A stretch of DNA of 64,000 bases from Aestuariivirga litoralis (GTDB lineage: Bacteria; Pseudomonadota; Alphaproteobacteria; Rhizobiales; Aestuariivirgaceae). Made by a program: the position numbers and the translations under genes. Where the stretch lies: assembly GCF_015714715.1 (NCBI RefSeq), contig NZ_WAHS01000001.1, positions 1,488,001-1,552,000 on the forward strand, read 5' to 3'. This document shows, one piece after another, positions 1 to 64,000 of the stretch (positions within the stretch are counted from its first letter, which is position 1; each line of letters starts with the position of its first letter). The notes under the pieces are model-generated. The model was not told where the DNA came from and made no database searches. It saw only the letters and a program-made list of their open reading frames with translations.

Positions 1-632
1 TGGTGGCGGCCGGGATTGTCGGCCAGCTGCATGTGGCCGATCATAGGCTGCAGGCGCTGGATGGTGGCCACGAGTTCGCCCTCGCTGCGCTGCATGTGAT
101 AAATATCGTACTGGAATTTGATGTTGGGATGCGCAGCCAGTTCGATAGCCCGCATCGCACGTGCCGATGTGTTGATGAAAAAACCCGGCATCTCGTTGCG
201 GTTGATCGCTTCGATCAGCAGCAGCACATTTTCGCGCGCGAAAGCTGTAGCGGCTTCATTCAAATTTTCGGCCAGCGCGGCCCAATGGACTTCAGTGTCG
301 GCGGCTATGCCAGATAGGCAATTCACCCGTTTGCAGCCCAGCGCTATCGCATATTCCATCGCACGGGCGATGCCATCGCGGAATTCCGTCTTGCGTGAAG
401 GGTCACAGGCGATACCGCGCTCGCCCTTGGCCCAATCGCCGGCGGGCATGTTGAAGAGTGCCATTTCCAGATCATTATCGCGCAGCCAGGATTTCCAGCT
501 GGCAACCGGCTGCTCATAGACCTGCCCGAATTCCACGCCCTTGAATCCAGCGCGTGCCGCGGCGGCACAGCGCGCCTCGAATGGATGTTCCTTAAACAAC
601 CATCCGAGATTTGCGCTGTAGCGAAGCTTCAT
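1..632 (-). CDS. hyi: Hydroxypyruvate isomerase-like TIM-barrel protein, 3' end beyond window
   Basis: An open frame of about 210 codons begins at the ATG complementary to 630-632 and runs off the left edge, so the C-terminus is missing. The translation starts MKLRYSANLGWLF and contains QYDIYHMQRSEGEL and HMQLADNPGRH, the metal-binding motifs of the Hyi/OtnI branch of the xylose-isomerase-like TIM-barrel family. Hyi interconverts hydroxypyruvate and tartronate semialdehyde in glyoxylate metabolism, while OtnI relatives isomerise 2-oxo-tetronate, so the exact substrate is open. A strong GAGGA Shine-Dalgarno lies about 6 bases before the ATG and inside the end of the upstream flavin-reductase gene. 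The stop-to-start gap is only 7 bases, so the two genes are probably co-transcribed. Confidence 0.82.
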   Translation of the reverse strand, partial: MKLRYSANLGWLFKEHPFEARCAAAARAGFKGVEFGQVYEQPVASWKSWLRDNDLEMALFNMPAGDWAKGERGIACDPSRKTEFRDGIARAMEYAIALGCKRVNCLSGIAADTEVHWAALAENLNEAATAFARENVLLLIEAINRNEMPGFFINTSARAMRAIELAAHPNIKFQYDIYHMQRSEGELVATIQRLQPMIGHMQLADNPGRH

Positions 633-639
633 TTCTTCC

Positions 640-1143
640 TCAGAACGGCACGAAGCGGCCAAACTTGCGGTGGTGATAGGCCAATACCGGCAGGCCAGAG
701 ATGGACGCCGCTACGACATTGCCAATGAAAATCCGGTGCGTGCCGCCATCATGCCAGGAATCCAGCCGGCATTCGAATGTTGCGGCGGCAAATTCCAGCA
801 TCGGATTCTGCGCCACGCCCGCATACCATTGTGCGTGGTTGAAATCGTAAGCCTGGTGCGGATGTTCGGGCCGCCCGGCAAAAATCTTGGCCAACGGCAC
901 CTGCGTTTCGGCAAGCAAGTTGGCGGCAAAGCCACCATTTTCAGTGATCGCTGCTGAAATCGGGTTTTTGCGGTTGATGCAGCACAGCAGCAGCGGCGGC
1001 TCCGCCGAAACAGAGGTCACAGCAGACACGGTGAGGCCGAAACGCCCGGCTATGCCATCCGTGGTCACCACGGAAACGCCACTGGCGGCCGCTGCCATGG
1101 CTTCGACAAATTGCACGGGAAGATTCGGGGTGGTGCCAGTCAT
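640..1143 (-). CDS. Flavin reductase-like domain protein (HpaC/DIM6-NTAB family)
   Basis: About 167 residues starting MTGTTPNLPVQF. The frame stays open to 1203, but this ATG is preferred because the extra residues are not family-like and would run into the divergent pepN promoter. The segment around VSVVTTDG, followed by GLTVSAVTSVSAEPPLLL and ending GLPVLAYHHRKFGRF, is the classic flavin-reductase fold that binds FMN and uses NAD(P)H. Such proteins usually supply reduced flavin to a two-component monooxygenase, but no oxygenase partner is next to it. It overlaps nothing and is followed after 7 bases by the hydroxypyruvate-isomerase-like gene. The partner and physiological role are unknown. 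Confidence 0.85.
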   Translation of the reverse strand: MTGTTPNLPVQFVEAMAAAASGVSVVTTDGIAGRFGLTVSAVTSVSAEPPLLLCCINRKNPISAAITENGGFAANLLAETQVPLAKIFAGRPEHPHQAYDFNHAQWYAGVAQNPMLEFAAATFECRLDSWHDGGTHRIFIGNVVAASISGLPVLAYHHRKFGRFVPF

Positions 1144-1223
1144 GGGCCAGCTATTGCGGGCAATTGGTATTCTGTCAATTTGCAAGAAATGCCATACTGA
1201 CATGTGATTTGCCGGAGCCAGCT

Positions 1224-3842
1224 ATGCGGACTGAAACGCCCAAAACCATCTTCCTGAAAGACTACAAGCCCACGCCCTATCTGGTGGATTCTGTGAAGCT
1301 CACTTTCCGGCTGCATGACACGGAAACGCTGGTGCGTGCTGAGATGCGGATGAAGCCGAACAAGGCTTCCAAAACCAAAAGTGCCGCGCTGGAGCTTGAC
1401 GGCGAGATGATCAAGCTGCTGTCCGTCGCGATCAATGGCGAGCTGCTTTCTACCGGTGACTATGATCTCAATGAACGCAAGCTCGTCATCAGAAAACCAC
1501 CGGCAAAGGCTTTCACGCTGGCGATTGAAACGCAGTGTGATCCTGCCGGGAACACCGCGCTCTCCGGGCTCTATATGAGCAATGGCATGTTCTGCACACA
1601 GTGCGAGGCGGAAGGCTTCCGCCGCATCACGTACTTCTATGACCGGCCGGATGTGCTGGCGAAATATCATGTGCGCATCGAGGCGCCGAAGCGCCTGCCC
1701 GTTCTGCTGTCGAATGGCAATCCGGCAGCATCAGGCGAGATCGCGGGAACGGACCGGCATTTCGCCGAATGGGATGATCCGCATCCCAAGCCGTCTTATC
1801 TCTTCGCACTGGTCGCCGGTGATCTCGCCTCGGTGCATGACCGCTTCACTACCAGCGAGGGCCGCGAAGTCGGGCTCGGCATCTATGTTGAGAAAGGCAA
1901 GGAGAGCCGCTGCGCTTGGGCCATGCAGTCACTCAAGGCCTCAATGCGCTGGGACGAGAAAGTGTTCAAGCGCGCCTATGACCTTGACGTGTTCAACATC
2001 GTTGCTGTGTCGGATTTCAACATGGGGGCGATGGAGAACAAGGGCCTGAATATTTTCAATGACAAATATGTCCTGGCCCTACCCGAGACCGCCACCGACA
2101 CAGATTTCCAACTGATCGAAGCGATCATCGCGCATGAATATTTCCACAACTGGACGGGCAACCGCATCACCTGCCGTGACTGGTTCCAGCTGTGCCTGAA
2201 GGAAGGCCTCACGGTTTTCCGGGACCAGGAATTCACCGCCGACATGCGGTCGCGCGATGTGAAGCGCATTGATGATGTGCAGGACGTGCGGGCGCGGCAA
2301 TTTCCGGAAGATTTTGGCCCGCTGCAGCATCCGCCGCGGCCTTCGAGCTATATCGAGATCAATAATTTCTATACGTCGACTGTCTATGAAAAAGGCGCCG
2401 AAGTCTGCCGCATGATCCTCACATTGATCGGCGCCAAGGCCTTCGACAAAGGGATGCAACTTTATTTCAAGCGCCATGATGGCGAGGCCGCTACGGTCGA
2501 GCAATTTGTGGCCTGTTTCGAGGCCGCATCAGGCCGCAAGCTGAAGCAGTTCTTCCGCTGGTATGAGCAGGCCGGCACGCCACAAGTGGCAGCAAGCGGC
2601 GTCTATAATGCGAAAGCCAAGACCTACACACTCACACTCACCCAAAGTGTGAAACGGCTGAAGGGCCAGAAGCCCAAGCAACCGCTTCACATGCCGCTGG
2701 CGCTTGGGCTGATTGGGCCCGATGGCAAGGCGCTTTACAACGGCATGGTTGAGCTGACGAAGGCGGTCCAAGTTTTCACTTTCAAGAATATCGCGGCGAA
2801 GCCCGTGCTCTCACTCAACCGCAATTTCTCCGCACCGGTTGTGCTGAAGCGCAGGGCTTCCGAAAAGGATTTGCTACTGCAGCTAGCGCATGACAGTGAC
2901 AGCTTCAACCGCTGGGAAGCGGGCCAGGAACTGGCGCAAAAGCTGATGTTGGAACGCTATCACGGCAAGGAAGCCAACAAATGGCCGCAGAAAGTGGAGG
3001 CTCTGGCCGAAGCCCTGCGCCAGCCGCTGGCTGATCCCCATCTGGATGACGCCTATAAGGCCAAGCTGCTGGAATTTCCGGGGTTCGAACAATTACTGCC
3101 AGCACTGGTGAAGGATGTTGATCCAGCACGGCTCAATGCAGCGCATACTGACTTCATCAGCACACTTGCGCAGAGCCTGGAGAGCAGCTTGCGCGAGATT
3201 TACCAATCCACCGAAAGCACCGCAGCCTATCTGCCGGATGATGCGCAAAGTGGGCAGCGCGCCTTGCGCTATCAGGCGCTAGGGCTGGCGTCTCAGGCGA
3301 AGGCGCCGTGGGTTGACGCATCGCTCATCAAGGAATCCATTTCCGCCACCAACATGACGGCGGAATATGGCGCGCTTCGCATTGCGACGCGTTTTGAAAA
3401 CCCCCTTGCCGAAGACTTGCTGGCACGGTTCTATCAAAGCCATTCCGCTGATCCTCTGTTGATCGACAAATGGTTTGCCGCCCAAGCCACCACGCCGGGC
3501 GAAAATTCAGCCGCGCGGGTGCGCGCTTTGATGAGCCACAAGGATTTCACCGTCAAAACGCCAAACAGGGTTTATGCTTTGCTGCGCAATTTCATCGGTG
3601 CGAATTTCAACGGCTTTCATGCGCCCAGCGGTGAAGGCTACCGGCTGGCGGCAGATGTGATCATCGCCATTGATGCCATCAACCCGCAAGTTGCTTCGCG
3701 CCTTGCTACGGGTTTCCGCACCTGGCGGATGTTTGATGTGAACAACCGGCAGAAGGCGCAAGGTGAATTGCAACGCATCCTGGCCGCCAAGCCGCTCTCA
3801 CCCGATGTCTTTGAGATCATTTCGAGAACGTTGAAGGCTTAG
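1224..3842 (+). CDS. pepN: Aminopeptidase N, M1 family zinc metallopeptidase
   Basis: A protein of 872 residues. The start at the ATG of 1224 is chosen because GGAG lies 6 bases upstream; the frame extends to 1164 without family-like sequence. The exopeptidase motif GAMEN is at about residues 268-272. The zinc site HEYFH is at about 304-308, with the third ligand in KEGLT near residue 327. Length and layout (N-terminal beta domain, catalytic domain, DUF3458-type Ig domain and helical C-terminus) match the gamma/alphaproteobacterial PepN subfamily. The enzyme removes N-terminal residues from cytosolic peptides. It is transcribed divergently from the flavin reductase gene. No frameshift or missing catalytic residue is visible. 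Confidence 0.95.
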   Translation: MRTETPKTIFLKDYKPTPYLVDSVKLTFRLHDTETLVRAEMRMKPNKASKTKSAALELDGEMIKLLSVAINGELLSTGDYDLNERKLVIRKPPAKAFTLAIETQCDPAGNTALSGLYMSNGMFCTQCEAEGFRRITYFYDRPDVLAKYHVRIEAPKRLPVLLSNGNPAASGEIAGTDRHFAEWDDPHPKPSYLFALVAGDLASVHDRFTTSEGREVGLGIYVEKGKESRCAWAMQSLKASMRWDEKVFKRAYDLDVFNIVAVSDFNMGAMENKGLNIFNDKYVLALPETATDTDFQLIEAIIAHEYFHNWTGNRITCRDWFQLCLKEGLTVFRDQEFTADMRSRDVKRIDDVQDVRARQFPEDFGPLQHPPRPSSYIEINNFYTSTVYEKGAEVCRMILTLIGAKAFDKGMQLYFKRHDGEAATVEQFVACFEAASGRKLKQFFRWYEQAGTPQVAASGVYNAKAKTYTLTLTQSVKRLKGQKPKQPLHMPLALGLIGPDGKALYNGMVELTKAVQVFTFKNIAAKPVLSLNRNFSAPVVLKRRASEKDLLLQLAHDSDSFNRWEAGQELAQKLMLERYHGKEANKWPQKVEALAEALRQPLADPHLDDAYKAKLLEFPGFEQLLPALVKDVDPARLNAAHTDFISTLAQSLESSLREIYQSTESTAAYLPDDAQSGQRALRYQALGLASQAKAPWVDASLIKESISATNMTAEYGALRIATRFENPLAEDLLARFYQSHSADPLLIDKWFAAQATTPGENSAARVRALMSHKDFTVKTPNRVYALLRNFIGANFNGFHAPSGEGYRLAADVIIAIDAINPQVASRLATGFRTWRMFDVNNRQKAQGELQRILAAKPLSPDVFEIISRTLKA

Positions 3843-4037
3843 TTTAGCAGCGATTGAGCTTGGCAAATCAGTCGCGGCCTTGTTATCCGTAACGCATCAG
3901 CTTGTTTGCTCTTTGCGTCATCCCAACAAGGTTTGCAGGACTTGGCCAAAGCCCAAATCAAAGAATTGTTTTTCCGTGACAATACGCTGCACCTGAAATG
4001 GTTTGGCGGAAGGGGATTGAATGTCACGGAGCGCGCC

Positions 4038-6239
4038 ATGCGCGTGCTGATCACTGTACTGACTGCCCTGTTTCTGGGTGTGCTGGCCACGGCCCTGCTC
4101 TCGCAGCTCTGGTCGAACCGCAGCCAGAACCTGATTGAGGAAAGCCGCCTCACGCTGCTACATGCCGAGCGCGCTTCGCAGAATATCCGGCTCACTGCCT
4201 TCGACAACAAGGATGGCAAGCCGCTGGTACTGGATCAGGCCCTGCTGGAAAAATCCGTGCCGATGGATGCCACCGAGCATGAGCGCTTTTTCCTGCTACT
4301 GGATGGTGCCGGCAATATCACCGCCTCGATGCCGCTGCATCAGGATTGGGTAGGCCAGCCGATCACCTCGATCATGGGGCCAAAATTCGTCACCGAAACG
4401 GTGGTCAATGCCGATGAAATGGCCCCCACCACGCTGGCCACAGGCGAGGATGCCTTGCTGGTATCTAAAAACCTAGGCACCACGCCGGGCAGCCTCATCG
4501 CCCTGCAGAAAAAAGACGTGGTGATGGCGATTTGGCGCAACAGCGTGGCCAAGCTCACATCGCTGTTTGTGGTGACGTTCTTTGTTCTGGTGCTGCTGGC
4601 CGGCGCTTTCCACTGGCAAGCGGGCAAGGCACTTGATGCCGATGAGATGCTGAACCACGCGACAGGTCGTCTTGATACGGCACTGGAAGGTGGCGCCTGC
4701 GGGTTATGGGACTGGAACCTGATGGCGGACAAGATTTTCTGGTCCAAGTCCATGTATGATATTCTGGGCCTCGCCCCCAATGGTGAATATCTGTCGTTCC
4801 GTGAATTTGCCAACCGATTGCATCCCGATGATGAGCGGCTGGATTACCTGATTGATGAATTGCTGCGCGGCAAGCGCAAGATTTTCGATCAGGAATTCCG
4901 CATGCGCCATGAGAACGGCTCTTACGTTTGGCTGCGCGCACGTGCCGCCTTGGCCAAGGGCCATGCCAGCAATGATCCGCATCTGGTCGGTATCGTGTTT
5001 GATATTTCGCGGCAGAAGAAACTCGACGCGATGAACCGGGAAGCCGAGTTGCGCCTCAAGGACGCCGTTGAAAATATCTCGGAAGCCTTCGTGCTGTGGG
5101 ATACTGAAAGCAAGCTGGTGTTGTGCAATTCCAAGTACCAGCAGTTCCATTCCCTGCCTGCGGATGTGTGCGAACCTGGCACACCTTATGGGGTGGTCAC
5201 GGCAGCTTCGAAAGAGCCGGTGGTGCAGCAATTCGTATCGGCCGAACTCAACGAGACATCAGGCGCGCGCTCGATGGAAGTGCAGTTTGCAGATGGGCGC
5301 TGGCTGCAGATCAATGAGCGGCGCACCAAGGATGGCGGCTTCGTTTCGGTGGGCACCGATATTACCGCGCTCAAGCGCCAGGAAGAGCATCTGCTCGACA
5401 GTGAGCGCAATCTGATGATGACGGTGCGCGACCTTCAGAAGGAACGCCAGCTGGCTGAAGAACAATCGCAGCGCCTGGCTGATCTGGCCGACAAATATGC
5501 TTCGGAAAAAACCCGTGCTGAAGCGGCGAACCGTTCGAAATCCGAATTCCTCGCCAATATGAGCCATGAACTTCGCACGCCGCTCAATGCCATTATCGGG
5601 TTTTCCGAAATCATGGCGCAGGCCATGTTCGGGCCACTGGGTGCGCCCAAATATGATGAATATGCCAATGACATCAGGAAGAGCGGGCAGTTCCTGCTCG
5701 ATGTGATCAACGACATTCTCGATATGTCGAAGATCGAAGCGGGCAAGGTCGATCTGGAGTTTGCTGACGTTCAGTTGAGCGGGCTGGTGGATGAAGTGAT
5801 GCGGCTGGTCGCGTCACGCGCGGCGGAAAGCAAGATCAATATCGACCGTGAATTGAAGCGCATCCCGTCCTTCCGGGCCGACAAGCGCGCGCTCAAGCAA
5901 GTGTTCATCAATCTCATGTCGAACGCTGTGAAGTTCACGCCGGAAGGCGGCACCATCACCATCCGGGCGGCGCATGACGGGCGCATTGTGCAATTCCAGA
6001 TTATCGATACCGGCATCGGCATTCCGCCCGAGGACATTGAAAAGCTGGGCCGGCCCTTCGAGCAGGTGGAAAACCAGTTTACCAAAACCCGCAGCGGTTC
6101 CGGGCTGGGTCTGGCCATTTCGAAATCGCTGGTGGAAATGCATGGTGGCACCCTGGTGATCACCTCGTATGAGGGCCAAGGCACCACGGTGACGGTGGAG
6201 CTGCCCTTCATCCAGGAACGCGCCACGCAAGCGGCCTAA
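4038..6239 (+). CDS. PAS-domain sensor histidine kinase, PleC/PdhS-like
   Basis: About 733 residues if translation begins at the ATG of 4038, which has a GGAG motif 7 bases upstream; the frame is open back to 3906. The protein starts with a transmembrane helix (RVLITVLTALFLGVLATALL). An extracytoplasmic loop follows, then a second helix (SLFVVTFFVLVLLAGAF), two PAS domains (about residues 205-340 and 345-460), a short coiled coil and the kinase core. The H box is FLANMSHELRTPLNAIIGFS, the N box contains NLMSNAVKFTPEGG, and the glycine boxes are DTGIGIP and GSGLGLAI. The FGPLG and KYDEYANDIRKSG signature after the H box is typical of the PleC/DivJ/PdhS group that acts on DivK. No cognate regulator is adjacent, as expected for that group. 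It ends 3 bases from a convergent gene. Confidence 0.85.
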   Translation: MRVLITVLTALFLGVLATALLSQLWSNRSQNLIEESRLTLLHAERASQNIRLTAFDNKDGKPLVLDQALLEKSVPMDATEHERFFLLLDGAGNITASMPLHQDWVGQPITSIMGPKFVTETVVNADEMAPTTLATGEDALLVSKNLGTTPGSLIALQKKDVVMAIWRNSVAKLTSLFVVTFFVLVLLAGAFHWQAGKALDADEMLNHATGRLDTALEGGACGLWDWNLMADKIFWSKSMYDILGLAPNGEYLSFREFANRLHPDDERLDYLIDELLRGKRKIFDQEFRMRHENGSYVWLRARAALAKGHASNDPHLVGIVFDISRQKKLDAMNREAELRLKDAVENISEAFVLWDTESKLVLCNSKYQQFHSLPADVCEPGTPYGVVTAASKEPVVQQFVSAELNETSGARSMEVQFADGRWLQINERRTKDGGFVSVGTDITALKRQEEHLLDSERNLMMTVRDLQKERQLAEEQSQRLADLADKYASEKTRAEAANRSKSEFLANMSHELRTPLNAIIGFSEIMAQAMFGPLGAPKYDEYANDIRKSGQFLLDVINDILDMSKIEAGKVDLEFADVQLSGLVDEVMRLVASRAAESKINIDRELKRIPSFRADKRALKQVFINLMSNAVKFTPEGGTITIRAAHDGRIVQFQIIDTGIGIPPEDIEKLGRPFEQVENQFTKTRSGSGLGLAISKSLVEMHGGTLVITSYEGQGTTVTVELPFIQERATQAA

Positions 6240-6242
6240 ACT

Positions 6243-6743
6243 TTAGTGCTGGTGGCGTGGGCGCTCTTTGATGGCGGTGGCCAGCAGGCCGCGCTCTTCG
6301 GGGGTGAGCTTGGTGAAGAAATCCTTCAGCACCTGTGCGCCCTCCGCTGCCACGCTCTGGCGGCCGGTGGTAAAGCCATCAATCAAGGCATTCACTTCAT
6401 CGATTTTGAATTCCGGTGCAGTCAATAGATCGGCCAGCTTGTTGGCGCTGTCATCGGCCTGGTCACGCAGCGCATCGAATTTCTCGCGGCTGTCACGGAA
6501 TGGCTTGTCCAGCTCACGGCGGCGCTCACGGCCCACATCGAAGAAGAATTCGCGCGGCACGAACTGCCCGTAATTGACCGGCGGCTTTCCCATCGGGTTG
6601 CCGCGGTAAATGCGCCCGGCCAGCAGGCCGAGGATCACCAGGTTCAGAACCAGCGATGCGATCAGGCAGAAGCGCCAGAAGCCCGAACTCGTATCAGGCA
6701 TCCAGTTTCTGCGCGGCGCGCGCGAAGTCGGCAAATCACTCAT
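6243..6743 (-). CDS. Periplasmic heavy-metal-sensor-like protein (Metal_resist/CnrX type)
   Basis: 166 residues. A single N-terminal membrane anchor (FCLIASLVLNLVILGLLAG, about residues 25-45) precedes a helical periplasmic domain rich in charged residues. This domain has the spaced REFFFDVGRERRREL and FFTKLTPEERGLLATAI segments found in CpxP/Spy/CnrX-like proteins (Metal_resist family). The C-terminus is His-rich (RPRHQH). The start overlaps the end of the preceding membrane protein by 4 bases (ATGA), and that gene in turn overlaps an ECF sigma gene. The order sigma, anti-sigma, sensor suggests a CnrYXH-like signalling module. Ligand and function are inferred from context only. Confidence 0.75.
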   Translation of the reverse strand: MSDLPTSRAPRRNWMPDTSSGFWRFCLIASLVLNLVILGLLAGRIYRGNPMGKPPVNYGQFVPREFFFDVGRERRRELDKPFRDSREKFDALRDQADDSANKLADLLTAPEFKIDEVNALIDGFTTGRQSVAAEGAQVLKDFFTKLTPEERGLLATAIKERPRHQH

Positions 6744-7114
6744 GACTGGCTGCCCAATTCAATGCTCGTCAGGTCATCAAAACCGGCCGGGCCGAAATCA
6801 TGCACAGCGGTGCTGGCATTCATCGCCACATCGGCATTGTCGTCCAGCAGGTTGTTCACCCGCGTATCGCCGCTCAGCCAGAAGCCGATCACCAGCGAGG
6901 CTGCAAGTGCAGCAGCCAGCGGCCACGGTGCGGCCTTGCGCTGCACCAGCACCTTTTTCTGCGGGAAAGCCACCACATTGCTGGGGCCCGGCGTCTGCCG
7001 CAAACGGCTGGCAAAGCGCGCTTCAAAGCCATGCGGGATCACCGGCGTACTGGCGGTGGCCAACAGCTTGTCCAGCTCGTCATCGTTCAAAAACTTGTCC
7101 GTCCCCATCATCAT
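6740..7114 (-). CDS. Small membrane protein, candidate anti-sigma factor
   Basis: 124 residues with no family I can name. A cytoplasmic N-terminal half carries FLNDDELDKLLATA and FEARFASRLRQ. One transmembrane helix follows (PWPLAAALAASLVIGFWLS, about residues 67-85), then a short periplasmic tail. This topology resembles the small membrane anti-sigma factors of CnrY type. The gene is translationally coupled by 4-base overlaps to the ECF sigma gene upstream and to the metal-sensor-like gene downstream. The anti-sigma role is inferred from topology and gene order; no zinc-anti-sigma HxxxCxxC motif is present. Confidence 0.6.
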   Translation of the reverse strand: MMMGTDKFLNDDELDKLLATASTPVIPHGFEARFASRLRQTPGPSNVVAFPQKKVLVQRKAAPWPLAAALAASLVIGFWLSGDTRVNNLLDDNADVAMNASTAVHDFGPAGFDDLTSIELGSQS

Positions 7115-7740
7115 CTGTTCTCCAAAACACCCAGAAGCATCCTGCCCTTGGCGCCCAATTTATCTTTCAGTCCTCGCCGTGCACGGGCCAGAAGGCTTTC
7201 CAGTGCATCGACACTAATTTCCATCGTGGCTGCCGCCTCGATATTGCTCATCTGCTCAAAATGCACGAGCGTCAGAGCGATTTTCTGCCGGTCCGGCAAA
7301 TCGGTGATCGCGGCATCCATGCAGCGCGATACATAACTCACGTCATGCGTCGTCTCGGCACTTTCCCTGCCGTCGGGCACCTCATCGGCGGCCTCCAGCT
7401 CCTCGGTGGGTTTGCGCCGGAAGCGGTCCATCACCAGATTGGACGCCACCCGCAGCAGCCAACCCTTCAACGCCTTGGCCTCGCGCACCTGGCCCGGATT
7501 GGACCACAGGCGCAAGAAGGCCTCCTGCGTCACGTCTTCTGTATCCGCATGGCCCGATGTCAACCGCCAGACCACGCGGTACACATCCTTGTAATAACGC
7601 TGCAGCAGCACCGCAAAGGCCTGTTCGTTGCGGCCGCCTGAAGCTGCCAGCAAGTCACCGTCCGAAGCGGAGAGCCAGTGGTCACCGGGGCCTGAAGATG
7701 CGCCTTGTGTCACTGGGCGTATGGCCAAAACCGATCCCAT
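7111..7740 (-). CDS. ECF-type RNA polymerase sigma factor
   Basis: 209 residues. Region 2 covers about residues 38-105, with the core-binding and promoter-melting segment DTEDVTQEAFLRLW and KGWLLRVASNLVMDRFRR. Region 4 near residues 140-195 contains LPDRQKIALTLVHFE and the helix-turn-helix around MSNIEAAATMEISVDALESLLARARRG. The length is usual for extracytoplasmic-function sigma factors. It lies 36 bases downstream of the histidine kinase gene on the same strand and overlaps its candidate anti-sigma gene by 4 bases. It may therefore be co-expressed with the degP two-component block, or transcribed from its own promoter in the short gap. Confidence 0.9.
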   Translation of the reverse strand: MGSVLAIRPVTQGASSGPGDHWLSASDGDLLAASGGRNEQAFAVLLQRYYKDVYRVVWRLTSGHADTEDVTQEAFLRLWSNPGQVREAKALKGWLLRVASNLVMDRFRRKPTEELEAADEVPDGRESAETTHDVSYVSRCMDAAITDLPDRQKIALTLVHFEQMSNIEAAATMEISVDALESLLARARRGLKDKLGAKGRMLLGVLENR

Positions 7741-7776
7741 CTCCGAAATTGACGTGGCATGGGGTGTTTTCCGTCG

Positions 7777-9168
7777 TTATTTGGCTGAATTGACATAGGG
7801 CAAATGCAACTCAGCCTTCAATCCCGGCGTATTGCTGCCTAAAATAATATTTCCATTCAATAGATTAGCAACACCTGACACCAAGCTCAAGCCAAGGCCG
7901 TTGCCCGGCTTAGAGCGGCTTTCATCCAACCTCACAAAGCGTTGCAGCGCGCGGGCACGGTCTGCTTCAGCGATGCCGCCGCCATGGTCTGCCACGGCGA
8001 TCACCACATCATTGCCGCTGCGCCGGCCGGTAACGATGATGTCGGCCACGCCGTTTTCGCCCTCACCATATTTCATCGCGTTGTCGATCAAATTGGTCAG
8101 CGCCTGCGCCATCAATTCGCGCTTGCCGCGCACCAAAAGGCCGGGCTCGGATTCGAGTTTCAGCGTGCCGCCGCTTTCTTCGGCCACGGGTGTGTAGAGA
8201 TCCACCACGTCTTCCAGAATTTCATGCGCATCCAGCACTTGTAGGTTTGCACGTTGCTGGCCGGATTCAATCTGGGTGATCGACAGCACGGCGTTGAATG
8301 TCTGCAGCAGCGCATCGGAATCCGCCAGCGTCTGTTGCAGAGCGCCGCGGTGATTGCCTGCATCATCGGCGCGCAAGGCCGCCTCGATGCGGGCGCGCAG
8401 GCGGGTCAGCGGCGTTCTCAAATCATGCGCCACATTGCTGGAGACTTCGCGCATGCCGGACATCAGCTTTTCAATCTGGCCCAGCATTTCATTCAGCGAT
8501 TGCGATAGACGGTCAAGCTCATCGCCACTGCCCGAGACCGGCATGCGGCCCGAAAGATCACCATTCATGATCACCCGGCTGGAGGCCGTGATAGCGTCCA
8601 CGCGCTGCAGGAAATTGCGGCTGAGCAGCACGCCTCCGACGAGCCCCATGGCCAGTGATAGCCCGATGCTCCAGTACAGCGCGTCACGCACCAGATTGCG
8701 GAACTGGTTGAGGTCCTGAACGTCTTCGCCGACCAGAAGCTGGAAATTATCCGGCAGCTGCACATTGAAGGCATGGATCACATGGCCGACCGTGGCATTG
8801 TCATCGGACGATGTCACGGTGAAATCAATCCAGGAATTGTCCGGCATGCTGTTGATGGTGGGCGAGCGCAAATTGCCGGTGATGTGCTTGCCCTGCGGGT
8901 CTGCGAGCATGAACATTATATCGCTGTCGCGGTTGGCCATACGCCGTTCGATGGCGCTGATCAGTCCCACCTCACCGTTGGAGCGGAACTGGTCGGCCAG
9001 GCCGGAAACCTCGGCCTGGATGGTTTCTTCGGTCTGCCGTTCGAGCAGACCCACGGTATTGTAATAGAGATAGCTGAGCATCGCCAAAGACGACGCCGTG
9101 AAGAGGAAGAGATAAAGGGCAACCAGCCTGAATGTGATGGTCCGGAAGAGACTTCCGTTAACGCGCAC
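7777..9168 (-). CDS. Sensor histidine kinase with HAMP domain
   Basis: 463 residues starting at a GTG at 9168 that overlaps the end of the response-regulator gene by 11 bases. A first membrane helix (TFRLVALYLFLFTASSLAML) is followed by a periplasmic loop to about residue 165. A second helix (ALYWSIGLSLAMGLVGGVLL), a HAMP linker and a dimerisation domain with the phospho-acceptor in VAHDLRTPLTRLRARIE come next. The ATPase domain has NLIDNAMKYGEG, DHGGGI and GNGLGLSL. It pairs with the OmpR-type regulator just upstream. In rhizobia such a pair follows the cytochrome c maturation genes and degP, the same relative order as here. The stimulus is unknown; envelope stress is a reasonable guess from degP. 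Confidence 0.88.
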   Translation of the reverse strand: MRVNGSLFRTITFRLVALYLFLFTASSLAMLSYLYYNTVGLLERQTEETIQAEVSGLADQFRSNGEVGLISAIERRMANRDSDIMFMLADPQGKHITGNLRSPTINSMPDNSWIDFTVTSSDDNATVGHVIHAFNVQLPDNFQLLVGEDVQDLNQFRNLVRDALYWSIGLSLAMGLVGGVLLSRNFLQRVDAITASSRVIMNGDLSGRMPVSGSGDELDRLSQSLNEMLGQIEKLMSGMREVSSNVAHDLRTPLTRLRARIEAALRADDAGNHRGALQQTLADSDALLQTFNAVLSITQIESGQQRANLQVLDAHEILEDVVDLYTPVAEESGGTLKLESEPGLLVRGKRELMAQALTNLIDNAMKYGEGENGVADIIVTGRRSGNDVVIAVADHGGGIAEADRARALQRFVRLDESRSKPGNGLGLSLVSGVANLLNGNIILGSNTPGLKAELHLPYVNSAK

Positions 9169-9832
9169 GGATCATATATCCGGCTCCGCGAACTGTTTGC
9201 AGCAGTGGCATGGCGAAGCCCTTGTCGAGCTTACCGCGCAGGCGCGAGACGTGCACGTCAATCACATTGGTTTGCGGGTCGAAATGATAATCCCACACGT
9301 TTTCCAGCAGCATGGTGCGGGTCACGATATGCCCGGCATTGCGCACCAGATATTCCAGCAGCTTGAATTCGCGCGGCTGCAACACGATGGGCTTGCCCCC
9401 GCGTGTGACTGTGCGGGTCATCAGATCCATTTCAAGATCCATGGCCTTCAGCTTGGCGTCCTTGGGGTCGAGCAGCTTGCGCGCGCCCAAACCTTCGACA
9501 CGGGCGAGAAGTTCGGAGAACGCATAAGGCTTGGCGAGATAGTCATCACCGCCAGAGCGCAGGCCCTTCACGCGCTCATCCACATCGCTCAACGCAGAGA
9601 GAATGAGGATCGGCACTTTGCTGTTCTGGTCGCGCAGATGGCGGATCAGGTCGAGGCCATCAAGCTTGGGCAACATCCGGTCCACCACCAGCACATCGTA
9701 ATTGCCATCGGCCGCCATGTTCAAACCGTGCTCACCATCGGTGGCGAGGTCAACGATGTGACCGCTTTCCTTGAGGCCCTTGACCAGCCACGAGGCTGCA
9801 TCGCGATCATCTTCAACCACCAGAATGCGCAT
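9158..9832 (-). CDS. OmpR/PhoB-family response regulator
   Basis: 224 residues from the ATG at 9832 (MRILVVEDDRDAASWL). The frame is open to 9892, but those codons are not conserved in type. The receiver domain has the acidic pocket EDD at the start, the phospho-acceptor Asp51 in LVVDRMLPKLDGL and the LAKPYAF lysine. The C-terminal winged helix contains LQPREFKLLEYLVRNAG and NVIDVHVSRLRGKLDKGF. It is encoded directly before, and overlapping, its kinase gene, and after degP with a strong terminator between. It is probably a DNA-binding regulator of the degP region. Confidence 0.92.
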   Translation of the reverse strand: MRILVVEDDRDAASWLVKGLKESGHIVDLATDGEHGLNMAADGNYDVLVVDRMLPKLDGLDLIRHLRDQNSKVPILILSALSDVDERVKGLRSGGDDYLAKPYAFSELLARVEGLGARKLLDPKDAKLKAMDLEMDLMTRTVTRGGKPIVLQPREFKLLEYLVRNAGHIVTRTMLLENVWDYHFDPQTNVIDVHVSRLRGKLDKGFAMPLLQTVRGAGYMIRAR

Positions 9833-9916
9833 AGCCTTAGCTGTGCCTTCCAATGCATGGTTTGTCAAATCTGCTGCTTCTGCCTGGCTCATGGCCTGTC
9901 TCCCCGGTTGATAGAG

Positions 9917-9946
9917 AAAAAAGGCCGCTGCCCGAAGGCAGCGGCC
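9917..9946 (-). terminator. Rho-independent terminator after degP
   Basis: Read on the minus strand, a perfect 10-bp stem GGCCGCTGCC pairs with GGCAGCGGCC across a TTCG tetraloop and is followed directly by six T residues. It lies 10 bases after the degP stop codon and before the response-regulator gene on the same strand. It should end or reduce transcription from degP into the two-component genes. Confidence 0.9.
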
Positions 9947-9955
9947 TGGTTTGGA

Positions 9956-11464
9956 TTAGCCCGCGTCGCGGCCCAGTGCGATGAAGTTCTGGCCCTGGGC
10001 CGACTTCACCAGCATCAGCACCTTCTTGGCGGAGGTCTTCTTCAAGGCATCCTTGACGCTTGATGCATCAGATACATCTTCGCCAGCGATCTTGAGGATC
10101 ACATCGCCCTCGCGCACGCCGCTGTCAGCGGCATCCGACTTCGGATCGACCTTGATGATCTTCACACCCTTGCCGCCGGGTGCCGGAGCCACTTCCAAGC
10201 CAAAGGCTGAAAGCGAGTTCGAACCGGTATCGGTTTCGGCATTGCTATCGTTGTTCTGGTCATTGCTGGCCAGCGATGCCTTGCCGGGCTGGATGCCCAA
10301 AGTCACGGTCACGGTTTCCGGCTTGCCGTCACGGATGATCGACAGTTTCACGTCCTTGCCGGGCGGGATGTTACCGATCAGCTTGGCAAGATCGCGGTCG
10401 GAAGCCACGTCCTGGCCGTCCACCTTGAGGATGGCATCACCAGGCTTCACACCGGCTTTCTTGGCAGGTGAATCAGCGGTGAGGTCATTGACCAACGCAC
10501 CCTTTGAGTCCGACAAGCCCATGCTTTCCGCAATATCAGCCGAAACCGGCTGGATCTGCACACCAAGCCAGCCGCGGGTGATCTTGCCGCCCGACTTGAG
10601 CTGCTCAATCACGTTGGAAGCCGTGGCCGCCGGAATGGCAAAGCCAATGCCGACCGAGCCGCCTGAAGGGGAGTAGATCGCGATGTTGATGCCGATCACT
10701 TCGCCATCAAGATTGAAGGTGGGGCCACCGGAATTGCCCTTGTTGATGGCAGCGTCGATCTGCAGGAAGTCATCATAGGGGCCATTGCCGATATCGCGGT
10801 GATGGGCGGAAACGATGCCCTTGGTCACGGTGCCGCCGAGGCCGAAGGGATTACCCACGGCCATGACAGTATCACCCACCTTGGCTTCGGTGCCGGCAAA
10901 GCTCACGGCAGGGAAGGTCTTGCCTTCGGCCTTGATCTTCAGCAGGGCCAGATCGGTCTTGGCATCAGTGCCGATCACCTTGGCATCATAGCTGTCGCCA
11001 TTTTCAAAGGTCACCTTCACGGTGGTGGCATCTTCCACCACGTGGTTGTTGGTGACCACATAACCATCCGCACTCATCACGAAGCCTGAGCCCAAAGCGC
11101 GTCCGCCGCCACGTTGCTGTGGCTGCGGGCTCTGGAACTTGAAGCCAGGGAACTGGTCGAAGAAGTGCTTCATTTCTGGGGGCATGCCACCGCTGCCGCC
11201 ATTGTCATTGTTGTCGCCATCATCGCTGTTGTCGGCTACGGCGGCTTTGTCGTTCAGCTTCACTTCGACGCTGACCACGGCCGGCATCACCTTCTCGACC
11301 AGCGGGTTGAGGGAGCGGGTGGCATCAAGTCCAGCCACATCGGCATGCGCCATCGGAACGGGCGGCAGCGCCACCAGAGCGGTGGTGAACATGCTGGCCG
11401 AAAGCAGGCCGGCGGTCACCAGACCATAGATGGTTTTACGGGAAAACTTGGGTTGGGATTTCAT
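9956..11464 (-). CDS. degP: DegP/HtrA family periplasmic serine endoprotease (Do-type)
   Basis: 502 residues with an AAGGAG ribosome site before the ATG. The N-terminus (about 1-42) is a signal peptide ending AHA. The trypsin-like domain carries His141 in VTNNHVVEDA, Asp171 in TDLALLK and Ser245 in NKGNSGGPTF, so the catalytic triad is complete. A Gly/Asp-rich flexible loop with NDNGGSGG lies at about residues 75-95. Two PDZ domains follow (about 275-370 and 400-495). The protein degrades or refolds damaged periplasmic proteins. The gene is followed by a strong terminator and then a response regulator/kinase pair, an arrangement seen beside ccm genes in rhizobia. Confidence 0.94.
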   Translation of the reverse strand: MKSQPKFSRKTIYGLVTAGLLSASMFTTALVALPPVPMAHADVAGLDATRSLNPLVEKVMPAVVSVEVKLNDKAAVADNSDDGDNNDNGGSGGMPPEMKHFFDQFPGFKFQSPQPQQRGGGRALGSGFVMSADGYVVTNNHVVEDATTVKVTFENGDSYDAKVIGTDAKTDLALLKIKAEGKTFPAVSFAGTEAKVGDTVMAVGNPFGLGGTVTKGIVSAHHRDIGNGPYDDFLQIDAAINKGNSGGPTFNLDGEVIGINIAIYSPSGGSVGIGFAIPAATASNVIEQLKSGGKITRGWLGVQIQPVSADIAESMGLSDSKGALVNDLTADSPAKKAGVKPGDAILKVDGQDVASDRDLAKLIGNIPPGKDVKLSIIRDGKPETVTVTLGIQPGKASLASNDQNNDSNAETDTGSNSLSAFGLEVAPAPGGKGVKIIKVDPKSDAADSGVREGDVILKIAGEDVSDASSVKDALKKTSAKKVLMLVKSAQGQNFIALGRDAG

Positions 11465-11635
11465 GAACTAACTCCTTCATGGACAATGCAGTCAATCTAG
11501 GCCGCAGCGCTTACGGCCAGATTACGTGTGGGTGAAAGATTGGTTATGGATGTGGCATTTCAAGGGCAAGCCGCAGAATTTGTGGCAACGAAGCGGCTTT
11601 GGCGAGGTATTGCTGAGGAAGTTTGAAACAAGCGG

Positions 11636-11700
11636 CCTTCTCCCGCCGCGACGGCGATGGGAGAAGGTGCCGACAGGCGGATGAGGGCATGGTTGACACC
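11636..11700. repeat. Palindromic REP-like unit, left flank of DUF559 gene
   Basis: A hairpin with 9-bp arms CCTTCTCCC (11636-11644) and GGGAGAAGG (11659-11667) has an inner GCCG/CGGC stem. It continues into TGCCGACAGGCGGATGAGGGC. The 13-base segment GGCGGATGAGGGC at 11676-11688 recurs in inverted orientation on the other side of the DUF559 gene at 12089-12101, so the gene is bracketed by inverted repeats. The motif resembles the intergenic palindromic repeats common in rhizobial genomes. Confidence 0.85.
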
Positions 11701-11727
11701 AGTTCCTGAGTCGCCTTGATTTGGGCG

Positions 11728-12084
11728 ATGGCTTACCAAAGCGAAATTGCCAATGAACGCGCCCGAGAGATGCGTAAGCGCGATACCATGGCGGAGCAAA
11801 GGCTTTGGGAAGCGCTGAGAGACAGACGGCTTTCAAATCTCAAGTTTGTACGCCAACTGCCAATTGGGCCTTATTTCACCGACTTTGCTTGCAGAGCGGA
11901 AAAGTTGGTGGTGGAAATTGATGGAGCAACGCATGGCGAGGTTCATGAGATTCATCACGACATTAAGCGCGAAGCCTTCTTGAGAGAGCGTGGCTGGCGG
12001 ATCATCCGCTGCTGGAATCAGGATGTGTATGAGAACCTGCCTGGCGTTTGCGATTCAATACTGATTGCTCTGAACAGGACCTGA
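11728..12084 (+). CDS. DUF559 endonuclease-like protein (VSR/PD-(D/E)XK type)
   Basis: 118 residues from the ATG at 11728 (MAYQSEIANERAREMRKRD). The core FVRQLPIGPYFTDFAC, then LVVEIDGATHGE and RGWRIIRCWNQDV, is the DUF559 signature, a restriction-endonuclease-like fold related to very-short-patch-repair nucleases. The Asp of YFTDFAC and the Glu of VVEIDG are the likely metal-binding residues. It is the only plus-strand gene between two minus-strand genes (degP and ccmE). It lies between inverted copies of a palindromic repeat. The cellular function of DUF559 proteins is not established. A second member occurs at 59387-59845, also with palindromes at both ends. Confidence 0.8.
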   Translation: MAYQSEIANERAREMRKRDTMAEQRLWEALRDRRLSNLKFVRQLPIGPYFTDFACRAEKLVVEIDGATHGEVHEIHHDIKREAFLRERGWRIIRCWNQDVYENLPGVCDSILIALNRT

Positions 12085-12088
12085 CCAC

Positions 12089-12209
12089 GCCCTCATCCGC
12101 CCTTCGGGCACCTTCTCCCATCCTTCGGACGGGAGAAGAAAATCATCTGCCCTCTCCCGTCGCAGATGGGAGAGGGTGCCGACAGGCGGGTAAGGGCTTG
12201 GTTGACGCC
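12089..12209. repeat. Tandem REP-like palindromes, right flank of DUF559 gene
   Basis: The block opens with GCCCTCATCCGCC (12089-12101), the exact inverse of the left-flank arm. It goes on to a hairpin CTTCTCCC/GGGAGAAG (12112-12119 and 12131-12138). A second hairpin has 9-bp arms CCCTCTCCC (12150-12158) and GGGAGAGGG (12168-12176), followed by TGCCGACAGGCGGGTAAGGG and TTGGTTGACGCC, a near-direct copy of the left flank. There are thus three units: one left, one inverted right and one direct right. The block ends 5 bases before the ccmE stop codon. Confidence 0.85.
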
Positions 12210-12213
12210 GTTT

Positions 12214-12657
12214 CTAGCCGCCGGCCTCAGGCTTCCACTCGCCTTGGGCCTTGAGCTTGTCTACAATTTCTTTCGGCATGTATTTCTCGTCGTGCTTGGC
12301 CAGCACGCTGTCAGCCTTGAAGGAACCATCACCTGCAGCCGATCCCTCGGCCACCACGCCCTGGCCTTCGCGGAACAGGTCGGGCAGCAAGCCCTTGTAA
12401 GTGACGTTCATCGTCTTGGTCATGTCGGTCACCCGGAAGGTGACGAGGCCATCATCGCCCTTCACCAGGCTGCCTTTTTCCACCAAGCCGCCCAGCCGTA
12501 CGCGGGTGCCGGGGGCGATGTTCTTGGCGATCATCTCGCTCGGCGTGTAGAAAAACACAATCGAGTCCCTGAGTGCAAACAGCACCAGACCCACCGCCAG
12601 GCCCAGAAGGGCGAGGCCGGAAAGGATCAAGGTCAAGCGGGTTTGCTTTCGGGTCAT
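12214..12657 (-). CDS. ccmE: Cytochrome c maturation protein CcmE (heme chaperone)
   Basis: 147 residues. An N-terminal membrane anchor ([22 protein letters not shown]) precedes the periplasmic OB-fold domain. The heme-attaching histidine is His122 in [12 protein letters not shown], with the family Tyr126. CcmE receives heme from CcmC and passes it to CcmF/CcmH for apocytochrome c. In rhizobia ccmE (cycJ) normally sits between ccmI and ccmF/ccmH in one operon, with degP downstream. Here neither neighbour is ccmI, ccmF or ccmH: a DUF559 gene with repeats occupies the downstream side and a divergent sox operon the upstream side. It is an intact but displaced or orphaned member of the system. 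Confidence 0.93.
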
Positions 12658-12771
12658 GGTGTCTGCCTAGCAAATATGCAGGAATTGCGGTGTCTGTTCC
12701 ATTGTCGCAGGGACAGGGCTGCGTGTCGGAAAAAGTTGGAGCCCGAATTCGCCCTCTGTTAAGAAAGCGAC

Positions 12772-14028
12772 ATGCTGAAGCCCCGCTATTCCATATTCTC
12801 GCTCGCCCGCAATGCGATGAACTACCACAAGGACTGGGAACGCGCCTGGCGCTCGCCCAATCCCAAAGCTGAATATGATGCCGTGATCGTCGGCGCGGGC
12901 GGGCATGGCCTGGCCACCGCTTACTATCTCGCCAAGAACCACGGCATGCGCAATATCGCAGTGGTCGAAAAAGGCTGGCTGGGCGGCGGCAATACAGGGC
13001 GCAACACCACCATCATCCGCTCCAATTATCTGCAGGATCCGTCGATTGCGATCTATGAACTGGCGCGTTCGCTCTATGAGGGGCTGAGCCAGGAGCTGAA
13101 CTACAACATGATGTTCAGCCCGCGCGGCGTGCTCATGCTGTGCCAGACGCAGCATGAACTGCGCGCCTTCCAGCGCACCGCGCATGCCAACCGCCTTGCC
13201 GGTTTGGATTGTCGCATGGTCACGCCGGCCGAAGTGAAGCAGATCGTGCCGATCATCAATGATGATCCGAACTGCCGTTATCCGATCCTCGGCGCCTATT
13301 ACCAGCCGCGTGGCGGCACGGGGCGCCACGATGCCGTGGCCTGGGGCTATGCCCGCGGTGCCGACGACATGGGCGTGGATATTATCCAGAATTGTGAAGT
13401 CACCGGCATCCAGCGCGAAGGCGGCAAGGTTGTCGGCCTTGAAACCACGCGCGGCGTGATCAAGACCAAGAAAGTCGGCGTGGTCACCGCCGGCAATGTT
13501 TCCACAGTGATGGACATGGCCGGCATCCGCATGCCGATTGAAAGCCTGTGCCTGCAGGCGCTGGTATCGGAGCCGATCAAGCCGGTCATCGACTGCGTGG
13601 TGATGGCCAATACGGTGCATGGCTATATGAGCCAGTCCGACAAGGGCGAGCTGGTCATTGGCGGCGGCACTGATCCCTACAACAATTACTCGCAGCGCGG
13701 CTCGTTCCCGGCGCTGGAACACACGATCAATGCGCTCATTGAAACCTTCCCGATCATTTCGCGCCTGCGCATGCTACGCCAGTGGGGCGGCATCGTCGAT
13801 ATGACCGGTGACCGTTCGCCGATCATCGGCAAGACGCCGGTGGACGGCCTGTTCGTCAATTGCGGCTGGGGCACAGGTGGCTTCAAGGCCATTCCGGGTT
13901 CGGGCTGGGTGTTCGCCGATACGATCGCCAATGACCGCCCGCACAAGATTGCCGAGGCTTTCACCATGGACCGTTTCACCGAAGGCCGGTTCATCGACGA
14001 GTCCGTCGCTGCCGCCGTGGCGCATTAA
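12772..14028 (+). CDS. soxB: Sarcosine oxidase beta subunit, copy 1
   Basis: 418 residues. The FAD-binding Rossmann motif is VIVGAGGHGLATAY (about 40-55), followed by NTGRNTTIIRSNY. The RHDAVAWGYAR segment (about 185) contains the histidine expected to carry covalent FMN in heterotetrameric sarcosine oxidases. The C-terminal CGWGTGGFKAIPGSG is the second FAD-contact region. The subunit oxidatively demethylates sarcosine to glycine. It is the first gene of a four-gene operon in the standard order B, D, A, G, with 14 bases to soxD. A paralogue lies at 60087-61346. Confidence 0.95.
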   Translation: MLKPRYSIFSLARNAMNYHKDWERAWRSPNPKAEYDAVIVGAGGHGLATAYYLAKNHGMRNIAVVEKGWLGGGNTGRNTTIIRSNYLQDPSIAIYELARSLYEGLSQELNYNMMFSPRGVLMLCQTQHELRAFQRTAHANRLAGLDCRMVTPAEVKQIVPIINDDPNCRYPILGAYYQPRGGTGRHDAVAWGYARGADDMGVDIIQNCEVTGIQREGGKVVGLETTRGVIKTKKVGVVTAGNVSTVMDMAGIRMPIESLCLQALVSEPIKPVIDCVVMANTVHGYMSQSDKGELVIGGGTDPYNNYSQRGSFPALEHTINALIETFPIISRLRMLRQWGGIVDMTGDRSPIIGKTPVDGLFVNCGWGTGGFKAIPGSGWVFADTIANDRPHKIAEAFTMDRFTEGRFIDESVAAAVAH

Positions 14029-14042
14029 GGAGAGAGAGACAG

Positions 14043-14399
14043 ATGCTTCTTGTCACCTGCCCCATCTGCGGCGCCGAAGGCGATGAAACCGATTTTCACT
14101 TCGGTGGCCAGGCGCATATCGCACGCCCTGCCACGACCAATCCCGAAGGCATTACCGACGCACAGCAGCGCGAATATCTGTTCACGCGCATCAATCCGAA
14201 GGGTCTTCACTTCGAGCGTGCCCGCTGTGACCGTGGCTGCGGCAAGTGGTTCCACATTGCGCGCGACACGATGACGATGGAAATCAAAGCCTATTACGGC
14301 GTCACGGAATTGCCGCCGCCCGATATCATTGCCCAGGCCAAGGGTGGCTGGGCTGAACTGTTCGCGGAACGCACCGCTCACGCAAAGAAAACGAAATGA
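14043..14399 (+). CDS. soxD: Sarcosine oxidase delta subunit, copy 1
   Basis: 118 residues beginning MLLVTCPICGAEGDETDFHFGG. The N-terminal CPIC pair with the later CDRGCGKWFHIARDT region matches the zinc-binding delta subunit. It is longer than the 81-residue copy 2 because of a C-terminal extension (YYGVTELPPPD and beyond). The stop codon overlaps the soxA start in an ATGA junction, indicating translational coupling. The delta subunit has a structural role in the tetramer. Confidence 0.93.
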   Translation: MLLVTCPICGAEGDETDFHFGGQAHIARPATTNPEGITDAQQREYLFTRINPKGLHFERARCDRGCGKWFHIARDTMTMEIKAYYGVTELPPPDIIAQAKGGWAELFAERTAHAKKTK

Positions 14400-17300
14400 C
14401 CGGAAAACCTTATCGCCTCTCTGAAGGCGGCAGCCGCATTGACCGCACCAACCGCTTGACCATCAGCTTTGATGGCCGTGATGTGCCGGGCTTTGCTGGA
14501 GACACCGTAGCCTCCGCCGTGCTGGCTTCGGGCCAGAAAGTGTTTGGCCGTTCGTTCAAATATCACCGTCCGCGCGGCCTTGTGGGTTTGGGCTCAGAAG
14601 AGATGAATGCGCTGATCGGCGTGGGTGCGGATAACCGCCATGAGCCGAACCTGCGCGCCTCGCAGATTGAAGTGTTCCCCGGTCTCGTCGCTGAAAGCCA
14701 GAACCGCTGGCCGTCGCTGAATTTCGACATCGGTGCCTTGAATTCCAAGCTGTCGCGCTTCTTCCCGGGGGGCTTCTACTACAAGACTTTCATGTGGCCG
14801 CGTGCCTTCTGGAAGCATGTCTATGAGCCGATCATCCGCCGCGCCGCAGGCCTCGGCCGCGCTGCCAAGGGCCGCGATCCGGATACGTATGAGCACATGC
14901 ATATCCATGCTGATGTGCTGGTCGCAGGCGGCGGCATTGCCGGCATTCTTGCCGCGGAGGCCGCAGCCAAGGCCGGTGCCAAGGTTGTGCTGATCGATGA
15001 GAACCCGGTTCTGGGCGGCATTGCCGATCTCACTGCTGGTGCGATCAATGGCACGCGGCTGTCCGATTGGTTGGTCCCCGTCATCGACGCATTGAAGGCC
15101 ATGCCCAATGTGCATGTGCTGACGCGCACTACGGTGGTGGGCCACTATCACCACAACTTCCTGATGGCCGCTGAACGCGTGGCCGATCATGATCCATCTT
15201 TGCTGGCTGCCGGCGCACCGCGCCAACGCCTGTGGAAAATCCGTGCTTCGCAAGTGATCCTCGCCACGGGTGCGCTCGAACGCCCGATCGCCTTTGCCAA
15301 CAATGACCGCCCGAATATCATGCTGGCCTCCACCGCGCGCGGCCTGGTGGATCGCTACGGCGTTTCGCCGGGCACCAATGGCGTTGTCTTCACCAACAAT
15401 GATGATGCCTATCTCACCGCCTTTGTGTTGAAGAAAGCCGGCGTGAATGTGCAGGTGGTGGACAGCCGCGCGCGCCCCGAAGGTGCATTGGTCAAGCGCG
15501 CTGAAGCCGAAGGCATTCAAGTTTCTGTCTCGTCCGTCATCTCCGCTGTCGAAGGTACGATGGGCGTGAAATCCGTCAAGATCGCTGCCTACCGCAAGGG
15601 CCAGGGCCGCGTGATCACCGAGAAGAAAGTGGATTGTGATTTCATCGCCATGTCCGGCGGCTGGAACCCGGCTTTGCATCTCTGGGCGCATAATGGCGGC
15701 AAAATCAAGTTTGACGACGGTCTGCAAAGCTTCCGCCCGGATACGCATCACGCCGCGATGGTGGCCATTGGCGCGGCCAATGGCACGATGAGTGTCGCTG
15801 ACACGATTACCGAAGCGCAAGCAGCGGGTGAAGCCGCCGCCAAGGCCACGCTCAAGAAAGCCAAGGCCGTGAAGCCGAGCAAGATCGAAGTGACCGAGCC
15901 GCAGCGCGGCGCATCGGAGTCGCTCTGGTTCGCGCCTGCTACTGGCCACTATAATGAAGGCAACAAGCACTTCATCGATTTCCAGAATGATGTAACCGCC
16001 GCTGACCTCGAACTGGCGCAGCGCGAAGGCTATGAAAGCGTGGAGCACACCAAGCGCTACACCACCTTCGGCATGGCCACCGACCAGGGCAAGACGTCGA
16101 ACCTCAATGGCCTCGGCGTGCTGTCGGAAGCAACGGGAAAGTCCATTCCGCAGATCGGCACAACCACATTCCGCCCGCCCTACACGCCTTATTCCTTCGG
16201 CGCGATTGCAGGTTCGCTCACCAATGAACTGTTCCTGCCTGTCCGCCGCACCGCCATTTTCAACTGGCACATGGAAAAGGGCGCAACCTGGGAACCGGTG
16301 GGCCAATGGCGCCGCGCCTATACTTACACCCGCCCCGGCGAAGACAAACACCAGTCCATCGCACGCGAAATTTTGGGCGTGCGCAACAAAGTCGGCCTGC
16401 TCGATGCCTCGACGCTCGGCAAGATCGAGATCAAGGGGCCTGATGCGGCCGAATTCCTCGACCGGGTTTACACCAACACCTATTCCACGCTGAAAGTCGG
16501 CAAGTGCCGTTACGGCCTGATGATGAATGAGTTGGGCTTCCTCACTGACGACGGTGTCACCGTGCGTCTGGGTGAAGATCATTTCCTCATGCACACAACA
16601 TCGGGCGGTGCGGATCGCATTGCCGCCTGGCTGGAAGAATGGCTGCAGACCGAATGGACGCAATACAAAGTGTTCGTCACCCCGGTCACCGAGCAATGGT
16701 CGCAATTTGCCATGACCGGCCCGCATGCGCGCGAAGTGCTGGCCAAGCTTGATCCTGATTTCGATATTTCGAATGAAGCCTTCCCGCATATGAGCTTCAA
16801 GATCGGCAAGCTGGGCACGTTCCCGGTGCGCGTCTTCCGCATCTCCTTCTCGGGCGAGCAATCCTATGAGCTGGCCACTCCCACGGGCTACGGAATGTCA
16901 CTGTGGAAGGCGATCCAGGATGCCGGCGTTGAATTCGGCCTTGAAACCTATGGCACCGAAGCGCTGCACGTGTTGCGTGCCGAAAAGGGCTATATCGTCA
17001 TCGGCGATGAAACCGATGGCACCACCACGCCGGATGACGTTGGCTTTGGTGGCATGGTCTCGAAAAAGAAGCCGGACTTCCTGGGCAAGCGCTCGCTGGA
17101 ACAGTCCTATCTCAAGGCTGCGAACCGCAAGCAATTGGTGGGCCTGCTCACCGAAGACCCGCAGGAGGTTCTGCCTGACGGTGCCTATGCGGTGGCCGAG
17201 GTGAAGGATAAGCCGCCGATGCAGATGATCGGCCAGGTCACCTCGACCTATATGTCGCCGACGTTGGGCCGCTCGATTGCCATGGCGCTGATCGAGAATG

Positions 17301-17416
17301 GCCGGGCCCGCATGGGCGAGACAATCTCCTTCCCGCTGGAAGGCGGCAAGGTGGTGAAGGCCAAGATCACCAGCACAGTATTCTATGACGTTGACGGAGG
17401 GCGCATCAGTGCTTGA
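14396..17416 (+). CDS. soxA: Sarcosine oxidase alpha subunit, copy 1
   Basis: 1006 residues. The N-terminal part contains the 2Fe-2S-ferredoxin-like fold without clusters (FAGDTVASAVLASGQKVFGR, RSFKYHRPRG). A dinucleotide-binding domain follows with VLVAGGGIAGILAAEAAAKAG (about residue 180), then the NNDRPNIMLASTARG segment. The C-terminal third is an aminomethyltransferase (GCV_T) domain where tetrahydrofolate accepts the methyl carbon; SFSGEQSYEL and GTEALHVLRAEKGYIVIGDE are typical of it. The product side is 5,10-methylene-THF, or formaldehyde when folate is absent. It is coupled to soxD by ATGA and overlaps soxG by 8 bases. Confidence 0.95.
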   Translation: MTGKPYRLSEGGSRIDRTNRLTISFDGRDVPGFAGDTVASAVLASGQKVFGRSFKYHRPRGLVGLGSEEMNALIGVGADNRHEPNLRASQIEVFPGLVAESQNRWPSLNFDIGALNSKLSRFFPGGFYYKTFMWPRAFWKHVYEPIIRRAAGLGRAAKGRDPDTYEHMHIHADVLVAGGGIAGILAAEAAAKAGAKVVLIDENPVLGGIADLTAGAINGTRLSDWLVPVIDALKAMPNVHVLTRTTVVGHYHHNFLMAAERVADHDPSLLAAGAPRQRLWKIRASQVILATGALERPIAFANNDRPNIMLASTARGLVDRYGVSPGTNGVVFTNNDDAYLTAFVLKKAGVNVQVVDSRARPEGALVKRAEAEGIQVSVSSVISAVEGTMGVKSVKIAAYRKGQGRVITEKKVDCDFIAMSGGWNPALHLWAHNGGKIKFDDGLQSFRPDTHHAAMVAIGAANGTMSVADTITEAQAAGEAAAKATLKKAKAVKPSKIEVTEPQRGASESLWFAPATGHYNEGNKHFIDFQNDVTAADLELAQREGYESVEHTKRYTTFGMATDQGKTSNLNGLGVLSEATGKSIPQIGTTTFRPPYTPYSFGAIAGSLTNELFLPVRRTAIFNWHMEKGATWEPVGQWRRAYTYTRPGEDKHQSIAREILGVRNKVGLLDASTLGKIEIKGPDAAEFLDRVYTNTYSTLKVGKCRYGLMMNELGFLTDDGVTVRLGEDHFLMHTTSGGADRIAAWLEEWLQTEWTQYKVFVTPVTEQWSQFAMTGPHAREVLAKLDPDFDISNEAFPHMSFKIGKLGTFPVRVFRISFSGEQSYELATPTGYGMSLWKAIQDAGVEFGLETYGTEALHVLRAEKGYIVIGDETDGTTTPDDVGFGGMVSKKKPDFLGKRSLEQSYLKAANRKQLVGLLTEDPQEVLPDGAYAVAEVKDKPPMQMIGQVTSTYMSPTLGRSIAMALIENGRARMGETISFPLEGGKVVKAKITSTVFYDVDGGRISA

Positions 17417-17996
17417 GGCTGTTTTTGAATCCGCACTTGCTCACCGCGCCGAGCCGACCAACACCTATGTGTCGCTGCATGAAATCAGCATGCGCGGGAT
17501 GATTGATCTGCGCGGGCTCAACACCGACAAGAAGTTCATGGCTGCCGCCAAGCAGGTGCTGGGCATCGACCTGCCGAAAGCACCGCGCACATCGGAAACC
17601 TTCGGTGACGTGAAAGCCCTGTGGCTCTCGCCCGATCAATGGATGATTCTCTGCGCCCGCGACAAGGCCCCTGCCCTCACCGCCCAGCTCACTGAGGCGC
17701 TGGCCGGAATCCATTCGCTGGCTGTCGATGTGTCCGACATGCGCGCCATCATCCGCGTCGAAGGTGAAGGTGCCCGCGAAGTGATGATGAAGGGATCATC
17801 GCTGGATTTCACCGATGACGACTTTAAGCCTGGCTATGTCCGCCGCATCCGCTTCGCCGAGATCGCTGCGCTGTTCAACATCGTCGAAGACAATGTGATC
17901 GATCTCTACGTCTTCCGTTCCTACGCGCATTACACGATGGATTTCCTCACCAAGGCCGCCCGCAAGGGAAGCGAAGTGGCAGCGCTGCGGAAGTGA
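17409..17996 (+). CDS. soxG: Sarcosine oxidase gamma subunit, copy 1
   Basis: About 195 residues using the GTG at 17409, which has a GGAGGG site 7 bases upstream and overlaps the soxA stop by 8 bases. An in-frame ATG at 17385 would overlap soxA more and lacks a ribosome site. Internal family-like features are SLHEISMRGMIDLRG, the WLSPDQWMIL segment and HYTMDFLTKAARKGSE near the end. It is the last gene of the operon and is followed by a hairpin terminator at 18019. Confidence 0.9.
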   Translation: MLEAVFESALAHRAEPTNTYVSLHEISMRGMIDLRGLNTDKKFMAAAKQVLGIDLPKAPRTSETFGDVKALWLSPDQWMILCARDKAPALTAQLTEALAGIHSLAVDVSDMRAIIRVEGEGAREVMMKGSSLDFTDDDFKPGYVRRIRFAEIAALFNIVEDNVIDLYVFRSYAHYTMDFLTKAARKGSEVAALRK

Positions 17997-18018
17997 CGCA
18001 GCCAACGATATAGTAGGT

Positions 18019-18041
18019 AGGCCCGCGTTAGCGGGCCTTTG
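18019..18041 (+). terminator. Hairpin terminator after soxBDAG
   Basis: An 8-bp stem AGGCCCGC/GCGGGCCT with a GTTA loop is followed by a short T tract. It starts 22 bases after the soxG stop codon. The U tract is short, so termination may be incomplete. It could also serve the convergent DUF4242 gene. Confidence 0.65.
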
Positions 18042-18079
18042 GCTGTCGTTAGAACAATGCACTGCAACAAACGCCGGGC

Positions 18080-18352
18080 TTAATGGTAGAAATAGGGGTC
18101 AAGAACCCGCACTTCGGTAATTCTTGAGACAGGAAGTGCATTTTTTTCCGCCACCGTTTTGACGGCCTCGGGCGTGGGCGCATCGTAAATGCAGAATGTT
18201 TGTTTGCGGTCTGACGAGACGAATGACTGAATCCACGTGACACCATCTTCAGCGTTGCGCGAAACGACGCCGCTGCACACCTTGTCACCATCCTTGTTGA
18301 CGGGAATGTTGAGGCCATCGGGAAATTGGCGTTCGACCATGTAACGGGGCAT
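18080..18352 (-). CDS. DUF4242 family small protein
   Basis: 90 residues beginning MPRYMVERQFPDGLN. The pattern MVERQF, WIQSFVSSDRKQTFCIYDAP and EAVKTVAEKNALPVSRITEV is that of DUF4242, a ferredoxin-like-fold family of unknown role sometimes annotated as nickel-binding. It is encoded divergently from a winged-helix/TPR regulator at 18480, with 127 bases between the starts. The pairing suggests the regulator controls it, but that is inference. Confidence 0.75.
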   Translation of the reverse strand: MPRYMVERQFPDGLNIPVNKDGDKVCSGVVSRNAEDGVTWIQSFVSSDRKQTFCIYDAPTPEAVKTVAEKNALPVSRITEVRVLDPYFYH

Positions 18353-18479
18353 TTTGCTATTCCTTGTTTGAGTTCATCACGATTGATGCAATTGCAGACT
18401 TGCGCGAATGCGCCCCACGGTCTTGAATTTCTCCCTGAAAAATTATGAAATCTTCCAAAAACCGATGTAGAGATGGACG

Positions 18480-20006
18480 ATGGCATCGGGAAATCATGTA
18501 TTCGGTACATTTGTTTTCGACACGCAGCATAAGCTCTTGCTCAAAAACGGGGCACCGGTTCACCTCGGTCAGAAATGCCTGCTTTTGCTTCAGGCCTTGT
18601 TGGAGGCACGGGGACGGGCCGTTTCAAAATCTGATCTGATGCTTGCAGCGTGGAAAACCGACAATATCGAGGAGAGCAATCTGGCTGTCCAGATTTCGGC
18701 GTTGCGCAAGTGCCTTGGGCAGACACGTCTCGGAGGCGAATGGGTGACCACCGTGCAGCGCCATGGCTATCAGTTTGTTGATCCCGACAGGCTCGACCCA
18801 CTGGCGCCTCTCGCCACCGACACGATGGAATTCCCTGGGGACCGGCCTTCATTGGCCGTGTTGCCATTTACCAATCTCGGCAGCGATCCGGAGCAGGATT
18901 TTTTCAGCGATGGCATCACCAGCGACATCATCATTGAGCTTTCAAGATGGCGGCGGTTGTCTGTTCGCTCCCGTTCAGCCTCATTTCCATTTCGCGCCAC
19001 CCAAACTGATTTGAGCCTGATCGCGCGCCAACTCAAGGTTCGCTACGTGGTTGATGGCAGCGTACGCCGCACGGCGGACCGTATCCGCATCAACGTAGAG
19101 CTTGTCGACGTTGAATCCGGTAATCAGGTTTGGTCAGAGAAATTTGATTGCGCGGCTAACGAAATATTTTCTGTTCAGGACCAAGTTGTCAGAACTATTG
19201 TAAGCACGCTGGTCGGCCGGGTGATCGTTGCCACCCTGGAACAAACCAATCGGAAGCCGCCCAAGAGCCTTGCCGCTTATGAATGTGTTTTGAAGGGCAA
19301 CGCGCTGTCCTGGAGCCAGGCCGCAGGTGAAGCCAAGCTTCTCTTTTCACAGGCCGTCGAAATCGATCCCAATTACGGCCTGGCGCACGCGCTTCTGGGA
19401 ATGATGCTATTTGAAGAATGGCATCAGGACCTGGACAATATGGGCCCGGTGCCACAGCGGGCGCTGGATTTGGCGAAGCGTGCGGTTGAGTTGGACAGCA
19501 ATGAAAGCACGTGCTTTTCCATTCTCGCCCTACTTCATCTGGCGAACCGGTCGTTTGATCCCGCGATACAGTTCATGCAGAGGGCTATCGACCTCAATCC
19601 AAACAATCAATGGAATGTCGCCGATATGGGCATCGTTCTGCACTATCTGGGCCAGACCGGACAAGCGCTTGAGGCCTTCAAACGCGCCCGTGAGATCGAT
19701 CCCTTTTTTGATCCCCCGTGGTACTTTCTGCGGCTTGGCCAAACCTACATGGCAGCGCATCGCTATGAAGAAGCGCTGGCCAAGTTTGAACTTTGTCCGG
19801 TTCAGACTTTTCGCGTCTTAGCTTTCATGGCTGCGGGTTATGCAAGGGCCAAGCGACCGGCGCTTGCTGCCAGTTGCGTGAGCAAATGTATGAAGGTTTG
19901 CCCAGGTTTTTCCATTTCGAAATTTGTGTTGAAAGAACCGTACAGGGATGATGTCCAACTGGCGGATTTGAAGGAAAGCTTGGCTTTGGCGGGTTTCCCC
20001 CATTGA
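18480..20006 (+). CDS. Winged-helix (OmpR/CadC-type) regulator with TolB-like and TPR domains
   Basis: 508 residues. Residues 5-100 form an OmpR-type winged helix (LLQALLEARGRAVSKSDLMLAAW, NLAVQISALRKCLG, VQRHGYQFVDPD). Residues 115-240 form the TolB-like domain common in CadC-like and adenylate-cyclase-associated regulators (RPSLAVLPFTNLGSDPEQDF, FSDGITSDII). From about 255 to 450 there are TPR repeats (AVEIDPNYGLAHALLGMMLF, AIDLNPNNQWNVADMGIVLH). No transmembrane helix or receiver domain is seen, so it probably acts in the cytoplasm. It is divergent from a DUF4242 gene. The target genes and signal are unknown. Confidence 0.85.
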   Translation: MASGNHVFGTFVFDTQHKLLLKNGAPVHLGQKCLLLLQALLEARGRAVSKSDLMLAAWKTDNIEESNLAVQISALRKCLGQTRLGGEWVTTVQRHGYQFVDPDRLDPLAPLATDTMEFPGDRPSLAVLPFTNLGSDPEQDFFSDGITSDIIIELSRWRRLSVRSRSASFPFRATQTDLSLIARQLKVRYVVDGSVRRTADRIRINVELVDVESGNQVWSEKFDCAANEIFSVQDQVVRTIVSTLVGRVIVATLEQTNRKPPKSLAAYECVLKGNALSWSQAAGEAKLLFSQAVEIDPNYGLAHALLGMMLFEEWHQDLDNMGPVPQRALDLAKRAVELDSNESTCFSILALLHLANRSFDPAIQFMQRAIDLNPNNQWNVADMGIVLHYLGQTGQALEAFKRAREIDPFFDPPWYFLRLGQTYMAAHRYEEALAKFELCPVQTFRVLAFMAAGYARAKRPALAASCVSKCMKVCPGFSISKFVLKEPYRDDVQLADLKESLALAGFPH

Positions 20007-20081
20007 GTGGCTTGGAGCCCTTGTCAAAGGCAAGTCTGCGCTACCGGTAAGGTGAGGAGCCCGCAACCACGAGCTTCGTCG

Positions 20082-20963
20082 TCACGCCGTATGCGCCGTC
20101 AGCGTCGGCTGGCTCTTCCACCATTCGAACAGCTTGTCGAAGCCGCCGAAGGGGTAGACATGCGGGCCGGCGATGCCGATCTCCGGCTTCTCGAAATGCA
20201 GCGTTGAAAGCTGTTCTACAAATTCCGTCGGCTCTGAAACGGTGAGCAGCTTGGTGATGTTCAGCGCCTGCTTGCGGATCAGGCGGGCGGAATTGCCGAC
20301 GCCGCACAGGGCGGCATATTTGACGAGCGTCTTGATCGAAGCCGGACCAGGCACGCCGACGAAAACCGGGAACTCGATCCCCTCGCGGCGCAGGCCTTCG
20401 ACCCACAGCGCCAAGGGGCCTGCTTCAAACAGGAACTGCGTGGCGATGAAGCCTTCGATGCCCTTGGATTTGATCCAGGCCTGCTTTTCCTTCAGCGCCT
20501 TCAACAAAGCGCCTTCGCCATGCGGCTTGGTAATGTCATTGTTGCCTTCCGGGTGGCCGGCAATGCCCATGCGCTTGATGCCGTGGGCTTCGAACACGCC
20601 GGTATTCATCAGCTGGATGGCCGCATCGAATTTGCCGATCGGGTTCGGCGCACCGCCGCCCAATGCGAGGATGGTGTTCACCTTGGCCTTCGAGGTGAAG
20701 GCCGCCACGCGGTTTTTCAAATCATCAGCATCCATGACGAAGCGTGCAGGCACGTGCGGGATCGGCTCAAAGCCTGCAGCACGCAACGCCACGCAAGCCT
20801 CAATCTGCTTTTCCACTTCCGATGGGTCGAGCAGCGCGATGAACACGCGCGTGCCGGGCGGCAGGTTGGCCTGCAGGATGGCAATCTTTTCGATCTGCTT
20901 CGGAGTGATTTCGACGGAGGCCTTTTTGAGGAATTCGCCGGCGGAATGATGGGGAGCGCTCAT
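20082..20963 (-). CDS. metF: Methylenetetrahydrofolate reductase family protein
   Basis: 293 residues of the MTHFR TIM-barrel family. Visible motifs are FIALLDPSEVEKQIE, PIPHVPARFVMDADDL, ILALGGGAPNPIGKFD, KRMGIAGHPEGNND and GFIATQFLFEAGPL. The last two match the flavin- and folate-binding loops. This branch is often linked to glycine betaine and dimethylglycine catabolism rather than methionine synthesis. The context fits: a sarcosine oxidase operon on one side and a GlxA/GbdR-type regulator divergent on the other. It would act on the methylene-THF made by sarcosine oxidation. Whether it runs reductively or oxidatively in vivo is not shown. Confidence 0.85.
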   Translation of the reverse strand: MSAPHHSAGEFLKKASVEITPKQIEKIAILQANLPPGTRVFIALLDPSEVEKQIEACVALRAAGFEPIPHVPARFVMDADDLKNRVAAFTSKAKVNTILALGGGAPNPIGKFDAAIQLMNTGVFEAHGIKRMGIAGHPEGNNDITKPHGEGALLKALKEKQAWIKSKGIEGFIATQFLFEAGPLALWVEGLRREGIEFPVFVGVPGPASIKTLVKYAALCGVGNSARLIRKQALNITKLLTVSEPTEFVEQLSTLHFEKPEIGIAGPHVYPFGGFDKLFEWWKSQPTLTAHTA

Positions 20964-21022
20964 GTCGCTATGTAGCCATGCCTGTCGGGCACCGGTTATC
21001 CGTTTCCGACTGAGGCATTGTC

Positions 21023-21055
21023 AAAACGACCAATGGCTTCATTTCTTGTCGTTTT
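21023..21055. promoter_or_regulatory. Inverted repeat in metF/glxA-like divergent promoter region
   Basis: AAAACGAC at 21023-21030 is matched by GTCGTTTT at 21048-21055, a perfect 8-bp inverted repeat with a 17-base spacer. It lies between the divergent metF-like gene and the AraC-type regulator. The position and symmetry suit an operator for the adjacent regulator, but no binding motif is established for it. Confidence 0.4.
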
Positions 21056-21126
21056 CCGCCTGCGTCATGGCGCACCTAGACACAATGTCGGAAATAGCGC
21101 AGGGTGTCGCAAACGGAGAAGTTTGT

Positions 21127-22110
21127 ATGTTCGGTGACAAGCCCAAATCCCTGCCGCAGACGGTCGCCCTGGTGCTGGTTCCGCAGTTCACCATGATGCC
21201 AGTGACCTCGGCGATTGAACCCTTACGCATCGCCAATCGCCTGTCAGAGCAGAACCTCTATAAGTGGTCGCTGCATTCGGTGGATGGGCAGCCGGTCGCG
21301 GCTTCCAATTCAATTCTGACGATGGTGAATGGTGATCTCGAGGCCATTCCCTCGGATGCCGCCGTGATCATCGGTGGCGGCCTCGATATCCAGCGCCATA
21401 CGGATAAGCGGCTGGTCAGCTGGCTGCGCAAAGTGGCGCGGCGCGGCGTGCAGGTTGGTGCCGTATGCACCGGTGCGCATGTTCTGGCTGAAGCCGGGCT
21501 GCTTGATGGTTTCCGCTGCACCATCCACTGGGAAAACCTGCCGGGCTTCACCGAAGCCTTTCCAGAACTCAAGGCCACGGGCGGTCTGTTTGAAATTGAT
21601 GGCGACCGCTTCACGTCAGCGGGCGGCACCACCGCCATCGACATGATGCTCACGCTGATTGCCGGCCAGCATGGGCCTGATCTGGCGGCGGCTGTGGCTG
21701 AAGCCATTCTCCACTCGCCCATCCGCCATCACAGCGAAAACCAGCGCATGTCGCTGCCCGCGCGCATCGGCGTGCGGCACCCGAAACTCGTTTCAATCAT
21801 CGAGAAGATGGAAGACAATCTGGAAGATCCGTTGTCGCCTTCGATCCTCGCCAAGCAGGCCTCGCTTTCCACGCGCCAGCTGGAACGGCTGTTCCGCCGC
21901 TATCTCGACCGCTCGCCCAAGCGCTATTATCTGGAATTGCGGCTCAAGAAATCGCGCTCGCTGTTGCTGCAGACCGATATGTCGGTGATCAATGTGGCGC
22001 TGGCTTGCGGCTTCTCATCGCCTTCGCATTTTTCGAAATGTTACCGGGCCTATTACGGCCGCACGCCCTACCGTGAACGCGGCGTCCCTGTTGCAGAAAT
22101 GGCGGAATAA
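21127..22110 (+). CDS. GlxA-family AraC-type regulator (GATase1-like + HTH), GbdR-like
   Basis: About 327 residues from the ATG at 21127, which has GGAG 8 bases upstream. The frame is open to 20962, and another ATG at 21085 is possible. The N-terminal half is a DJ-1/GATase1-like ligand domain (VALVLVPQFTMMPVTSAIEP, VGAVCTGAHVLAEAGLLDG, TSAGGTTAIDMMLTLIA). The C-terminal half is an AraC helix-turn-helix pair (ILAKQASLSTRQLERLFRRY, MSVINVALACGFSSPSHFSK). This architecture is shared with GbdR, SouR and CdhR, which sense glycine betaine, sarcosine and carnitine derivatives. Its position beside metF and the sox operon supports control of N-methyl-glycine catabolism. The ligand is inferred. Confidence 0.85.
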   Translation: MFGDKPKSLPQTVALVLVPQFTMMPVTSAIEPLRIANRLSEQNLYKWSLHSVDGQPVAASNSILTMVNGDLEAIPSDAAVIIGGGLDIQRHTDKRLVSWLRKVARRGVQVGAVCTGAHVLAEAGLLDGFRCTIHWENLPGFTEAFPELKATGGLFEIDGDRFTSAGGTTAIDMMLTLIAGQHGPDLAAAVAEAILHSPIRHHSENQRMSLPARIGVRHPKLVSIIEKMEDNLEDPLSPSILAKQASLSTRQLERLFRRYLDRSPKRYYLELRLKKSRSLLLQTDMSVINVALACGFSSPSHFSKCYRAYYGRTPYRERGVPVAEMAE

Positions 22111-22114
22111 AAGC

Positions 22115-22154
22115 GGGGAGCGAACTTGTGGTTCGCTCCCCCGACACGCTTTTT
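22115..22154 (+). terminator. Hairpin terminator after glxA-like regulator
   Basis: A perfect 11-bp stem GGGGAGCGAAC/GTTCGCTCCCC with a TTGTG loop covers 22115-22141. A T tract follows 8 bases later (22150-22154). It lies just after the stop codon at 22110. The gap before the T tract makes it non-canonical. The next roughly 215 bases to 22371 are AT-rich and hold no gene I can support. Confidence 0.65.
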
Positions 22155-22371
22155 CCGCGACTGGGGGCAGTAAACGGATAGGCGGCCGATAAGCGGAGGG
22201 TCTTACAACCCCTACGAGATTTCTCGATCACAAAAAATCAGCTTACGAAGGCCCCGTCAAGCCCTCTCATCACACCAGCGACCGTTCTTGCCGCACAATC
22301 GACCAAAATAATCAAAAAATAAAATTTGAAAATTGTGATCCAAAACCGAACTGATGGTTTTTGACTAAAAC

Positions 22372-23748
22372 TCAGATCACCCGCGGAAGGCGCAAGATTG
22401 CACGCAATCCGCCCAGATCTGCTTTATCCAGCGCAATCGTGCCGGAATACATCGCTGCCGTCTCCGAGATAATCGACATGCCCAGGCCGGAACCGGGCTT
22501 GCTTTCATCCAGTCTTTTGCCACGTTCAAGTGCGGTGGAGCGGTTTTCGGCGGGGATGCCGGGGCCGTCATCGTCCACCATGATGGTCAACCAGCTGCGG
22601 CTTTCATCGGAACCACCCGTTACACCTTGCGCGTGTACCACGATCTGGTGCGAAGCCCATTTGCAGGCATTGTCCATCAGGTTGCCCACCATCTCTTCCA
22701 GATCCTGACGCTCCCCCCGGAATTTCAGGGCCAGCGGCATGTCGATGTCGATTTTCAGGCCCCGGTCACGGTTGATTCGCTCCAATGTGCGCGCCAGGCC
22801 TTGCAGCACAGGTTCCACATCAGTGGCGGCACCGATGGTCTGGGCGCGAGCGGCGCGGCGGGCCCGGTCGAGGTAAAGATTCACCTGGTCGCGCATCACT
22901 TCGATCTGTTCCTTCACCTTGGCGGCCAGCGGCACCTTGGTGTCGCGCGCCTCATTGTTCAGGACCGAAATTGGAGTCTTCAACGCATGGGCGAGGTTGC
23001 CCACCTGCATGCGGGCGCGATCGACGATTTCAAGATTGGCTTCCACCAGCAGGTTCAGCTCATCAGCCACCGGCTGCAACTCGCGCGGAAAATTGTCGCC
23101 GAGGAACTCGGCGCGGCCGGAGCGGATGTCATTCAGCTGGTGCCGCATGTCGGACAGCGGCTTCAAGGTGAAGCGCACCTGGACGGCAAGCCCGGCCAGC
23201 AAAGCCAGGCCGAGTGCGACGAGCACCGCCAGAAGCGTGCGCTGGAAGGAGCTCACTTCGTCCTTCAATTCATCGAAATTGCCGGCCACGGTGAAATTAT
23301 AGGTCTTGTCGCCGCCGAACAGTTTTACATCCTGGGTGATGGCGCGCAGATTGGTGCCTTGCGCATCAGTGAGAGAATAGGCGGAAATGCCCTCGACATC
23401 GGGCTTGAGCGCGGAGCCAGCAGGCGGGGTGAGTTGCTGCTCCAGCAGCGAGGCCGATGTCAGCAGCCTGGTGCCACCGCCAGGCTCCGTGATCTGCCAG
23501 TACCAGCCAGAAAGCGGCAAGACGAAACGCGCATCGGCAACTTGGCTTTGCAGTCGCAGCGTCTTGTCAGACGCAACCTCGACATTGGCGAGGATCCCGT
23601 CGAGGGCAGCGCGCAGGCGCTGGTCAAAATTGTGCTGCAGGGCCGTGACAAAAATCGCATTGAGCAGAATGGCCGCACTGGCCAACAGAGTGAGGGCAAT
23701 CAGGCTGGATGAGGCGATGAGCCGGAACCAGAGTGAATTGGCCTGCAT
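22372..23748 (-). CDS. Sensor histidine kinase, FeuQ/PhoQ-like
   Basis: 458 residues. Membrane helix 1 (LIASSSLIALTLLASAAILLNAIF) precedes a periplasmic domain to about residue 190, then helix 2 (LLAVLVALGLALLAGLAVQV) and a HAMP segment. The phospho-acceptor box is NLAHALKTPISVLNNEA; the HALKTPI form is typical of PhoQ and FeuQ. The ATPase domain has NLMDNACKWA, DDDGPGIP and GSGLGMSI. It lies 3 bases after its response regulator gene on the same strand. FeuQ in Sinorhizobium meliloti controls osmoadaptation genes including cyclic glucan export. The FeuQ assignment rests on similarity of the neighbouring regulator and gene order. Confidence 0.85.
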   Translation of the reverse strand: MQANSLWFRLIASSSLIALTLLASAAILLNAIFVTALQHNFDQRLRAALDGILANVEVASDKTLRLQSQVADARFVLPLSGWYWQITEPGGGTRLLTSASLLEQQLTPPAGSALKPDVEGISAYSLTDAQGTNLRAITQDVKLFGGDKTYNFTVAGNFDELKDEVSSFQRTLLAVLVALGLALLAGLAVQVRFTLKPLSDMRHQLNDIRSGRAEFLGDNFPRELQPVADELNLLVEANLEIVDRARMQVGNLAHALKTPISVLNNEARDTKVPLAAKVKEQIEVMRDQVNLYLDRARRAARAQTIGAATDVEPVLQGLARTLERINRDRGLKIDIDMPLALKFRGERQDLEEMVGNLMDNACKWASHQIVVHAQGVTGGSDESRSWLTIMVDDDGPGIPAENRSTALERGKRLDESKPGSGLGMSIISETAAMYSGTIALDKADLGGLRAILRLPRVI

Positions 23749-23751
23749 ATC

Positions 23752-24423
23752 TTACCCGGCTTGCCCGGTTTCGCTCATGGTGTAGCCCATGCCGCGGATG
23801 GTCTGCAGCACGTCCACGCCCAGCTTCTTGCGCAGGCGACCGACGAAAACCTCGATAGTGTTCGAGTCGCGGTCAAAATCCTGATCGTAAAGATGCTCGA
23901 CCAGTTCGGTACGCGAGACCACCTTGCCGGAATGCAGCATGAGATAATTGAGCAGGCGGAATTCCAGCGAGGTGAGCTTGATGGATTTGCCATCCACCGT
24001 CACCTTGGCATTGGCGCTATCCAGCGTCACGGGGCCGCACACCAGCTCGCTTGAAGCATGGCCCGCAGCACGGCGCACGAGGGCGCGCAGACGGGCCAGG
24101 ATCTCTTCCATGTGGAAGGGCTTGGTCACATAATCATCGGCACCGGCATCAAAGCCCGCCACCTTGTCGCTCCAGCGGTCGCGCGCGGTGAGGATCAGAA
24201 CCGGAGTTTTCTTGCCGGCGCGGCGCCATTTGGACAGCACTGAAACGCCGTCCAGAACGGGGAGGCCGAGATCGAGAACGATGGCATCATAGGGTTCGGT
24301 TTCGCCGAGGAAGTGGCCTTCTTCGCCGTCAAAGGCCTTGTCCACCACATAACCGTTTTCCTGCAGGGCTTCGACCAGCTGCCGGTTCAGGTTCTGATCA
24401 TCCTCAACGACAAGAATTCGCAT
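23752..24423 (-). CDS. OmpR-family response regulator, FeuP-like
   Basis: 223 residues. The receiver domain has EDD, the phospho-acceptor Asp51 in AIVLDLGLPVLDGV and the VTKPFHMEEIL lysine. The winged helix contains LTSLEFRLLNYLMLHSG and HLYDQDFDRDSNTIEVFVGR. The segments ARDRWSDKVAGFDAGADDYV and YDQDFDRDSNTIEVF are closely those I recall for rhizobial FeuP. It is followed by the kinase gene and preceded by a PepSY gene 27 bases upstream, so the three are probably one operon. Confidence 0.88.
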   Translation of the reverse strand: MRILVVEDDQNLNRQLVEALQENGYVVDKAFDGEEGHFLGETEPYDAIVLDLGLPVLDGVSVLSKWRRAGKKTPVLILTARDRWSDKVAGFDAGADDYVTKPFHMEEILARLRALVRRAAGHASSELVCGPVTLDSANAKVTVDGKSIKLTSLEFRLLNYLMLHSGKVVSRTELVEHLYDQDFDRDSNTIEVFVGRLRKKLGVDVLQTIRGMGYTMSETGQAG

Positions 24424-24450
24424 GCATTCCCCAGAGTTTTGAGCGCGTGC

Positions 24451-24756
24451 TTAGCTGAGCTGGCCACTCGTGGCATTGACCATGACGCGCTGCACGCTGC
24501 CACCGACTTTCAAGGTTACAGCATATTCACCGCTCGGCAAGAGCTTGACGCCCAGCACGGTTGCACCTGGATTGGCCTGTTGAGCAATGGTCGCAGCCTG
24601 CGAGGGCTGGATGGGGAACTGGCTCTGCACCAGGCGTAGCACTTCAATCTTGGCAGGTGCATCAAAACGCAACTGCCCCAGCGGTGCCGCCGAAGCCTGT
24701 AGCGCCACGAGGCCCTGAACGGTCAGAATGATTGCAAGCACCACAGATTTGAACAC
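24451..24756 (-). CDS. Secreted PepSY-like protein upstream of feuPQ
   Basis: 101 residues. A signal peptide (VVLAIILTVQGLVALQASAA) precedes a single PepSY-like domain with AATIAQQANPGATVLGVKLL and AVTLKVGGSVQRVMVNATSGQL. It lies directly upstream of the FeuP-like gene on the same strand. In S. meliloti a small periplasmic protein, FeuN, restrains FeuQ and is encoded beside feuPQ. This protein could play that role, but I cannot show it is the same family. Confidence 0.75.
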   Translation of the reverse strand: MFKSVVLAIILTVQGLVALQASAAPLGQLRFDAPAKIEVLRLVQSQFPIQPSQAATIAQQANPGATVLGVKLLPSGEYAVTLKVGGSVQRVMVNATSGQLS

Positions 24757-24924
24757 GGTCTTCCCCTTTGTTGGGATCAGGGATAGCGGTCCGAAGCTGA
24801 ATGCAACATGAACAGAACAATATATTGAAATATAATGATATTATTCTCTGACCCTGTTCCAGTCAAATGGGGATGCCAGGCGGCGCGGTCAAGTGCCGGT
24901 GTCCACCTGGCAAGCCTCAAAAGC

Positions 24925-25104
24925 TCACTTGATGGTCTTGCCGGTCTTGTTGGTGTGGACTGACCAGATGGCGGTGGCGAGGGACACAACGCCCGCAACC
25001 ACCGCGCCATAGTCACCGGCGGGAAGCAGTCCGGCCCCCACGGTATAGGCGAGAACGGGAGGAAAAAACGCGCGGATGATGCCGCCCAGCATGTCGGAAT
25101 TCAT
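24925..25104 (-). CDS. Small holin-like membrane protein
   Basis: A 59-residue protein beginning MNSDMLGGIIRAFFPPVLAY. Two hydrophobic stretches (about 8-27 and 31-47) are joined by a short GDYG turn and followed by a basic tail ending KTGKTIK. Size, topology and position right after an M15 endolysin gene suggest a phage or GTA holin, similar to the Pam3-gp28 type. The gene is short, but it has the same strand, spacing (46 bases) and codon use as its upstream neighbours. Confidence 0.65.
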   Translation of the reverse strand: MNSDMLGGIIRAFFPPVLAYTVGAGLLPAGDYGAVVAGVVSLATAIWSVHTNKTGKTIK

Positions 25105-25150
25105 ATGATACCTCAGATGTTGAAAAGCCGGAGAACCGTCCGGCGCGGGA

Positions 25151-25642
25151 TCAGATGCGCGCTGCCTGAAAATGCATGCGGTCGCGCGGCAGGTTCACCC
25201 AGCCCTCAGCCGCGAAGGCTGCGGTGACTTCAGCGCAGAAGGTGGCCTTGGCTCGCCCCATCGGGAAACGCTCAGGCGCCAGATCAATGGCACAGCCAAA
25301 AGCATGCATCGAAAGCGTTGAGCTGCCGCGCTTCAGGCGGAAATTGTAAGTACCACCAAAAATCGAAACGCCCCATTCATCCACGCGCGCTTGTTCACGG
25401 CCGGCCTGGTCCCAAATGGTCTGCAGCACCCGCATCAGGCTCTCTGCACAGAGGCGGTGGATCTTGAAAGTGGCGATGGGTTTTCCGGCATAGGTCATGC
25501 GGAAGGGTGGTTTGAGCGGGACCAGATTTTTCGCCTCCCAGGCAGAAGAGGCCTGCCCGCCCCGCCCGCGCGGATTGCCATAGAATCCCTGCGCCCCGGA
25601 TTGATGTGGCCAGGTTTGCATCTGACGATCCATGGCTCTCAT
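25151..25642 (-). CDS. M15-family peptidoglycan peptidase (endolysin-like)
   Basis: 163 residues. The C-terminal half carries the M15 zinc-peptidase pattern: STLSMHAFGCAIDLAPE gives the HxxxxxxD zinc ligands, and RDRMHFQ supplies the final His. Such enzymes act as phage or GTA lysins that cut peptide crosslinks. The start overlaps the stop of the coiled-coil gene upstream in an ATGA junction; an ATG at 25633 is an alternative. It is part of the tightly packed tail/lysis end of the GTA-like cluster. Confidence 0.82.
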   Translation of the reverse strand: MRAMDRQMQTWPHQSGAQGFYGNPRGRGGQASSAWEAKNLVPLKPPFRMTYAGKPIATFKIHRLCAESLMRVLQTIWDQAGREQARVDEWGVSIFGGTYNFRLKRGSSTLSMHAFGCAIDLAPERFPMGRAKATFCAEVTAAFAAEGWVNLPRDRMHFQAARI

Positions 25643-25860
25643 CCTCGCCGCAGCAGCGGAACGAAATGATCCAGCGCCGCGCCTACTGAGGCGGCAAAGC
25701 CAAAGGCCAGCATGAACAACCGCCAGCCGCCTTTGGCGCTCACCAGCACATCGCGGATTTCACGCATGTCCTCGCGGATGGCGTGAAGCTCGCTTTCCAC
25801 CGCTTCCATGCGGGCCTGCAGGTTGCCGAGTTCGCGTTCAATCGAAGTTGTCATGCTCAT
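25639..25860 (-). CDS. Small coiled-coil membrane protein of lysis/tail module
   Basis: 73 residues from the ATG at 25860. A charged coiled coil (IERELGNLQARMEAVESELH, REDMREIRDVL) is followed by one membrane helix (LFMLAFGFAASVGAALDHF). This layout recalls XhlA-type hemolysin/holin accessory proteins of phages. The start shares a base with the stop of the glycine-rich gene upstream, and the end overlaps the endolysin start. Function is inferred from position and topology. Confidence 0.65.
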   Translation of the reverse strand: MSMTTSIERELGNLQARMEAVESELHAIREDMREIRDVLVSAKGGWRLFMLAFGFAASVGAALDHFVPLLRRG

Positions 25861-26765
25861 CACCACGCCACCACAATGACGAGGCCCGGCCCGCCATCGC
25901 CGCCGCGCCCACCGGTCACCCCGCCGCCGCCGCCGCCGCCGCCAGAGCCGATATTTCCATTGCCGCCGCGCCCGCCGGTGCCCGTGCCAAATGAACCGCC
26001 GCCAGAGCCGCCATGCGAAGCCAATGGTGCCCACATGAAGGGGCCATGCTGGCCATCACCGCCATTGGCAACACCACCGGCCAGCGCGGCCAACAAGGCA
26101 GCACTGACTGCACCGACGCTGCCACCTGCAAATCCCGTATCGCTGGTGCCGACGCCAGCCCCACCGGCGCCGGGCGAAAGATTATAATTGGAACCACCAG
26201 AACCAAGCCCGACACCGGTACCAACAGCACCCGTCTGTGCGCCACCCGCACCGCCGGTGCCGCCACCCGTAAATGTTCCGATCCCAACGGCCCCCAAAAA
26301 GCCCGCTCCGGGTGCACCTGATGCAGATCCTGCCGCACCGCCCGCGCCCGAGGTTCCAGGATTGCCTCCACCCGGAACTGTGCCCGTCAGCGCAAGCTGA
26401 TCATTGCTCTGGGTGGAAGGGAAATAGGCGATGCGGCAAACATCAGTGGGTGCAGCACCCGCTGCATCGGCCGCACCGCCAAGCCCACCCATGGGCACTT
26501 TGACCAGCAGCCGGTCTGGAACAAGAAGCGCAGGCACGCCAGTCAACCGGCCAAGACCCCCGGCACCTCCGCCTGCTCCGCCGCCGCGCGCCGTGCCAGA
26601 AGCGCCAGAACAGCCACCACCACCGCCGGACCCGGGGCCGAACAGGTAAAACGAGAACATGCTTTTGCCGCGCGGCTTGGTCCAGGCCTGCCAGTCACCA
26701 CTGGCCTGAAACATCTGGACATCGGCACCATTCTGCGTGTTGGGCAGATGAGAGAGATCAAGCAT
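25860..26765 (-). CDS. Glycine-rich tail-fibre-like protein
   Basis: About 301 residues from the ATG at 26765 (MLDLSHLPNTQNGADVQMFQ). A short N-terminal region with GDWQAWTKPRGKSMFSFYLF is followed by a long low-complexity Gly/Ala-rich stretch. The C-terminus is hydrophobic (GPGLVIVVAW). This pattern is usual for phage tail or capsid fibre proteins with a glycine-rich shaft. It overlaps the next upstream gene by 8 bases. The repetitive composition produces long open frames on the other strand that are not genes. Confidence 0.65.
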   Translation of the reverse strand: MLDLSHLPNTQNGADVQMFQASGDWQAWTKPRGKSMFSFYLFGPGSGGGGGCSGASGTARGGGAGGGAGGLGRLTGVPALLVPDRLLVKVPMGGLGGAADAAGAAPTDVCRIAYFPSTQSNDQLALTGTVPGGGNPGTSGAGGAAGSASGAPGAGFLGAVGIGTFTGGGTGGAGGAQTGAVGTGVGLGSGGSNYNLSPGAGGAGVGTSDTGFAGGSVGAVSAALLAALAGGVANGGDGQHGPFMWAPLASHGGSGGGSFGTGTGGRGGNGNIGSGGGGGGGGVTGGRGGDGGPGLVIVVAW

Positions 26766-26973
26766 TCTCAACCTCCTCCACCGGCTCCGGCACGTCGGGC
26801 GCCCAAAGGGGTGCGGGCACTTCCGCCACGGGAACGCATTCGGCAAAGCCTGGATCAACCGGATTGCCCGCCGCATCCAGATAGCGCGTCACGATCCCGG
26901 CAACGCTTTCCTGCAGCGCCTCGATTTGCGGCGACAGATAATGCAATTGCACTTTCACATAGGAGGGCTTCAT
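26758..26973 (-). CDS. Small hypothetical protein of GTA/prophage tail module
   Basis: 71 residues starting MKPSYVKVQLHYLSPQIEAL and ending with an acidic Pro/Val-rich tail. I do not recognise the family. The start overlaps the upstream stop in a TGATG junction and the end overlaps the glycine-rich gene by 8 bases. It resembles the small chaperone- or assembly-like ORFs often found beside tail fibre genes. Confidence 0.55.
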   Translation of the reverse strand: MKPSYVKVQLHYLSPQIEALQESVAGIVTRYLDAAGNPVDPGFAECVPVAEVPAPLWAPDVPEPVEEVENA

Positions 26974-27398
26974 CAGTACTGCCCTCCGATCGCACTTACC
27001 TGGTAACCGGCGGCCACGGCGGTGCTCAAGGTGCAAATCAGTTTGAAGCCCGGTGGCAGCGCCAGATTGAGCGGCAACTCATAGGCCGGTTGGGCCGAGG
27101 TTTCCGAAAGCGTGGTGGCCGGCAAGGTCATTTCCGCAATCAACGCGTTGTTGGCTGCGGTCGTATTGGCGCTGCCATTGTTGATGAAGATGCGTAGCAC
27201 CGTCTGCACATTGGTGCCCAGCGCCCGGGCGATGATCTTTTGGATGAAATTGCCCGCCGCATTGCCTGCATTATTGCCTGTTGCGATGGTGCTCACCGTG
27301 CCGGTGCCATCCTTGGCGGTGTTGGCGGAGGTAAGTGCCGGTGCAGCCCATTGGACTGAACCCAGACTGGAAAAGATCGGTTGTGTATTGGCGGCCAT
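26973..27398 (-). CDS. Hypothetical phage/GTA structural protein
   Basis: 141 residues, Ala/Thr/Asn-rich, beginning MAANTQPIFSSLGSVQWAAP. It has a beta-rich pattern (FIQKIIARALGTNVQTVLRI, PLNLALPPGFKLICTLS) that suits a virion structural protein. There is no signal peptide or membrane segment. Only 9 bases separate it from the DUF2793 gene upstream, and its stop overlaps the next start. The family is not recognised. Confidence 0.6.
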   Translation of the reverse strand: MAANTQPIFSSLGSVQWAAPALTSANTAKDGTGTVSTIATGNNAGNAAGNFIQKIIARALGTNVQTVLRIFINNGSANTTAANNALIAEMTLPATTLSETSAQPAYELPLNLALPPGFKLICTLSTAVAAGYQVSAIGGQY

Positions 27399-27407
27399 GT
27401 GAAACTC

Positions 27408-28142
27408 CTAGTTCATGAAAAACGAGCGCGCGCAGAGCAGAGCTGTGGCACCGGCATTGAGGGCATCGGCATATTGCTTGGTGGCAATGCCGGTGGGTGA
27501 AGTGGGGTTGGCGTAAAGTGTGGCCAAGCCAGTTGAGGGGCTGACGTTCAATGCCTCGCGCCAGGTGCTGCCATCGGCACTCACCTTGATGTGGAAGCCA
27601 TCATCCCCGGTGGTTCCCATTTCGGCGCGGCCGGAAAAACTGGTTTGGAAAAGCAGGCTCGCCGTATCGCCCACGGCATTCTTGTTGAGCTTCAGCTGCA
27701 TGCCATTGCCCACATTGTTGAGCAGCACGGCGGATGAATTGACTGACAGCTTGTTGGTCGCGTCAGGCGTGGCATTGACGCCAAGCAGCGCTACAGACTG
27801 CGGAAACGGCAACGGCAGCCACGCCGTGCCGTCGAAAACGATGAATGTGCTTTCTGCAACGATCCAGGCGAGGAACCCGGCGCGCGGCGTGAGAAACACC
27901 CACAGCCCTGCATCACGCAAGGCAATCAATCCAGCCTTGCCGGCCCAGTCCCCGGTCGGCGTGGTGCCGATCAGAAACCTGTCGCCCTCGGCAAAACTGC
28001 CCGGTGGCGCATTGAGCCCGCGCGAGACCAGCCGCAATTGCAGCAACCCATCGATCAGCGCCACCGCATCATTATGCGGCAAATGCTTCTGCGCCTGGTT
28101 GGCCTCGATCAGCGGCAGGTTCAAATTGGGTGAATTAGACAT
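27408..28142 (-). CDS. DUF2793 domain protein of GTA/prophage tail region
   Basis: 244 residues. The N-terminal part LNLPLIEANQAQKHLPHNDA, followed by EGDRFLIGTTPTGDWAGKAG and WVFLTPRAGFLAWIV, is the DUF2793 signature. This family is encoded next to gp15-type tail-tip genes in alphaproteobacterial GTA and prophage clusters. The C-terminal half (NKLSVNSSAVLLNNVGNGMQ, ATKQYADAL) resembles tail-fibre or lectin-like regions. The start overlaps the stop of the gp15-like gene by 8 bases. Confidence 0.82.
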   Translation of the reverse strand: MSNSPNLNLPLIEANQAQKHLPHNDAVALIDGLLQLRLVSRGLNAPPGSFAEGDRFLIGTTPTGDWAGKAGLIALRDAGLWVFLTPRAGFLAWIVAESTFIVFDGTAWLPLPFPQSVALLGVNATPDATNKLSVNSSAVLLNNVGNGMQLKLNKNAVGDTASLLFQTSFSGRAEMGTTGDDGFHIKVSADGSTWREALNVSPSTGLATLYANPTSPTGIATKQYADALNAGATALLCARSFFMN

Positions 28143-30549
28143 TCAATGTTCCTTCCAGGATGGCGCCTGCCCCAACGCTCGCGCTGATCTGCGCCACGCG
28201 CAGTTTGAGGCTGGCTGGCAAGCTGCCGAAATCGGCTATGGCATCAGCAGAGGCGTAAAAATATTCAGGCGCTGAAAGCTTCACACTGCGTAGCACTGAC
28301 GTGCCATTCATGATGTCGAGGCGATAAGACTCACTCACTTCGCCAAGAGGCACTTCTGCAAACTCCCAGGAGTCGCCCTGCTCACGCGTACGGCGGATCC
28401 AGCTGATGCTGAAGCCGCCCGCCACTTTCTTCAGCGCCAAGCTTACAGGTGAGAGAGGCCGCAACGCTTTCAACGTGCCAGCACTTTCCAGTTCTACATA
28501 GGAAGGATCGCCAGGGTCGCGCTGCTGCGGCCCCAAACGCCACACCGAAGGCAAGCCCGATTCCGACGAGCTGGCCACCGGCTGCACCACCGCTGCATTG
28601 AGCAGCACGACATTTTGACCCGCCGCGCGCAACGTCAGCATTTCAGGGCCCGAACCGGCTTGCGCGCGCAATAGTCCCGCGAGCCGATAAGTGCGCGGTG
28701 CAATCAGCAGCGCATCGCGGAATTGCAGGATTTCAAATCCGGTCTCCGGCGTGCCCAGTGCCGCAGCATTACCGCCGCCATAGAGCGCTTCAGCCGAAAT
28801 CGACGAGAGCGTGCCGCTGCTCATTTCAACATCCAGAGTGGTGGTGAAATCCACCCGCGCGGTGCGACCGGTGGGCAGCGCGGTCAACGTTACGCCCAAG
28901 CTGGCCTGCTGGGTGACCAGCCGGTTGAATTTCAAACTCGCATCGCTGGTTTGCCGGTACAGAACCAGACTACCGGGCCAGGGCGTGGCCTGTGCAGCGA
29001 GGCGTGGGGCCACCGAGCCATCGTCGCTCACCAGCGCCAGATCCATCAGCAAAGCATCCGCCGCGCCATAAACTGGCGGCAAATCAAAGGTCACGCCACG
29101 ATCGGGCGCAGGCGGCGGATCATAGGCGGCGGCATCATAGGCCAGCGCCTCAATCTTCAACGCGGTGCCCGCCGTCACCGATTTCACCCGCCACAGATTT
29201 CCGGCCAGTGCCAGCACATCGCCGGGCTCCACCGCTTCAAATGAAGGCGGCAAGACAAACTGTGCAGTCTCGCGCGCGGCATGGGCTTCAGCCAGCGCCA
29301 CATCTGCCAGGCCTTGTGCGCTTTTCTGCGTCATCGCCGCAGGCACTGAAATTACCACTTCGGCCTTGCTGGTGCTGCCAATGGTCCGTTGCGACACGGC
29401 GGATTGGCGGTAATCCAATCCGCTTTCCGAAAAACCAACATGCACGGCCAGCGGCAGATCCGCCTCCTGTGCGCGGTATTGCATCAGCAGCGGCGAGGCC
29501 TTGTCATCGTCCACCAGATCATCAACCGAAATTTCCAGCGGCGCATTGATCCGCCGACTGACGAATTTCATCTTTCCTTCGGCCTCAAGAGCATCAATGC
29601 AAAAGGCTTGCAGCAAACCTTCCAGCGCCTCGCGGGCCGACATCGGCTTGTCCAGAACGAAGCCATCGACCAGACCGTGGGCTTCCGTCACATCCACATC
29701 ATCAAGGCCATAGCGCACGGCCAGATCAGTGATCAGGCTGGCCAGCGAAACTGCCCCCAGCCGCCCGTTCAGCCAATGACCACGGGCATAATTCGGCGCG
29801 TCGGCCCACACATCGCTGCGCGCCGGAAAGGCGGGGAAAGGCCTGGCATCCCAGCACCAGTGGAACATCCGTCCCACATCCACCATCGGCGCGCCAGTGA
29901 CGGATGACACTGGATTATTGTTCGCCCAATAGGTCTGCATCGCCTGGATGTAAGCAAGTTGCAGCTCAGCATCCTGTTTGCCATCCGAATAAAATGGCAG
30001 CGCGCTTTCGGATGATTTCGCATCGACGAAAACATTGGGCTGGTTGGTGCCCTTGTCCACCGCCGGGCAACCGAGTTCAGTAAACCAGAACGGCTTCGAT
30101 TGCGGCACCCATGCTGTGGCGGCAGCGCTTTCAATGCCACCCGGCCGGTCATGATGCGCATTCAGCCACCAGCTCCGCACATCCTTGGGCCGGAATATCC
30201 AGGGCTTGCCATAGGCGCCATCAGTGATTGGCGTGCGCGCCTGCGCGTCACGATCAGCATCGCTGGCATAGTACCAGTCAAACCCTTCGCCACCCGCGAT
30301 GCGTGAGGTGAGATAGCCCTGATCATAGATACTGCTGGCACCGCTCGCGCGGTCCAGATGATCCGCACCATCGCGCCAGTCCGTCAGCGGAAAATAGTTG
30401 TCGATGCCGATGAAATCCACGTGGCTGTCCGCCCAGAACGGATCGAGATGAAAAATCACATCGCCACTGCCATCGCTGGGCTGGTGCCCGAAATATTCAC
30501 TCCAGTCCGCGCCATAGGAAATCTTCGCAGCAGGCAGAATGGCTTTCAC
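28135..30549 (-). CDS. GTA gp15-like tail-tip protein, N-terminally truncated
   Basis: 804 codons remain open from a GTG at 30549. The sequence begins inside the TIM-barrel-like domain (ISYGADWSEYFGHQP, FIGIDNYFPLTDWRDG, KPFWFTELGCPAVDKGTNQP). It continues through the tail-protein domain (GLVDGFVLDKPMSAREALEG and beyond). Complete gp15-type proteins are around 1300 residues, with several hundred residues before the TIM barrel. Those are absent here, and the upstream sequence runs into an out-of-frame portal-protein stub. The frame upstream of the GTG closes at a TGA within 30 bases. I read this as a deletion remnant; whether a protein is still made is unknown. Confidence 0.8.
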   Translation of the reverse strand: MKAILPAAKISYGADWSEYFGHQPSDGSGDVIFHLDPFWADSHVDFIGIDNYFPLTDWRDGADHLDRASGASSIYDQGYLTSRIAGGEGFDWYYASDADRDAQARTPITDGAYGKPWIFRPKDVRSWWLNAHHDRPGGIESAAATAWVPQSKPFWFTELGCPAVDKGTNQPNVFVDAKSSESALPFYSDGKQDAELQLAYIQAMQTYWANNNPVSSVTGAPMVDVGRMFHWCWDARPFPAFPARSDVWADAPNYARGHWLNGRLGAVSLASLITDLAVRYGLDDVDVTEAHGLVDGFVLDKPMSAREALEGLLQAFCIDALEAEGKMKFVSRRINAPLEISVDDLVDDDKASPLLMQYRAQEADLPLAVHVGFSESGLDYRQSAVSQRTIGSTSKAEVVISVPAAMTQKSAQGLADVALAEAHAARETAQFVLPPSFEAVEPGDVLALAGNLWRVKSVTAGTALKIEALAYDAAAYDPPPAPDRGVTFDLPPVYGAADALLMDLALVSDDGSVAPRLAAQATPWPGSLVLYRQTSDASLKFNRLVTQQASLGVTLTALPTGRTARVDFTTTLDVEMSSGTLSSISAEALYGGGNAAALGTPETGFEILQFRDALLIAPRTYRLAGLLRAQAGSGPEMLTLRAAGQNVVLLNAAVVQPVASSSESGLPSVWRLGPQQRDPGDPSYVELESAGTLKALRPLSPVSLALKKVAGGFSISWIRRTREQGDSWEFAEVPLGEVSESYRLDIMNGTSVLRSVKLSAPEYFYASADAIADFGSLPASLKLRVAQISASVGAGAILEGTLNV

Positions 30550-30634
30550 ATCCGCCGCCAGCGTCTTGAATCATCGGTGCGAAGGCGGCCGATTTTGTTT
30601 CGCGCAACAAAAGTGATTTCAAGGTTTTCAGCAT
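30497..30634 (-). pseudogene. Stub of GTA portal-protein gene fused out of frame to gp15
   Basis: An ATG at 30634, 17 bases after the terminase stop, opens a 45-codon frame. The first about 21 residues (MLKTLKSLLLRETKSAAFAP) look like the N-terminus of a GTA/HK97-type portal protein, which normally follows terminase. After the codons for PMI the DNA becomes the gp15 TIM-barrel coding sequence in another frame, so the remainder is meaningless until a stop at 30497. The junction lies at about 30566-30575. Confidence 0.7.
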
Positions 30635-30651
30635 TTCAAATTTCCAGTACT

Positions 30652-31905
30652 TCACACCACGCGCGCACGCGGCTCCGCCTGCTTGCGCAGCATCAGTTCC
30701 GTCACCGCCCAGACCAGCGCATCCAGCCGATCGGGGCTGCGGCCATCTTCGATCATCGAACACATTTCATCTTCCAGTGCCGGCAGAGCGCCGACGTGAT
30801 GCACGCGGCCCTGCTCATAGAGTGCGGCCACCGGCTCCGCCCGCGCCCGCTTTCCCGCGCTGGCATGCACGGCGCGGTAAGCAATCCCCGGCTCCACTTC
30901 GCGCAGCACTTGTTCCACCATGGCGCCGCCCTGGTTCACTTCGGCCACCACGCGCGAGGCATTATAATTCTCATAGGCACTCACAACTTTCCGGGCCCAC
31001 TGCGCGGGGCGCGCACGTTCGACTGAAAGATCGGCCAGCACATAGGCATGGCCATCCAGCCCCAGCCCTGCCACTACGATGCCACAGGCATTGCTGCGGG
31101 CGTTGAAACTGGCCGGAGGATCCACCGCCGCAATCACCCGCTTCAGCTCAGGTGCCGCATTCATCCGCAGCCGCTCTATGTCGTCGCGCCGGAACAACGC
31201 ATCGGGATCATCCTCGATCAATTCGCCGTCCAGCTCCTGTCTTCCAAGGCGCGTCCCCGCATAACGCGCAGTCACATCCTTCAAAAAAGGCCGTGCCAGA
31301 AAGGCGGCATTGTCGGCCGTCTTCGAACGCGAAACCACGGTGGCCTCATCAGCCAGCAGCTTCTTCACAATGGCGATAGGGCGTGGCGTAGTGGTCACCA
31401 CCGCCACCGGGTTTTCACCCAGGCGCAGCGCGAAATTCAGCATCTGCCATACACTCTCGGCCTGTTTCCATTTCGCCAGCTCATCGCACCAGGCCGCATC
31501 GAATTGTGGCCCGCGCAAACCGTCCGGCTCTTCCGCCGAAAACACATGCGCAATGCTGCCATTGGGCCAGGTGAGCAGGCGCTTGGAGGGTTCAAATTTC
31601 GGCCGCTCACCATCGGGGTGAATGGCCAGCAGGCCGGATGGGCCTTCGATCATTACCAGTCGCGCTTCATCAAAAGTGGGTGCCACCAGAGCGATGCGGC
31701 GGGGCGTGCGTTCCTCATCCCAGGCATGCATGGCCAGAGCTCGCACCCATTCGGCACCGCCGCGGGTTTTGCCGCTGCCGCGCCCGCCAAGCAGAAGCCA
31801 GGCGCGCCATGCGCCGGCGGGTGGCAGCTGGTCACGTCTCGCCCACAGGCGCCATTCCCACAGCAGTGCGCGCACTTCCTGAATCGTCAGTTTCCGTGTC
31901 AGCAT
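30652..31905 (-). CDS. GTA/phage terminase large subunit (TerL, gp2-like)
   Basis: About 417 residues from the ATG at 31905. The frame is open to 32094, and ATGs at 31950 and 31965 are also possible because no clear ribosome site decides. The ATPase domain has a Walker A motif in WLLLGGRGSGKTRGG (about residues 37-50) and an acidic Walker B region in FDAAWCDELAKW. The nuclease domain begins near VIAAVDPPASF and ends with RLDALVWAVTELML. It overlaps the upstream gp1-like gene by about 70 bases. TerL packages DNA into heads, yet no head genes remain downstream. Confidence 0.88.
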   Translation of the reverse strand: MLTRKLTIQEVRALLWEWRLWARRDQLPPAGAWRAWLLLGGRGSGKTRGGAEWVRALAMHAWDEERTPRRIALVAPTFDEARLVMIEGPSGLLAIHPDGERPKFEPSKRLLTWPNGSIAHVFSAEEPDGLRGPQFDAAWCDELAKWKQAESVWQMLNFALRLGENPVAVVTTTPRPIAIVKKLLADEATVVSRSKTADNAAFLARPFLKDVTARYAGTRLGRQELDGELIEDDPDALFRRDDIERLRMNAAPELKRVIAAVDPPASFNARSNACGIVVAGLGLDGHAYVLADLSVERARPAQWARKVVSAYENYNASRVVAEVNQGGAMVEQVLREVEPGIAYRAVHASAGKRARAEPVAALYEQGRVHHVGALPALEDEMCSMIEDGRSPDRLDALVWAVTELMLRKQAEPRARVV

Positions 31906-32374
31906 CTGGCTGTTCGGCGCCCAGGCTTGCAATGCGGCGCGCAAGTTCATCACGCTGGGCGGCATTGAGGCGGGCTGTTTCTGCTGCACGTCCGCCACGC
32001 TTCTTGCGTTCCTTGTGTTCAAGTTCGAGAACCTTTTCCAATGTGCGCACCAATGTGTTGGTGTTGCGGATGTCACGCTCATTGCCGAGCGCATTGGCCT
32101 CGTCCTTCAACGCCCCGATCTCGCCTTCCAACTGGTTCAGGCGCTTCTGCACCGCCTCTTTCAGGCGGCGCAATGTTTCGCGGGTGGATTCAGATTTGGG
32201 CTTGGCCGACTTGGCATTGCGTGGCTTCCAACCCCGCGCCCGCGCTTCATCAATCAACTGCTGGCGCGAAATCTGTAAGGTGGCGGCGATGGCAACAACG
32301 CTCTCGCCGCCCGCCTCATAGCGCAAGCGAACGGCGTCCCAGTCGATGACTGGGGCTTCTTGTGTGTCTGTCAT
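31832..32374 (-). CDS. GTA gp1-like small terminase / DNA-binding protein
   Basis: About 180 residues from the ATG at 32374 (MTDTQEAPVIDWDAVRLRYE). The N-terminal helix-turn-helix (GESVVAIAATLQISRQQLIDEARARGWKPR) precedes a long coiled coil (TRETLRRLKEAVQKRLNQLE, NTNTLVRTLEKVLELEHKER). This is the layout of the GTA gene 1 small terminase, and the position before TerL agrees. A promoter-like TTGACA element with a palindrome lies about 50-85 bases upstream. Confidence 0.8.
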   Translation of the reverse strand: MTDTQEAPVIDWDAVRLRYEAGGESVVAIAATLQISRQQLIDEARARGWKPRNAKSAKPKSESTRETLRRLKEAVQKRLNQLEGEIGALKDEANALGNERDIRNTNTLVRTLEKVLELEHKERKKRGGRAAETARLNAAQRDELARRIASLGAEQPDADTETDDSGSARTAVGMAPVGET

Positions 32375-32413
32375 GTGATGTAAATTCTCGAAGGGCGCGT
32401 CTCTTTCGGCCCA

Positions 32414-32473
32414 TTTCTGGAGTGTGACGAGAACTACACGAGACACCGTACGGTGTCAAGCACTATTTTCCTA
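32414..32473. repeat. 60-bp direct repeat, copy A (3' side of metalloprotease gene)
   Basis: This segment matches 34462-34521 at about 52 of 60 positions by eye, in the same orientation. The two copies bracket the metalloprotease gene; copy A covers the last few bases of that gene. The conserved core is TTTCTGGAGTGTG, then GAGAACTACACGA, CACCG, CGGTGTCAAG and TATTTTCCTA. Confidence 0.9.
32431..32459 (-). promoter_or_regulatory. Candidate promoter and palindromic operator for GTA gp1/terminase
   Basis: On the minus strand TTGACA (32459-32454) and TAGTTC (32436-32431) are separated by 17 bases. That gives a sigma-70-like promoter pointing at the gp1-like gene whose ATG is at 32374. A perfect 16-bp palindrome GACACCGTACGGTGTC at 32442-32457 overlaps the -35 and spacer, the usual place for a TetR/AcrR-type repressor. 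The repressor is not encoded nearby. Confidence 0.6.
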
Positions 32474-34213
32474 GACAAGGAATATATCTGTGTTGTGGAG
32501 AACATAATTGTTCTGCAGCTGCGCAATTGCAACGGCATGGGCCACAGAGCCCGAACCATCAGCGTCAAAATAAAGCGTATGGTTTGACGTGTTGAACCAG
32601 AATTCCTGTGCGGTGTTTGCGGCACCCGTTGTTCCGGCAACAAAGTGGGACGCATCCAGCATGCCGGCATCCGCACCACCCGCCGCAAGCTGACCGCCAA
32701 ATCCGGCTGCGGAGAAATCAAAATGATCTCCCGCGTGGAACCCGGCCACCTTGTCTGACCCTTCAGTGGCCGCGAGATAGACAAAATGGTCATTGCCGCT
32801 GCCACCGCGCAGCGTGTCGCTGCCGGCGCCACCCACCATGACGTTGTTGCCGCCCTTGCTCGTGAGCGTGTCGTTGCCACCCAGGCCGATCATCACGACG
32901 TTGCTGCCAGACAGTGAATTGCCACTGCCATTGCCCAAGACCACAGTGGCGAGTGCTGCCACGTTGTTGGCTTCATTGCTTTCGGTAACCTGGTTTGTGG
33001 AATCGGCAATCACGCCGAGATAGTAAGTGCCCGCCTTGGCATTGGCCGGCAGGGCCAAGGCAATGCTTTCAATTTGCGATCCACCGCCCGCCAGGCTCGA
33101 TGCCTGGAACGAGCCAACCAGCGTGTCAGCGGTGGTGATGGTCTTGTCGGTGGACAAATAGAGGCCCGTGACCGAGGCGGCGGCGGCTCCCGCTCCCGTG
33201 TTGTTGAGCGTGAAGCCCAGTTTGGCCCCGTCAAAGGTGATGCCTGAAATGGTGAGATCGGCAGAAGCCGGCGCGGGCGGCGGGTTGGGACCCGGGTTGG
33301 GGTTTACGTTGGATCCGATATGGAAACCCAGGGTGTGGAGGATCGTCAGGTCAACATTGGTGAGGGCCTGTGTTGTCGATCCCGTATAAAATTCGTCAAA
33401 AGGATCATTCCCGCCCTGCACCCCGGAATTCAGGAAATCGCTCGGGTCGGAATTCCTGCCGAAATCCGCCAGCTTGGTGGCCCCGCCATCAAGCGAAAAA
33501 TAGGCGGCTGGTGCGGTGGCGCCGCCGTTGAACAGCCGGTTGCCTTGGCTGGTGAAGCGGAAAAGATCGAAGATGTCCGGCGCTGTGCCATAGGGAACCC
33601 GGCCCAGTGCGTGGGTCAATTCATGCAAGGCCACGCCCACCAGAAGATTGGGGCTGATGTCGGTTGCGAAATATGCGCTGCCATCATCGGTGGTGGCGTC
33701 ATTGGCGGCGAGCCCGCCAAACAGCTTTGCCTGGGCATTCCAGACGACCACGTTCGATTGGCCCTGGATCGAAGTTCCAACCGGAAGGGCATCAAATGTC
33801 GTGTCACCTGGCGCTGCACTGGCCAAAAGCTGGGAGCGCAAGGTGGAATAGCTTGAATAGTAACCACTGTCGGGGCCGGCGGCCGCGCCACCGCCCGTAC
33901 CGCTATAATCGATGTTCAGATTGACGGTGATTTTGTCAGTGATCACATTGGCCAGCAACAGTGCCGCTTGGGCAATGCCGTCGCGAAAACTCTGCGGTGC
34001 GGCCGCGGCTGCGGCATCAAACAAGAGATTGAATGTGATTCCGCCCGAAGACACAGCGGCGAAAGTCCCTGCAGCACCCAGGGCAGCCCCCAATCCATCG
34101 GCTTTTCCAGCGTGGGAATAGTCATGCCCGGCCTGCCACGGCGCACCTTGCGCCATGACGTGGTCGCCATGGCTCACAAACAACCCACCTTCAATTGCAG
34201 AACTGTTTTTCAT
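32471..34213 (-). CDS. Secreted RTX-type zinc metalloprotease (NF038122-like)
   Basis: About 580 residues from the ATG at 34213. The N-terminal half carries VALHELTHALGRVPYGTAPD, a zincin motif HExxHxxGR with His197, Glu198 and His201. It is followed by DFLNSGVQGGNDPFDEFYTG and LTILHTLGFHIG. After a Pro-rich linker (about residues 320-335) comes a CARDB-type Ig domain (ADLTISGITFDGAKLGF, VTESNEANNVA). Calcium-binding RTX repeats (GLGGNDTL, GGAGSDTLRGGSGNDHF) and a C-terminal serralysin-like region follow. There is no classical signal peptide, which together with the RTX end points to type I secretion. Such proteins digest external proteins. No transporter genes for it are nearby. Confidence 0.85.
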   Translation of the reverse strand: MKNSSAIEGGLFVSHGDHVMAQGAPWQAGHDYSHAGKADGLGAALGAAGTFAAVSSGGITFNLLFDAAAAAAPQSFRDGIAQAALLLANVITDKITVNLNIDYSGTGGGAAAGPDSGYYSSYSTLRSQLLASAAPGDTTFDALPVGTSIQGQSNVVVWNAQAKLFGGLAANDATTDDGSAYFATDISPNLLVGVALHELTHALGRVPYGTAPDIFDLFRFTSQGNRLFNGGATAPAAYFSLDGGATKLADFGRNSDPSDFLNSGVQGGNDPFDEFYTGSTTQALTNVDLTILHTLGFHIGSNVNPNPGPNPPPAPASADLTISGITFDGAKLGFTLNNTGAGAAAASVTGLYLSTDKTITTADTLVGSFQASSLAGGGSQIESIALALPANAKAGTYYLGVIADSTNQVTESNEANNVAALATVVLGNGSGNSLSGSNVVMIGLGGNDTLTSKGGNNVMVGGAGSDTLRGGSGNDHFVYLAATEGSDKVAGFHAGDHFDFSAAGFGGQLAAGGADAGMLDASHFVAGTTGAANTAQEFWFNTSNHTLYFDADGSGSVAHAVAIAQLQNNYVLHNTDIFLV

Positions 34214-34461
34214 GCGCAAACTCTCTGATGTGGTTGTCGCTTTGCTTGCCGGAGTCAGTGAAAGGCTCTGGACCCGCAAACTCCGCGGATGACTTAAACC
34301 GATGATTCGTTAGGACTTCGGAAAGCAGGATATCAAAAGTTGAATCAAAGATTCATTGCAAATTTTGAAATCCGATCTTGCGACGATCAGCTTGGGGCAA
34401 GGCCGCCGGGATGATTGCAAGGAAAAGTACGCCAACTTTCAGCGCGCTACGCTCAACCGCT

Positions 34462-34521
34462 TTTCTGGAGTGTGCTGAGAACTACACGACGCACCGCGCG
34501 GTGTCAAGTATTATTTTCCTA
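34462..34521. repeat. 60-bp direct repeat, copy B (5' side of metalloprotease gene)
   Basis: Same orientation as copy A at 32414-32473, with about eight differences by eye. Differences within the central palindrome are partly compensatory: GTAC at the centre of copy A is GCGC here, so CACCGCGCGGTG (34492-34503) is still a perfect palindrome. Confidence 0.9.
34479..34507 (-). promoter_or_regulatory. Candidate promoter and operator for metalloprotease gene
   Basis: On the minus strand TTGACA (34507-34502) and TAGTTC (34484-34479) lie 17 bases apart. The 12-bp palindrome CACCGCGCGGTG overlaps the -35 side. It points toward the metalloprotease ATG at 34213, giving a leader of roughly 255 bases. 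It is nearly identical to the element in front of the GTA terminase genes, which suggests shared control. Confidence 0.55.
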
Positions 34522-34546
34522 TGATAGGCTTTTTGGTGTTATCTGA

Positions 34547-34996
34547 TCAAGCTTTCTGAATGAGCAATATGCCCAGTATCATGAAGCCGATGCCGCTGGC
34601 GCGGAGCATGCCCAAGGGTTTGACCACGGCGCCAAAAAGCCCGAAGTGATCAATTGCTGTGGCCGCAATCATTTGTCCGAGCAGCACACAGAAGATCGCA
34701 TTGCCGATGCCGAAGCGCGGCGCAATCCAGGTGACAGACAGCACATAGAAAACCACGCCCAATCCGGCAAAAAGAAGAAAGATCGGCTGGGAGGGCACAA
34801 GGCGCAGCGGCTGCGGCCCGCTGGTAAGCATCATCGCGGTCGCGGAGGCAATAAGCGCCACCGTGAACAGCACAGTCGCAGCGGCTGCAGGCGATCCAAT
34901 GCCCTTGCCGAGTTGCGTATTGAGCGCGGCCATGAGGGGAATGCCGACACCAGCAAGCAGCATGATCGCAGCATAGCGGAATGTTTCGGGCGACAT
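34547..34996 (-). CDS. DMT-superfamily membrane protein, YdcZ/DUF606 type
   Basis: About 149 residues from the ATG at 34996, which has an AGG motif 6 bases upstream; an ATG at 35008 is possible. Five hydrophobic helices are visible (AAIMLLAGVGIPLMAALNTQ, VLFTVALIASATAMM, FLLFAGLGVVFYVLSVTW, NAIFCVLLGQMIAATAI, GIGFMILGILLI). The LNTQLG and GQMIAATAIDHFGLFG segments are typical of YdcZ-family half-size transporters that may pair as dimers. Substrate unknown. It is divergent from the LysR gene at 35165. Confidence 0.8.
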   Translation of the reverse strand: MSPETFRYAAIMLLAGVGIPLMAALNTQLGKGIGSPAAAATVLFTVALIASATAMMLTSGPQPLRLVPSQPIFLLFAGLGVVFYVLSVTWIAPRFGIGNAIFCVLLGQMIAATAIDHFGLFGAVVKPLGMLRASGIGFMILGILLIQKA

Positions 34997-35164
34997 TGCA
35001 AACCTCATGCGTCAACGGCCAGGCCGTTGGGCTCATCCGTGTCTCGCAAGGATTGCACCAACTTGAGAGGTTGGCAAATCACAAGCCACCGAGCACTCTT
35101 TTCCTGTCACGGGCATTTAATTTTTTGACGGGCTTATGTACTGCCGCCAATCTATTGTTCGGTA

Positions 35165-36055
35165 ATGGACATTCGGCAGTTGCAATATCTGGCCGCGCTG
35201 GCGCGCGAGAAGCATTTCACCCGTGCGGCCGCCGCCTGCAATGTATCGCAGCCCACGCTGTCAGGCCGCATCCGCCAGCTGGAACAGGAACTCGGCGTGC
35301 CCATCGTGGAGCGTGGCCAGCGCTATATCGGCCTCACACCGGAGGGCGAGCGCGTGCTCACATGGGCGCATCTGATCCTCGACAACTGGAACTCCCTGCA
35401 AGGCGAGCTTTCGCAGATCAAGGGCAAGAGCAAGGAACTTGTCGGCCGTATCATTCTCGGCGTCATCCCCTCCGCTCTGCCGATGGTGAGCAGGCTGACA
35501 CAGGCGATGAATGCCAAGCATCCATCGGTGGATTTCACCGTGCTGTCGCATTCATCGGAAGAAATCATCCGTGCACTGAATGATTTCTCGATTGATGCCG
35601 GGATCACTTATCTCGACAATGAGCCGGTGAAGGGCCTGCTGGCCACAGAGCTTTACCGCGAGAACTATGCGCTCTTTGTGCCGAAAGGCCATGCGCTGGC
35701 ATCCAGCACCTCGGTCACCTGGGCCGCAGCGGCGCAGGAACCGTTGTGCCTGCTGACACCCAATATGCAGAACCGCCGCATCATTGACCGCGCCTTCCAT
35801 GAGGCCAAGGTGAAGCCTTCCCCGCGGCTGGAAACCAATTCGATCATGAATCTGCTGGCTTCGGTGCGCAGCATGAATCTCTGCGCCATCATGCCGGGCT
35901 ATTTTGAAAATGCCTTGGGGCCGCTGGAAGGTGTTGCCGCCGTGCCGCTGGTTGATCCGGTTGTTTCGCATTCGGTCGGCCTTGTGGCCATGCCGCGCGA
36001 TCCGGTGCCCACGCTCACGGCGATGTTGTTCGCAGCAGCCAAAACACTCGCTTAG
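35165..36055 (+). CDS. LysR-family regulator, candidate regulator of the fds operon
   Basis: 296 residues with an N-terminal winged helix (LQYLAALAREKHFTRAAAAC, PTLSGRIRQLEQELGVPIVE) and a C-terminal substrate-binding domain. The opening MDIRQLQYLAALAREKHF resembles, from memory, the LysR protein that sits beside the NAD-dependent formate dehydrogenase operon in many Rhizobiales, equivalent in role to FdsR. Here fdsG begins 4.5 kb further on, with several unrelated genes between. The direct target could instead be the divergent YdcZ-type transporter. Confidence 0.85.
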   Translation: MDIRQLQYLAALAREKHFTRAAAACNVSQPTLSGRIRQLEQELGVPIVERGQRYIGLTPEGERVLTWAHLILDNWNSLQGELSQIKGKSKELVGRIILGVIPSALPMVSRLTQAMNAKHPSVDFTVLSHSSEEIIRALNDFSIDAGITYLDNEPVKGLLATELYRENYALFVPKGHALASSTSVTWAAAAQEPLCLLTPNMQNRRIIDRAFHEAKVKPSPRLETNSIMNLLASVRSMNLCAIMPGYFENALGPLEGVAAVPLVDPVVSHSVGLVAMPRDPVPTLTAMLFAAAKTLA

Positions 36056-36113
36056 CTTGATTGCAAATCGGTAATCCGGATTCTAGGATGAAGGCGGGAC
36101 AGGGAGAAAGCCA

Positions 36114-36851
36114 ATGGAACATCGGGTAGGACAGGATTTGCAGCAGGGCTCGTCCTGCCGTGTGGCCAAGGGTGTTGCCGCCATTGTCTTTGCCATTCTG
36201 TTCAATATTCCCTTTTCCATTCTGGGTGCCACCTTTGATTATCCCGCCATCCTGCGGAAGCCAGCGGGTGAAGCGCTCGACAAGTTTGCAGAAGGCGGCA
36301 ATGGCTTGATCCTCACCTGGTATGGCTTTGCCTTTGCCGCATTGGCACTCACGCCACTGGCCATCGCACTGTCGATCACGCCGAAGCGCGTTTTCAATTC
36401 GCCGGCTCTGGCCATCGGTGCGGCACTGGCTGGTACAGCGGCGAGTATCACGCAGGCCATCGGGCTTTTCCGTTGGGTGTTTGCCATTCCGGCGATTGCA
36501 GCAGCCCATGCTGATCCTGCAGCCACAGAGCAAGCCAAGTTCGCCGCAGAGCAGATGTTCAGTACACTGAACAATTGGGGCGGCGTCGCCATCGGTGAAC
36601 ATATGGGGCAGTGGTTCACCGCGTTGTTCGTCCTGCAGCTTTCGCTCATCCAGCGCAAGGAAGGCTGGCTGATCACCAGCCTCATCGGATTTGCCGCCAC
36701 GCTGTGCATCGCTTTGGGCACCAGTGAAGGCCTGAGCATCGTGCTGGGCGGATCAGGTGCTGTGTTCTCGATCGCCACAATCCTGGGCTTCCTCGGCCTC
36801 ACGCTCTGGCTGATCGCCACGGGTATCAATCTGATCCGCCGCAGCGCCTGA
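36114..36851 (+). CDS. DUF4386-like multi-pass membrane protein
   Basis: 245 residues with about six hydrophobic helices (GVAAIVFAILFNIPFSIL, WYGFAFAALALTPLAIAL, ALAIGAALAGTAASITQAIG, GEHMGQWFTALFVLQLSL, LITSLIGFAATLCIAL, FSIATILGFLGLTLWLIATG). The arrangement, with a short polar loop between helices 3 and 4, resembles DUF4386. Function is unknown. It follows the LysR gene by 58 bases and meets the secreted lyase-like gene tail to tail after 5 bases. Confidence 0.65.
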   Translation: MEHRVGQDLQQGSSCRVAKGVAAIVFAILFNIPFSILGATFDYPAILRKPAGEALDKFAEGGNGLILTWYGFAFAALALTPLAIALSITPKRVFNSPALAIGAALAGTAASITQAIGLFRWVFAIPAIAAAHADPAATEQAKFAAEQMFSTLNNWGGVAIGEHMGQWFTALFVLQLSLIQRKEGWLITSLIGFAATLCIALGTSEGLSIVLGGSGAVFSIATILGFLGLTLWLIATGINLIRRSA

Positions 36852-36856
36852 CTTGT

Positions 36857-38446
36857 TCACTCATCCACAAAGGTGATCTCACCAGCCGCCACTCGTTTCA
36901 TGAAGGTCTTTGCCCCGTCATGGCGCATCTTGTTGACGGTCTTGTCCTTCACCATGCCCACCGCAATGTCCGGGAAGTGGTCGAGCAGAAACCGGGCCTC
37001 AGCGGCCTGCCCCGGTGGCAAGGCCTTGACCGAGCAAGCCGCACTCTTTGGCTTCGCGAATATGTCGCCGCTGCGTTTCAGCATCACCAGGCGCAGATGC
37101 ACTGTGCCGTCGGGATAGGTGACTGTCGGCGCGTCGCAGGCCGCGAGCGCCGCTTGCGCCTTCTTGTCCAGATTATCCTGCAGGATGTATTCCAGCTCCG
37201 AAAAGTTTTCTCCCTTGAAGTCGAACTGGCCAAACAGGATAAAGAACAGCTTGTTTTCGCCCTTCTTCGCGCCTTTGATCGTGCCTTCCATGTTGGAATT
37301 CACTTTCTGGTCCTTGCCGGCGTTCTGTGCGCTTTCCTCGGCGGCGTGAACGACAAATTGCGATGCGACGCTTTCAGCGGGCTTCGCTGCGCCAGTGCCG
37401 GCCGGCAGGCTTGCTGTGTCGGGGCGTGAATAGAGCGCCAGATAATCGTGCAGCGTGGCCACTGTGAGTTTGGCTGGCAGCGTTCCATCCGGAAATTTGC
37501 GGCAATCCTGCGCCTTCTGGCGCAGCGCGGGTGACACGGTTCCGTCCGGGGCTTCCGCATTGCAGCCCAATGCTGCGAGCTTCTGCTGCAACTGCTTCAC
37601 CGCTTCGCGGTCAGCCGCGTCATAGAGATCGGCCTTGCGCAGTACCGAAAGATTGCGGACCTGCACGCCAATCCCATCCGGCTGAATTTCGTCAAACAGC
37701 GATTTGGCACCGGGAATCTTCTTCCAATCGGGGCCGAAACCCGACATGACCGGGCCCACGAGAAAGTTGAAGCTCTTCGGATCTTTCGGCACCCCGGGTT
37801 CGCATTGGTTGCTGGGCCAGCAGTGCGGCGCCTGATTGGTGGCAATCGCCTCATCCCCATAGATCACCTTGCCATTGCACGTGGCTTTGGCCCAGCCGTC
37901 ATCGCCGGCGGACCAATGGACCTTGAGCGAGAAGGTGAGCCATGTGCCGAAATCAGCTGGCGCCTGGCATTGCTGTGCGAGAAAGCTGACACCGTTGGTC
38001 GTATCGGCTTTCAGCATGTAGATGAAGTTGTGCAGGAACGGGCCTTCCCAGCTTGCCAGCCGCAAGTGGCTGTCGATGCCATTGGGATAATATCCCAAAG
38101 CGGCCATGCTCTTGAAACCCGGATAAGTGAGCTTCGGGTCGATCTTCAGGTCGAACTTGTATTCAACCGTATCGCCGGTGTGCGCTTCGGATTTCCAGCG
38201 CAACACCGAACGCAGATTGCCATTGTTGCAATCATTCTCGCCCCGACCGTCACCATAATCCTTGCTGCTGCATAGTCCGGGCGCGAGATGGAAGTCGGTC
38301 ACACCATCCTTGGTGACAGGTTGCTGCTGCGCGGGATTGAACGGGTGGAATTCCGTTCCGGCGGGTGGCGGGTCAGCCCAGGCCAGGCCTGTGAAAATCA
38401 CGCCGGCAAGTGCAGCCCTGCATAGTTTTCCAAAAGTGGCTCGCAT
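36857..38446 (-). CDS. Secreted polysaccharide-lyase-like protein with peptidoglycan-binding-like segment
   Basis: About 529 residues from the ATG at 38446. A signal peptide (AALAGVIFTGLAWA) precedes a Cys-containing beta-rich domain with NLRSVLRWKSEAHTGDTVEY, DSHLRLASWEGPFLHNFIYM and TWLTFSLKVHWSAGDDGWAK. This recalls heparin-lyase/concanavalin-type jelly rolls (PF14099-like). Near residues 285-330 the segment REAVKQLQQKLAALGCNAEA resembles a peptidoglycan-binding repeat. The C-terminal 170 residues (LFFILFGQFDFKGENFSELE and on) are not recognised. Enzyme activity is a hypothesis, as I cannot assign catalytic residues. Confidence 0.55.
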   Translation of the reverse strand: MRATFGKLCRAALAGVIFTGLAWADPPPAGTEFHPFNPAQQQPVTKDGVTDFHLAPGLCSSKDYGDGRGENDCNNGNLRSVLRWKSEAHTGDTVEYKFDLKIDPKLTYPGFKSMAALGYYPNGIDSHLRLASWEGPFLHNFIYMLKADTTNGVSFLAQQCQAPADFGTWLTFSLKVHWSAGDDGWAKATCNGKVIYGDEAIATNQAPHCWPSNQCEPGVPKDPKSFNFLVGPVMSGFGPDWKKIPGAKSLFDEIQPDGIGVQVRNLSVLRKADLYDAADREAVKQLQQKLAALGCNAEAPDGTVSPALRQKAQDCRKFPDGTLPAKLTVATLHDYLALYSRPDTASLPAGTGAAKPAESVASQFVVHAAEESAQNAGKDQKVNSNMEGTIKGAKKGENKLFFILFGQFDFKGENFSELEYILQDNLDKKAQAALAACDAPTVTYPDGTVHLRLVMLKRSGDIFAKPKSAACSVKALPPGQAAEARFLLDHFPDIAVGMVKDKTVNKMRHDGAKTFMKRVAAGEITFVDE

Positions 38447-38756
38447 CGTCTCTGCCCCCCAACCATTACAGATGAGCAATAAGAGTGAAAACGGCGGAGG
38501 CTGTCAATCTCATTGCGATCAGCCTCCGCCCAAGCGAGCTTACCCGAAAACACCCCGATTTTGTTCCGTGTACGGAGCAATTGCAGCATGGTGAACGCTT
38601 TCCTAACGCATTGCCTCAAATTTGAAATTAACTCGCCATTCATTGTATTGATCAGTTTGGATTGCTGATTCAATCACTTAGCCGTACCACCCACATCGGA
38701 ACAGGTGGAATGTACTGCCTTTCCGCTATCGACATGATGTTGAAAGGTACAAAAAA
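38447..38756. other. Intergenic region between divergent secreted-protein genes (310 bases)
   Basis: The gap separates the lyase-like gene from the three-gene secreted cassette and must hold both promoters. I see an AAAGG-type ribosome site before 38757 and an AT-rich stretch at about 38610-38680. No convincing ORF, repeat or RNA gene is visible. Confidence 0.5.
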
Positions 38757-39230
38757 ATGTCAATCAAGTTTGTTCTCGTGAGTTCGTTTACCCTTGCCCT
38801 CATTTCTGGTGGCGAGGCATTTGCCGCTGGATCGTCGGCTGATGCGATCTTCAATGGCCAAGTCGCAGATACCTGCGTTTTGGCTGCAGGCACGGCAGGT
38901 ACGCTGACCTCCGCTGCTGATTTCAAGAAGCTGTCCAGCTCCAATGCAGGCGGCGCTTCGGCCTCGGTCAATGCCATGGCCACCAGCAGCAATTACACCA
39001 TCAAGACCATTGCCCCGACTTCGTTCTCGGTCGGCGACAGCTCGAATGTTGCTTTCGCCACCCAATACAATGTGAACGGCGCTACCTCGGCCTATCAGGT
39101 GCCAGGGGCCACCGCCACCAAACTCAATGCGGGCAATTCACAGATCGCCGTCAATCTCGATGCAGCAAAAGCTTCCGGAACCTTCCCAGCTGGCACTTAC
39201 ACTGCCACTGTGACGGTCCGGTGTGAATAA
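38757..39230 (+). CDS. Small secreted pilin-like protein, gene 1 of three-gene cassette
   Basis: 157 residues. A signal peptide (VLVSSFTLALISGGEAFAAG) precedes a Ser/Ala/Thr-rich beta domain with exactly two Cys: one near the mature N-terminus (DTCVLA) and one at the very end (YTATVTVRCE). The final AGTYTATVTVRC strand is the kind of terminal strand seen in DUF4402 and spore-coat-U/CsuA-type pilins. The next gene starts within the end of this one (GTG overlapping the TAA by 8 bases). The pilin assignment is structural inference; no name is given. Confidence 0.65.
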   Translation: MSIKFVLVSSFTLALISGGEAFAAGSSADAIFNGQVADTCVLAAGTAGTLTSAADFKKLSSSNAGGASASVNAMATSSNYTIKTIAPTSFSVGDSSNVAFATQYNVNGATSAYQVPGATATKLNAGNSQIAVNLDAAKASGTFPAGTYTATVTVRCE

Positions 39231-39615
39231 GCTTCACACGCTTGCGTGCTTGGCGCTCGTACTCGGGAGCCAAGCCGCCCATGCCCAGTCGGTCACTCCG
39301 ATGCGTGGTGCGGTGACAAGCTTTGCGGATGAGTTCGCCCTCCGTATCACGGTGGGCAATCCATATCCCCGCGCCGTCGGTTTTGATGTGCGGGTCTATG
39401 ATGAGAACTTTCAACCCATCGAAGCCATCGTCACTCCCCCAGGCCTCCGGATGCCACCGGATGAAACCACCATGGTCTCCGTGCGCGTGCCGTTCCAAGG
39501 CATGCAGCAACGTAAGGTCCGTGTGTGCGCAGAGGGCATGTTTGCGAACGCCAATCAGTCGGGGGTGAGAACACAAGTATGCGGAAGATATCTAGCAAGA
39601 CATATAGGTCAGTAA
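39223..39615 (+). CDS. Secreted chaperone-like Ig-fold protein, gene 2 of cassette
   Basis: 130 residues starting at a GTG that overlaps the previous stop by 8 bases. A signal peptide (LACLALVLGSQAAHA) precedes one Ig-like domain: FALRITVGNPYPRAVGFDVR, VTPPGLRMPPDETTMVSVRV and the two Cys of VRVCAEGMF and TQVCGRY. The PYPRAVGF and LRMPPDET segments recall the G1-strand region of periplasmic pilus chaperones, but the protein is about half their size. Its 3' end overlaps gene 3 by 37 bases. Confidence 0.6.
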   Translation: MNKLHTLACLALVLGSQAAHAQSVTPMRGAVTSFADEFALRITVGNPYPRAVGFDVRVYDENFQPIEAIVTPPGLRMPPDETTMVSVRVPFQGMQQRKVRVCAEGMFANANQSGVRTQVCGRYLARHIGQ

Positions 39616-40508
39616 GCCAGATTCCTGTGGCACGGCTGAGTTTCGCTGAGCTGCGCGAGTTTATTCGCGCCGAACAGCGGTTCGCCGTCAAGGTGGCATC
39701 GATCCTCGCAGCAACGCTTCTCTCGGGGGCCGCTGTGCTGGCGCTTGCCGCCGAGACCAGCGCTGTTGCGAGGGCTGATACAATCACCACGACAACCTCG
39801 TCGGTGAACAGTGCGACCTTTGGCATGACCTTGCCTTCCGCCGCGTTGCCCACGGGCCAGGATGAAATCCATTCGTCGGACGGCACATCGTGCCGTTCGG
39901 CGGTGGGTGGCAACGGTGCCTATATGGATATGGGCGTGATCGGTGCGCCGCAAAACGACACGACCAATGCAACCGCCGCTGCCTATGGCCGTGTCGTCAT
40001 TCCGCTGGGCCAAGTGGCGCACCGGCTGGATTGCAGCCAGCTCTACGCTCTGGAAATCGAACGCCTGAAGATGGAAATCCAGCTGGCCCGCATGGGCAAT
40101 GCTGGTGGCGGCGTCACGCCGGAATCAAAAAATGGCGCCTGGATGCAAGAGGGCTGGAACGATGCGCCGGCCAAAACGACGGCGGTGGCTGCGGCAAATC
40201 CTCCGAAGAAGGATCCCGCACTTGCGGGCGCACCACTGACCGCTGTCGCAACGCCAGCTCCGGCAGCGATGGTGAATTCATTCGGCCCGCCGCCGGACAA
40301 GAACGGCAAGAAGAAGCCTATCAAGGCCGCTGCAGCCCCGTCTGATCCGATTGTCACCGGGACGCTTGTTTCCGCTGCCCCGCCGGTTGCCAGCAGCCTG
40401 GCGATGCCGGGAACGCTCAATCTTCTGCCGCCTGCGAAAATGAATTGGAAGATCGCAACCCAGCCGAGCATCCAGCCCGTTTTTGCCAGTTCGAATGCGC
40501 TGTATTGA
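39579..40508 (+). CDS. Unrecognised membrane-anchored or exported protein, gene 3 of cassette
   Basis: About 309 residues from the ATG at 39579, with a GGGGG-type site upstream; the frame is open to 39525. An unusual 45-residue basic N-terminus (RLSFAELREFIRAEQRF) is followed by one hydrophobic helix (VASILAATLLSGAAVLALAA). A conserved-looking exported core comes next with GTSCRSAVGGNGAYMDMGVI, YGRVVIPLG and RLDCSQLYALEIERLKMEIQ. The C-terminal 130 residues are Pro/Ala-rich and of low complexity. I do not recognise the family. The overlaps with genes 1 and 2 argue for one functional unit, possibly surface fibre export. Confidence 0.6.
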   Translation: MRKISSKTYRSVSQIPVARLSFAELREFIRAEQRFAVKVASILAATLLSGAAVLALAAETSAVARADTITTTTSSVNSATFGMTLPSAALPTGQDEIHSSDGTSCRSAVGGNGAYMDMGVIGAPQNDTTNATAAAYGRVVIPLGQVAHRLDCSQLYALEIERLKMEIQLARMGNAGGGVTPESKNGAWMQEGWNDAPAKTTAVAAANPPKKDPALAGAPLTAVATPAPAAMVNSFGPPPDKNGKKKPIKAAAAPSDPIVTGTLVSAAPPVASSLAMPGTLNLLPPAKMNWKIATQPSIQPVFASSNALY

Positions 40509-40541
40509 GTTCGTTAACCACCCGCCACATTGATAAGCCCT

Positions 40542-40559
40542 GCCTATGGGATGATAGGC
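40542..40559. promoter_or_regulatory. Inverted repeat upstream of fdsG, candidate LysR box
   Basis: GCCTAT (40542-40547) and ATAGGC (40554-40559) form a perfect inverted repeat with a 6-base spacer, containing CTAT-N6-ATAG of the T-N11-A LysR type. It lies about 45 bases upstream of the fdsG start. It is a candidate site for the LysR regulator at 35165. Confidence 0.45.
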
Positions 40560-40602
40560 CAGCCGTATTGGCATTTTCCCCCGGTTTGGGGCACAATGGG
40601 CC

Positions 40603-41103
40603 ATGACACGCAAAGCCCAGCCGAAAGCCCGGCCCATCGAATTGACGCCGGCAGATCAAACTGCCCGCGCAATCGCTCTCCGCTATTCGAATAAAGCCGA
40701 TGCCCTGCTGGAAATCCTGCATGATCTGCAGGAGGAATTGGGCCATGTGCCGGAAGCCACTTTCCCCGCTATCGCGCAAGCGTTGAACTTGTCGCGTGCT
40801 GAAGTTTATGGCGTGGCCACCTTCTATCATGATTTCCATTTGAAGCCGACAGGCACGCACACAATCCAGATCTGCCGTGCCGAAGCCTGCCAGAGTGCCG
40901 GCGGCATGGCGGTGATTGAGGCGCTGGAAAAAACCCTCAACATCAAGCTGGGGCAAACCACGCCGGATGGACGGGTGACGCTTGAGGCCGTCTATTGCCT
41001 GGGCCTCTGCCCGATGGGCCCGGCTGCTTTGGTGGATGGCAAGCCGAAGGCCGCGATCAAGCCTGATACGGCTGCGTCTCTCGTCGCGGAGCTGGCCTCA
41101 TGA
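40603..41103 (+). CDS. fdsG: NAD-dependent formate dehydrogenase gamma subunit
   Basis: 166 residues of the NuoE family. A helical N-terminal bundle precedes a thioredoxin-like domain with a [2Fe-2S] site formed by Cys91 and Cys96 (CRAEAC) and Cys132 and Cys136 (YCLGLCPMGP). It passes electrons within the diaphorase module. The stop overlaps the fdsB start by 4 bases, and the operon continues fdsB, fdsA, fdhD, fdsD. Confidence 0.94.
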   Translation: MTRKAQPKARPIELTPADQTARAIALRYSNKADALLEILHDLQEELGHVPEATFPAIAQALNLSRAEVYGVATFYHDFHLKPTGTHTIQICRAEACQSAGGMAVIEALEKTLNIKLGQTTPDGRVTLEAVYCLGLCPMGPAALVDGKPKAAIKPDTAASLVAELAS

Positions 41104-42656
41104 CCAAGATTTTCATTCCGCGCGACATGCTGGCCGTTGCGTTGGGGGCCGATGAAGTGGCAGCTGCCATTGCCGATCAGGCCGCAAAGAAAAACATCAG
41201 TGTACAGATCATTCGCAACTCGTCACGCGGCATGGCCTGGCTTGAGCCCTTCGTTGAAATCGAAACGCCGGAAGGCCGCATCGGCTATGGCGGCGTCAAG
41301 GTGGCGGATGTGGCTGGTCTTTTCGAGGCCAACTTCCTCAATGGCGGCGCACATGCTTTGGCGCAGGGCCTTGTCGAAGAAATCCCCTACCTGAAGAAGC
41401 AGGAGCGCGTGATGTTCGCACGCGCCGGGATCACCGATCCGGTTTCGATCGAAGATTACATTGCCCATGGCGGCTACGAAGGCCTGAAGAAGGCGCTGGC
41501 TTTGGGCAGCGCTGACATCGTGAAGGAAGTTCTCGACTCCGGCCTGCGCGGACGTGGCGGTGCGGGCTTTCCCACCGGCCTGAAATGGAAAACCGTTTCC
41601 GAGGCCAAGGCCGAACAGAAATATGTCTGCTGCAATGCTGACGAAGGCGACAGCGGCACCTTTGCTGACCGCATGGTGATGGAAGGCGACCCCTTCATGC
41701 TGATTGAAGGCATGACGATTGCGGGCCTCGCTGCCGGTTCCACCAAGGGCTTCATCTATTGCCGCTCGGAATATCCTTACGCCATCAGCACGCTGAAGGA
41801 AGCGATTGCCATCGCCACCAAGGCAGGCTGGCTCGGAGAAAATATTCAGTCCACGGACAAATCTTTCGTGCTGGAAGTGCGCCGTGGCGCAGGTGCCTAT
41901 ATTTGCGGTGAAGAAACCGCCATGCTGGAAAGCCTGGAAGGCAAGCGCGGCATGGTGCGTGCCAAGCCGCCGATCCCCGCGCTGGAAGGCCTGTTCGGCC
42001 AACCGACCATTATCAATAACGTGCTCTCCTTCGCTGCCGTGCCTTACATCATGGCCAAGGGTGCGAAGACCTATGCCGATATGGGCATGGGCCGTTCGCG
42101 CGGCACGATGCCCTTCCAATTGGGCGGCAATCTTGAGCGCGGCGGCATTGTCGAAAAGGCTTTCGGCGTGACATTGCGCGAGCTGGTCGAGGATTTCGGC
42201 GGCGGGCCATACATGGGCAAGCCGTTGCGCGCCGTTCAGCTGGGCGGGCCCCTCGGTGCCTATGTCAGCGCCGAGCAGCTTGATCTCAAGATGGATTATG
42301 AAACGCTGGCGGCCAATGGTGCGATGCTCGGCCATGGCGGCATCGTCGTGTTCGACACCAGCGTGGACATGGCACAGCAGGCGCGTTTCGCGATGGAATT
42401 CTGCGCCATTGAATCCTGCGGCAAGTGCACGCCCTGCCGCATCGGCTCGACACGCGGCGTTGAAGTGATCGACAAGATCATCGCGGGCGAGAACCGTGAA
42501 TACAATGCCGTGCTGCTGGAAGATCTTTGCACCACGATGACCGATGGCTCACTCTGCGCGATGGGCGGCCTGACGCCCATGCCAGTGATGAGCGCCTTCA
42601 CCAAATTCCCGGAGGACTTCGGTCTTCCGAAACCCAAACGCCTTGCGGCGGAATAG
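41100..42656 (+). CDS. fdsB: NAD-dependent formate dehydrogenase beta subunit
   Basis: 518 residues. An N-terminal thioredoxin-like segment is fused to the NuoF-like domain. FMN and NAD contacts are seen in DSGLRGRGGAGFPTGLKWK, the NADEGDSGTF loop and RRGAGAYICGEETAMLESLE. The [4Fe-4S] ligands are in ESCGKCTPCRIG plus a later Cys in EDLCTTM. This subunit reduces NAD+ with electrons from formate. It is followed by fdsA after 9 bases. Confidence 0.95.
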   Translation: MTKIFIPRDMLAVALGADEVAAAIADQAAKKNISVQIIRNSSRGMAWLEPFVEIETPEGRIGYGGVKVADVAGLFEANFLNGGAHALAQGLVEEIPYLKKQERVMFARAGITDPVSIEDYIAHGGYEGLKKALALGSADIVKEVLDSGLRGRGGAGFPTGLKWKTVSEAKAEQKYVCCNADEGDSGTFADRMVMEGDPFMLIEGMTIAGLAAGSTKGFIYCRSEYPYAISTLKEAIAIATKAGWLGENIQSTDKSFVLEVRRGAGAYICGEETAMLESLEGKRGMVRAKPPIPALEGLFGQPTIINNVLSFAAVPYIMAKGAKTYADMGMGRSRGTMPFQLGGNLERGGIVEKAFGVTLRELVEDFGGGPYMGKPLRAVQLGGPLGAYVSAEQLDLKMDYETLAANGAMLGHGGIVVFDTSVDMAQQARFAMEFCAIESCGKCTPCRIGSTRGVEVIDKIIAGENREYNAVLLEDLCTTMTDGSLCAMGGLTPMPVMSAFTKFPEDFGLPKPKRLAAE

Positions 42657-42665
42657 GACAAGACC

Positions 42666-45530
42666 ATGCTGATCAAGGAAATTGATTTCGGTACGCCCAA
42701 GTCAGAGTCGACCAAAATGGTCACGCTGGAAATCGATGGCCATGAGGTGACAGTGCCGGAAGGCACGTCGATCATGAGTGCGGCGATGTCGCTGGGCACC
42801 AAGATCCCCAAGCTCTGCGCTACGGACTCGGTCAAGGCTTTTGGTTCTTGCCGCCTGTGCCTCGTCGAGGTTGAAGGCCGCAAGGGCACGCCTGCATCCT
42901 GCACCACGCCGGTTGCTGCTGGCATCAAAGTGAAAACGCAGAGCGACCGTCTCGCCGGCCTCCGCAAAGGCGTGATGGAGCTTTACATCTCCGACCATCC
43001 GCTCGACTGCCTCACCTGTGCGGCCAATGGCGATTGCGAATTGCAGGACATGGCTGGTGCCGTGGGCTTGCGCGATGTGCGCTATGGCTATGAAGGCGAC
43101 AATCACGTTTTCAAGAAGCGTGAGAATGGCGAAGAGAATTTCCGTTTCAAGGCCAAGGATGAATCCAACCCGTATTTCACTTTCGATCCGGCCAAGTGCA
43201 TTGTCTGCTCGCGCTGCGTGCGCGCCTGCGAGGAAGTGCAAGGCACATTCGCGCTGACCATTGATGGCCGCGGCTTTGCATCACACGTTTCCGCCGGCAT
43301 GGATGAAGGCTTCCTTGATTCCGAATGCGTCTCCTGCGGCGCTTGCGTGCAGGCCTGCCCGACCGCCACGCTCACCGAAAAGACCGTGATCGCCAAAGGC
43401 CAGCCGGAACATTCCGTCGTCACCACCTGCGCCTATTGCGGCGTGGGCTGCTCCTTCAAAGCCGAAATGAAGGGCGATGAAGTCATCCGCATGGTGCCTT
43501 ACAAGGATGGCGGCGCCAATGAAGGCCATTCCTGCGTGAAGGGCCGCTTCGCCTGGGGCTACGCCACGCACAAGGACCGCATCACCAAACCAATGGTGCG
43601 CGACAAGATTACCGATCCGTGGAAGGAAGTTTCCTGGGAAGAAGCCATCGGCACAGCGGCCACGCGCCTGAAAGCGATCCAGGAAAAATATGGCCGCCAG
43701 TCCATCGGCGGCATCACCTCGTCCCGTTGTACCAATGAAGAAGTCTATGTGGTGCAGAAGATGATCCGCACTGCGTTCAAGAACAACAATACCGATACCT
43801 GCGCACGTGTGTGCCACTCACCCACCGGTTATGGCCTTTCCAAAACCTTCGGCACGTCTGCTGGCACGCAGGATTTCAAATCGGTCGCCAAGGCTGACGT
43901 GATCATGGTGATCGGCGCCAACCCGTCGCAGGGCCATCCGGTTTTTGCCTCGCGCATGAAGAAGCGCATCCGCGCTGGCGCCAAGCTGATCGTGATCGAT
44001 CCGCGTGAAACCGAAGCGGTGAATGCGCCGCATGTGGCAGCACAATTCCATCTGCCTTTGCAGCCGGGCACCAATGTGGCCATCGTCAATGCGCTGGCGC
44101 ATGTGATCGTCACGGAAGGATTGCAGAACCAGAAATTCATCGATGAACGTTGTGACCTGACGGAATTCAGCCGCTGGATGGATTTCATCAAGGACCCGCG
44201 CCACTCGCCAGAAAATGTGGAAGCACTGACGCGCGTTCCGGCTGAGCGCGTGCGCGGTGCCGCAAGGCTTTATGCCACCGGCGGCAATGGTGCGATCTAT
44301 TACGGCCTCGGCGTGACCGAGCACAGCCAGGGTTCCACCATGGTGATGGGCATGGCCAATCTGGCGATGCTCACCGGCAATATCGGCCGCGAAGGTGTTG
44401 GCGTAAATCCGCTGCGCGGCCAGAACAACGTGCAAGGCTCTTGCGACATGGGCTCGTTCCCGCATGAATTGCCGGGCTACCGCCATGTGTCGGACAATGC
44501 CGTGCGCCAGATGTTCGAAGAAGTGTGGAACACGCAGATCGACAATGAACCGGGCCTGCGCATTCCCAACATGTTCAACGCCGCCATTGATGGCAGCTTC
44601 CGTGGCATGTTCATTCAAGGTGAAGACATCGCGCAATCTGATCCGAACACGCATCATGTGAACCATGCGCTCGAAAGCCTTGATTGCCTGATCGTGCAGG
44701 ATCTGTTCCTGAATGAAACCGCAGCCTTCGCGCATGTGTTCTTGCCGGGCACGTCGTTCCTCGAAAAGGATGGCACATTCACCAATGCCGAGCGCCGCAT
44801 CAACCGCGTGCGCCCGGTCAAGGCGCCGCTGCAAGGCAAGCAGGAATGGCAAGTGGTAAGTGAGCTCGCGCAAGCCATGGGCTATGACATGCGCTACGAT
44901 GACGCCTCGCAGATCATGGACGAAATCGCCATGCTTACGCCCACATTCGCTGGCGTGTCCTTCGCGCGCCTGGACGAGATGGGTTCGATCCAGTGGCCAT
45001 GCAATGCCAATGCGCCGGATGGCACGCCCACCATGCATGTCGGCAAATTCGTGCGTGGCCAGGGCCGCTTCATGCTGACCGAATATGTGCCCACGCCGGA
45101 AAAGACCAACCGCGACTTCCCGCTGATCCTGACGACGGGGCGCATCCTCTCGCAATATAATGTGGGCGCGCAGACGCGGCGCACTGAAAACGTGGCTTGG
45201 CATCCGGAAGACATTCTGGAAATCCACCCGTCCGATGCGGAAATGCGCGGCATCAAGCATGGTTCGATGGTGTCGATTGCCAGCCGCATCGGCGGCACCA
45301 CCTTGCGCGCCGATGTAACCGAGCGTGTGCCGCCGGGCGTGGTTTATACCACGTTCCATCACCCGGTTTCGGGCGCCAATGTGATCACCACCGAGTTCTC
45401 GGATTGGGCCACCAATTGCCCGGAATTCAAGGTGACGGCCGTGCAGGTCAACCCATCCAACCAGCCATCTGAATGGCAGAAGGAATGGGAAGACCGCGAG
45501 GAAATGAACAAGCGCGTGGCGGCGGAGTGA
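42666..45530 (+). CDS. fdsA: NAD-dependent formate dehydrogenase alpha (catalytic) subunit
   Basis: 954 residues. The N-terminal ferredoxin-like region has [2Fe-2S] cysteines 51, 62, 65 and 79. A His-Cys3 cluster follows (His111, Cys115, 118, 124), then two [4Fe-4S] sites (Cys178, 181, 184, 188 and Cys221, 224, 227, 231). The molybdopterin domain has its own cluster (Cys255, 258, 262, 290). Cys383 in RVCHSPTGYG is the expected molybdenum ligand, so it is Cys-type, not selenocysteine. It oxidises formate to CO2. All cluster ligands are intact. Confidence 0.96.
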   Translation: MLIKEIDFGTPKSESTKMVTLEIDGHEVTVPEGTSIMSAAMSLGTKIPKLCATDSVKAFGSCRLCLVEVEGRKGTPASCTTPVAAGIKVKTQSDRLAGLRKGVMELYISDHPLDCLTCAANGDCELQDMAGAVGLRDVRYGYEGDNHVFKKRENGEENFRFKAKDESNPYFTFDPAKCIVCSRCVRACEEVQGTFALTIDGRGFASHVSAGMDEGFLDSECVSCGACVQACPTATLTEKTVIAKGQPEHSVVTTCAYCGVGCSFKAEMKGDEVIRMVPYKDGGANEGHSCVKGRFAWGYATHKDRITKPMVRDKITDPWKEVSWEEAIGTAATRLKAIQEKYGRQSIGGITSSRCTNEEVYVVQKMIRTAFKNNNTDTCARVCHSPTGYGLSKTFGTSAGTQDFKSVAKADVIMVIGANPSQGHPVFASRMKKRIRAGAKLIVIDPRETEAVNAPHVAAQFHLPLQPGTNVAIVNALAHVIVTEGLQNQKFIDERCDLTEFSRWMDFIKDPRHSPENVEALTRVPAERVRGAARLYATGGNGAIYYGLGVTEHSQGSTMVMGMANLAMLTGNIGREGVGVNPLRGQNNVQGSCDMGSFPHELPGYRHVSDNAVRQMFEEVWNTQIDNEPGLRIPNMFNAAIDGSFRGMFIQGEDIAQSDPNTHHVNHALESLDCLIVQDLFLNETAAFAHVFLPGTSFLEKDGTFTNAERRINRVRPVKAPLQGKQEWQVVSELAQAMGYDMRYDDASQIMDEIAMLTPTFAGVSFARLDEMGSIQWPCNANAPDGTPTMHVGKFVRGQGRFMLTEYVPTPEKTNRDFPLILTTGRILSQYNVGAQTRRTENVAWHPEDILEIHPSDAEMRGIKHGSMVSIASRIGGTTLRADVTERVPPGVVYTTFHHPVSGANVITTEFSDWATNCPEFKVTAVQVNPSNQPSEWQKEWEDREEMNKRVAAE

Positions 45531-46294
45531 TTGCGGAAGCATCCATTTCCGCCAGCGGGCTTCTGAACGGCGCAGCCGCAACATGGCTGGTGCCGGAAGA
45601 AGTGCCGGTGGCCATTCTGCTCAATTCCAATTCCTATGCCGTGATGATGGCAACGCCTGCGGACCTTGAAGATTTCGCGTTGGGTTTTGTGTTGAGCGAA
45701 GGCATCGTGGCGCATCATTCGCATGTGAAGGGCATCCTGCTGTTGCAACAGCCCGAAGGTTACAGTGTTGATGTGGCCATCGATGAGGCTCATCTGCTGC
45801 GCGATGCCTATGTGAAGCGCAATATGGAAGGCCGCATAGGTTGCGGCTTGTGCGGCGTGGCCGAACTTTCTGACGCTCTACGCATGCCGCGTGACAAGGT
45901 GAAGCCTGTGCCGCTGGCGGCGGCGGCGGTGGCGATGGCGTTTGATGCGCTGCCCGAGCACCAGCCTATGAATGCGGCCAATCATTCGGTGCACGCCGCA
46001 GCTTTTTGCTCCGTGGACGGATCAATTCTACTGGCGCGCGAAGATGTGGGCCGGCACAATGCGCTGGACAAGGTGATCGGCGCCATGGCGCGCAAGGCCC
46101 AAGTGCCGGATGATGGCTTTGTGCTGATGTCGTCGCGCTGTTCGTCGGAACTGGTACAGAAATGTGCTCGCGTGGGCCTCGGCGCCCTCGCCACGCTTTC
46201 CGCACCTACCGCTTTTGCTTTATCGCTGGCCAGACAGGCTGGTATCAGTTTGGCCTCGCGCGCGCCGCAGGGCATCATGATGTTTGGAGTTTGA
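45527..46294 (+). CDS. fdhD: Formate dehydrogenase sulfurtransferase FdhD (FdsC)
   Basis: About 255 residues using a GTG at 45527 that overlaps the fdsA stop in a GTGA junction; the frame is open to 45473. The CGLCG pair in GRIGCGLCGVAEL supplies the sulfur-transferring cysteines. Other family blocks are VLLNSNSYAVMMATP, LEDFALGFVLSEGIV, ILLAREDVGRHNALDKVIGA and RCSSELVQKCARVGL. FdhD sulfurates the bis-MGD molybdenum cofactor before insertion into FdsA. Confidence 0.93.
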   Translation: MIAEASISASGLLNGAAATWLVPEEVPVAILLNSNSYAVMMATPADLEDFALGFVLSEGIVAHHSHVKGILLLQQPEGYSVDVAIDEAHLLRDAYVKRNMEGRIGCGLCGVAELSDALRMPRDKVKPVPLAAAAVAMAFDALPEHQPMNAANHSVHAAAFCSVDGSILLAREDVGRHNALDKVIGAMARKAQVPDDGFVLMSSRCSSELVQKCARVGLGALATLSAPTAFALSLARQAGISLASRAPQGIMMFGV

Positions 46295-46295
46295 G

Positions 46296-46580
46296 ATGGA
46301 ACAGCAAGACATGATCCGCATGGCGAACCAGATCGCCAGCTTCTTCAGGGGCTATGGCACCGATGAGGCCAAGAAGGAGATCTCGTCGCATCTCAATAAT
46401 TTCTGGGAGCCCCGGATGCGCGAACAGTTTTTCAAGCATCTCGACAGCGGTGGTGCTGGTTTTGATCCGCTGGTGCTGGAAGCCGCCAAGCTGGTGCGCA
46501 AGCCCGACAATCATAACTCCAACATGCGCGAGCCGGTGGACCACAAATCAGGTCTGCCGATGGAGCCCAAGGAATCTTGA
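46296..46580 (+). CDS. fdsD: Formate dehydrogenase delta subunit
   Basis: About 94 residues from the ATG at 46296, with GGAG 7 bases upstream and one base between it and the fdhD stop. The N-terminal MIRMANQIASFFRGYGTDEA block followed by HLNNFWEPRMREQFFKHL is the FdsD signature. FdsD is a small subunit or assembly factor of the complex. It closes the operon and is convergent with a ycgN gene 4 bases away. Confidence 0.92.
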   Translation: MEQQDMIRMANQIASFFRGYGTDEAKKEISSHLNNFWEPRMREQFFKHLDSGGAGFDPLVLEAAKLVRKPDNHNSNMREPVDHKSGLPMEPKES

Positions 46581-46584
46581 GTCG

Positions 46585-47046
46585 CTATCTGGCCCTGCGC
46601 TTCGCCTTCGGCAGCTTCCACAAATGCTCCACCAGCTCGTCCACACTGATGCCCTTTTCGGAATAGACTTCGCCCGCCACCGAAATTCCAGCTTCGGTCA
46701 CCGTTTCCTGCCGGCCTGACACCAGCGGGTGCCACCAGGACAGTTCCCTGCCCTCGTTCAAACGCCGGTATGCGCAGGTTTCCGGCAGCCAGCCCAACTC
46801 GGCCACGTTCTTTGGCGTCAGCGTCACACAATCGGGCACGCGCTTGGCGCGGTTGGGATAATCCGTACACTGACAGGTTTTAAGATTCAACAGCTTGCAG
46901 GCCGTGCGCGTGTACAGAAATTCGCCGGTGTCCTCGTCTTCCAGCTTGTTCAGGCAGCAGCGGCCGCAGCCATCGCACAGGCTTTCCCATTGCGTGCGAG
47001 ACATTTCGGCCAGCGATGTGGTTTTCCAGAATGGTTCGGACATCAC
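46585..47046 (-). CDS. YcgN/UPF0260 cysteine-cluster protein
   Basis: 153 residues. Conserved cysteines appear as [40 protein letters not shown] and ETCAYR, a pattern for a metal or iron-sulfur site typical of UPF0260. [20 protein letters not shown] at the start and SWWHPLVSG are family hallmarks. The cellular role is not established. Two adjacent ATGs (47046 and 47043) are possible. Confidence 0.9.
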
Positions 47047-47052
47047 CGCCTT

Positions 47053-48447
47053 TTAGCGCGGACGGGCAACAAAGAGCAATGTGAGTGCAAGGCCCGCCAG
47101 TTGCAGAATTGCCGCAGCGTTAAATCCCAACACAATATGATCGGCCAGAGAATCCGAGAAGGTTGCCGCCAGTGCAACCAGGCTGGCCAGGCCCAGTGTG
47201 CCGCCCAATTGATGCGCGGTGTTGACCACGCCAGAGGCCGCGCCCGCGTCAGCCTTGGCAACACCGCTCATGCCAGCCACTGTCAAAGGACCAAGAGCTG
47301 CGCCATTGCCAATGCCGAGCAAAAGCATCGGCAGGCCGACATTCCACAGATAGGTGGAATGTGCAGGTTGCTGGCCAAGCCAGAACAGGCCCAGAGCCGC
47401 GCAGAGGAAAGCCAAGGCCAGAACGCCACCCGTTCCGATCAGCCGCGTGCCACGCGGGATAAGCAGTGAGGCTACAAAGGTCATCGCAGTCATCGGCAGG
47501 AAACCAAGGCCGGCCTGAAACGGCGTCATGCCCATCACCACTTGCATCAGCTGCGTGGCATAAAAGAAGAAGCCCACCATCGCCCCGATGAACATCATGC
47601 GCGCCACATAGGAGGCGGTGCGGCTGGAGGAAGCAAACAGGCTCAACGGCAGCAGCGGTGCCTTGGCCCCGGCCTGGCGCAGGAAGAATGCGGCCAGCAG
47701 GGCGATCCCTAAAACACATGCACCCCAGGCTTCGATCTGCGCCCAGCCCGTGGCTGAGGACACGATGCCGTAAACCAGGCTACCCATGCCCAAGGTGGAA
47801 AGGCCCGCACTCAGCATATCTGGCGCACCCTTGGTGCGCGGTGTTTCAACCAGCAAGCTGCGGCCCGCCCACCAGAGAATGATGCCGACGGGCACGTTGA
47901 CCAGAAAGCCAACGCGCCAAGAGAGAGCGCCGGCGAAGAAGCCGCCGAGCACCAAGCCCAAGCTGGCACCGATGCCCGCCGTGGCGGCATAGGCTGAGAG
48001 CGCCTTGGTGCGCGGCTCGCCTTCGGGGAAATGAATGGTCAGAAGCGCCATCGTAGCGGGTGCCAGAATCGCCGCGCCCACGCCCTGTATGGCACGCGCC
48101 ACGACCAGCATGGTGCCTGATTGGGCCAGGCCGATCGCCAATGAGGCCAGAGTGAAAATGGCAACGCCGGTGAGATAGACGCGCTTGCGGCCAAACAGGT
48201 CCCCCGCCCGCGCGCCCACCATGAGGAAGCCGCCAAAGAATAACGTGTAAGCATTTTGTACCCAGCTAAGGGATGAGGGCGAGAAGCCGAAATCCTTGGC
48301 GATGTCCGGCAGGCCAGTGATCACGATGGATGTATCGAGCAAAATCAGCAGGTAAGTGGCCAGAACAATGGTCAGCACCGCCCATTGGCGGTCGGCTTCG
48401 GTCTTATCGGTGGAGAACATGGTGTGGGCTACAGCGGCGGTTGTCAT
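47053..48447 (-). CDS. MFS multidrug transporter, DHA2 (EmrB/QacA) family
   Basis: About 464 residues from the ATG at 48447; the frame is open to 48519. Around 14 hydrophobic segments are visible. The motif A loop is GARAGDLFGRKRVYLTG. The motif C region GIGASLGLVLGGFFAGALSW identifies an antiporter of the drug:H+ type, and LLDTSIVITGLPDIAKDFGF is the usual helix 1 motif. Substrate unknown. It is divergent from a LysR gene with 74 bases between, so that regulator probably controls it. Confidence 0.9.
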   Translation of the reverse strand: MTTAAVAHTMFSTDKTEADRQWAVLTIVLATYLLILLDTSIVITGLPDIAKDFGFSPSSLSWVQNAYTLFFGGFLMVGARAGDLFGRKRVYLTGVAIFTLASLAIGLAQSGTMLVVARAIQGVGAAILAPATMALLTIHFPEGEPRTKALSAYAATAGIGASLGLVLGGFFAGALSWRVGFLVNVPVGIILWWAGRSLLVETPRTKGAPDMLSAGLSTLGMGSLVYGIVSSATGWAQIEAWGACVLGIALLAAFFLRQAGAKAPLLPLSLFASSSRTASYVARMMFIGAMVGFFFYATQLMQVVMGMTPFQAGLGFLPMTAMTFVASLLIPRGTRLIGTGGVLALAFLCAALGLFWLGQQPAHSTYLWNVGLPMLLLGIGNGAALGPLTVAGMSGVAKADAGAASGVVNTAHQLGGTLGLASLVALAATFSDSLADHIVLGFNAAAILQLAGLALTLLFVARPR

Positions 48448-48521
48448 GCCCCTATCTAGGCCCACCGGTTCCATGCGATAACGGGCTATAATTGTCATAA
48501 GCCTATGAGCAGCATTCATAA

Positions 48522-49433
48522 ATGAAAACGCCTGATTATGCGGCCTTGCAGGCCTTCATGGTGGTGGCGCGCGAGCGCAGCTTCACCCGCGCCGCCGCCC
48601 AGCTTGGCATTTCGCAATCCTCGCTCAGCCATACAATCAGGGGGCTGGAAGAGCGCTTGGGCCTTCGCCTTCTGGCTCGCACGACGCGCAGCGTGGCGCC
48701 CACAGCAGCGGGCGAGCGATTGCTGGGTTCGCTGCAACCGGCCTTCGCCCAGATCAGTGCCGAGCTGCAATCCCTCAATGCGCTGAAGGATAAGCCCTCC
48801 GGCCTCATCCGCATCAGTTGCGGCGAACATGCAGCGCGTTCGGCTCTTTGGCCCCGAATCGAAAAATTCCTGGCGCAAAACCCTGATGTGCAGGTGGAAA
48901 TCACTGTCGATAACGGCCTCATTGATATCGTGACCGAGAAATTCGATGCCGGCATCCGGCACGGCGAGCTGGTGGCCAAGGACATGATCGCCCTGCCGCT
49001 CGGGCCTGAACTGCGCATGCTGCCCGCAGCCTCCCCAGCCTATTTCAAAACCTATCCCAAGCCCAAGCGCCCCGAGGATTTGACCGGGCACGCCTGCATC
49101 AATATCCGCCTGCCCACGCTGGGCAATGTCTATGCTTGGGAGTTTGAAAAGGCCGGGCGCAGCGTGAATGTGAAGGTGGAAGGCCCGCTTTTAACCAACA
49201 GCGTGGATATCCGCCTGCAGGCGGCTCTTTCAGGGCTGGGCATTGCCTATCTGCCGGCGGATGTTCTGGCAACTTACATCGCCAAGGGAAAGCTGATCCC
49301 GGTTCTGGAGGATTGGTGCCCGCCTTATGCCGGCTATCACCTGTATTATCCCAACCGCCGCCAGCCCACCCCAGCTTTTGCCGCTTTTCTGGCGGCGATC
49401 AGAGCGCGCCAGGCTTCCATGGAATTGCCCTGA
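48522..49433 (+). CDS. LysR-family transcriptional regulator
   Basis: 303 residues. The winged helix (FMVVARERSFTRAAAQLGIS, SSLSHTIRGLEERLGLRLLA, TTRSVAPTAAGE) is followed by the substrate-binding domain with DNGLIDIVTEKFDAGIRHGE. The subtype with TTRSVAPTAAG resembles regulators of efflux or aromatic resistance. It is divergent from the DHA2 transporter. The intergenic ATAATTGTCATAA segment at about 48486-48499 may be its operator, but I cannot confirm this. Confidence 0.92.
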   Translation: MKTPDYAALQAFMVVARERSFTRAAAQLGISQSSLSHTIRGLEERLGLRLLARTTRSVAPTAAGERLLGSLQPAFAQISAELQSLNALKDKPSGLIRISCGEHAARSALWPRIEKFLAQNPDVQVEITVDNGLIDIVTEKFDAGIRHGELVAKDMIALPLGPELRMLPAASPAYFKTYPKPKRPEDLTGHACINIRLPTLGNVYAWEFEKAGRSVNVKVEGPLLTNSVDIRLQAALSGLGIAYLPADVLATYIAKGKLIPVLEDWCPPYAGYHLYYPNRRQPTPAFAAFLAAIRARQASMELP

Positions 49434-49484
49434 TTGGCCCTCAAAAGCGATGCTAACCATTTCGTCTAAGCAACTTGCTTTTGG

Positions 49485-51824
49485 GTGGTCAGGGGCGATA
49501 ATCAGCGCCAGAACGGAACATTAGAGTTGAGCCAGCTCCCTACCCGCAACCGCTTTTTCCGCATGATGTGGACGGCCGATGCCTTTATCAGCTCGGCCGT
49601 GTTTGAAACCCTGCGCGCGATCAAGTCTGCCTATTGGAGCTATTCTGCCTGGCTTTACCGATGGTTCCGCATTTCCGGCCTGCAGCGTGTGCTGGTTGAT
49701 CTGATCGACGATGGTTTTACCTTCGGGGTGGTGATCTGTTTTGCGCTTCTGGCCTATGCCGTGCCGCGCGCCCCCGATCCAGCCACCATGCTCAACAATG
49801 GCCGCGAATACGCGATCACCTTTACCGACTCGGATGGCAACATCATCGGCCGCCGTGGCATCCGCCAGAATGACAATATTCCGCTGAATGAAATCCCGCC
49901 GGTTCTGATCAAGGCGGTGCTGGCCACCGAGGATGCGCGCTTCTACGACCATTTCGGCGTGGACGTGATCGGCACGCTCAGAGCCATGATCCACAACACC
50001 CATGGCGGCTCCAAACAGGGTGGTTCGTCGATCACCCAGCAGGTGGTGAAGAACATCCTGCTCACCCCGGAACGCACCATGCAGCGCAAGGTGCATGAAG
50101 CCTTTCTTTCGCTGTGGCTGGAAGAGCGTTTCAGCAAGGACCAGATACTCAAGCTCTATCTTGACCGCGCCTATATGGGCGGCGGCACTTATGGTGTGGA
50201 AGCAGCCTCACAATTCTATTTCGGCAAATCCGTGCGCGATATCAATCTGCCGGAAGCCGCCGTGCTGGCCGGCTTGTTCAAGGCGCCGACGCAATATGCG
50301 CCGCATGCCAACCCTGAAGCCTCGCGCGCCCGCAGCGATGTGGTGCTCTACCGCATGCTGGATGCGGGTGCCATCACCCAGGGCGAGCTGTTGCAGGCAA
50401 AGCGCAATCCGGCACAAATCGTCGAACAAAATATTCTGGCCAGCCCGAACTGGTTTCTCGATTTCGCCTACAAGGACACACTTGATGTGCTGAAGCGGCA
50501 GAACATCAAGAATGACTATGTGCTCGAGGTGAAGACCACCATCAACACCCGCCTGCAAAACGCCTCGCAGGCCATTCTCAATGATGTGATCGACAATATC
50601 GGGCCGGACCGTCTTTTCACCCAGGCCTCATCTGTTACCATGTCGCCGGACGGCGCGGTGCGCCAGATCGTCGGCGGACGTGACTATGAAGACAGCCAGT
50701 TCAACCGCGTCACCAATGCCTACCGGCAGACGGGTTCTTCTTTCAAACCATTCGTGTATCTCACCGCCCTTCTCAAGGGCTACACGCCTGAGACCATCGT
50801 GATTGATGGCCCGGTCTGCGTTGGCAATTGGTGCGTGCATAATTTCTCGCCCGGCTTCCGCGGTGCGATCAGCCTGAAAACTGCGCTCACCCATTCGATC
50901 AATACGATTGCGGTGAAGCTGCTGCTTTATGCAGGCAACAACAACGCCACAGCGGGCCGCAAAAAAGTGGAAGAGACTGCGCGCCTGGTAGGCATCACCG
51001 GCAATCTCGATCCCTATGCCACGATGGCGATCGGCACCAGCGCTCTCACCTTGATGGATCTCAGCACCGGCTATGCCACGATCGCCAATGGCGGCAAGCT
51101 GGCGCATCCCTATGCTGTCCAGGAAATTCGCCGGCCCGATGGATCGCTGATTTATAATCATGACACCAATGAGAAAGACCTGCCACAAGTGGTGCCCGCC
51201 GCGAAAATCGCGCAGCTTGTCACCATGATGCGCAGCGTTGTGACCAGCGGCACCGCGACCGCCGCCGATCTGGGATTTGAGCCCGTCGCCGGCAAGACCG
51301 GCACCAATGCCAATTTCCGCGATGCCTGGTTCATGGGCTTCACCGGGCATTATCTCACCGGTGTTTGGGTCGGCAATGATGACAATTCACCGATGGCCAG
51401 CTCTAAAGGCCTGGCTGTCACCGGCGGTGTGGTGCCAGCCCCGGCCTGGAAGCGCATCATGAGTGTCGCTGAGTTTGGCCTGAAGCCCATTGGGATTCCC
51501 GGTGTGCCACTGGATGGCAGCTATTCAGCGCCGCCCACCTCCATTCCTGATCCGGCTTTGCCAAATGCGGTGGCCGAACAGGCCAGTCCACAGGTGGCAT
51601 CCAATGATGAAGCCACAGCCCTCGCCGCAACGGCGGATGCGGGCGAGCAGGCTGATACGGATTCCAAGGACATCCTGAACAACATGATTGATATGTTCCA
51701 GCCGACGTCTTCAGATACGGCCGCTGCAGCGCCACGCAAGAAGCCCCGCATCAAGCAGGCCCAGGCGCCTGCACCCAAGGCACAGCGCAAGAGCCTGTTT
51801 GAATTGCTATTCGGGCGACATTAA
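49485..51824 (+). CDS. Class A penicillin-binding protein (PBP1A-type)
   Basis: Up to 779 residues. The start is uncertain: GTG at 49485, TTG at 49527 and ATG at 49563 are all possible. A cytoplasmic N-terminus and one membrane anchor (FGVVICFALLAYAVP) precede the glycosyltransferase domain (EDARFYDHFGVD, GGSSITQQVVKN, YLDRAYMGGGTYGVEAAS). The transpeptidase domain has the SxxK serine in TGSSFKPFVYL, SIN in LTHSINTIA and KTG in VAGKTGTN. The tail of about 100 residues is Pro/Ala/Lys-rich. The enzyme polymerises and crosslinks peptidoglycan. Two DUF genes follow and may share the transcript. Confidence 0.93.
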   Translation: MVRGDNQRQNGTLELSQLPTRNRFFRMMWTADAFISSAVFETLRAIKSAYWSYSAWLYRWFRISGLQRVLVDLIDDGFTFGVVICFALLAYAVPRAPDPATMLNNGREYAITFTDSDGNIIGRRGIRQNDNIPLNEIPPVLIKAVLATEDARFYDHFGVDVIGTLRAMIHNTHGGSKQGGSSITQQVVKNILLTPERTMQRKVHEAFLSLWLEERFSKDQILKLYLDRAYMGGGTYGVEAASQFYFGKSVRDINLPEAAVLAGLFKAPTQYAPHANPEASRARSDVVLYRMLDAGAITQGELLQAKRNPAQIVEQNILASPNWFLDFAYKDTLDVLKRQNIKNDYVLEVKTTINTRLQNASQAILNDVIDNIGPDRLFTQASSVTMSPDGAVRQIVGGRDYEDSQFNRVTNAYRQTGSSFKPFVYLTALLKGYTPETIVIDGPVCVGNWCVHNFSPGFRGAISLKTALTHSINTIAVKLLLYAGNNNATAGRKKVEETARLVGITGNLDPYATMAIGTSALTLMDLSTGYATIANGGKLAHPYAVQEIRRPDGSLIYNHDTNEKDLPQVVPAAKIAQLVTMMRSVVTSGTATAADLGFEPVAGKTGTNANFRDAWFMGFTGHYLTGVWVGNDDNSPMASSKGLAVTGGVVPAPAWKRIMSVAEFGLKPIGIPGVPLDGSYSAPPTSIPDPALPNAVAEQASPQVASNDEATALAATADAGEQADTDSKDILNNMIDMFQPTSSDTAAAAPRKKPRIKQAQAPAPKAQRKSLFELLFGRH

Positions 51825-51876
51825 AAGTGTTAGCAATATCAACGATGCCACACTGCAGAACGGAACAGCCCCAAAA

Positions 51877-52425
51877 ATGAGGATTTCCTTCGGCCCTGCA
51901 GTTCTGGTTGCCGGTGCGGTCGCCGGCTATGTGGCCGGCGTTCAAGCGCTGGGCAAGGCCGGGCAATATTCTGTGGGTGAAGGCGGGCACTGGAAGCAGG
52001 AAACCACCAATCCCAAAGATGTCTATCTGATCTATGCGCTCGGTCATTTCCGCAGCCTGGGGCTTCTGCCACCGGGGCACGACACCGCCTATTACACGCG
52101 CGATCTTGATGAAGATGGCAATGCGCTACGTTCCACCTGTTCCTATATTCTGAGCGGGCAAGAACCTGCTGCGCGCTGGTGGTCGGTGAATGCCATGCCG
52201 GAAGGCACGCCGCAGAAAGCCATATCGCTGACCGCCGCCGATGCCGTGCTGACGGGCGACAAGGAATTGAAGCTGGCAATTTCGCGTCACATGCAACCGG
52301 GCAATCTTCTGCAGGTCGAGGATTTCGGGCCGATGCGAGTGACGCTGGTGCTCAATGCCCCCTATCCACCGAAGAAGGATGAGGCCCTGAAGCTGCCCAG
52401 CCTGAAGAAAGTCACCTGCGAATGA
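51877..52425 (+). CDS. DUF1214 family exported protein
   Basis: About 182 residues from the ATG at 51877. An N-terminal hydrophobic helix (ISFGPAVLVAGAVAGYVAGV) is followed by a beta-rich domain with DTAYYTRDLDEDGNALRSTC, WWSVNAMP and DKELKLAISRHMQPGNLLQV. This matches the short DUF1214 proteins of Rhizobiales. It overlaps the following DUF1254 gene by 4 bases (ATGA). The pair often occurs as one unit; function is not established. Confidence 0.8.
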   Translation: MRISFGPAVLVAGAVAGYVAGVQALGKAGQYSVGEGGHWKQETTNPKDVYLIYALGHFRSLGLLPPGHDTAYYTRDLDEDGNALRSTCSYILSGQEPAARWWSVNAMPEGTPQKAISLTAADAVLTGDKELKLAISRHMQPGNLLQVEDFGPMRVTLVLNAPYPPKKDEALKLPSLKKVTCE

Positions 52426-52976
52426 TGGGGCGCCTGTTTTGGCTGATCACGCTGGCCACCACGGGGGCTGCGGTTTACCTGGCGACCGTGCTTTACATGC
52501 CGGGCCTGCTGTTTCACCGCACGCTTACCACCCTGACCGAAGGCATGCCGCCCAACAGCTTCTTCATCATGAAGCCCGAGGACCAGACGGCGCTGGTTTC
52601 GACGGCGACGAAGAATGACATTGTGGGGCTGTGCCTGGTTGATGTGAACAAGGGCAAGGTGGTGATCTCGGCTTCGGTACCGGCCGGCCTTTGGACCTTC
52701 TCGATTTTTGATTCCACCGGGCGGCAGGTTTACGGCATCAATGATGCGGAAGCCGCTTCTGGCGCTTTCACAGTCGAACTGTCACAGGCGCGCAGCGTGC
52801 TGCAACAATTGACCAGCAAGAACGAGCAGGAAGACAATGCCATTTCCAATGTGGGCTGGCACGCCGAACTGAGCGACAGCAAGGGCATTGTGGTGGTGTG
52901 GGTGCCAGTGGCGGACGGGTTGCGCCGGGCCGAGCTTGAAAACGTGGTGAAAGCCACGCGCTGCGAGCCGAAATAG
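52422..52976 (+). CDS. DUF1254 family exported protein
   Basis: 184 residues. An N-terminal membrane helix (LFWLITLATTGAAVYLATVL) precedes a domain with KPEDQTALVSTATKNDIVGL, CLVDVNKGKVVISASVPAGL and WTFSIFDSTGRQVYGINDAE. That pattern belongs to the DUF1254 family. It overlaps the DUF1214 gene upstream, so the two products probably act together at the inner membrane or periplasm. The role is unknown. Confidence 0.8.
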   Translation: MMGRLFWLITLATTGAAVYLATVLYMPGLLFHRTLTTLTEGMPPNSFFIMKPEDQTALVSTATKNDIVGLCLVDVNKGKVVISASVPAGLWTFSIFDSTGRQVYGINDAEAASGAFTVELSQARSVLQQLTSKNEQEDNAISNVGWHAELSDSKGIVVVWVPVADGLRRAELENVVKATRCEPK

Positions 52977-53002
52977 ATTCAGTTGGAGAAGTGGGAAGCG
53001 CT

Positions 53003-53203
53003 CTATTCGAGATCTTCGGCAATCGCCTGATTGTTGCGTGAAGGAAGGCGGCGGTTCTTGACCTTGCTGTCGTCGATCATGTCATCGGTCAAACGCTCGA
53101 AACGCACTCCGTGGAAAATCACGATCTCCGCTGCCATGCCGTCAGGCAGCGGCCTGGACTTGCGTCCTTGCTCTCGGCCTTTCAGATAAATCACATTGCT
53201 CAT
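53003..53203 (-). CDS. Small hypothetical protein
   Basis: 66 residues from the ATG at 53203 (MSNVIYLKGREQGRKSRPLP); the frame is open to 53236. No signal peptide or membrane helix is seen. The composition (AAEIVIFHGVRFERLTDDMI) looks like a genuine folded protein, and similar small alphaproteobacterial proteins are familiar to me, but no function is known. It lies on the same strand as DUF1491 and maeB, 72 bases downstream of DUF1491. Confidence 0.6.
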   Translation of the reverse strand: MSNVIYLKGREQGRKSRPLPDGMAAEIVIFHGVRFERLTDDMIDDSKVKNRRLPSRNNQAIAEDLE

Positions 53204-53275
53204 GACACTCTCGAACCCGCATATGGTTAGGGCCAAGCTAAAACCCAGGAGGTTAACAAGAGGCTAATGGATTGT

Positions 53276-53620
53276 TCAAAATGAAGCCGGTTTAAGGCCT
53301 GCCAGGCCTTGTTTGTCTTCGATTTCAACCAGCCAGAGATCGGAATCGAATTTTCTTTGCCGTTCAATGTAAGGCGCAAGCTCCGCCCAAGGTTGGGGCT
53401 GTTCGAAAACCTGGGTGAAGAGCCGTTCGCCATAATCACTATGCGCAGGCCCTACAGGCGGGGCCAGCAGGTCATAGGTGCCATCGAGATGATTGATGGC
53501 CACGAAAACCGCACCGGCCTCATCAGCGCCGCTATGCACCACCGCGCCGAATTTTCCTTCCGCCTGGCAGCGGCGCAAGAGCGCCTCCACCCAGATGCGT
53601 GATTTGATATTGGCACTCAC
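53276..53620 (-). CDS. DUF1491 family protein
   Basis: 114 residues. IKSRIWVEALLRRCQAEGKF, GAVFVAINHLDGTYDLLAP and the ending DSDLWLVEIEDKQGLAGLKP are the DUF1491 pattern, a small family confined mainly to alphaproteobacteria. The start overlaps the maeB stop by 4 bases, suggesting translational coupling. Function unknown. Confidence 0.88.
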   Translation of the reverse strand: MSANIKSRIWVEALLRRCQAEGKFGAVVHSGADEAGAVFVAINHLDGTYDLLAPPVGPAHSDYGERLFTQVFEQPQPWAELAPYIERQRKFDSDLWLVEIEDKQGLAGLKPASF

Positions 53621-55896
53621 TTGCCGGCGCAGGCCTCGGCTACTGCAATCGATGCGAGATTCATCACGCCGCGCGCGGTGACCGAGCCGGTCAGGATATG
53701 CGCGGGCTTGGCGGTGCCCAGAAGGATGGGGCCTACAGCAAGTGAATCACCGAATATCTTGATCGCCTGATAGGCCACGTTGGCCGATGCGAGATCAGGC
53801 ATCACCAACAAGTTCGCTTCACCAGTGAGGGTGGAGGCCGAGAGCTTCTTCTCACGCACTTCTTCCACCAGAGCCGTGTTGAGGCGCATCTCGCCGTCGA
53901 TCTCCAGTCCCGGTTGCTGGCGGCGGATAATTTCCAGCGCGCCGCGCATGCGGGCAGACACAGGCGTTTCATGGTCACCGAAATCGGAATGGGCGACGAG
54001 GGCCACGCGGGCCGTAACGCCGAAGCGGCCGATATGTTCGACGCAGAGCTTCACCGTTTCAGCGATGGCTTCCGCGGAAGGATCAGGCTGCACATGTGTA
54101 TCCGCCAGGAACACGATGCCGCGCGAAGTGATCATCAGGCTCATTGCGGCGAGCTGTTTCACACCGGGGGCGAAACCCACAATGTCGGTGATGGCGCGCA
54201 GCTTGGAGCGGTAATGGCCTTCCAACCCGCAGATCATCGCTTCGGCCTCGCCACGATGCAATGCGAGTGCGGCAATAATCGAATTGTTGGTACGCACCAA
54301 TGCGCGTGCGGCATCAATGGTCACGCCCTTGCGGCCGGCGATTTCCACATAGGTGGCCACATAGTCACGGTAGCGCGGATCGTCTTCCGGATTGGTGATC
54401 TGGAAATCGGTGCCCATCTTGATCGACAGGCCGTAACGCTTGAGGCGCGTCTCGATCACATGCGGGCGGCCCACCAGAATGGGCGTGGCCATCTTTTCCT
54501 CGATCAGCGCCTGGGCGGCGCGCAGCACGCGTTCATCCTCACCATCGGCGAAGATCACCCGGCCCGGCGATTTGCGCGCGGCCTGATAGATGCGGCGCAT
54601 GATGAAGCCGGATTTGAAAACGAAGCGCTGCAGCTTGTCTTCATAGGCGTCCATGTCGGTGATCGGGCGCGTGGCCACGCCGGTTTCCATCGCGGCCTTG
54701 GCCACGGCGGGGGCGATGCGCAGGATCAGGCGAGGGTCAAACGGCGAAGGGATCAACTGGTCCTTGCCGAACAAGCGCGCTTCGCCGCCATAGGCGCGGG
54801 CCACCACATCTGACGGGGCTTCGCGCGCCAGGCCGGCGATGGCCTCAATTGCCGCGCGCTTCATTTCCTCATTGATGGTGGTCGCGCCCACATCGAGCGC
54901 GCCACGGAAAATATAAGGGAAGCACAGAACGTTGTTCACCTGGTTCGGATAATCCGAACGGCCGGTGCAGATGAAGGCATCGGGCCGCAAGGCCATTGCC
55001 TCCTCCGGCATGATTTCAGGATTGGGATTGGCCAGAGCCAGGATCAGCGGGTCCTTGGCCAGCTTGGCCACCATGTCGGGCTTCAGCACGCCGGCGGCGG
55101 AGAGACCGAGGAACACGTCAGCGTCATGGATCACTTCGGAAAGCACGCGCGCATCGGTCTTCTGCGCGAATTTTTCCTTCCACGGATCCATCAATTTGTT
55201 GCGGCCTTCATAGACCACGCCTTCCAGATCAGTGACCCAGATGTTTTCGCGGCTTGCACCGATGGCGATCAACTGGTTGAGGCAGGCTAGTGCGGCGGCC
55301 CCCGCACCTGACGCCACGATCTTGACCTTGGCCAGATCCTTGCCGGCCAGCGTGAGCGCATTGGTGACGGCGGCGGCGACGATCACCGCGGTGCCATGCT
55401 GGTCATCATGGAAGACCGGGATTTTCATCCGCTCGCGCAGGCGCGCTTCCAGCTCAAAACATTCCGGGGCCTTGATGTCTTCGAGGTTGATGCCGCCGAA
55501 AGTGGGCTCCAGTGCCGAGATGGCGAGCACCAGCTCATCCACATTGGTGGGCGAGACTTCGATATCGAACACGTCAATGTCAGCGAATTTTTTGAAGAGG
55601 ACGGCCTTGCCCTCCATCACCGGCTTTGACGCCAGCGCGCCGATATTGCCGAGGCCCAACACGGCTGTGCCGTTCGACACCACGCCAACCAGATTGGCGC
55701 GCGCGGTGTATTTGGCGGCCAGTGATGGATCGGCATGGATGGCTTCGGAAACGGCAGCCACGCCGGGCGAATAGGCCAGTGCCAGGTCGCGCTGGTTGGC
55801 CAGAGGCTTGGTCGCCCTAATCTCAAGTTTACCCGGCCTGCCCTGCTCGTGATAGAGAAGGGAACCGCTGCGCACGTCGTTGGATTGTTGAACCAT
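53617..55896 (-). CDS. maeB: NADP-type malic enzyme with C-terminal phosphotransacetylase-like domain
   Basis: 759 residues. The N-terminal malic domain shows [26 protein letters not shown] and [20 protein letters not shown]. The dinucleotide-binding domain contains [20 protein letters not shown]. The C-terminal third from about residue 430 is a phosphotransacetylase-like domain ([40 protein letters not shown]) that is usually regulatory in this family. It decarboxylates malate to pyruvate with NAD(P)+. Cofactor preference is not readable from sequence alone. It is 91 bases downstream of the second sox operon on the same strand. Confidence 0.93.
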
Positions 55897-55987
55897 AGAC
55901 TGTAACCCAAGCCTTTCAGAATCTTGACGAGTCTGTACTTAGCTGAATTGTATGACAAGCGTCAGCCAGTCATACTGCACTGCGGTA

Positions 55988-56482
55988 TCAGAGGCCTTCA
56001 GCGGCGTCCGTCAGCCATTCCCACATCGAAAGCGCGAAGGTGCGCATCACGTATATATGGAATGTGTTGGGCTTGACGCAATGGATGGTCACCGGCGTGT
56101 GGTGGATGCCGGTCATCACATAGTGTCCGGTGCTGAAGACCGATGGCGAGAAATCCACCGGGGCGCAGGCAAACAGAAGTGCGCGTGCCTTGTCGCCTTC
56201 CAGCACAATGCGGGTGCGGCCCGATGACAGCGGTGTGACATAGAGCGATTTTGAATCGACAACCGGGCCGATTGACCAGACCTGATCCTCACTCACCTGC
56301 AAAACCGTGCGGCCACCGGAAGACTGCGCGGTTCCGAACTCGAGTTTTACATCCAGTTCGCGTTCCAGGATGCGCTGCGTGGCAGCATATTGGGTGAGCT
56401 GCAGCTTCGTACCTTCGGAAAGCGTGAGGCCTTCAATCTCGAAGCGGGCTTCCTTGCCCAGAGGTGATGTTGCTTCAAGCAT
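55988..56482 (-). CDS. soxG: Sarcosine oxidase gamma-like subunit, copy 2
   Basis: 164 residues, shorter and clearly diverged from copy 1. ERELDVKLEFGTAQSSGGRT, VLQVSEDQVWSIGPV and the terminal HIYVMRTFALSMWEWLTDAA correspond to the gamma-subunit fold. It overlaps the end of soxA copy 2 by 8 bases, exactly as in the first operon. It is the last gene of the minus-strand operon. Confidence 0.82.
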   Translation of the reverse strand: MLEATSPLGKEARFEIEGLTLSEGTKLQLTQYAATQRILERELDVKLEFGTAQSSGGRTVLQVSEDQVWSIGPVVDSKSLYVTPLSSGRTRIVLEGDKARALLFACAPVDFSPSVFSTGHYVMTGIHHTPVTIHCVKPNTFHIYVMRTFALSMWEWLTDAAEGL

Positions 56483-59390
56483 TGAGCCTGGTTCCCTGCC
56501 TGTCGATGAAATGCGGGCTGACGATGCGCAGGCGCACCTGTTCGTCCTTCAACGGGAAGGCCGCGATGATTTCCTCGTTCTCGTGTTTCAAACCTTCCTT
56601 GAACAAGCCAAGCGCCACAAAGGTTTGCAGATCGGTGGAATAAGTGACCGAAGTGACATAGCCGCGGCCATGGCCCTTGATCTCATCACCGGCGGCAAAC
56701 AGAATGGCGCCGCCGCGCAGCTTCTTGTCGGGCTCCAGAAGTTCGAGGCCCACAAGGCTCCAGCGATCAGGTGACATATTGTCTTCACGCTCGCGCAGCA
56801 CTTCGCCGACGAAGGACTTTTTGTTGGATGCCATCTTGCCGAGGCCCAGATCATCCAGCGTGTTGCGGTGATCGAGTTCCTGACTGGCGACGTGGCCTTT
56901 TTCGACGCGCAAGGATGCCAGGGCTTCAAGGCCATAAGGCTTGAGGCCGATGGGCTCGCCCGCTTTCAGGATGCGTTCCCATAGAGCAGGCAGATAATTG
57001 GCGGGGCAATGCACTTCATAAGCCAGCTCACCAGAGAAGGAGACGCGCAGGATGCGCAAAGTGACACCTTCAAACTTGATGTCCTTCACGCCCATATAGG
57101 GCAGGTTTTCGGTTGAAAGGTTTTCGTGGATGAAGGCCAGTTCCAGCGCACGGCGCGCATTGGGGCCTGCAACCGCAAGGCCACCCCATTCATCGGTGAG
57201 CGAGGCGAGGTGCACGTCCAGATCTGGCCAATGCATCTGCAACAGGAATTCCAGCCAGCTCATCACTTCGCCGGCCTGGGCGGTGGTGGTGGTCATATAA
57301 TATTGCGTATCGGAAATGCGGCTGGTGGTGCCGTCATCCAGTACCAGGCCATCGTCATTCAACATCACGCCATAGCGCGCCTTACCGACGGGCAGTTTGG
57401 CGAAACCGTTCACATAAACGCGGTTGAGGAATTCAGCGGCATCCTTGCCCTGAATATCAATCTTGCCGAGGGAGGACACATCGCTGATGCCGACATTGCG
57501 GCGCACGAGGTCCATCTCTTTCAGATAAGCTTCTTCGGGCGTGTTGCCGGCCCAATTGTAATACCAGCAGCGCTTCCACAGGCCGGCTTCGATGAACACA
57601 CCGCCATTCTTTTCGTGCCAGTCATGCAGCGGCGTGCGGCGGGTGGGACGCATATGATGGCCCATGCTGCGGCCAACGATTGCGCCAATGGTGAGTGGCG
57701 TGAAAGGCGGACGGAAGGTGGTGGTGCCGACCTTTTCGATGTCGTCATTGCGCAGGTTCGCCATCATGGCCAGCGCGTTGATGTTCGACGTCTTGCCCTG
57801 GTCGGTGCCCATGCCCAGCGTGGTGTAACGCTTCAAGTGCTCGACCTGCAGATAGCCTTCATCCTTGGCCTGGGCGATGTCTTTCGCCGTCACGTCATTC
57901 TGGAAATCGACGAAGGCCTTCGGAGCCTTGTGGGCGGGCCAGATATTGGAGATAGCATAAGGTCTGTCGGGCGCAATGTCCGGGCGGGCAACGCCGACGG
58001 ATTTACCATTGCTATTGCCCAGATGCACGATGGCGGCTTTCGCCTGCGCTTCGCCCTGCTCCACCGCGGAGCGCGTTCCAAAATTCCCGGCGCAAGCGCC
58101 TGCCGCGAAGTGACCGGCAACCAATTTGCCCGGCACGAAGCTGGTGATGGCTTCATTGTAAACCGGCTTCACGCCCAGATGCGAGGTGAGATGGACGATC
58201 GGGTTCCAGCCGCCGCTCATGCCGACCACATCGCATTTCAGAGTGATTTCATGCGGGCCGGAAAGCTCGACGGACTCGACGCTGCTGGTGCCATGCACCT
58301 TGGCGATGCCGCTATTGGCGAAAACTACAGCACCTGCCTTGGCGGCCTTGGTGAGAAGGTCGCCTGCGATATCCTTCCGCTCATCCGCCACAAACACGGA
58401 AACGCCGTGGGATGCGAGATCAAAAGCTGCATCATAGGCGCTGTCATTGTTTGTGGCGATGACGGCGCGGGTTTGTGGCACGACGGCATAGCGGTTGGCA
58501 TAGGCGCGCAAGGCCGAGGCCAGCATCACACCGGGGCGGTCATTGTTCTGGAACACCAGCGGGCGCTCAATGGCACCGGTGGCATGAATGATCGTCCGTG
58601 CACGGAGCGATTCCAACAGATTATCGCCAATGGTGATGATGGCCTGGCCACCGTCATAGAGGCCGGCCACAGTGGCCTTGGTCAACAAGCGCACATTGGC
58701 GGCCTTGCTAAGGGTGGCCACCGATTGTTCGCGCCATAGCAGCAATTTCTCATCGCGCGACGAGAGGATGCTGCCGCCCAGTTCTGAATCCTGTTCGGTT
58801 AGAACCACGGTCACGCCTGACTGGGCTGCAGCCAAAGCCGCCGCCAGACCTGCCGGGCCTGAGCCAATCACCAGCACATCACAGAAGCCGTAACGTGAAT
58901 CATGGCGCTGTGACGTGCCTTGCGGGCCGGTTTTGCCCAGGCCTGCCGCCTTGCGGATGAAGGGCTCATAGAACATCCAGGCCTTCTGGACCGGGCCCAT
59001 GAAGGTCTTGTAGTAAAAGCCCGCGCCGAAGAGTGGCGAGAACAGCTGATTGATGCCGCCGAAATCAAATGCCGGGCTGGGCCAGGCATTCTGGCTTTTG
59101 GCGGTGAGGCCTTCAGTAAGCGGCAATGTTGTGGCGCGGGTGTTGGGCTGCTCAGCGCCATCCTTGCCGATGGTGAACAGCGCATTCGCCTCTTCCACGC
59201 CAGCACTCATGATGCCGCGCGGGCGGTGATATTTGAACGAACGCGCATTGAGGATCGCGTTGTTAGCCAGCATGGCAGACGCCAACGTATCGCCGGCAAA
59301 GCCTTTCAGCGTGCTGCCATTGTAGCGGAACGAAAGCGTTTGGCCGCGATCAATACGGCCCCCTTCACTGAGACGACGAAACTTGGTCAT
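56475..59390 (-). CDS. soxA: Sarcosine oxidase alpha subunit, copy 2
   Basis: 971 residues with the same domain order as copy 1. A cluster-free ferredoxin-like N-terminus (FAGDTLASAMLANNAILNAR, SFKYHRPRG) leads to a dinucleotide-binding domain (VLVIGSGPAGLAAALAAAQS), then the QNNDRPGVMLASALRAYANR segment. The C-terminal half is an aminomethyltransferase/folate domain (SFSGELAYEVHCPANYLPAL, GLEALASLRVEKGHVASQEL). Its ATG overlaps the stop of a DUF559 gene in an ATGA junction, rather than overlapping soxD. Substrate may be sarcosine or another N-methyl amino acid. Confidence 0.93.
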   Translation of the reverse strand: MTKFRRLSEGGRIDRGQTLSFRYNGSTLKGFAGDTLASAMLANNAILNARSFKYHRPRGIMSAGVEEANALFTIGKDGAEQPNTRATTLPLTEGLTAKSQNAWPSPAFDFGGINQLFSPLFGAGFYYKTFMGPVQKAWMFYEPFIRKAAGLGKTGPQGTSQRHDSRYGFCDVLVIGSGPAGLAAALAAAQSGVTVVLTEQDSELGGSILSSRDEKLLLWREQSVATLSKAANVRLLTKATVAGLYDGGQAIITIGDNLLESLRARTIIHATGAIERPLVFQNNDRPGVMLASALRAYANRYAVVPQTRAVIATNNDSAYDAAFDLASHGVSVFVADERKDIAGDLLTKAAKAGAVVFANSGIAKVHGTSSVESVELSGPHEITLKCDVVGMSGGWNPIVHLTSHLGVKPVYNEAITSFVPGKLVAGHFAAGACAGNFGTRSAVEQGEAQAKAAIVHLGNSNGKSVGVARPDIAPDRPYAISNIWPAHKAPKAFVDFQNDVTAKDIAQAKDEGYLQVEHLKRYTTLGMGTDQGKTSNINALAMMANLRNDDIEKVGTTTFRPPFTPLTIGAIVGRSMGHHMRPTRRTPLHDWHEKNGGVFIEAGLWKRCWYYNWAGNTPEEAYLKEMDLVRRNVGISDVSSLGKIDIQGKDAAEFLNRVYVNGFAKLPVGKARYGVMLNDDGLVLDDGTTSRISDTQYYMTTTTAQAGEVMSWLEFLLQMHWPDLDVHLASLTDEWGGLAVAGPNARRALELAFIHENLSTENLPYMGVKDIKFEGVTLRILRVSFSGELAYEVHCPANYLPALWERILKAGEPIGLKPYGLEALASLRVEKGHVASQELDHRNTLDDLGLGKMASNKKSFVGEVLREREDNMSPDRWSLVGLELLEPDKKLRGGAILFAAGDEIKGHGRGYVTSVTYSTDLQTFVALGLFKEGLKHENEEIIAAFPLKDEQVRLRIVSPHFIDRQGTRLNA

Positions 59391-59845
59391 GGCTGCACCA
59401 CCTGTTCAGCCCCTCCCCCTTGTGGGGAGGGGTTTGGGGTGGGGATGAGTGCTTGCAGTTCACACTCGATAGCGTGATGCACTCCGGCCGAATTTTTCAG
59501 CACGTCGATATTGAAGAACCGCAGGACCTTGAATCCTTCTTTGTTCAGAAATTCTGTTCGCGCCGCGTCCTTCCGCAGGCCCGCATCTTCTGAATGCTGG
59601 CTGCCATCCACTTCGATGATCAGCTTGAAATGGTGACTGAGAAAATCTGCGAAATACGGGCCGATTTGTACCTGGCGGCGGAAGTGAGCTTTTGGCCAAT
59701 CGATGTCGCGCAGGATGTGCCACATTTTTTTTTCGGCATCTGTTGGGGAGTTGCGGAGTTGGCGGGCACGAGCGGCCCCACCCGGCTGCTTCGCAGCCGC
59801 CCTCCCCCTGAAGGGGAGGGTCTGGCTTGGAGATGAGGCAGGCAT
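59387..59845 (-). CDS. DUF559 endonuclease-like protein inserted in sox operon 2
   Basis: 152 residues. The core LRNSPTDAEKKMWHILRDID, FRRQVQIGPYFADFLSHHF, LIIEVDGSQHSEDAGLRKDA and GFKVLRFFNIDVL is the DUF559 fold, with candidate catalytic Asp in YFADF and Glu in IIEVDG. The N-terminal SQTLPFRGRAAAKQPGG and C-terminal LIPTPNPSPQGGG are encoded by GC-rich palindromic hairpins at each end. The ATG overlaps the soxD stop (TAATG) and the stop overlaps the soxA start (ATGA). It thus sits seamlessly inside an otherwise standard soxBDAG operon. Confidence 0.82.
   Translation of the reverse strand: MPASSPSQTLPFRGRAAAKQPGGAARARQLRNSPTDAEKKMWHILRDIDWPKAHFRRQVQIGPYFADFLSHHFKLIIEVDGSQHSEDAGLRKDAARTEFLNKEGFKVLRFFNIDVLKNSAGVHHAIECELQALIPTPNPSPQGGGAEQVVQP
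59410..59432. repeat. Palindrome at 3' end of DUF559 copy 2
   Basis: A 9-bp stem CCCCTCCCC/GGGGAGGGG with a CTTGT loop lies inside the last codons of the DUF559 gene. It is followed by TTTGGGGTGGGG. It is a mirror of the hairpin at 59800-59820 near the gene start. Confidence 0.8.
59783..59820. repeat. Paired hairpins at 5' end of DUF559 copy 2
   Basis: Two adjacent hairpins are present: CGGCTGC/GCAGCCG at 59783-59799 and CCCTCCCC/GGGGAGGG at 59800-59820. Both lie within the first 25 codons of the DUF559 gene. The CCCTCCCC/GGGGAGGG stem matches the hairpin at the other end of the gene. Confidence 0.8.
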
Positions 59846-60090
59846 TATTCCACGCCTCCGAGGATTTCATTGGTGGATGTGTCGCGGCGCAGGCGGAACC
59901 ATTGGCGGCAGCCCAATGTGTGCTGCCAAAATTCCACATGCGGGCCTTTGGGATTGTCGAACACAAACACATAATCGTGCCAAGTCTTCATACCCTTGGC
60001 GCCATGCTCAGGGCGCGCCTTCGATGCATCCGAGCCATAGCGGAATTCGCTGACGTCGCGTTCACCACAATGCGGGCAGGGAATTCTCAT
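59845..60090 (-). CDS. soxD: Sarcosine oxidase delta subunit, copy 2
   Basis: 81 residues, shorter than copy 1. RIPCPHCGERDVSEFRYG and the later HTLGCRQWFRLRRDTSTNEI match the zinc-binding delta subunit. It overlaps the soxB stop by 4 bases (ATGA). Its own stop overlaps the DUF559 start instead of soxA. Confidence 0.93.
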   Translation of the reverse strand: MRIPCPHCGERDVSEFRYGSDASKARPEHGAKGMKTWHDYVFVFDNPKGPHVEFWQHTLGCRQWFRLRRDTSTNEILGGVE

Positions 60091-61346
60091 TGCTTGTATG
60101 TCCAGTTGCCGATGCCATGCTCGTCAAGCTCCTTGCCCTTCATCAGGCGGTCGAGCGCGAAGCCGGCATTGAGTTCATGCGGGGCGTTGTTGACAATCGT
60201 ATGCGCAAAGGTGAGGCCGGAAGCCGGCGTGGCCTTGAAGCCCTGATAGCACCAGCCGCCATTGAGGTAGAGGCCATCTACGGGCGTCGTACAAATGAAG
60301 GGCGAGCCATCAGGCGTCATGTCATTGATGCCGCCCCAATGGCGCAACAGACGCATGCGCGCCATGAAGGGCATGAGCGCCACGGCGCATTCCATCACGT
60401 CCTTCATTTTGAAATATTGGCCGCGCTGGGTGAAGGTATTGAAGCCATCGAGATGGCCACCGAACACCATGCCGCCCTTGTCGGATTGCGACAGGTAGAA
60501 CAGTTCCGCACCCCAAGAGATGACGTGATGGACGAGCGGCTTCACCGGCTCAGTCACGAAGGCCTGCAGGATATGGGTTTCGACAGGCAGCTTCATGCCC
60601 GCCATCTTGGCCACTTGCGAGGTGTGGCCGGCGACCGCGATGCCCACCTTATCGGCCAGGATCTTGCCGCGCGTGGTTTCCACACCCGTGACCTTGTTGC
60701 CGGTTTTCAGGATTTTGGTGACTTCGCAATTCTCAATAATGTGCACGCCCAGTTGCGAGGCGGCACGGGCATAGCCCCAGGCCACCGCGTCATGGCGCAC
60801 CGTGCCGGCGCGGCGCTGGTGGATCGCGCCATGGATGGGGAAGCGCGCATCCTTCGAGTAATCGAGATAGGGCACTTCCTTCTCAAGCTCGCTGCGGCTC
60901 AACAGTTCGGCATCGATGCCATGCAGGCGCATGGTGTTGCCACGGCGGGCGAAGGCATCCATCTGCACGGGCGATACCGCCACCACGATCTGCCCGCGAT
61001 GCGAGACCATGCAGTTGAAATCCAGCTCGTGGGACAGGCCCTCCCACATCTGCAGCGACTTTTCGAAGAAGGCCGTGTTGGCGCCGAGCATATAGTTGGA
61101 GCGGATGATGGTGGTGTTGCGGCCCACATTACCCGAGCCGATATAACCCTTTTCCAGCACCGCGACATTGGTGATGCCGTGGTTCTTCGCCAGGTAATAG
61201 GCAGTGGCCAGGCCGTGCCCGCCGCCGCCGATAATGATCACATCATAATTGGGTTTCGGTGTGGGCTTGGCCCAGGCTTCAGGCCAGGGACCAGCGCCAC
61301 GCGCCGCGTGTTTGAGGATGGAAAATATCGAGTAGCCTTTGGCCAT
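60087..61346 (-). CDS. soxB: Sarcosine oxidase beta subunit, copy 2
   Basis: 419 residues. The FAD motif is VIIIGGGGHGLATAYYLAKN, followed by NVGRNTTIIRSNY. The RHDAVAWGYAR segment with the expected FMN-linked histidine and the C-terminal GGWCYQGFKATPASG are present. Differences from copy 1 in the region around HQRRAGTVRHDA and in LRHWGGINDMTPDGSPFICT suggest a diverged substrate range or an independent origin. It is the first gene of the minus-strand operon, downstream of an MFS transporter that could be co-transcribed (gap 69 bases). Confidence 0.94.
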   Translation of the reverse strand: MAKGYSIFSILKHAARGAGPWPEAWAKPTPKPNYDVIIIGGGGHGLATAYYLAKNHGITNVAVLEKGYIGSGNVGRNTTIIRSNYMLGANTAFFEKSLQMWEGLSHELDFNCMVSHRGQIVVAVSPVQMDAFARRGNTMRLHGIDAELLSRSELEKEVPYLDYSKDARFPIHGAIHQRRAGTVRHDAVAWGYARAASQLGVHIIENCEVTKILKTGNKVTGVETTRGKILADKVGIAVAGHTSQVAKMAGMKLPVETHILQAFVTEPVKPLVHHVISWGAELFYLSQSDKGGMVFGGHLDGFNTFTQRGQYFKMKDVMECAVALMPFMARMRLLRHWGGINDMTPDGSPFICTTPVDGLYLNGGWCYQGFKATPASGLTFAHTIVNNAPHELNAGFALDRLMKGKELDEHGIGNWTYKQ

Positions 61347-61415
61347 CCGGTTCTTTTAGCGGCAGAATTGTGCAAGGCAAGTCAGAGAAATTCACCTGAG
61401 CCCTTTTCAGCTGTT

Positions 61416-62654
61416 TTAGAAGTGGCCGGCATCCATGATGGGCACTGATCCAGTGCCCGGCTTGCGGTTCCGCTCGGCCCATTCGGAGAAAACCAGCGCC
61501 AGCAGGCCAAAGCCCAAAAAGGCGTAGGCCAACGGAAACAGCGTGCCATCATAGGTACGGCCCGCCATGCCACCGAACACCAAGGCGATGAGTGACGACA
61601 GCGCGCCAGTGACGGCGGCTGCCATGCCCGCAATGTGGCCCATGGGTTCCATCGCCAGTGCATTGTAATTGCCGAACAGCAACCCGCTGCAGAAGAAGGA
61701 TACAAAGAACATCGGCCCGATCACCACGAGCGGCGGCTGCCCGGCGAAGATAAAGCACAGAGCCAACACCAGCGCCCAGGTGATGATGAAGCCGCGCAGG
61801 GCCCATTTCGAAATTTTGCGCATGCCGAGCCGCACTACATTGCGGCCATTGAAAATCATCGCAACCGCAATGGCCACCGCGAGGCCGCCAAACCACAGCG
61901 CAAAGCGCTCGCCCTGATGATATTGCTCTGCAAAGATCTGCTGCGATGTGCCCAGATAGCAAGTGAAGGCGCCGAAGATGGCGCCAACCGCCATGGTGTA
62001 GCCCAGCGAAACGGGGTTCTTCACTACTTCCAGTGCGCTGGCGACGAGCTCGCTGGCCTTGAAGGGATGGCGCTTTTCCAATGGCAGAGTTTCCTCCTGC
62101 CGCGTGCCCAACCAAATTCCTGCAATAATGGCGGCGACGACGAAACCACCGAAAATGAGCCGCCAGCTTCCGATAAACAGAACCACTTGCCCAATCGAGG
62201 GTGCAAGGATCGGCACCAGCATGAAGATCGACATGACGAAGGACATGATGCGCGCCATGGCAGCACCGCCGGCATTGTCACGCACCATGGCCATCGACAC
62301 GATGCGCGGGCCGGCAGCGCCAAAGCCCTGCAGCACGCGACCGATGATCAGCATGGGGAATGAGGTCGCAAAGAAACACAAAAGAGCACCTATGATATAG
62401 AGCGCCAGGCCTGCCACGATGGGTGATTTACGGCCGAGTGAATCCGAGATCGGCCCGAAAACCAGCGTGCCGAAAGTGAGCCCGGCGAAGAATCCAAGAA
62501 TGATGAACTGGCGGTCATTTTCATGCGCCGCATTCAGCTCATGCGCCATGATGCCAAGTGCTGGCAGCATCGTGTCAATCGACATGGCCACAAGTGCGGT
62601 GAGCAGCGCGACGAGTGCGATAAATTCAAATTCTGGCGTGTGATGTTGCGTCAT
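61416..62654 (-). CDS. Bcr/CflA-family MFS efflux transporter (DHA1)
   Basis: 412 residues with about 12 membrane segments. VAMSIDTMLPALGIMAHELN, GPISDSLGRKSPIVAG and ARIMSFVMSIFMLVPILAPS are the Bcr/CflA hallmarks (motif A loop and the P-rich helix 5). It likely exports drugs or small metabolites in exchange for protons. It lies upstream of sox operon 2 on the same strand and is divergent from the P450 gene, with 41 bases between starts. Confidence 0.9.
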   Translation of the reverse strand: MTQHHTPEFEFIALVALLTALVAMSIDTMLPALGIMAHELNAAHENDRQFIILGFFAGLTFGTLVFGPISDSLGRKSPIVAGLALYIIGALLCFFATSFPMLIIGRVLQGFGAAGPRIVSMAMVRDNAGGAAMARIMSFVMSIFMLVPILAPSIGQVVLFIGSWRLIFGGFVVAAIIAGIWLGTRQEETLPLEKRHPFKASELVASALEVVKNPVSLGYTMAVGAIFGAFTCYLGTSQQIFAEQYHQGERFALWFGGLAVAIAVAMIFNGRNVVRLGMRKISKWALRGFIITWALVLALCFIFAGQPPLVVIGPMFFVSFFCSGLLFGNYNALAMEPMGHIAGMAAAVTGALSSLIALVFGGMAGRTYDGTLFPLAYAFLGFGLLALVFSEWAERNRKPGTGSVPIMDAGHF

Positions 62655-62695
62655 TTGGGCTAATGATTTCCGGGAAAGAGGGCGTCTATTAGACC

Positions 62696-63907
62696 ATGAT
62701 GAAGATCGATTCCACCCATCGTTTGGTTGACCTCGACCCGCGTGACACGCAGTTCTACCAGAACCCCTACCCCACCTACCGGAGGCTGCATGCGGAGTGC
62801 CCCATCTTCAAATGGGAGCAATATGGGCATTGGTGTTTTTCCCGGCATGAGGATGTGAATAATCTGCTGCGTGACCGGCGTTTTGGACGGCAAATCCTGC
62901 ATATGGCCACGCGCGAGGAGTTGGGCTGGGCGGAACCACCTCAGCATATCAAGGTGTTCACTGATCATGAGCAGCATTCGCTGCTGGAGCTGGAGCCGCC
63001 GGTTCATACACGATTGCGTGGTTTGATTTCGCGGGCTTTTCTGTCGCGCCAGATCGAGCGCTTGCGGCCGGTGATCACTGATATGGCCAACACGCTGGTG
63101 GATGGTTTTGCTGATCAGCAAGAAGTGGATGTGTTGGCCGCGTTTGCCACGCCTGTTCCCGTGCTGGTGATTTGCGATCTGCTGGGTGCACCGCCTGAAA
63201 TGGCCGATCAATTCCTGGCGTGGAGCCATGATCATGTGGCCATGTATATGGCCAAGCGCGACCGGGCGATTGAAGACAGAGCCGTGGCCGCTGTCAGTGC
63301 CTTCTCTGATTACATGCGCCAGCTGATCGCGGCGCGGCGTAAAAATCTCGGATCGGATTTATTGTCGGAACTGATCCGCGCCGAAAGCGAGGGCCAGAAG
63401 CTGACCGAGGATGAGTTGGTGACCACGGCCATCCTGGTGCTCAACGCCGGCCACGAGGCCACGGTGCATTCGCTGGGCAATGGTTTGAAGGCGATGCTGG
63501 AGCGCGGCATTACCGGACCGGTCACGCCGGAGCTGGTGGACGAGATCCTGCGCTTTGATCCGCCGCTGCATATGTTCACCCGCTATGCGCTGGATGATAT
63601 TGAATATGAAGGCATCACGCTGAAGAAGGGCGAAACCGTGGGCCTGATGCTGGGCGCGGCCAATCATGATGCTGCAAAATTCAGCAACCCCGAACAATTC
63701 GACGTCACGCGCACGCCCAATGCCCATGTGGCTTTCGGTGCCGGCATTCATTTCTGCATTGGAGCGCCCTTGGCGCGACTGGAAATGCAGGTGGCGCTGG
63801 AGGTTTTATGCGCGCGCTTTCCCAAAATGTCGCTGGCGGAACAGCCACACTACAAGGATGTCTATCATTTTCACGGGCTGGAGGCCTTGCGCGTCAAATT
63901 GCGCTGA
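62696..63907 (+). CDS. Cytochrome P450, bacterial class I type
   Basis: 403 residues. The I-helix oxygen-activation motif is AGHEAT (about 251-256), the ExxR pair is Glu283 and Arg286 in EILRFDPP, and the heme-thiolate Cys354 is in FGAGIHFCIGAPLARLEMQ. Length is normal, and no ferredoxin or reductase gene is adjacent. The substrate is unknown. It is divergent from a Bcr/CflA transporter and followed by another plus-strand gene after 64 bases. Confidence 0.93.
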   Translation: MMKIDSTHRLVDLDPRDTQFYQNPYPTYRRLHAECPIFKWEQYGHWCFSRHEDVNNLLRDRRFGRQILHMATREELGWAEPPQHIKVFTDHEQHSLLELEPPVHTRLRGLISRAFLSRQIERLRPVITDMANTLVDGFADQQEVDVLAAFATPVPVLVICDLLGAPPEMADQFLAWSHDHVAMYMAKRDRAIEDRAVAAVSAFSDYMRQLIAARRKNLGSDLLSELIRAESEGQKLTEDELVTTAILVLNAGHEATVHSLGNGLKAMLERGITGPVTPELVDEILRFDPPLHMFTRYALDDIEYEGITLKKGETVGLMLGAANHDAAKFSNPEQFDVTRTPNAHVAFGAGIHFCIGAPLARLEMQVALEVLCARFPKMSLAEQPHYKDVYHFHGLEALRVKLR

Positions 63908-63971
63908 GGCTATTGTGTAACACGCCTGAAGGCATCATGGAGATGCCGAGCAAGAGCAATAGGAGCGGCAT

Positions 63972-64000
63972 ATGGCACGTCTGAACAAATTGATTTTCGC
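63972..64000 (+). CDS. Start of a gene cut by the right window edge
   Basis: An ATG at 63972 follows an AGGAGCGG ribosome site (63961) and opens MARLNKLIF before the window ends. Too little remains to assign a family. The strong Shine-Dalgarno and spacing after the P450 gene support a real start. Confidence 0.6.

Follow-up and report, generated by a model that had tools for sequence, protein, structure and literature searches.

A DUF559 nuclease gene bracketed by hairpin-plus-tail repeats: a candidate mobile unit organised like REP-RAYT

Why does a small nuclease gene stand between inverted copies of a palindromic repeat, and do gene and repeats belong together? The question is raised by a locus of Aestuariivirga litoralis, located in a stretch of 64,000 nucleotides, called the window below, which covers positions 1,488,001-1,552,000 of contig NZ_WAHS01000001.1. 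The gene lies on the plus strand at 11728-12084 (ATG at 11728, TGA at 12084, 118 codons) and its product matches the Pfam family PF04480, DUF559 (114 bits, 3.1e-33). On its left, a plus-strand repeat (11636-11688) is made up of a hairpin (11636-11667) and a purine-rich tail (11676-11688) directed toward the gene. On its right, an inverted repeat (12089-12138, minus strand) also has its tail toward the gene (12089-12101), followed by its hairpin (12111-12138). The left tail is the 13-mer GGCGGATGAGGGC and the right tail its exact inverse, each adjoined by a hairpin of the CCTTCTCCC/GGGAGAAG type, just as a preliminary description of the locus had reported. A third repeat (12150-12197, plus strand) is in direct orientation, with a hairpin at 12150-12176 and a tail at 12185-12197 pointing away from the gene. 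The preliminary description took it for a direct copy; the repeat is indeed there, and its tail differs from GGCGGATGAGGGC at two positions. The right and third repeats make up a doublet. When folded as DNA, the left repeat (11636-11690) has a z-score of -2.81 and the doublet (12087-12200) closes into one long hairpin with a z-score of -7.67; the fold z-score of the right repeat (12089-12138) is -3.75. Both neighbours of the DUF559 gene, an htrA-like protease gene (9956-11464) and ccmE (12214-12657), are on the minus strand, so that the gene is, as first described, a lone plus-strand gene.

Taken within the window alone, the number of 13-mers is weak evidence against chance. Three matches with at most one mismatch are found for 0.39 expected, and 2 of 100 shuffles also reach three. 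At the scale of the host genome (3.33 Mb in four contigs), the exact 13-mer occurs 11 times and its reversed control is absent. The flanks of the gene contain inverted pairs of 24 nt (88%) and 16 nt (100%). Alignment of the left flank with the inverted right flank gives a score of 31, while 0/406 control open reading frames (ORFs) reach 16. Of the three DUF559 genes in the host genome, two fall within the window. By eye, all three are flanked on both sides by palindromes, and these belong to three different families. Two other readings of the repeats were tried and rejected. A search for known RNA families returned six matches, all far under the gathering score. An insertion of the DUF559 gene into the spacer of a doublet does not fit either, the tails being directed inward at this locus and outward in the four stand-alone family A doublets of the host genome.

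The second DUF559 unit of the window (59387-59845, minus strand) matches PF04480, occupies the gap between soxD and soxA and carries a repeat family different from that of the first unit. Its repeats fall within its 152-codon ORF, which is joined to soxD and soxA through overlapping stop and start codons (TAATG and ATGA). Its inverted-flank score is just 12.5 and was counted as a miss. The window contains two sarcosine oxidase operons (soxB, soxD, soxA), at 12772-17416 and 56475-61346, with SoxA 40% and SoxD 39% identical between them. In the operon at 12772-17416, soxD and soxA overlap directly, without a DUF559 unit, this being a comparison of paralogues and not of alleles.

Bracketing of DUF559 genes by inverted repeats was surveyed by taking 300 bp of flank on either side of each gene and aligning the left flank with the reverse-complemented right flank, with a threshold score of 16. 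The genus sample consists of 80 DUF559 matches in 37 genomes, from which eight low-scoring ones were left out. Two of the 72 loci used were dropped for flanks shorter than 80 bp, leaving 70 testable loci. Inverted repeats bracket 57 of these 70. The threshold is also reached by 5/8 new loci from other genera of the family, by 19/30 loci from 64 class genomes with a match, by 17/27 new loci from 86 phylum genomes with a match, and by 1/3 named loci. As a control, windows of equal size were slid along other parts of the loci; these windows overlap one another, are the sole control for the samples wider than the genus, and reach the threshold in 6/1297 (genus), 0/144 (family), 5/612 (class), 8/556 (phylum), and 0/243 (named loci) cases. 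At the genus level, a second control uses the ORFs of the window and of 20 stretches of 20 kb set at round positions in genus genomes. Inverted repeats are far commoner around DUF559 genes (57/70) than around these ORFs (0/406), including those with at least 60 bp of intergenic DNA on both sides (0/91). The bracketing of DUF559 genes by inverted repeats is real and general.

The strict test leaves out 13 of the 70 genus loci, the second unit of the window included. When the requirement is relaxed, so that inverted repeats or a purine/pyrimidine hairpin on at least one side suffice, 137/138 testable loci are positive, or 136/137 distinct loci since L041 and L056 are the same locus; a purine/pyrimidine hairpin adjoins 33/406 control ORFs. 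The hairpin test is blind to imperfect stems and scores 14 loci as hairpin-less. One of these, L046, has a short flank; of the 13 others, 12 pass the inverted-repeat test, and L109, the one exception on the looser criterion, fails both.

The repeats also follow the protein. The preliminary description had asked whether palindrome families go with particular DUF559 clades; across the 57 bracketed genus loci, repeat similarity tracks protein identity (Mantel rho 0.235, a value reached in 0/2000 permutations). Pairs from different genomes with at least 60% protein identity have a median repeat similarity of 0.68, vs. 0.21-0.24 for less alike pairs. Paralogues within one genome have a median of 0.20. 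The relationship is also seen without shared surroundings: 59 of the 91 close pairs have no detected flank homology (no blastn match within at most 1.5 kb per side), and their repeat similarity is again 0.68. The rule is broken by L078/L082, L040/L072, L013/L014, and L014/L018, within the 40 close pairs (of 91) that were listed. Paralogues of one genome often differ in repeat family, the same family being found twice in G023, G024, and G026, and many loci match none of seven repeat patterns.

Copy numbers can be followed for individual families. Family A has a median of 12 copies in the 12 genomes with an A-flanked DUF559 gene vs. 3 in those without (p 0.0125 for all genomes, 0.0041 for complete genomes). 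After subtraction of three copies per positive genome, p is 0.047 and 0.021, respectively. These p-values overstate independence because the genomes are related. Four genomes (G027, G010, G028, and G033) have 12-31 family A copies and no A-flanked gene; another, G036, has 16 copies and one DUF559 gene whose A-like flanks were missed by the pattern. In the five genomes without a DUF559 match, family A copies number zero in four and six in one. Family B, searched with a strict pattern, has 15 copies in 8/37 genomes, and 9 of the 15 are beside a DUF559 gene.

If gene and repeats form a unit, sites that lack both should exist in relatives, a check put forward with the first description. The interval between ccmE and htrA measures 752 bp in the host genome. 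It measures 170, 154, 150, and 159 bp in the four relatives G023, G018, G015, and G017, respectively, where the DUF559 gene is absent and so, by eye, are the repeats. In the remaining 25 of the 30 ccmE loci, htrA is missing from that side. At another locus, a doublet-DUF559-doublet arrangement of Sinorhizobium sp. C101 separates two genes that are about 10 bp apart in Shinella sp. PSBB067. A whole unit can also be found twice. In G024, two DUF559 units with 8 kb between them have 676 bp in common (87% identity) within unrelated surroundings, and the shared segment stops at the outer repeat at one end and some 25 bp past it at the other. Together with the bracketing and the match between repeat family and protein, the empty sites support the initial view of a minimal mobile unit with inverted termini. 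Of the two outcomes that the preliminary description had named as refuting it, repeats no commoner than elsewhere and a lack of empty sites, neither was observed. Inspection by eye of L066/L068 and of 22 unit edges revealed no target-site duplication, the relatives being too divergent for exact boundaries. In Escherichia coli, the DUF559 gene ycjD is missing at sapF in about 2000 genomes. Three such alleles (L153, L154, and L155) have efflux genes beside sapF and are therefore replacements rather than clean empty sites.

Besides, the interval of S. meliloti that matches the C101 unit also contains the insertion sequence ISRm16 (L152, CP090106.1, 3583-4746). In S. meliloti it directly adjoins the unit's right-hand repeat, and it is absent from the C101 relative. 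No empty site came from pSymB records, since the S. meliloti record H1, although labelled a plasmid, looks chromosomal from its 3.7 Mb.

A common form of the repeat consists of a CCCTCTCCC-loop-GGGAGAGGG hairpin with a purine tail behind it, for example TTGGGGTGAGGG. This form recalls the “intrastrand triplex” (TM/PIT) motifs that Holder et al. (2015, PMC4666352) described in E. coli and in over 260 genomes. In the parts of that article available to us, the motifs are tied to genome instability, five pairs are inverted in E. coli MG1655, the authors found no mobility gene near the motifs, and no associated gene class or mobility function is reported. A motif of E. coli formed a triplex in vitro, while stable triplexes in vivo were, according to the authors, unsupported (PMC4666352, same parts). 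Judged from their sequences, many of the repeats flanking DUF559 genes share the TM/PIT form. The resemblance lies in the general CCCTCTCCC...GGGAGAGGG plus purine tail layout, in the occurrence of inverted pairs and in the position beside E. coli ycjD. The preliminary description had mentioned neither these motifs nor ycjD. The family of the window departs from it by a variant arm and a variant tail (GGGAGAAGG, GGATGAGGG).

In a purine-type triplex, the tail has to mirror the purine arm of the hairpin, G being set against G, and A or T against A. For the 69 distinct arms scored, an arm's own tail gives a mirror score of 7.57 of 9 and swapped tails give 6.72 (sd 0.08). The own-tail score is reached in 0/2000 shuffles, and letter-shuffled own tails score 6.14. 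A hairpin with a tail mirroring its purine arm, as in TM/PIT motifs, is thus a property of these DUF559 repeats, even if composition and kinship may contribute to the excess.

E. coli ycjD is present in 3365/5426 E. coli genomes and has TM/PIT-type motifs on its right side only; a Klebsiella DUF559 locus also has a motif on one side. The inverted score is 48.5 at a Deinococcus locus and 40 at a Pseudanabaena locus, where the flanks lie within a long annotated DUF559 ORF. It is below 16 at three cyanobacterial loci and at a Neisseria locus. Of these loci, which come from other phyla or from Neisseria, 4/6 have a TM/PIT-type hairpin in their flanks, and the Neisseria motif is clear.

Three of the loci examined, L222, L225, and L221, are on cyanobacterial plasmids, with DUF559 near BREX pglX or DUF1156 methylase genes; this context may indicate a defence-linked DUF559 subgroup. 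For the window's own gene, identification as a defence gene was rejected, PADLOC matches being partial and weak (the best, 1.3e-5, is to DpdF over 49 residues).

At the scale of whole genomes, 249 genomes of the phylum sample were scored with one TM pattern, and 27 were classed as rich. A strong DUF559 match occurs in 23/27 TM-rich genomes vs. 38/222 others (Fisher p 1.8e-12, uncorrected for kinship); at other cut-offs, 25/34 and 20/24 of the rich genomes have one. Four genomes (G110, G298, G382, and G439) are TM-rich, with 16-130 copies, and have no strong DUF559 match; another enzyme, a missed gene or a recent loss are possible reasons. The host genome has 0 copies of that TM pattern, and its repeat families differ.

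What kind of enzyme accompanies these repeats? The structure model of the DUF559 protein has a mean pLDDT of 91.5 and a pTM of 0.84. Its best match among solved structures with Foldseek is 3hrl, itself a DUF559 protein. The next is 3r3p, the domain of the homing endonuclease I-Bth0305I (E 1.4e-4), also matched by profile (3.2e-5). The Vsr structure 1cw0 comes with an E-value of 0.032, after some mitochondrial ribosomal proteins. On the basis of the model, the product of 11728-12084 is assigned to the Vsr-like, PD-(D/E)XK-type nuclease fold, with the predicted fold nearest to the I-Bth0305I domain and more weakly similar to Vsr. Ten residues are invariant in 69 sequences, among them the acidic residues E23, D52, E63, and D78 and the histidine H69. 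The profile alignment with 3r3p matches E63 and D78 and leaves H69 unmatched. For the EDxHD family, we take the defining residues to be those in its name.

This resemblance invites an explanation by homing. DUF559 would then act as a homing endonuclease of Vsr/EDxHD fold, free-standing and cutting those alleles that are devoid of the unit, and the repeats, spread by other means, would be mere boundaries or sites where repair starts. The closeness of I-Bth0305I, first among solved structures after 3hrl, speaks for it, as do units gained and lost whole. However, homing by itself leaves unexplained both the match between repeat family and protein and the scattered copies without a gene. Moreover, likeness to I-Bth0305I and Vsr is one of fold: the DUF559 protein, encoded between repeats, consists of the nuclease domain alone, without the additional DNA-binding regions reported for this homing endonuclease family in the part of the source consulted (PMC3943268), and H69 has no match in I-Bth0305I in the profile alignment. 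No intron context was seen in the gene neighbourhood of DUF559 in the window. We consider this explanation unlikely.

A role in DNA upkeep is less plausible still. DUF559 would be a repair nuclease clearing hairpins, triplexes or mismatches, found beside the repeats as its substrate or accumulating with them at tolerant sites. The precedent is Caulobacter VsrA, which shares the DUF559 domain. In the sections of the article at hand, VsrA is treated as a mismatch-repair-like enzyme and is required in the DNA damage response when the methylase ScmA is absent (PMC12907096); the terms “palindrom” and “intergenic repeat” do not occur in the main text. The link drawn between the repeats and genome instability (Holder et al., PMC4666352, as far as available) points the same way. 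Nevertheless, a repair function has no need for inverted repeats of the gene's own family, for patchiness among relatives or for duplication together with the repeats.

Another enzyme could move the repeats and carry the DUF559 gene as cargo. Repeats without a gene do exist, as do the four TM-rich genomes without a strong DUF559 match. Nonetheless, the cargo would then always be of the same nuclease family, with a matching repeat family, and 0/406 other ORFs are so bracketed. The candidate RAYT enzyme is also missing from the host genome: PF01797, the RAYT-type Y1 gene, is absent there and has matches in 7/37 genus genomes. The cargo explanation is therefore very improbable. Nor is DUF559 a RAYT in disguise; the product of 11728-12084 contains DUF559 and REase_MTES_1575 as its Pfam domains and no Y1/HuH domain, and there is no Y1 gene in the host genome. 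Finally, hardly any credence is left for the palindromes being terminators or similar intergenic hairpins with a meaningless bracketing. Such palindromes in Enterobacter sp. 638 were presumed to act in termination (PMC2869309, in the part consulted), but 0/406 control ORFs reach the inverted score, which speaks against terminators or chance, and repeat family tracks protein.

The reading that we favour, and hold to be probable, is that the locus is a unit composed of a DUF559 nuclease gene and its own hairpin-plus-tail repeats, working like REP-RAYT systems. It is founded on the bracketing of 57/70 loci, the co-variation of repeat and protein, the empty sites and the duplicated unit, together with the co-occurrence of TM-rich genomes and DUF559, family A numbers, the mirror tails, the nuclease fold and the lack of a Y1 gene. 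Against it stand the TM-rich genomes without a strong DUF559 match, family A copies without an A-flanked gene, the weaker copy-number difference once local copies are subtracted, the discordant close pairs, the 13/70 unbracketed loci, the one-sided motifs of ycjD and the fact that no target-site duplication was recognised.

For the comparison, RAYT features were taken from the portions consulted of two articles (PMC2817692, PMC3116915). As in REP/REPIN-RAYT (TnpA-REP) systems, a nuclease gene is placed amid inverted palindromic repeats, the repeat family tracks the enzyme, paralogues in one genome are distinct as a rule, and stand-alone repeat doublets exist. GTAG-tagged REPs are a separate class (PMC3733652, as seen in part). 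In contrast to REP-RAYT, DUF559 is no Y1/HuH transposase, and its repeats are pyrimidine/purine hairpins with a mirror tail. The RAYT parallel, drawn from the outset, is apt in organisation; that DUF559 moves the repeats, we infer. In such a mechanism, the nuclease would recognise its cognate repeat by the folded end, where a hairpin carries the purine tail, possibly as an intrastrand triplex, and would cut there. Repair would then copy the repeat doublet, and occasionally the gene together with the repeats on both sides, to a different and mostly intergenic location.

Systems of repeats plus nuclease are already known, and neither DUF559 nor its repeats are shown to be related to the parts of REP-RAYT. 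The repeats themselves were previously described. Our literature search, which covered few subscription papers, found no paper linking DUF559 with these repeats and suggests that the DUF559 partner is new. We propose tentatively, and with somewhat less assurance than for the locus itself, that TM/PIT triplex repeats across bacterial phyla have DUF559 proteins, among them E. coli YcjD, as their cognate enzymes. Together they would form a second, independently evolved mobile system of repeat plus nuclease, in which a nuclease of Vsr fold recognises a hairpin/triplex end. If so, the origin of TM/PIT repeats would be explained, and the REP-RAYT arrangement would have arisen twice from unrelated parts. 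A cognate nuclease would turn an orphan class of repeats into a testable system, including in E. coli K-12, and a likely substrate could be assigned to DUF559, a widespread family that owes its name to its unknown function.
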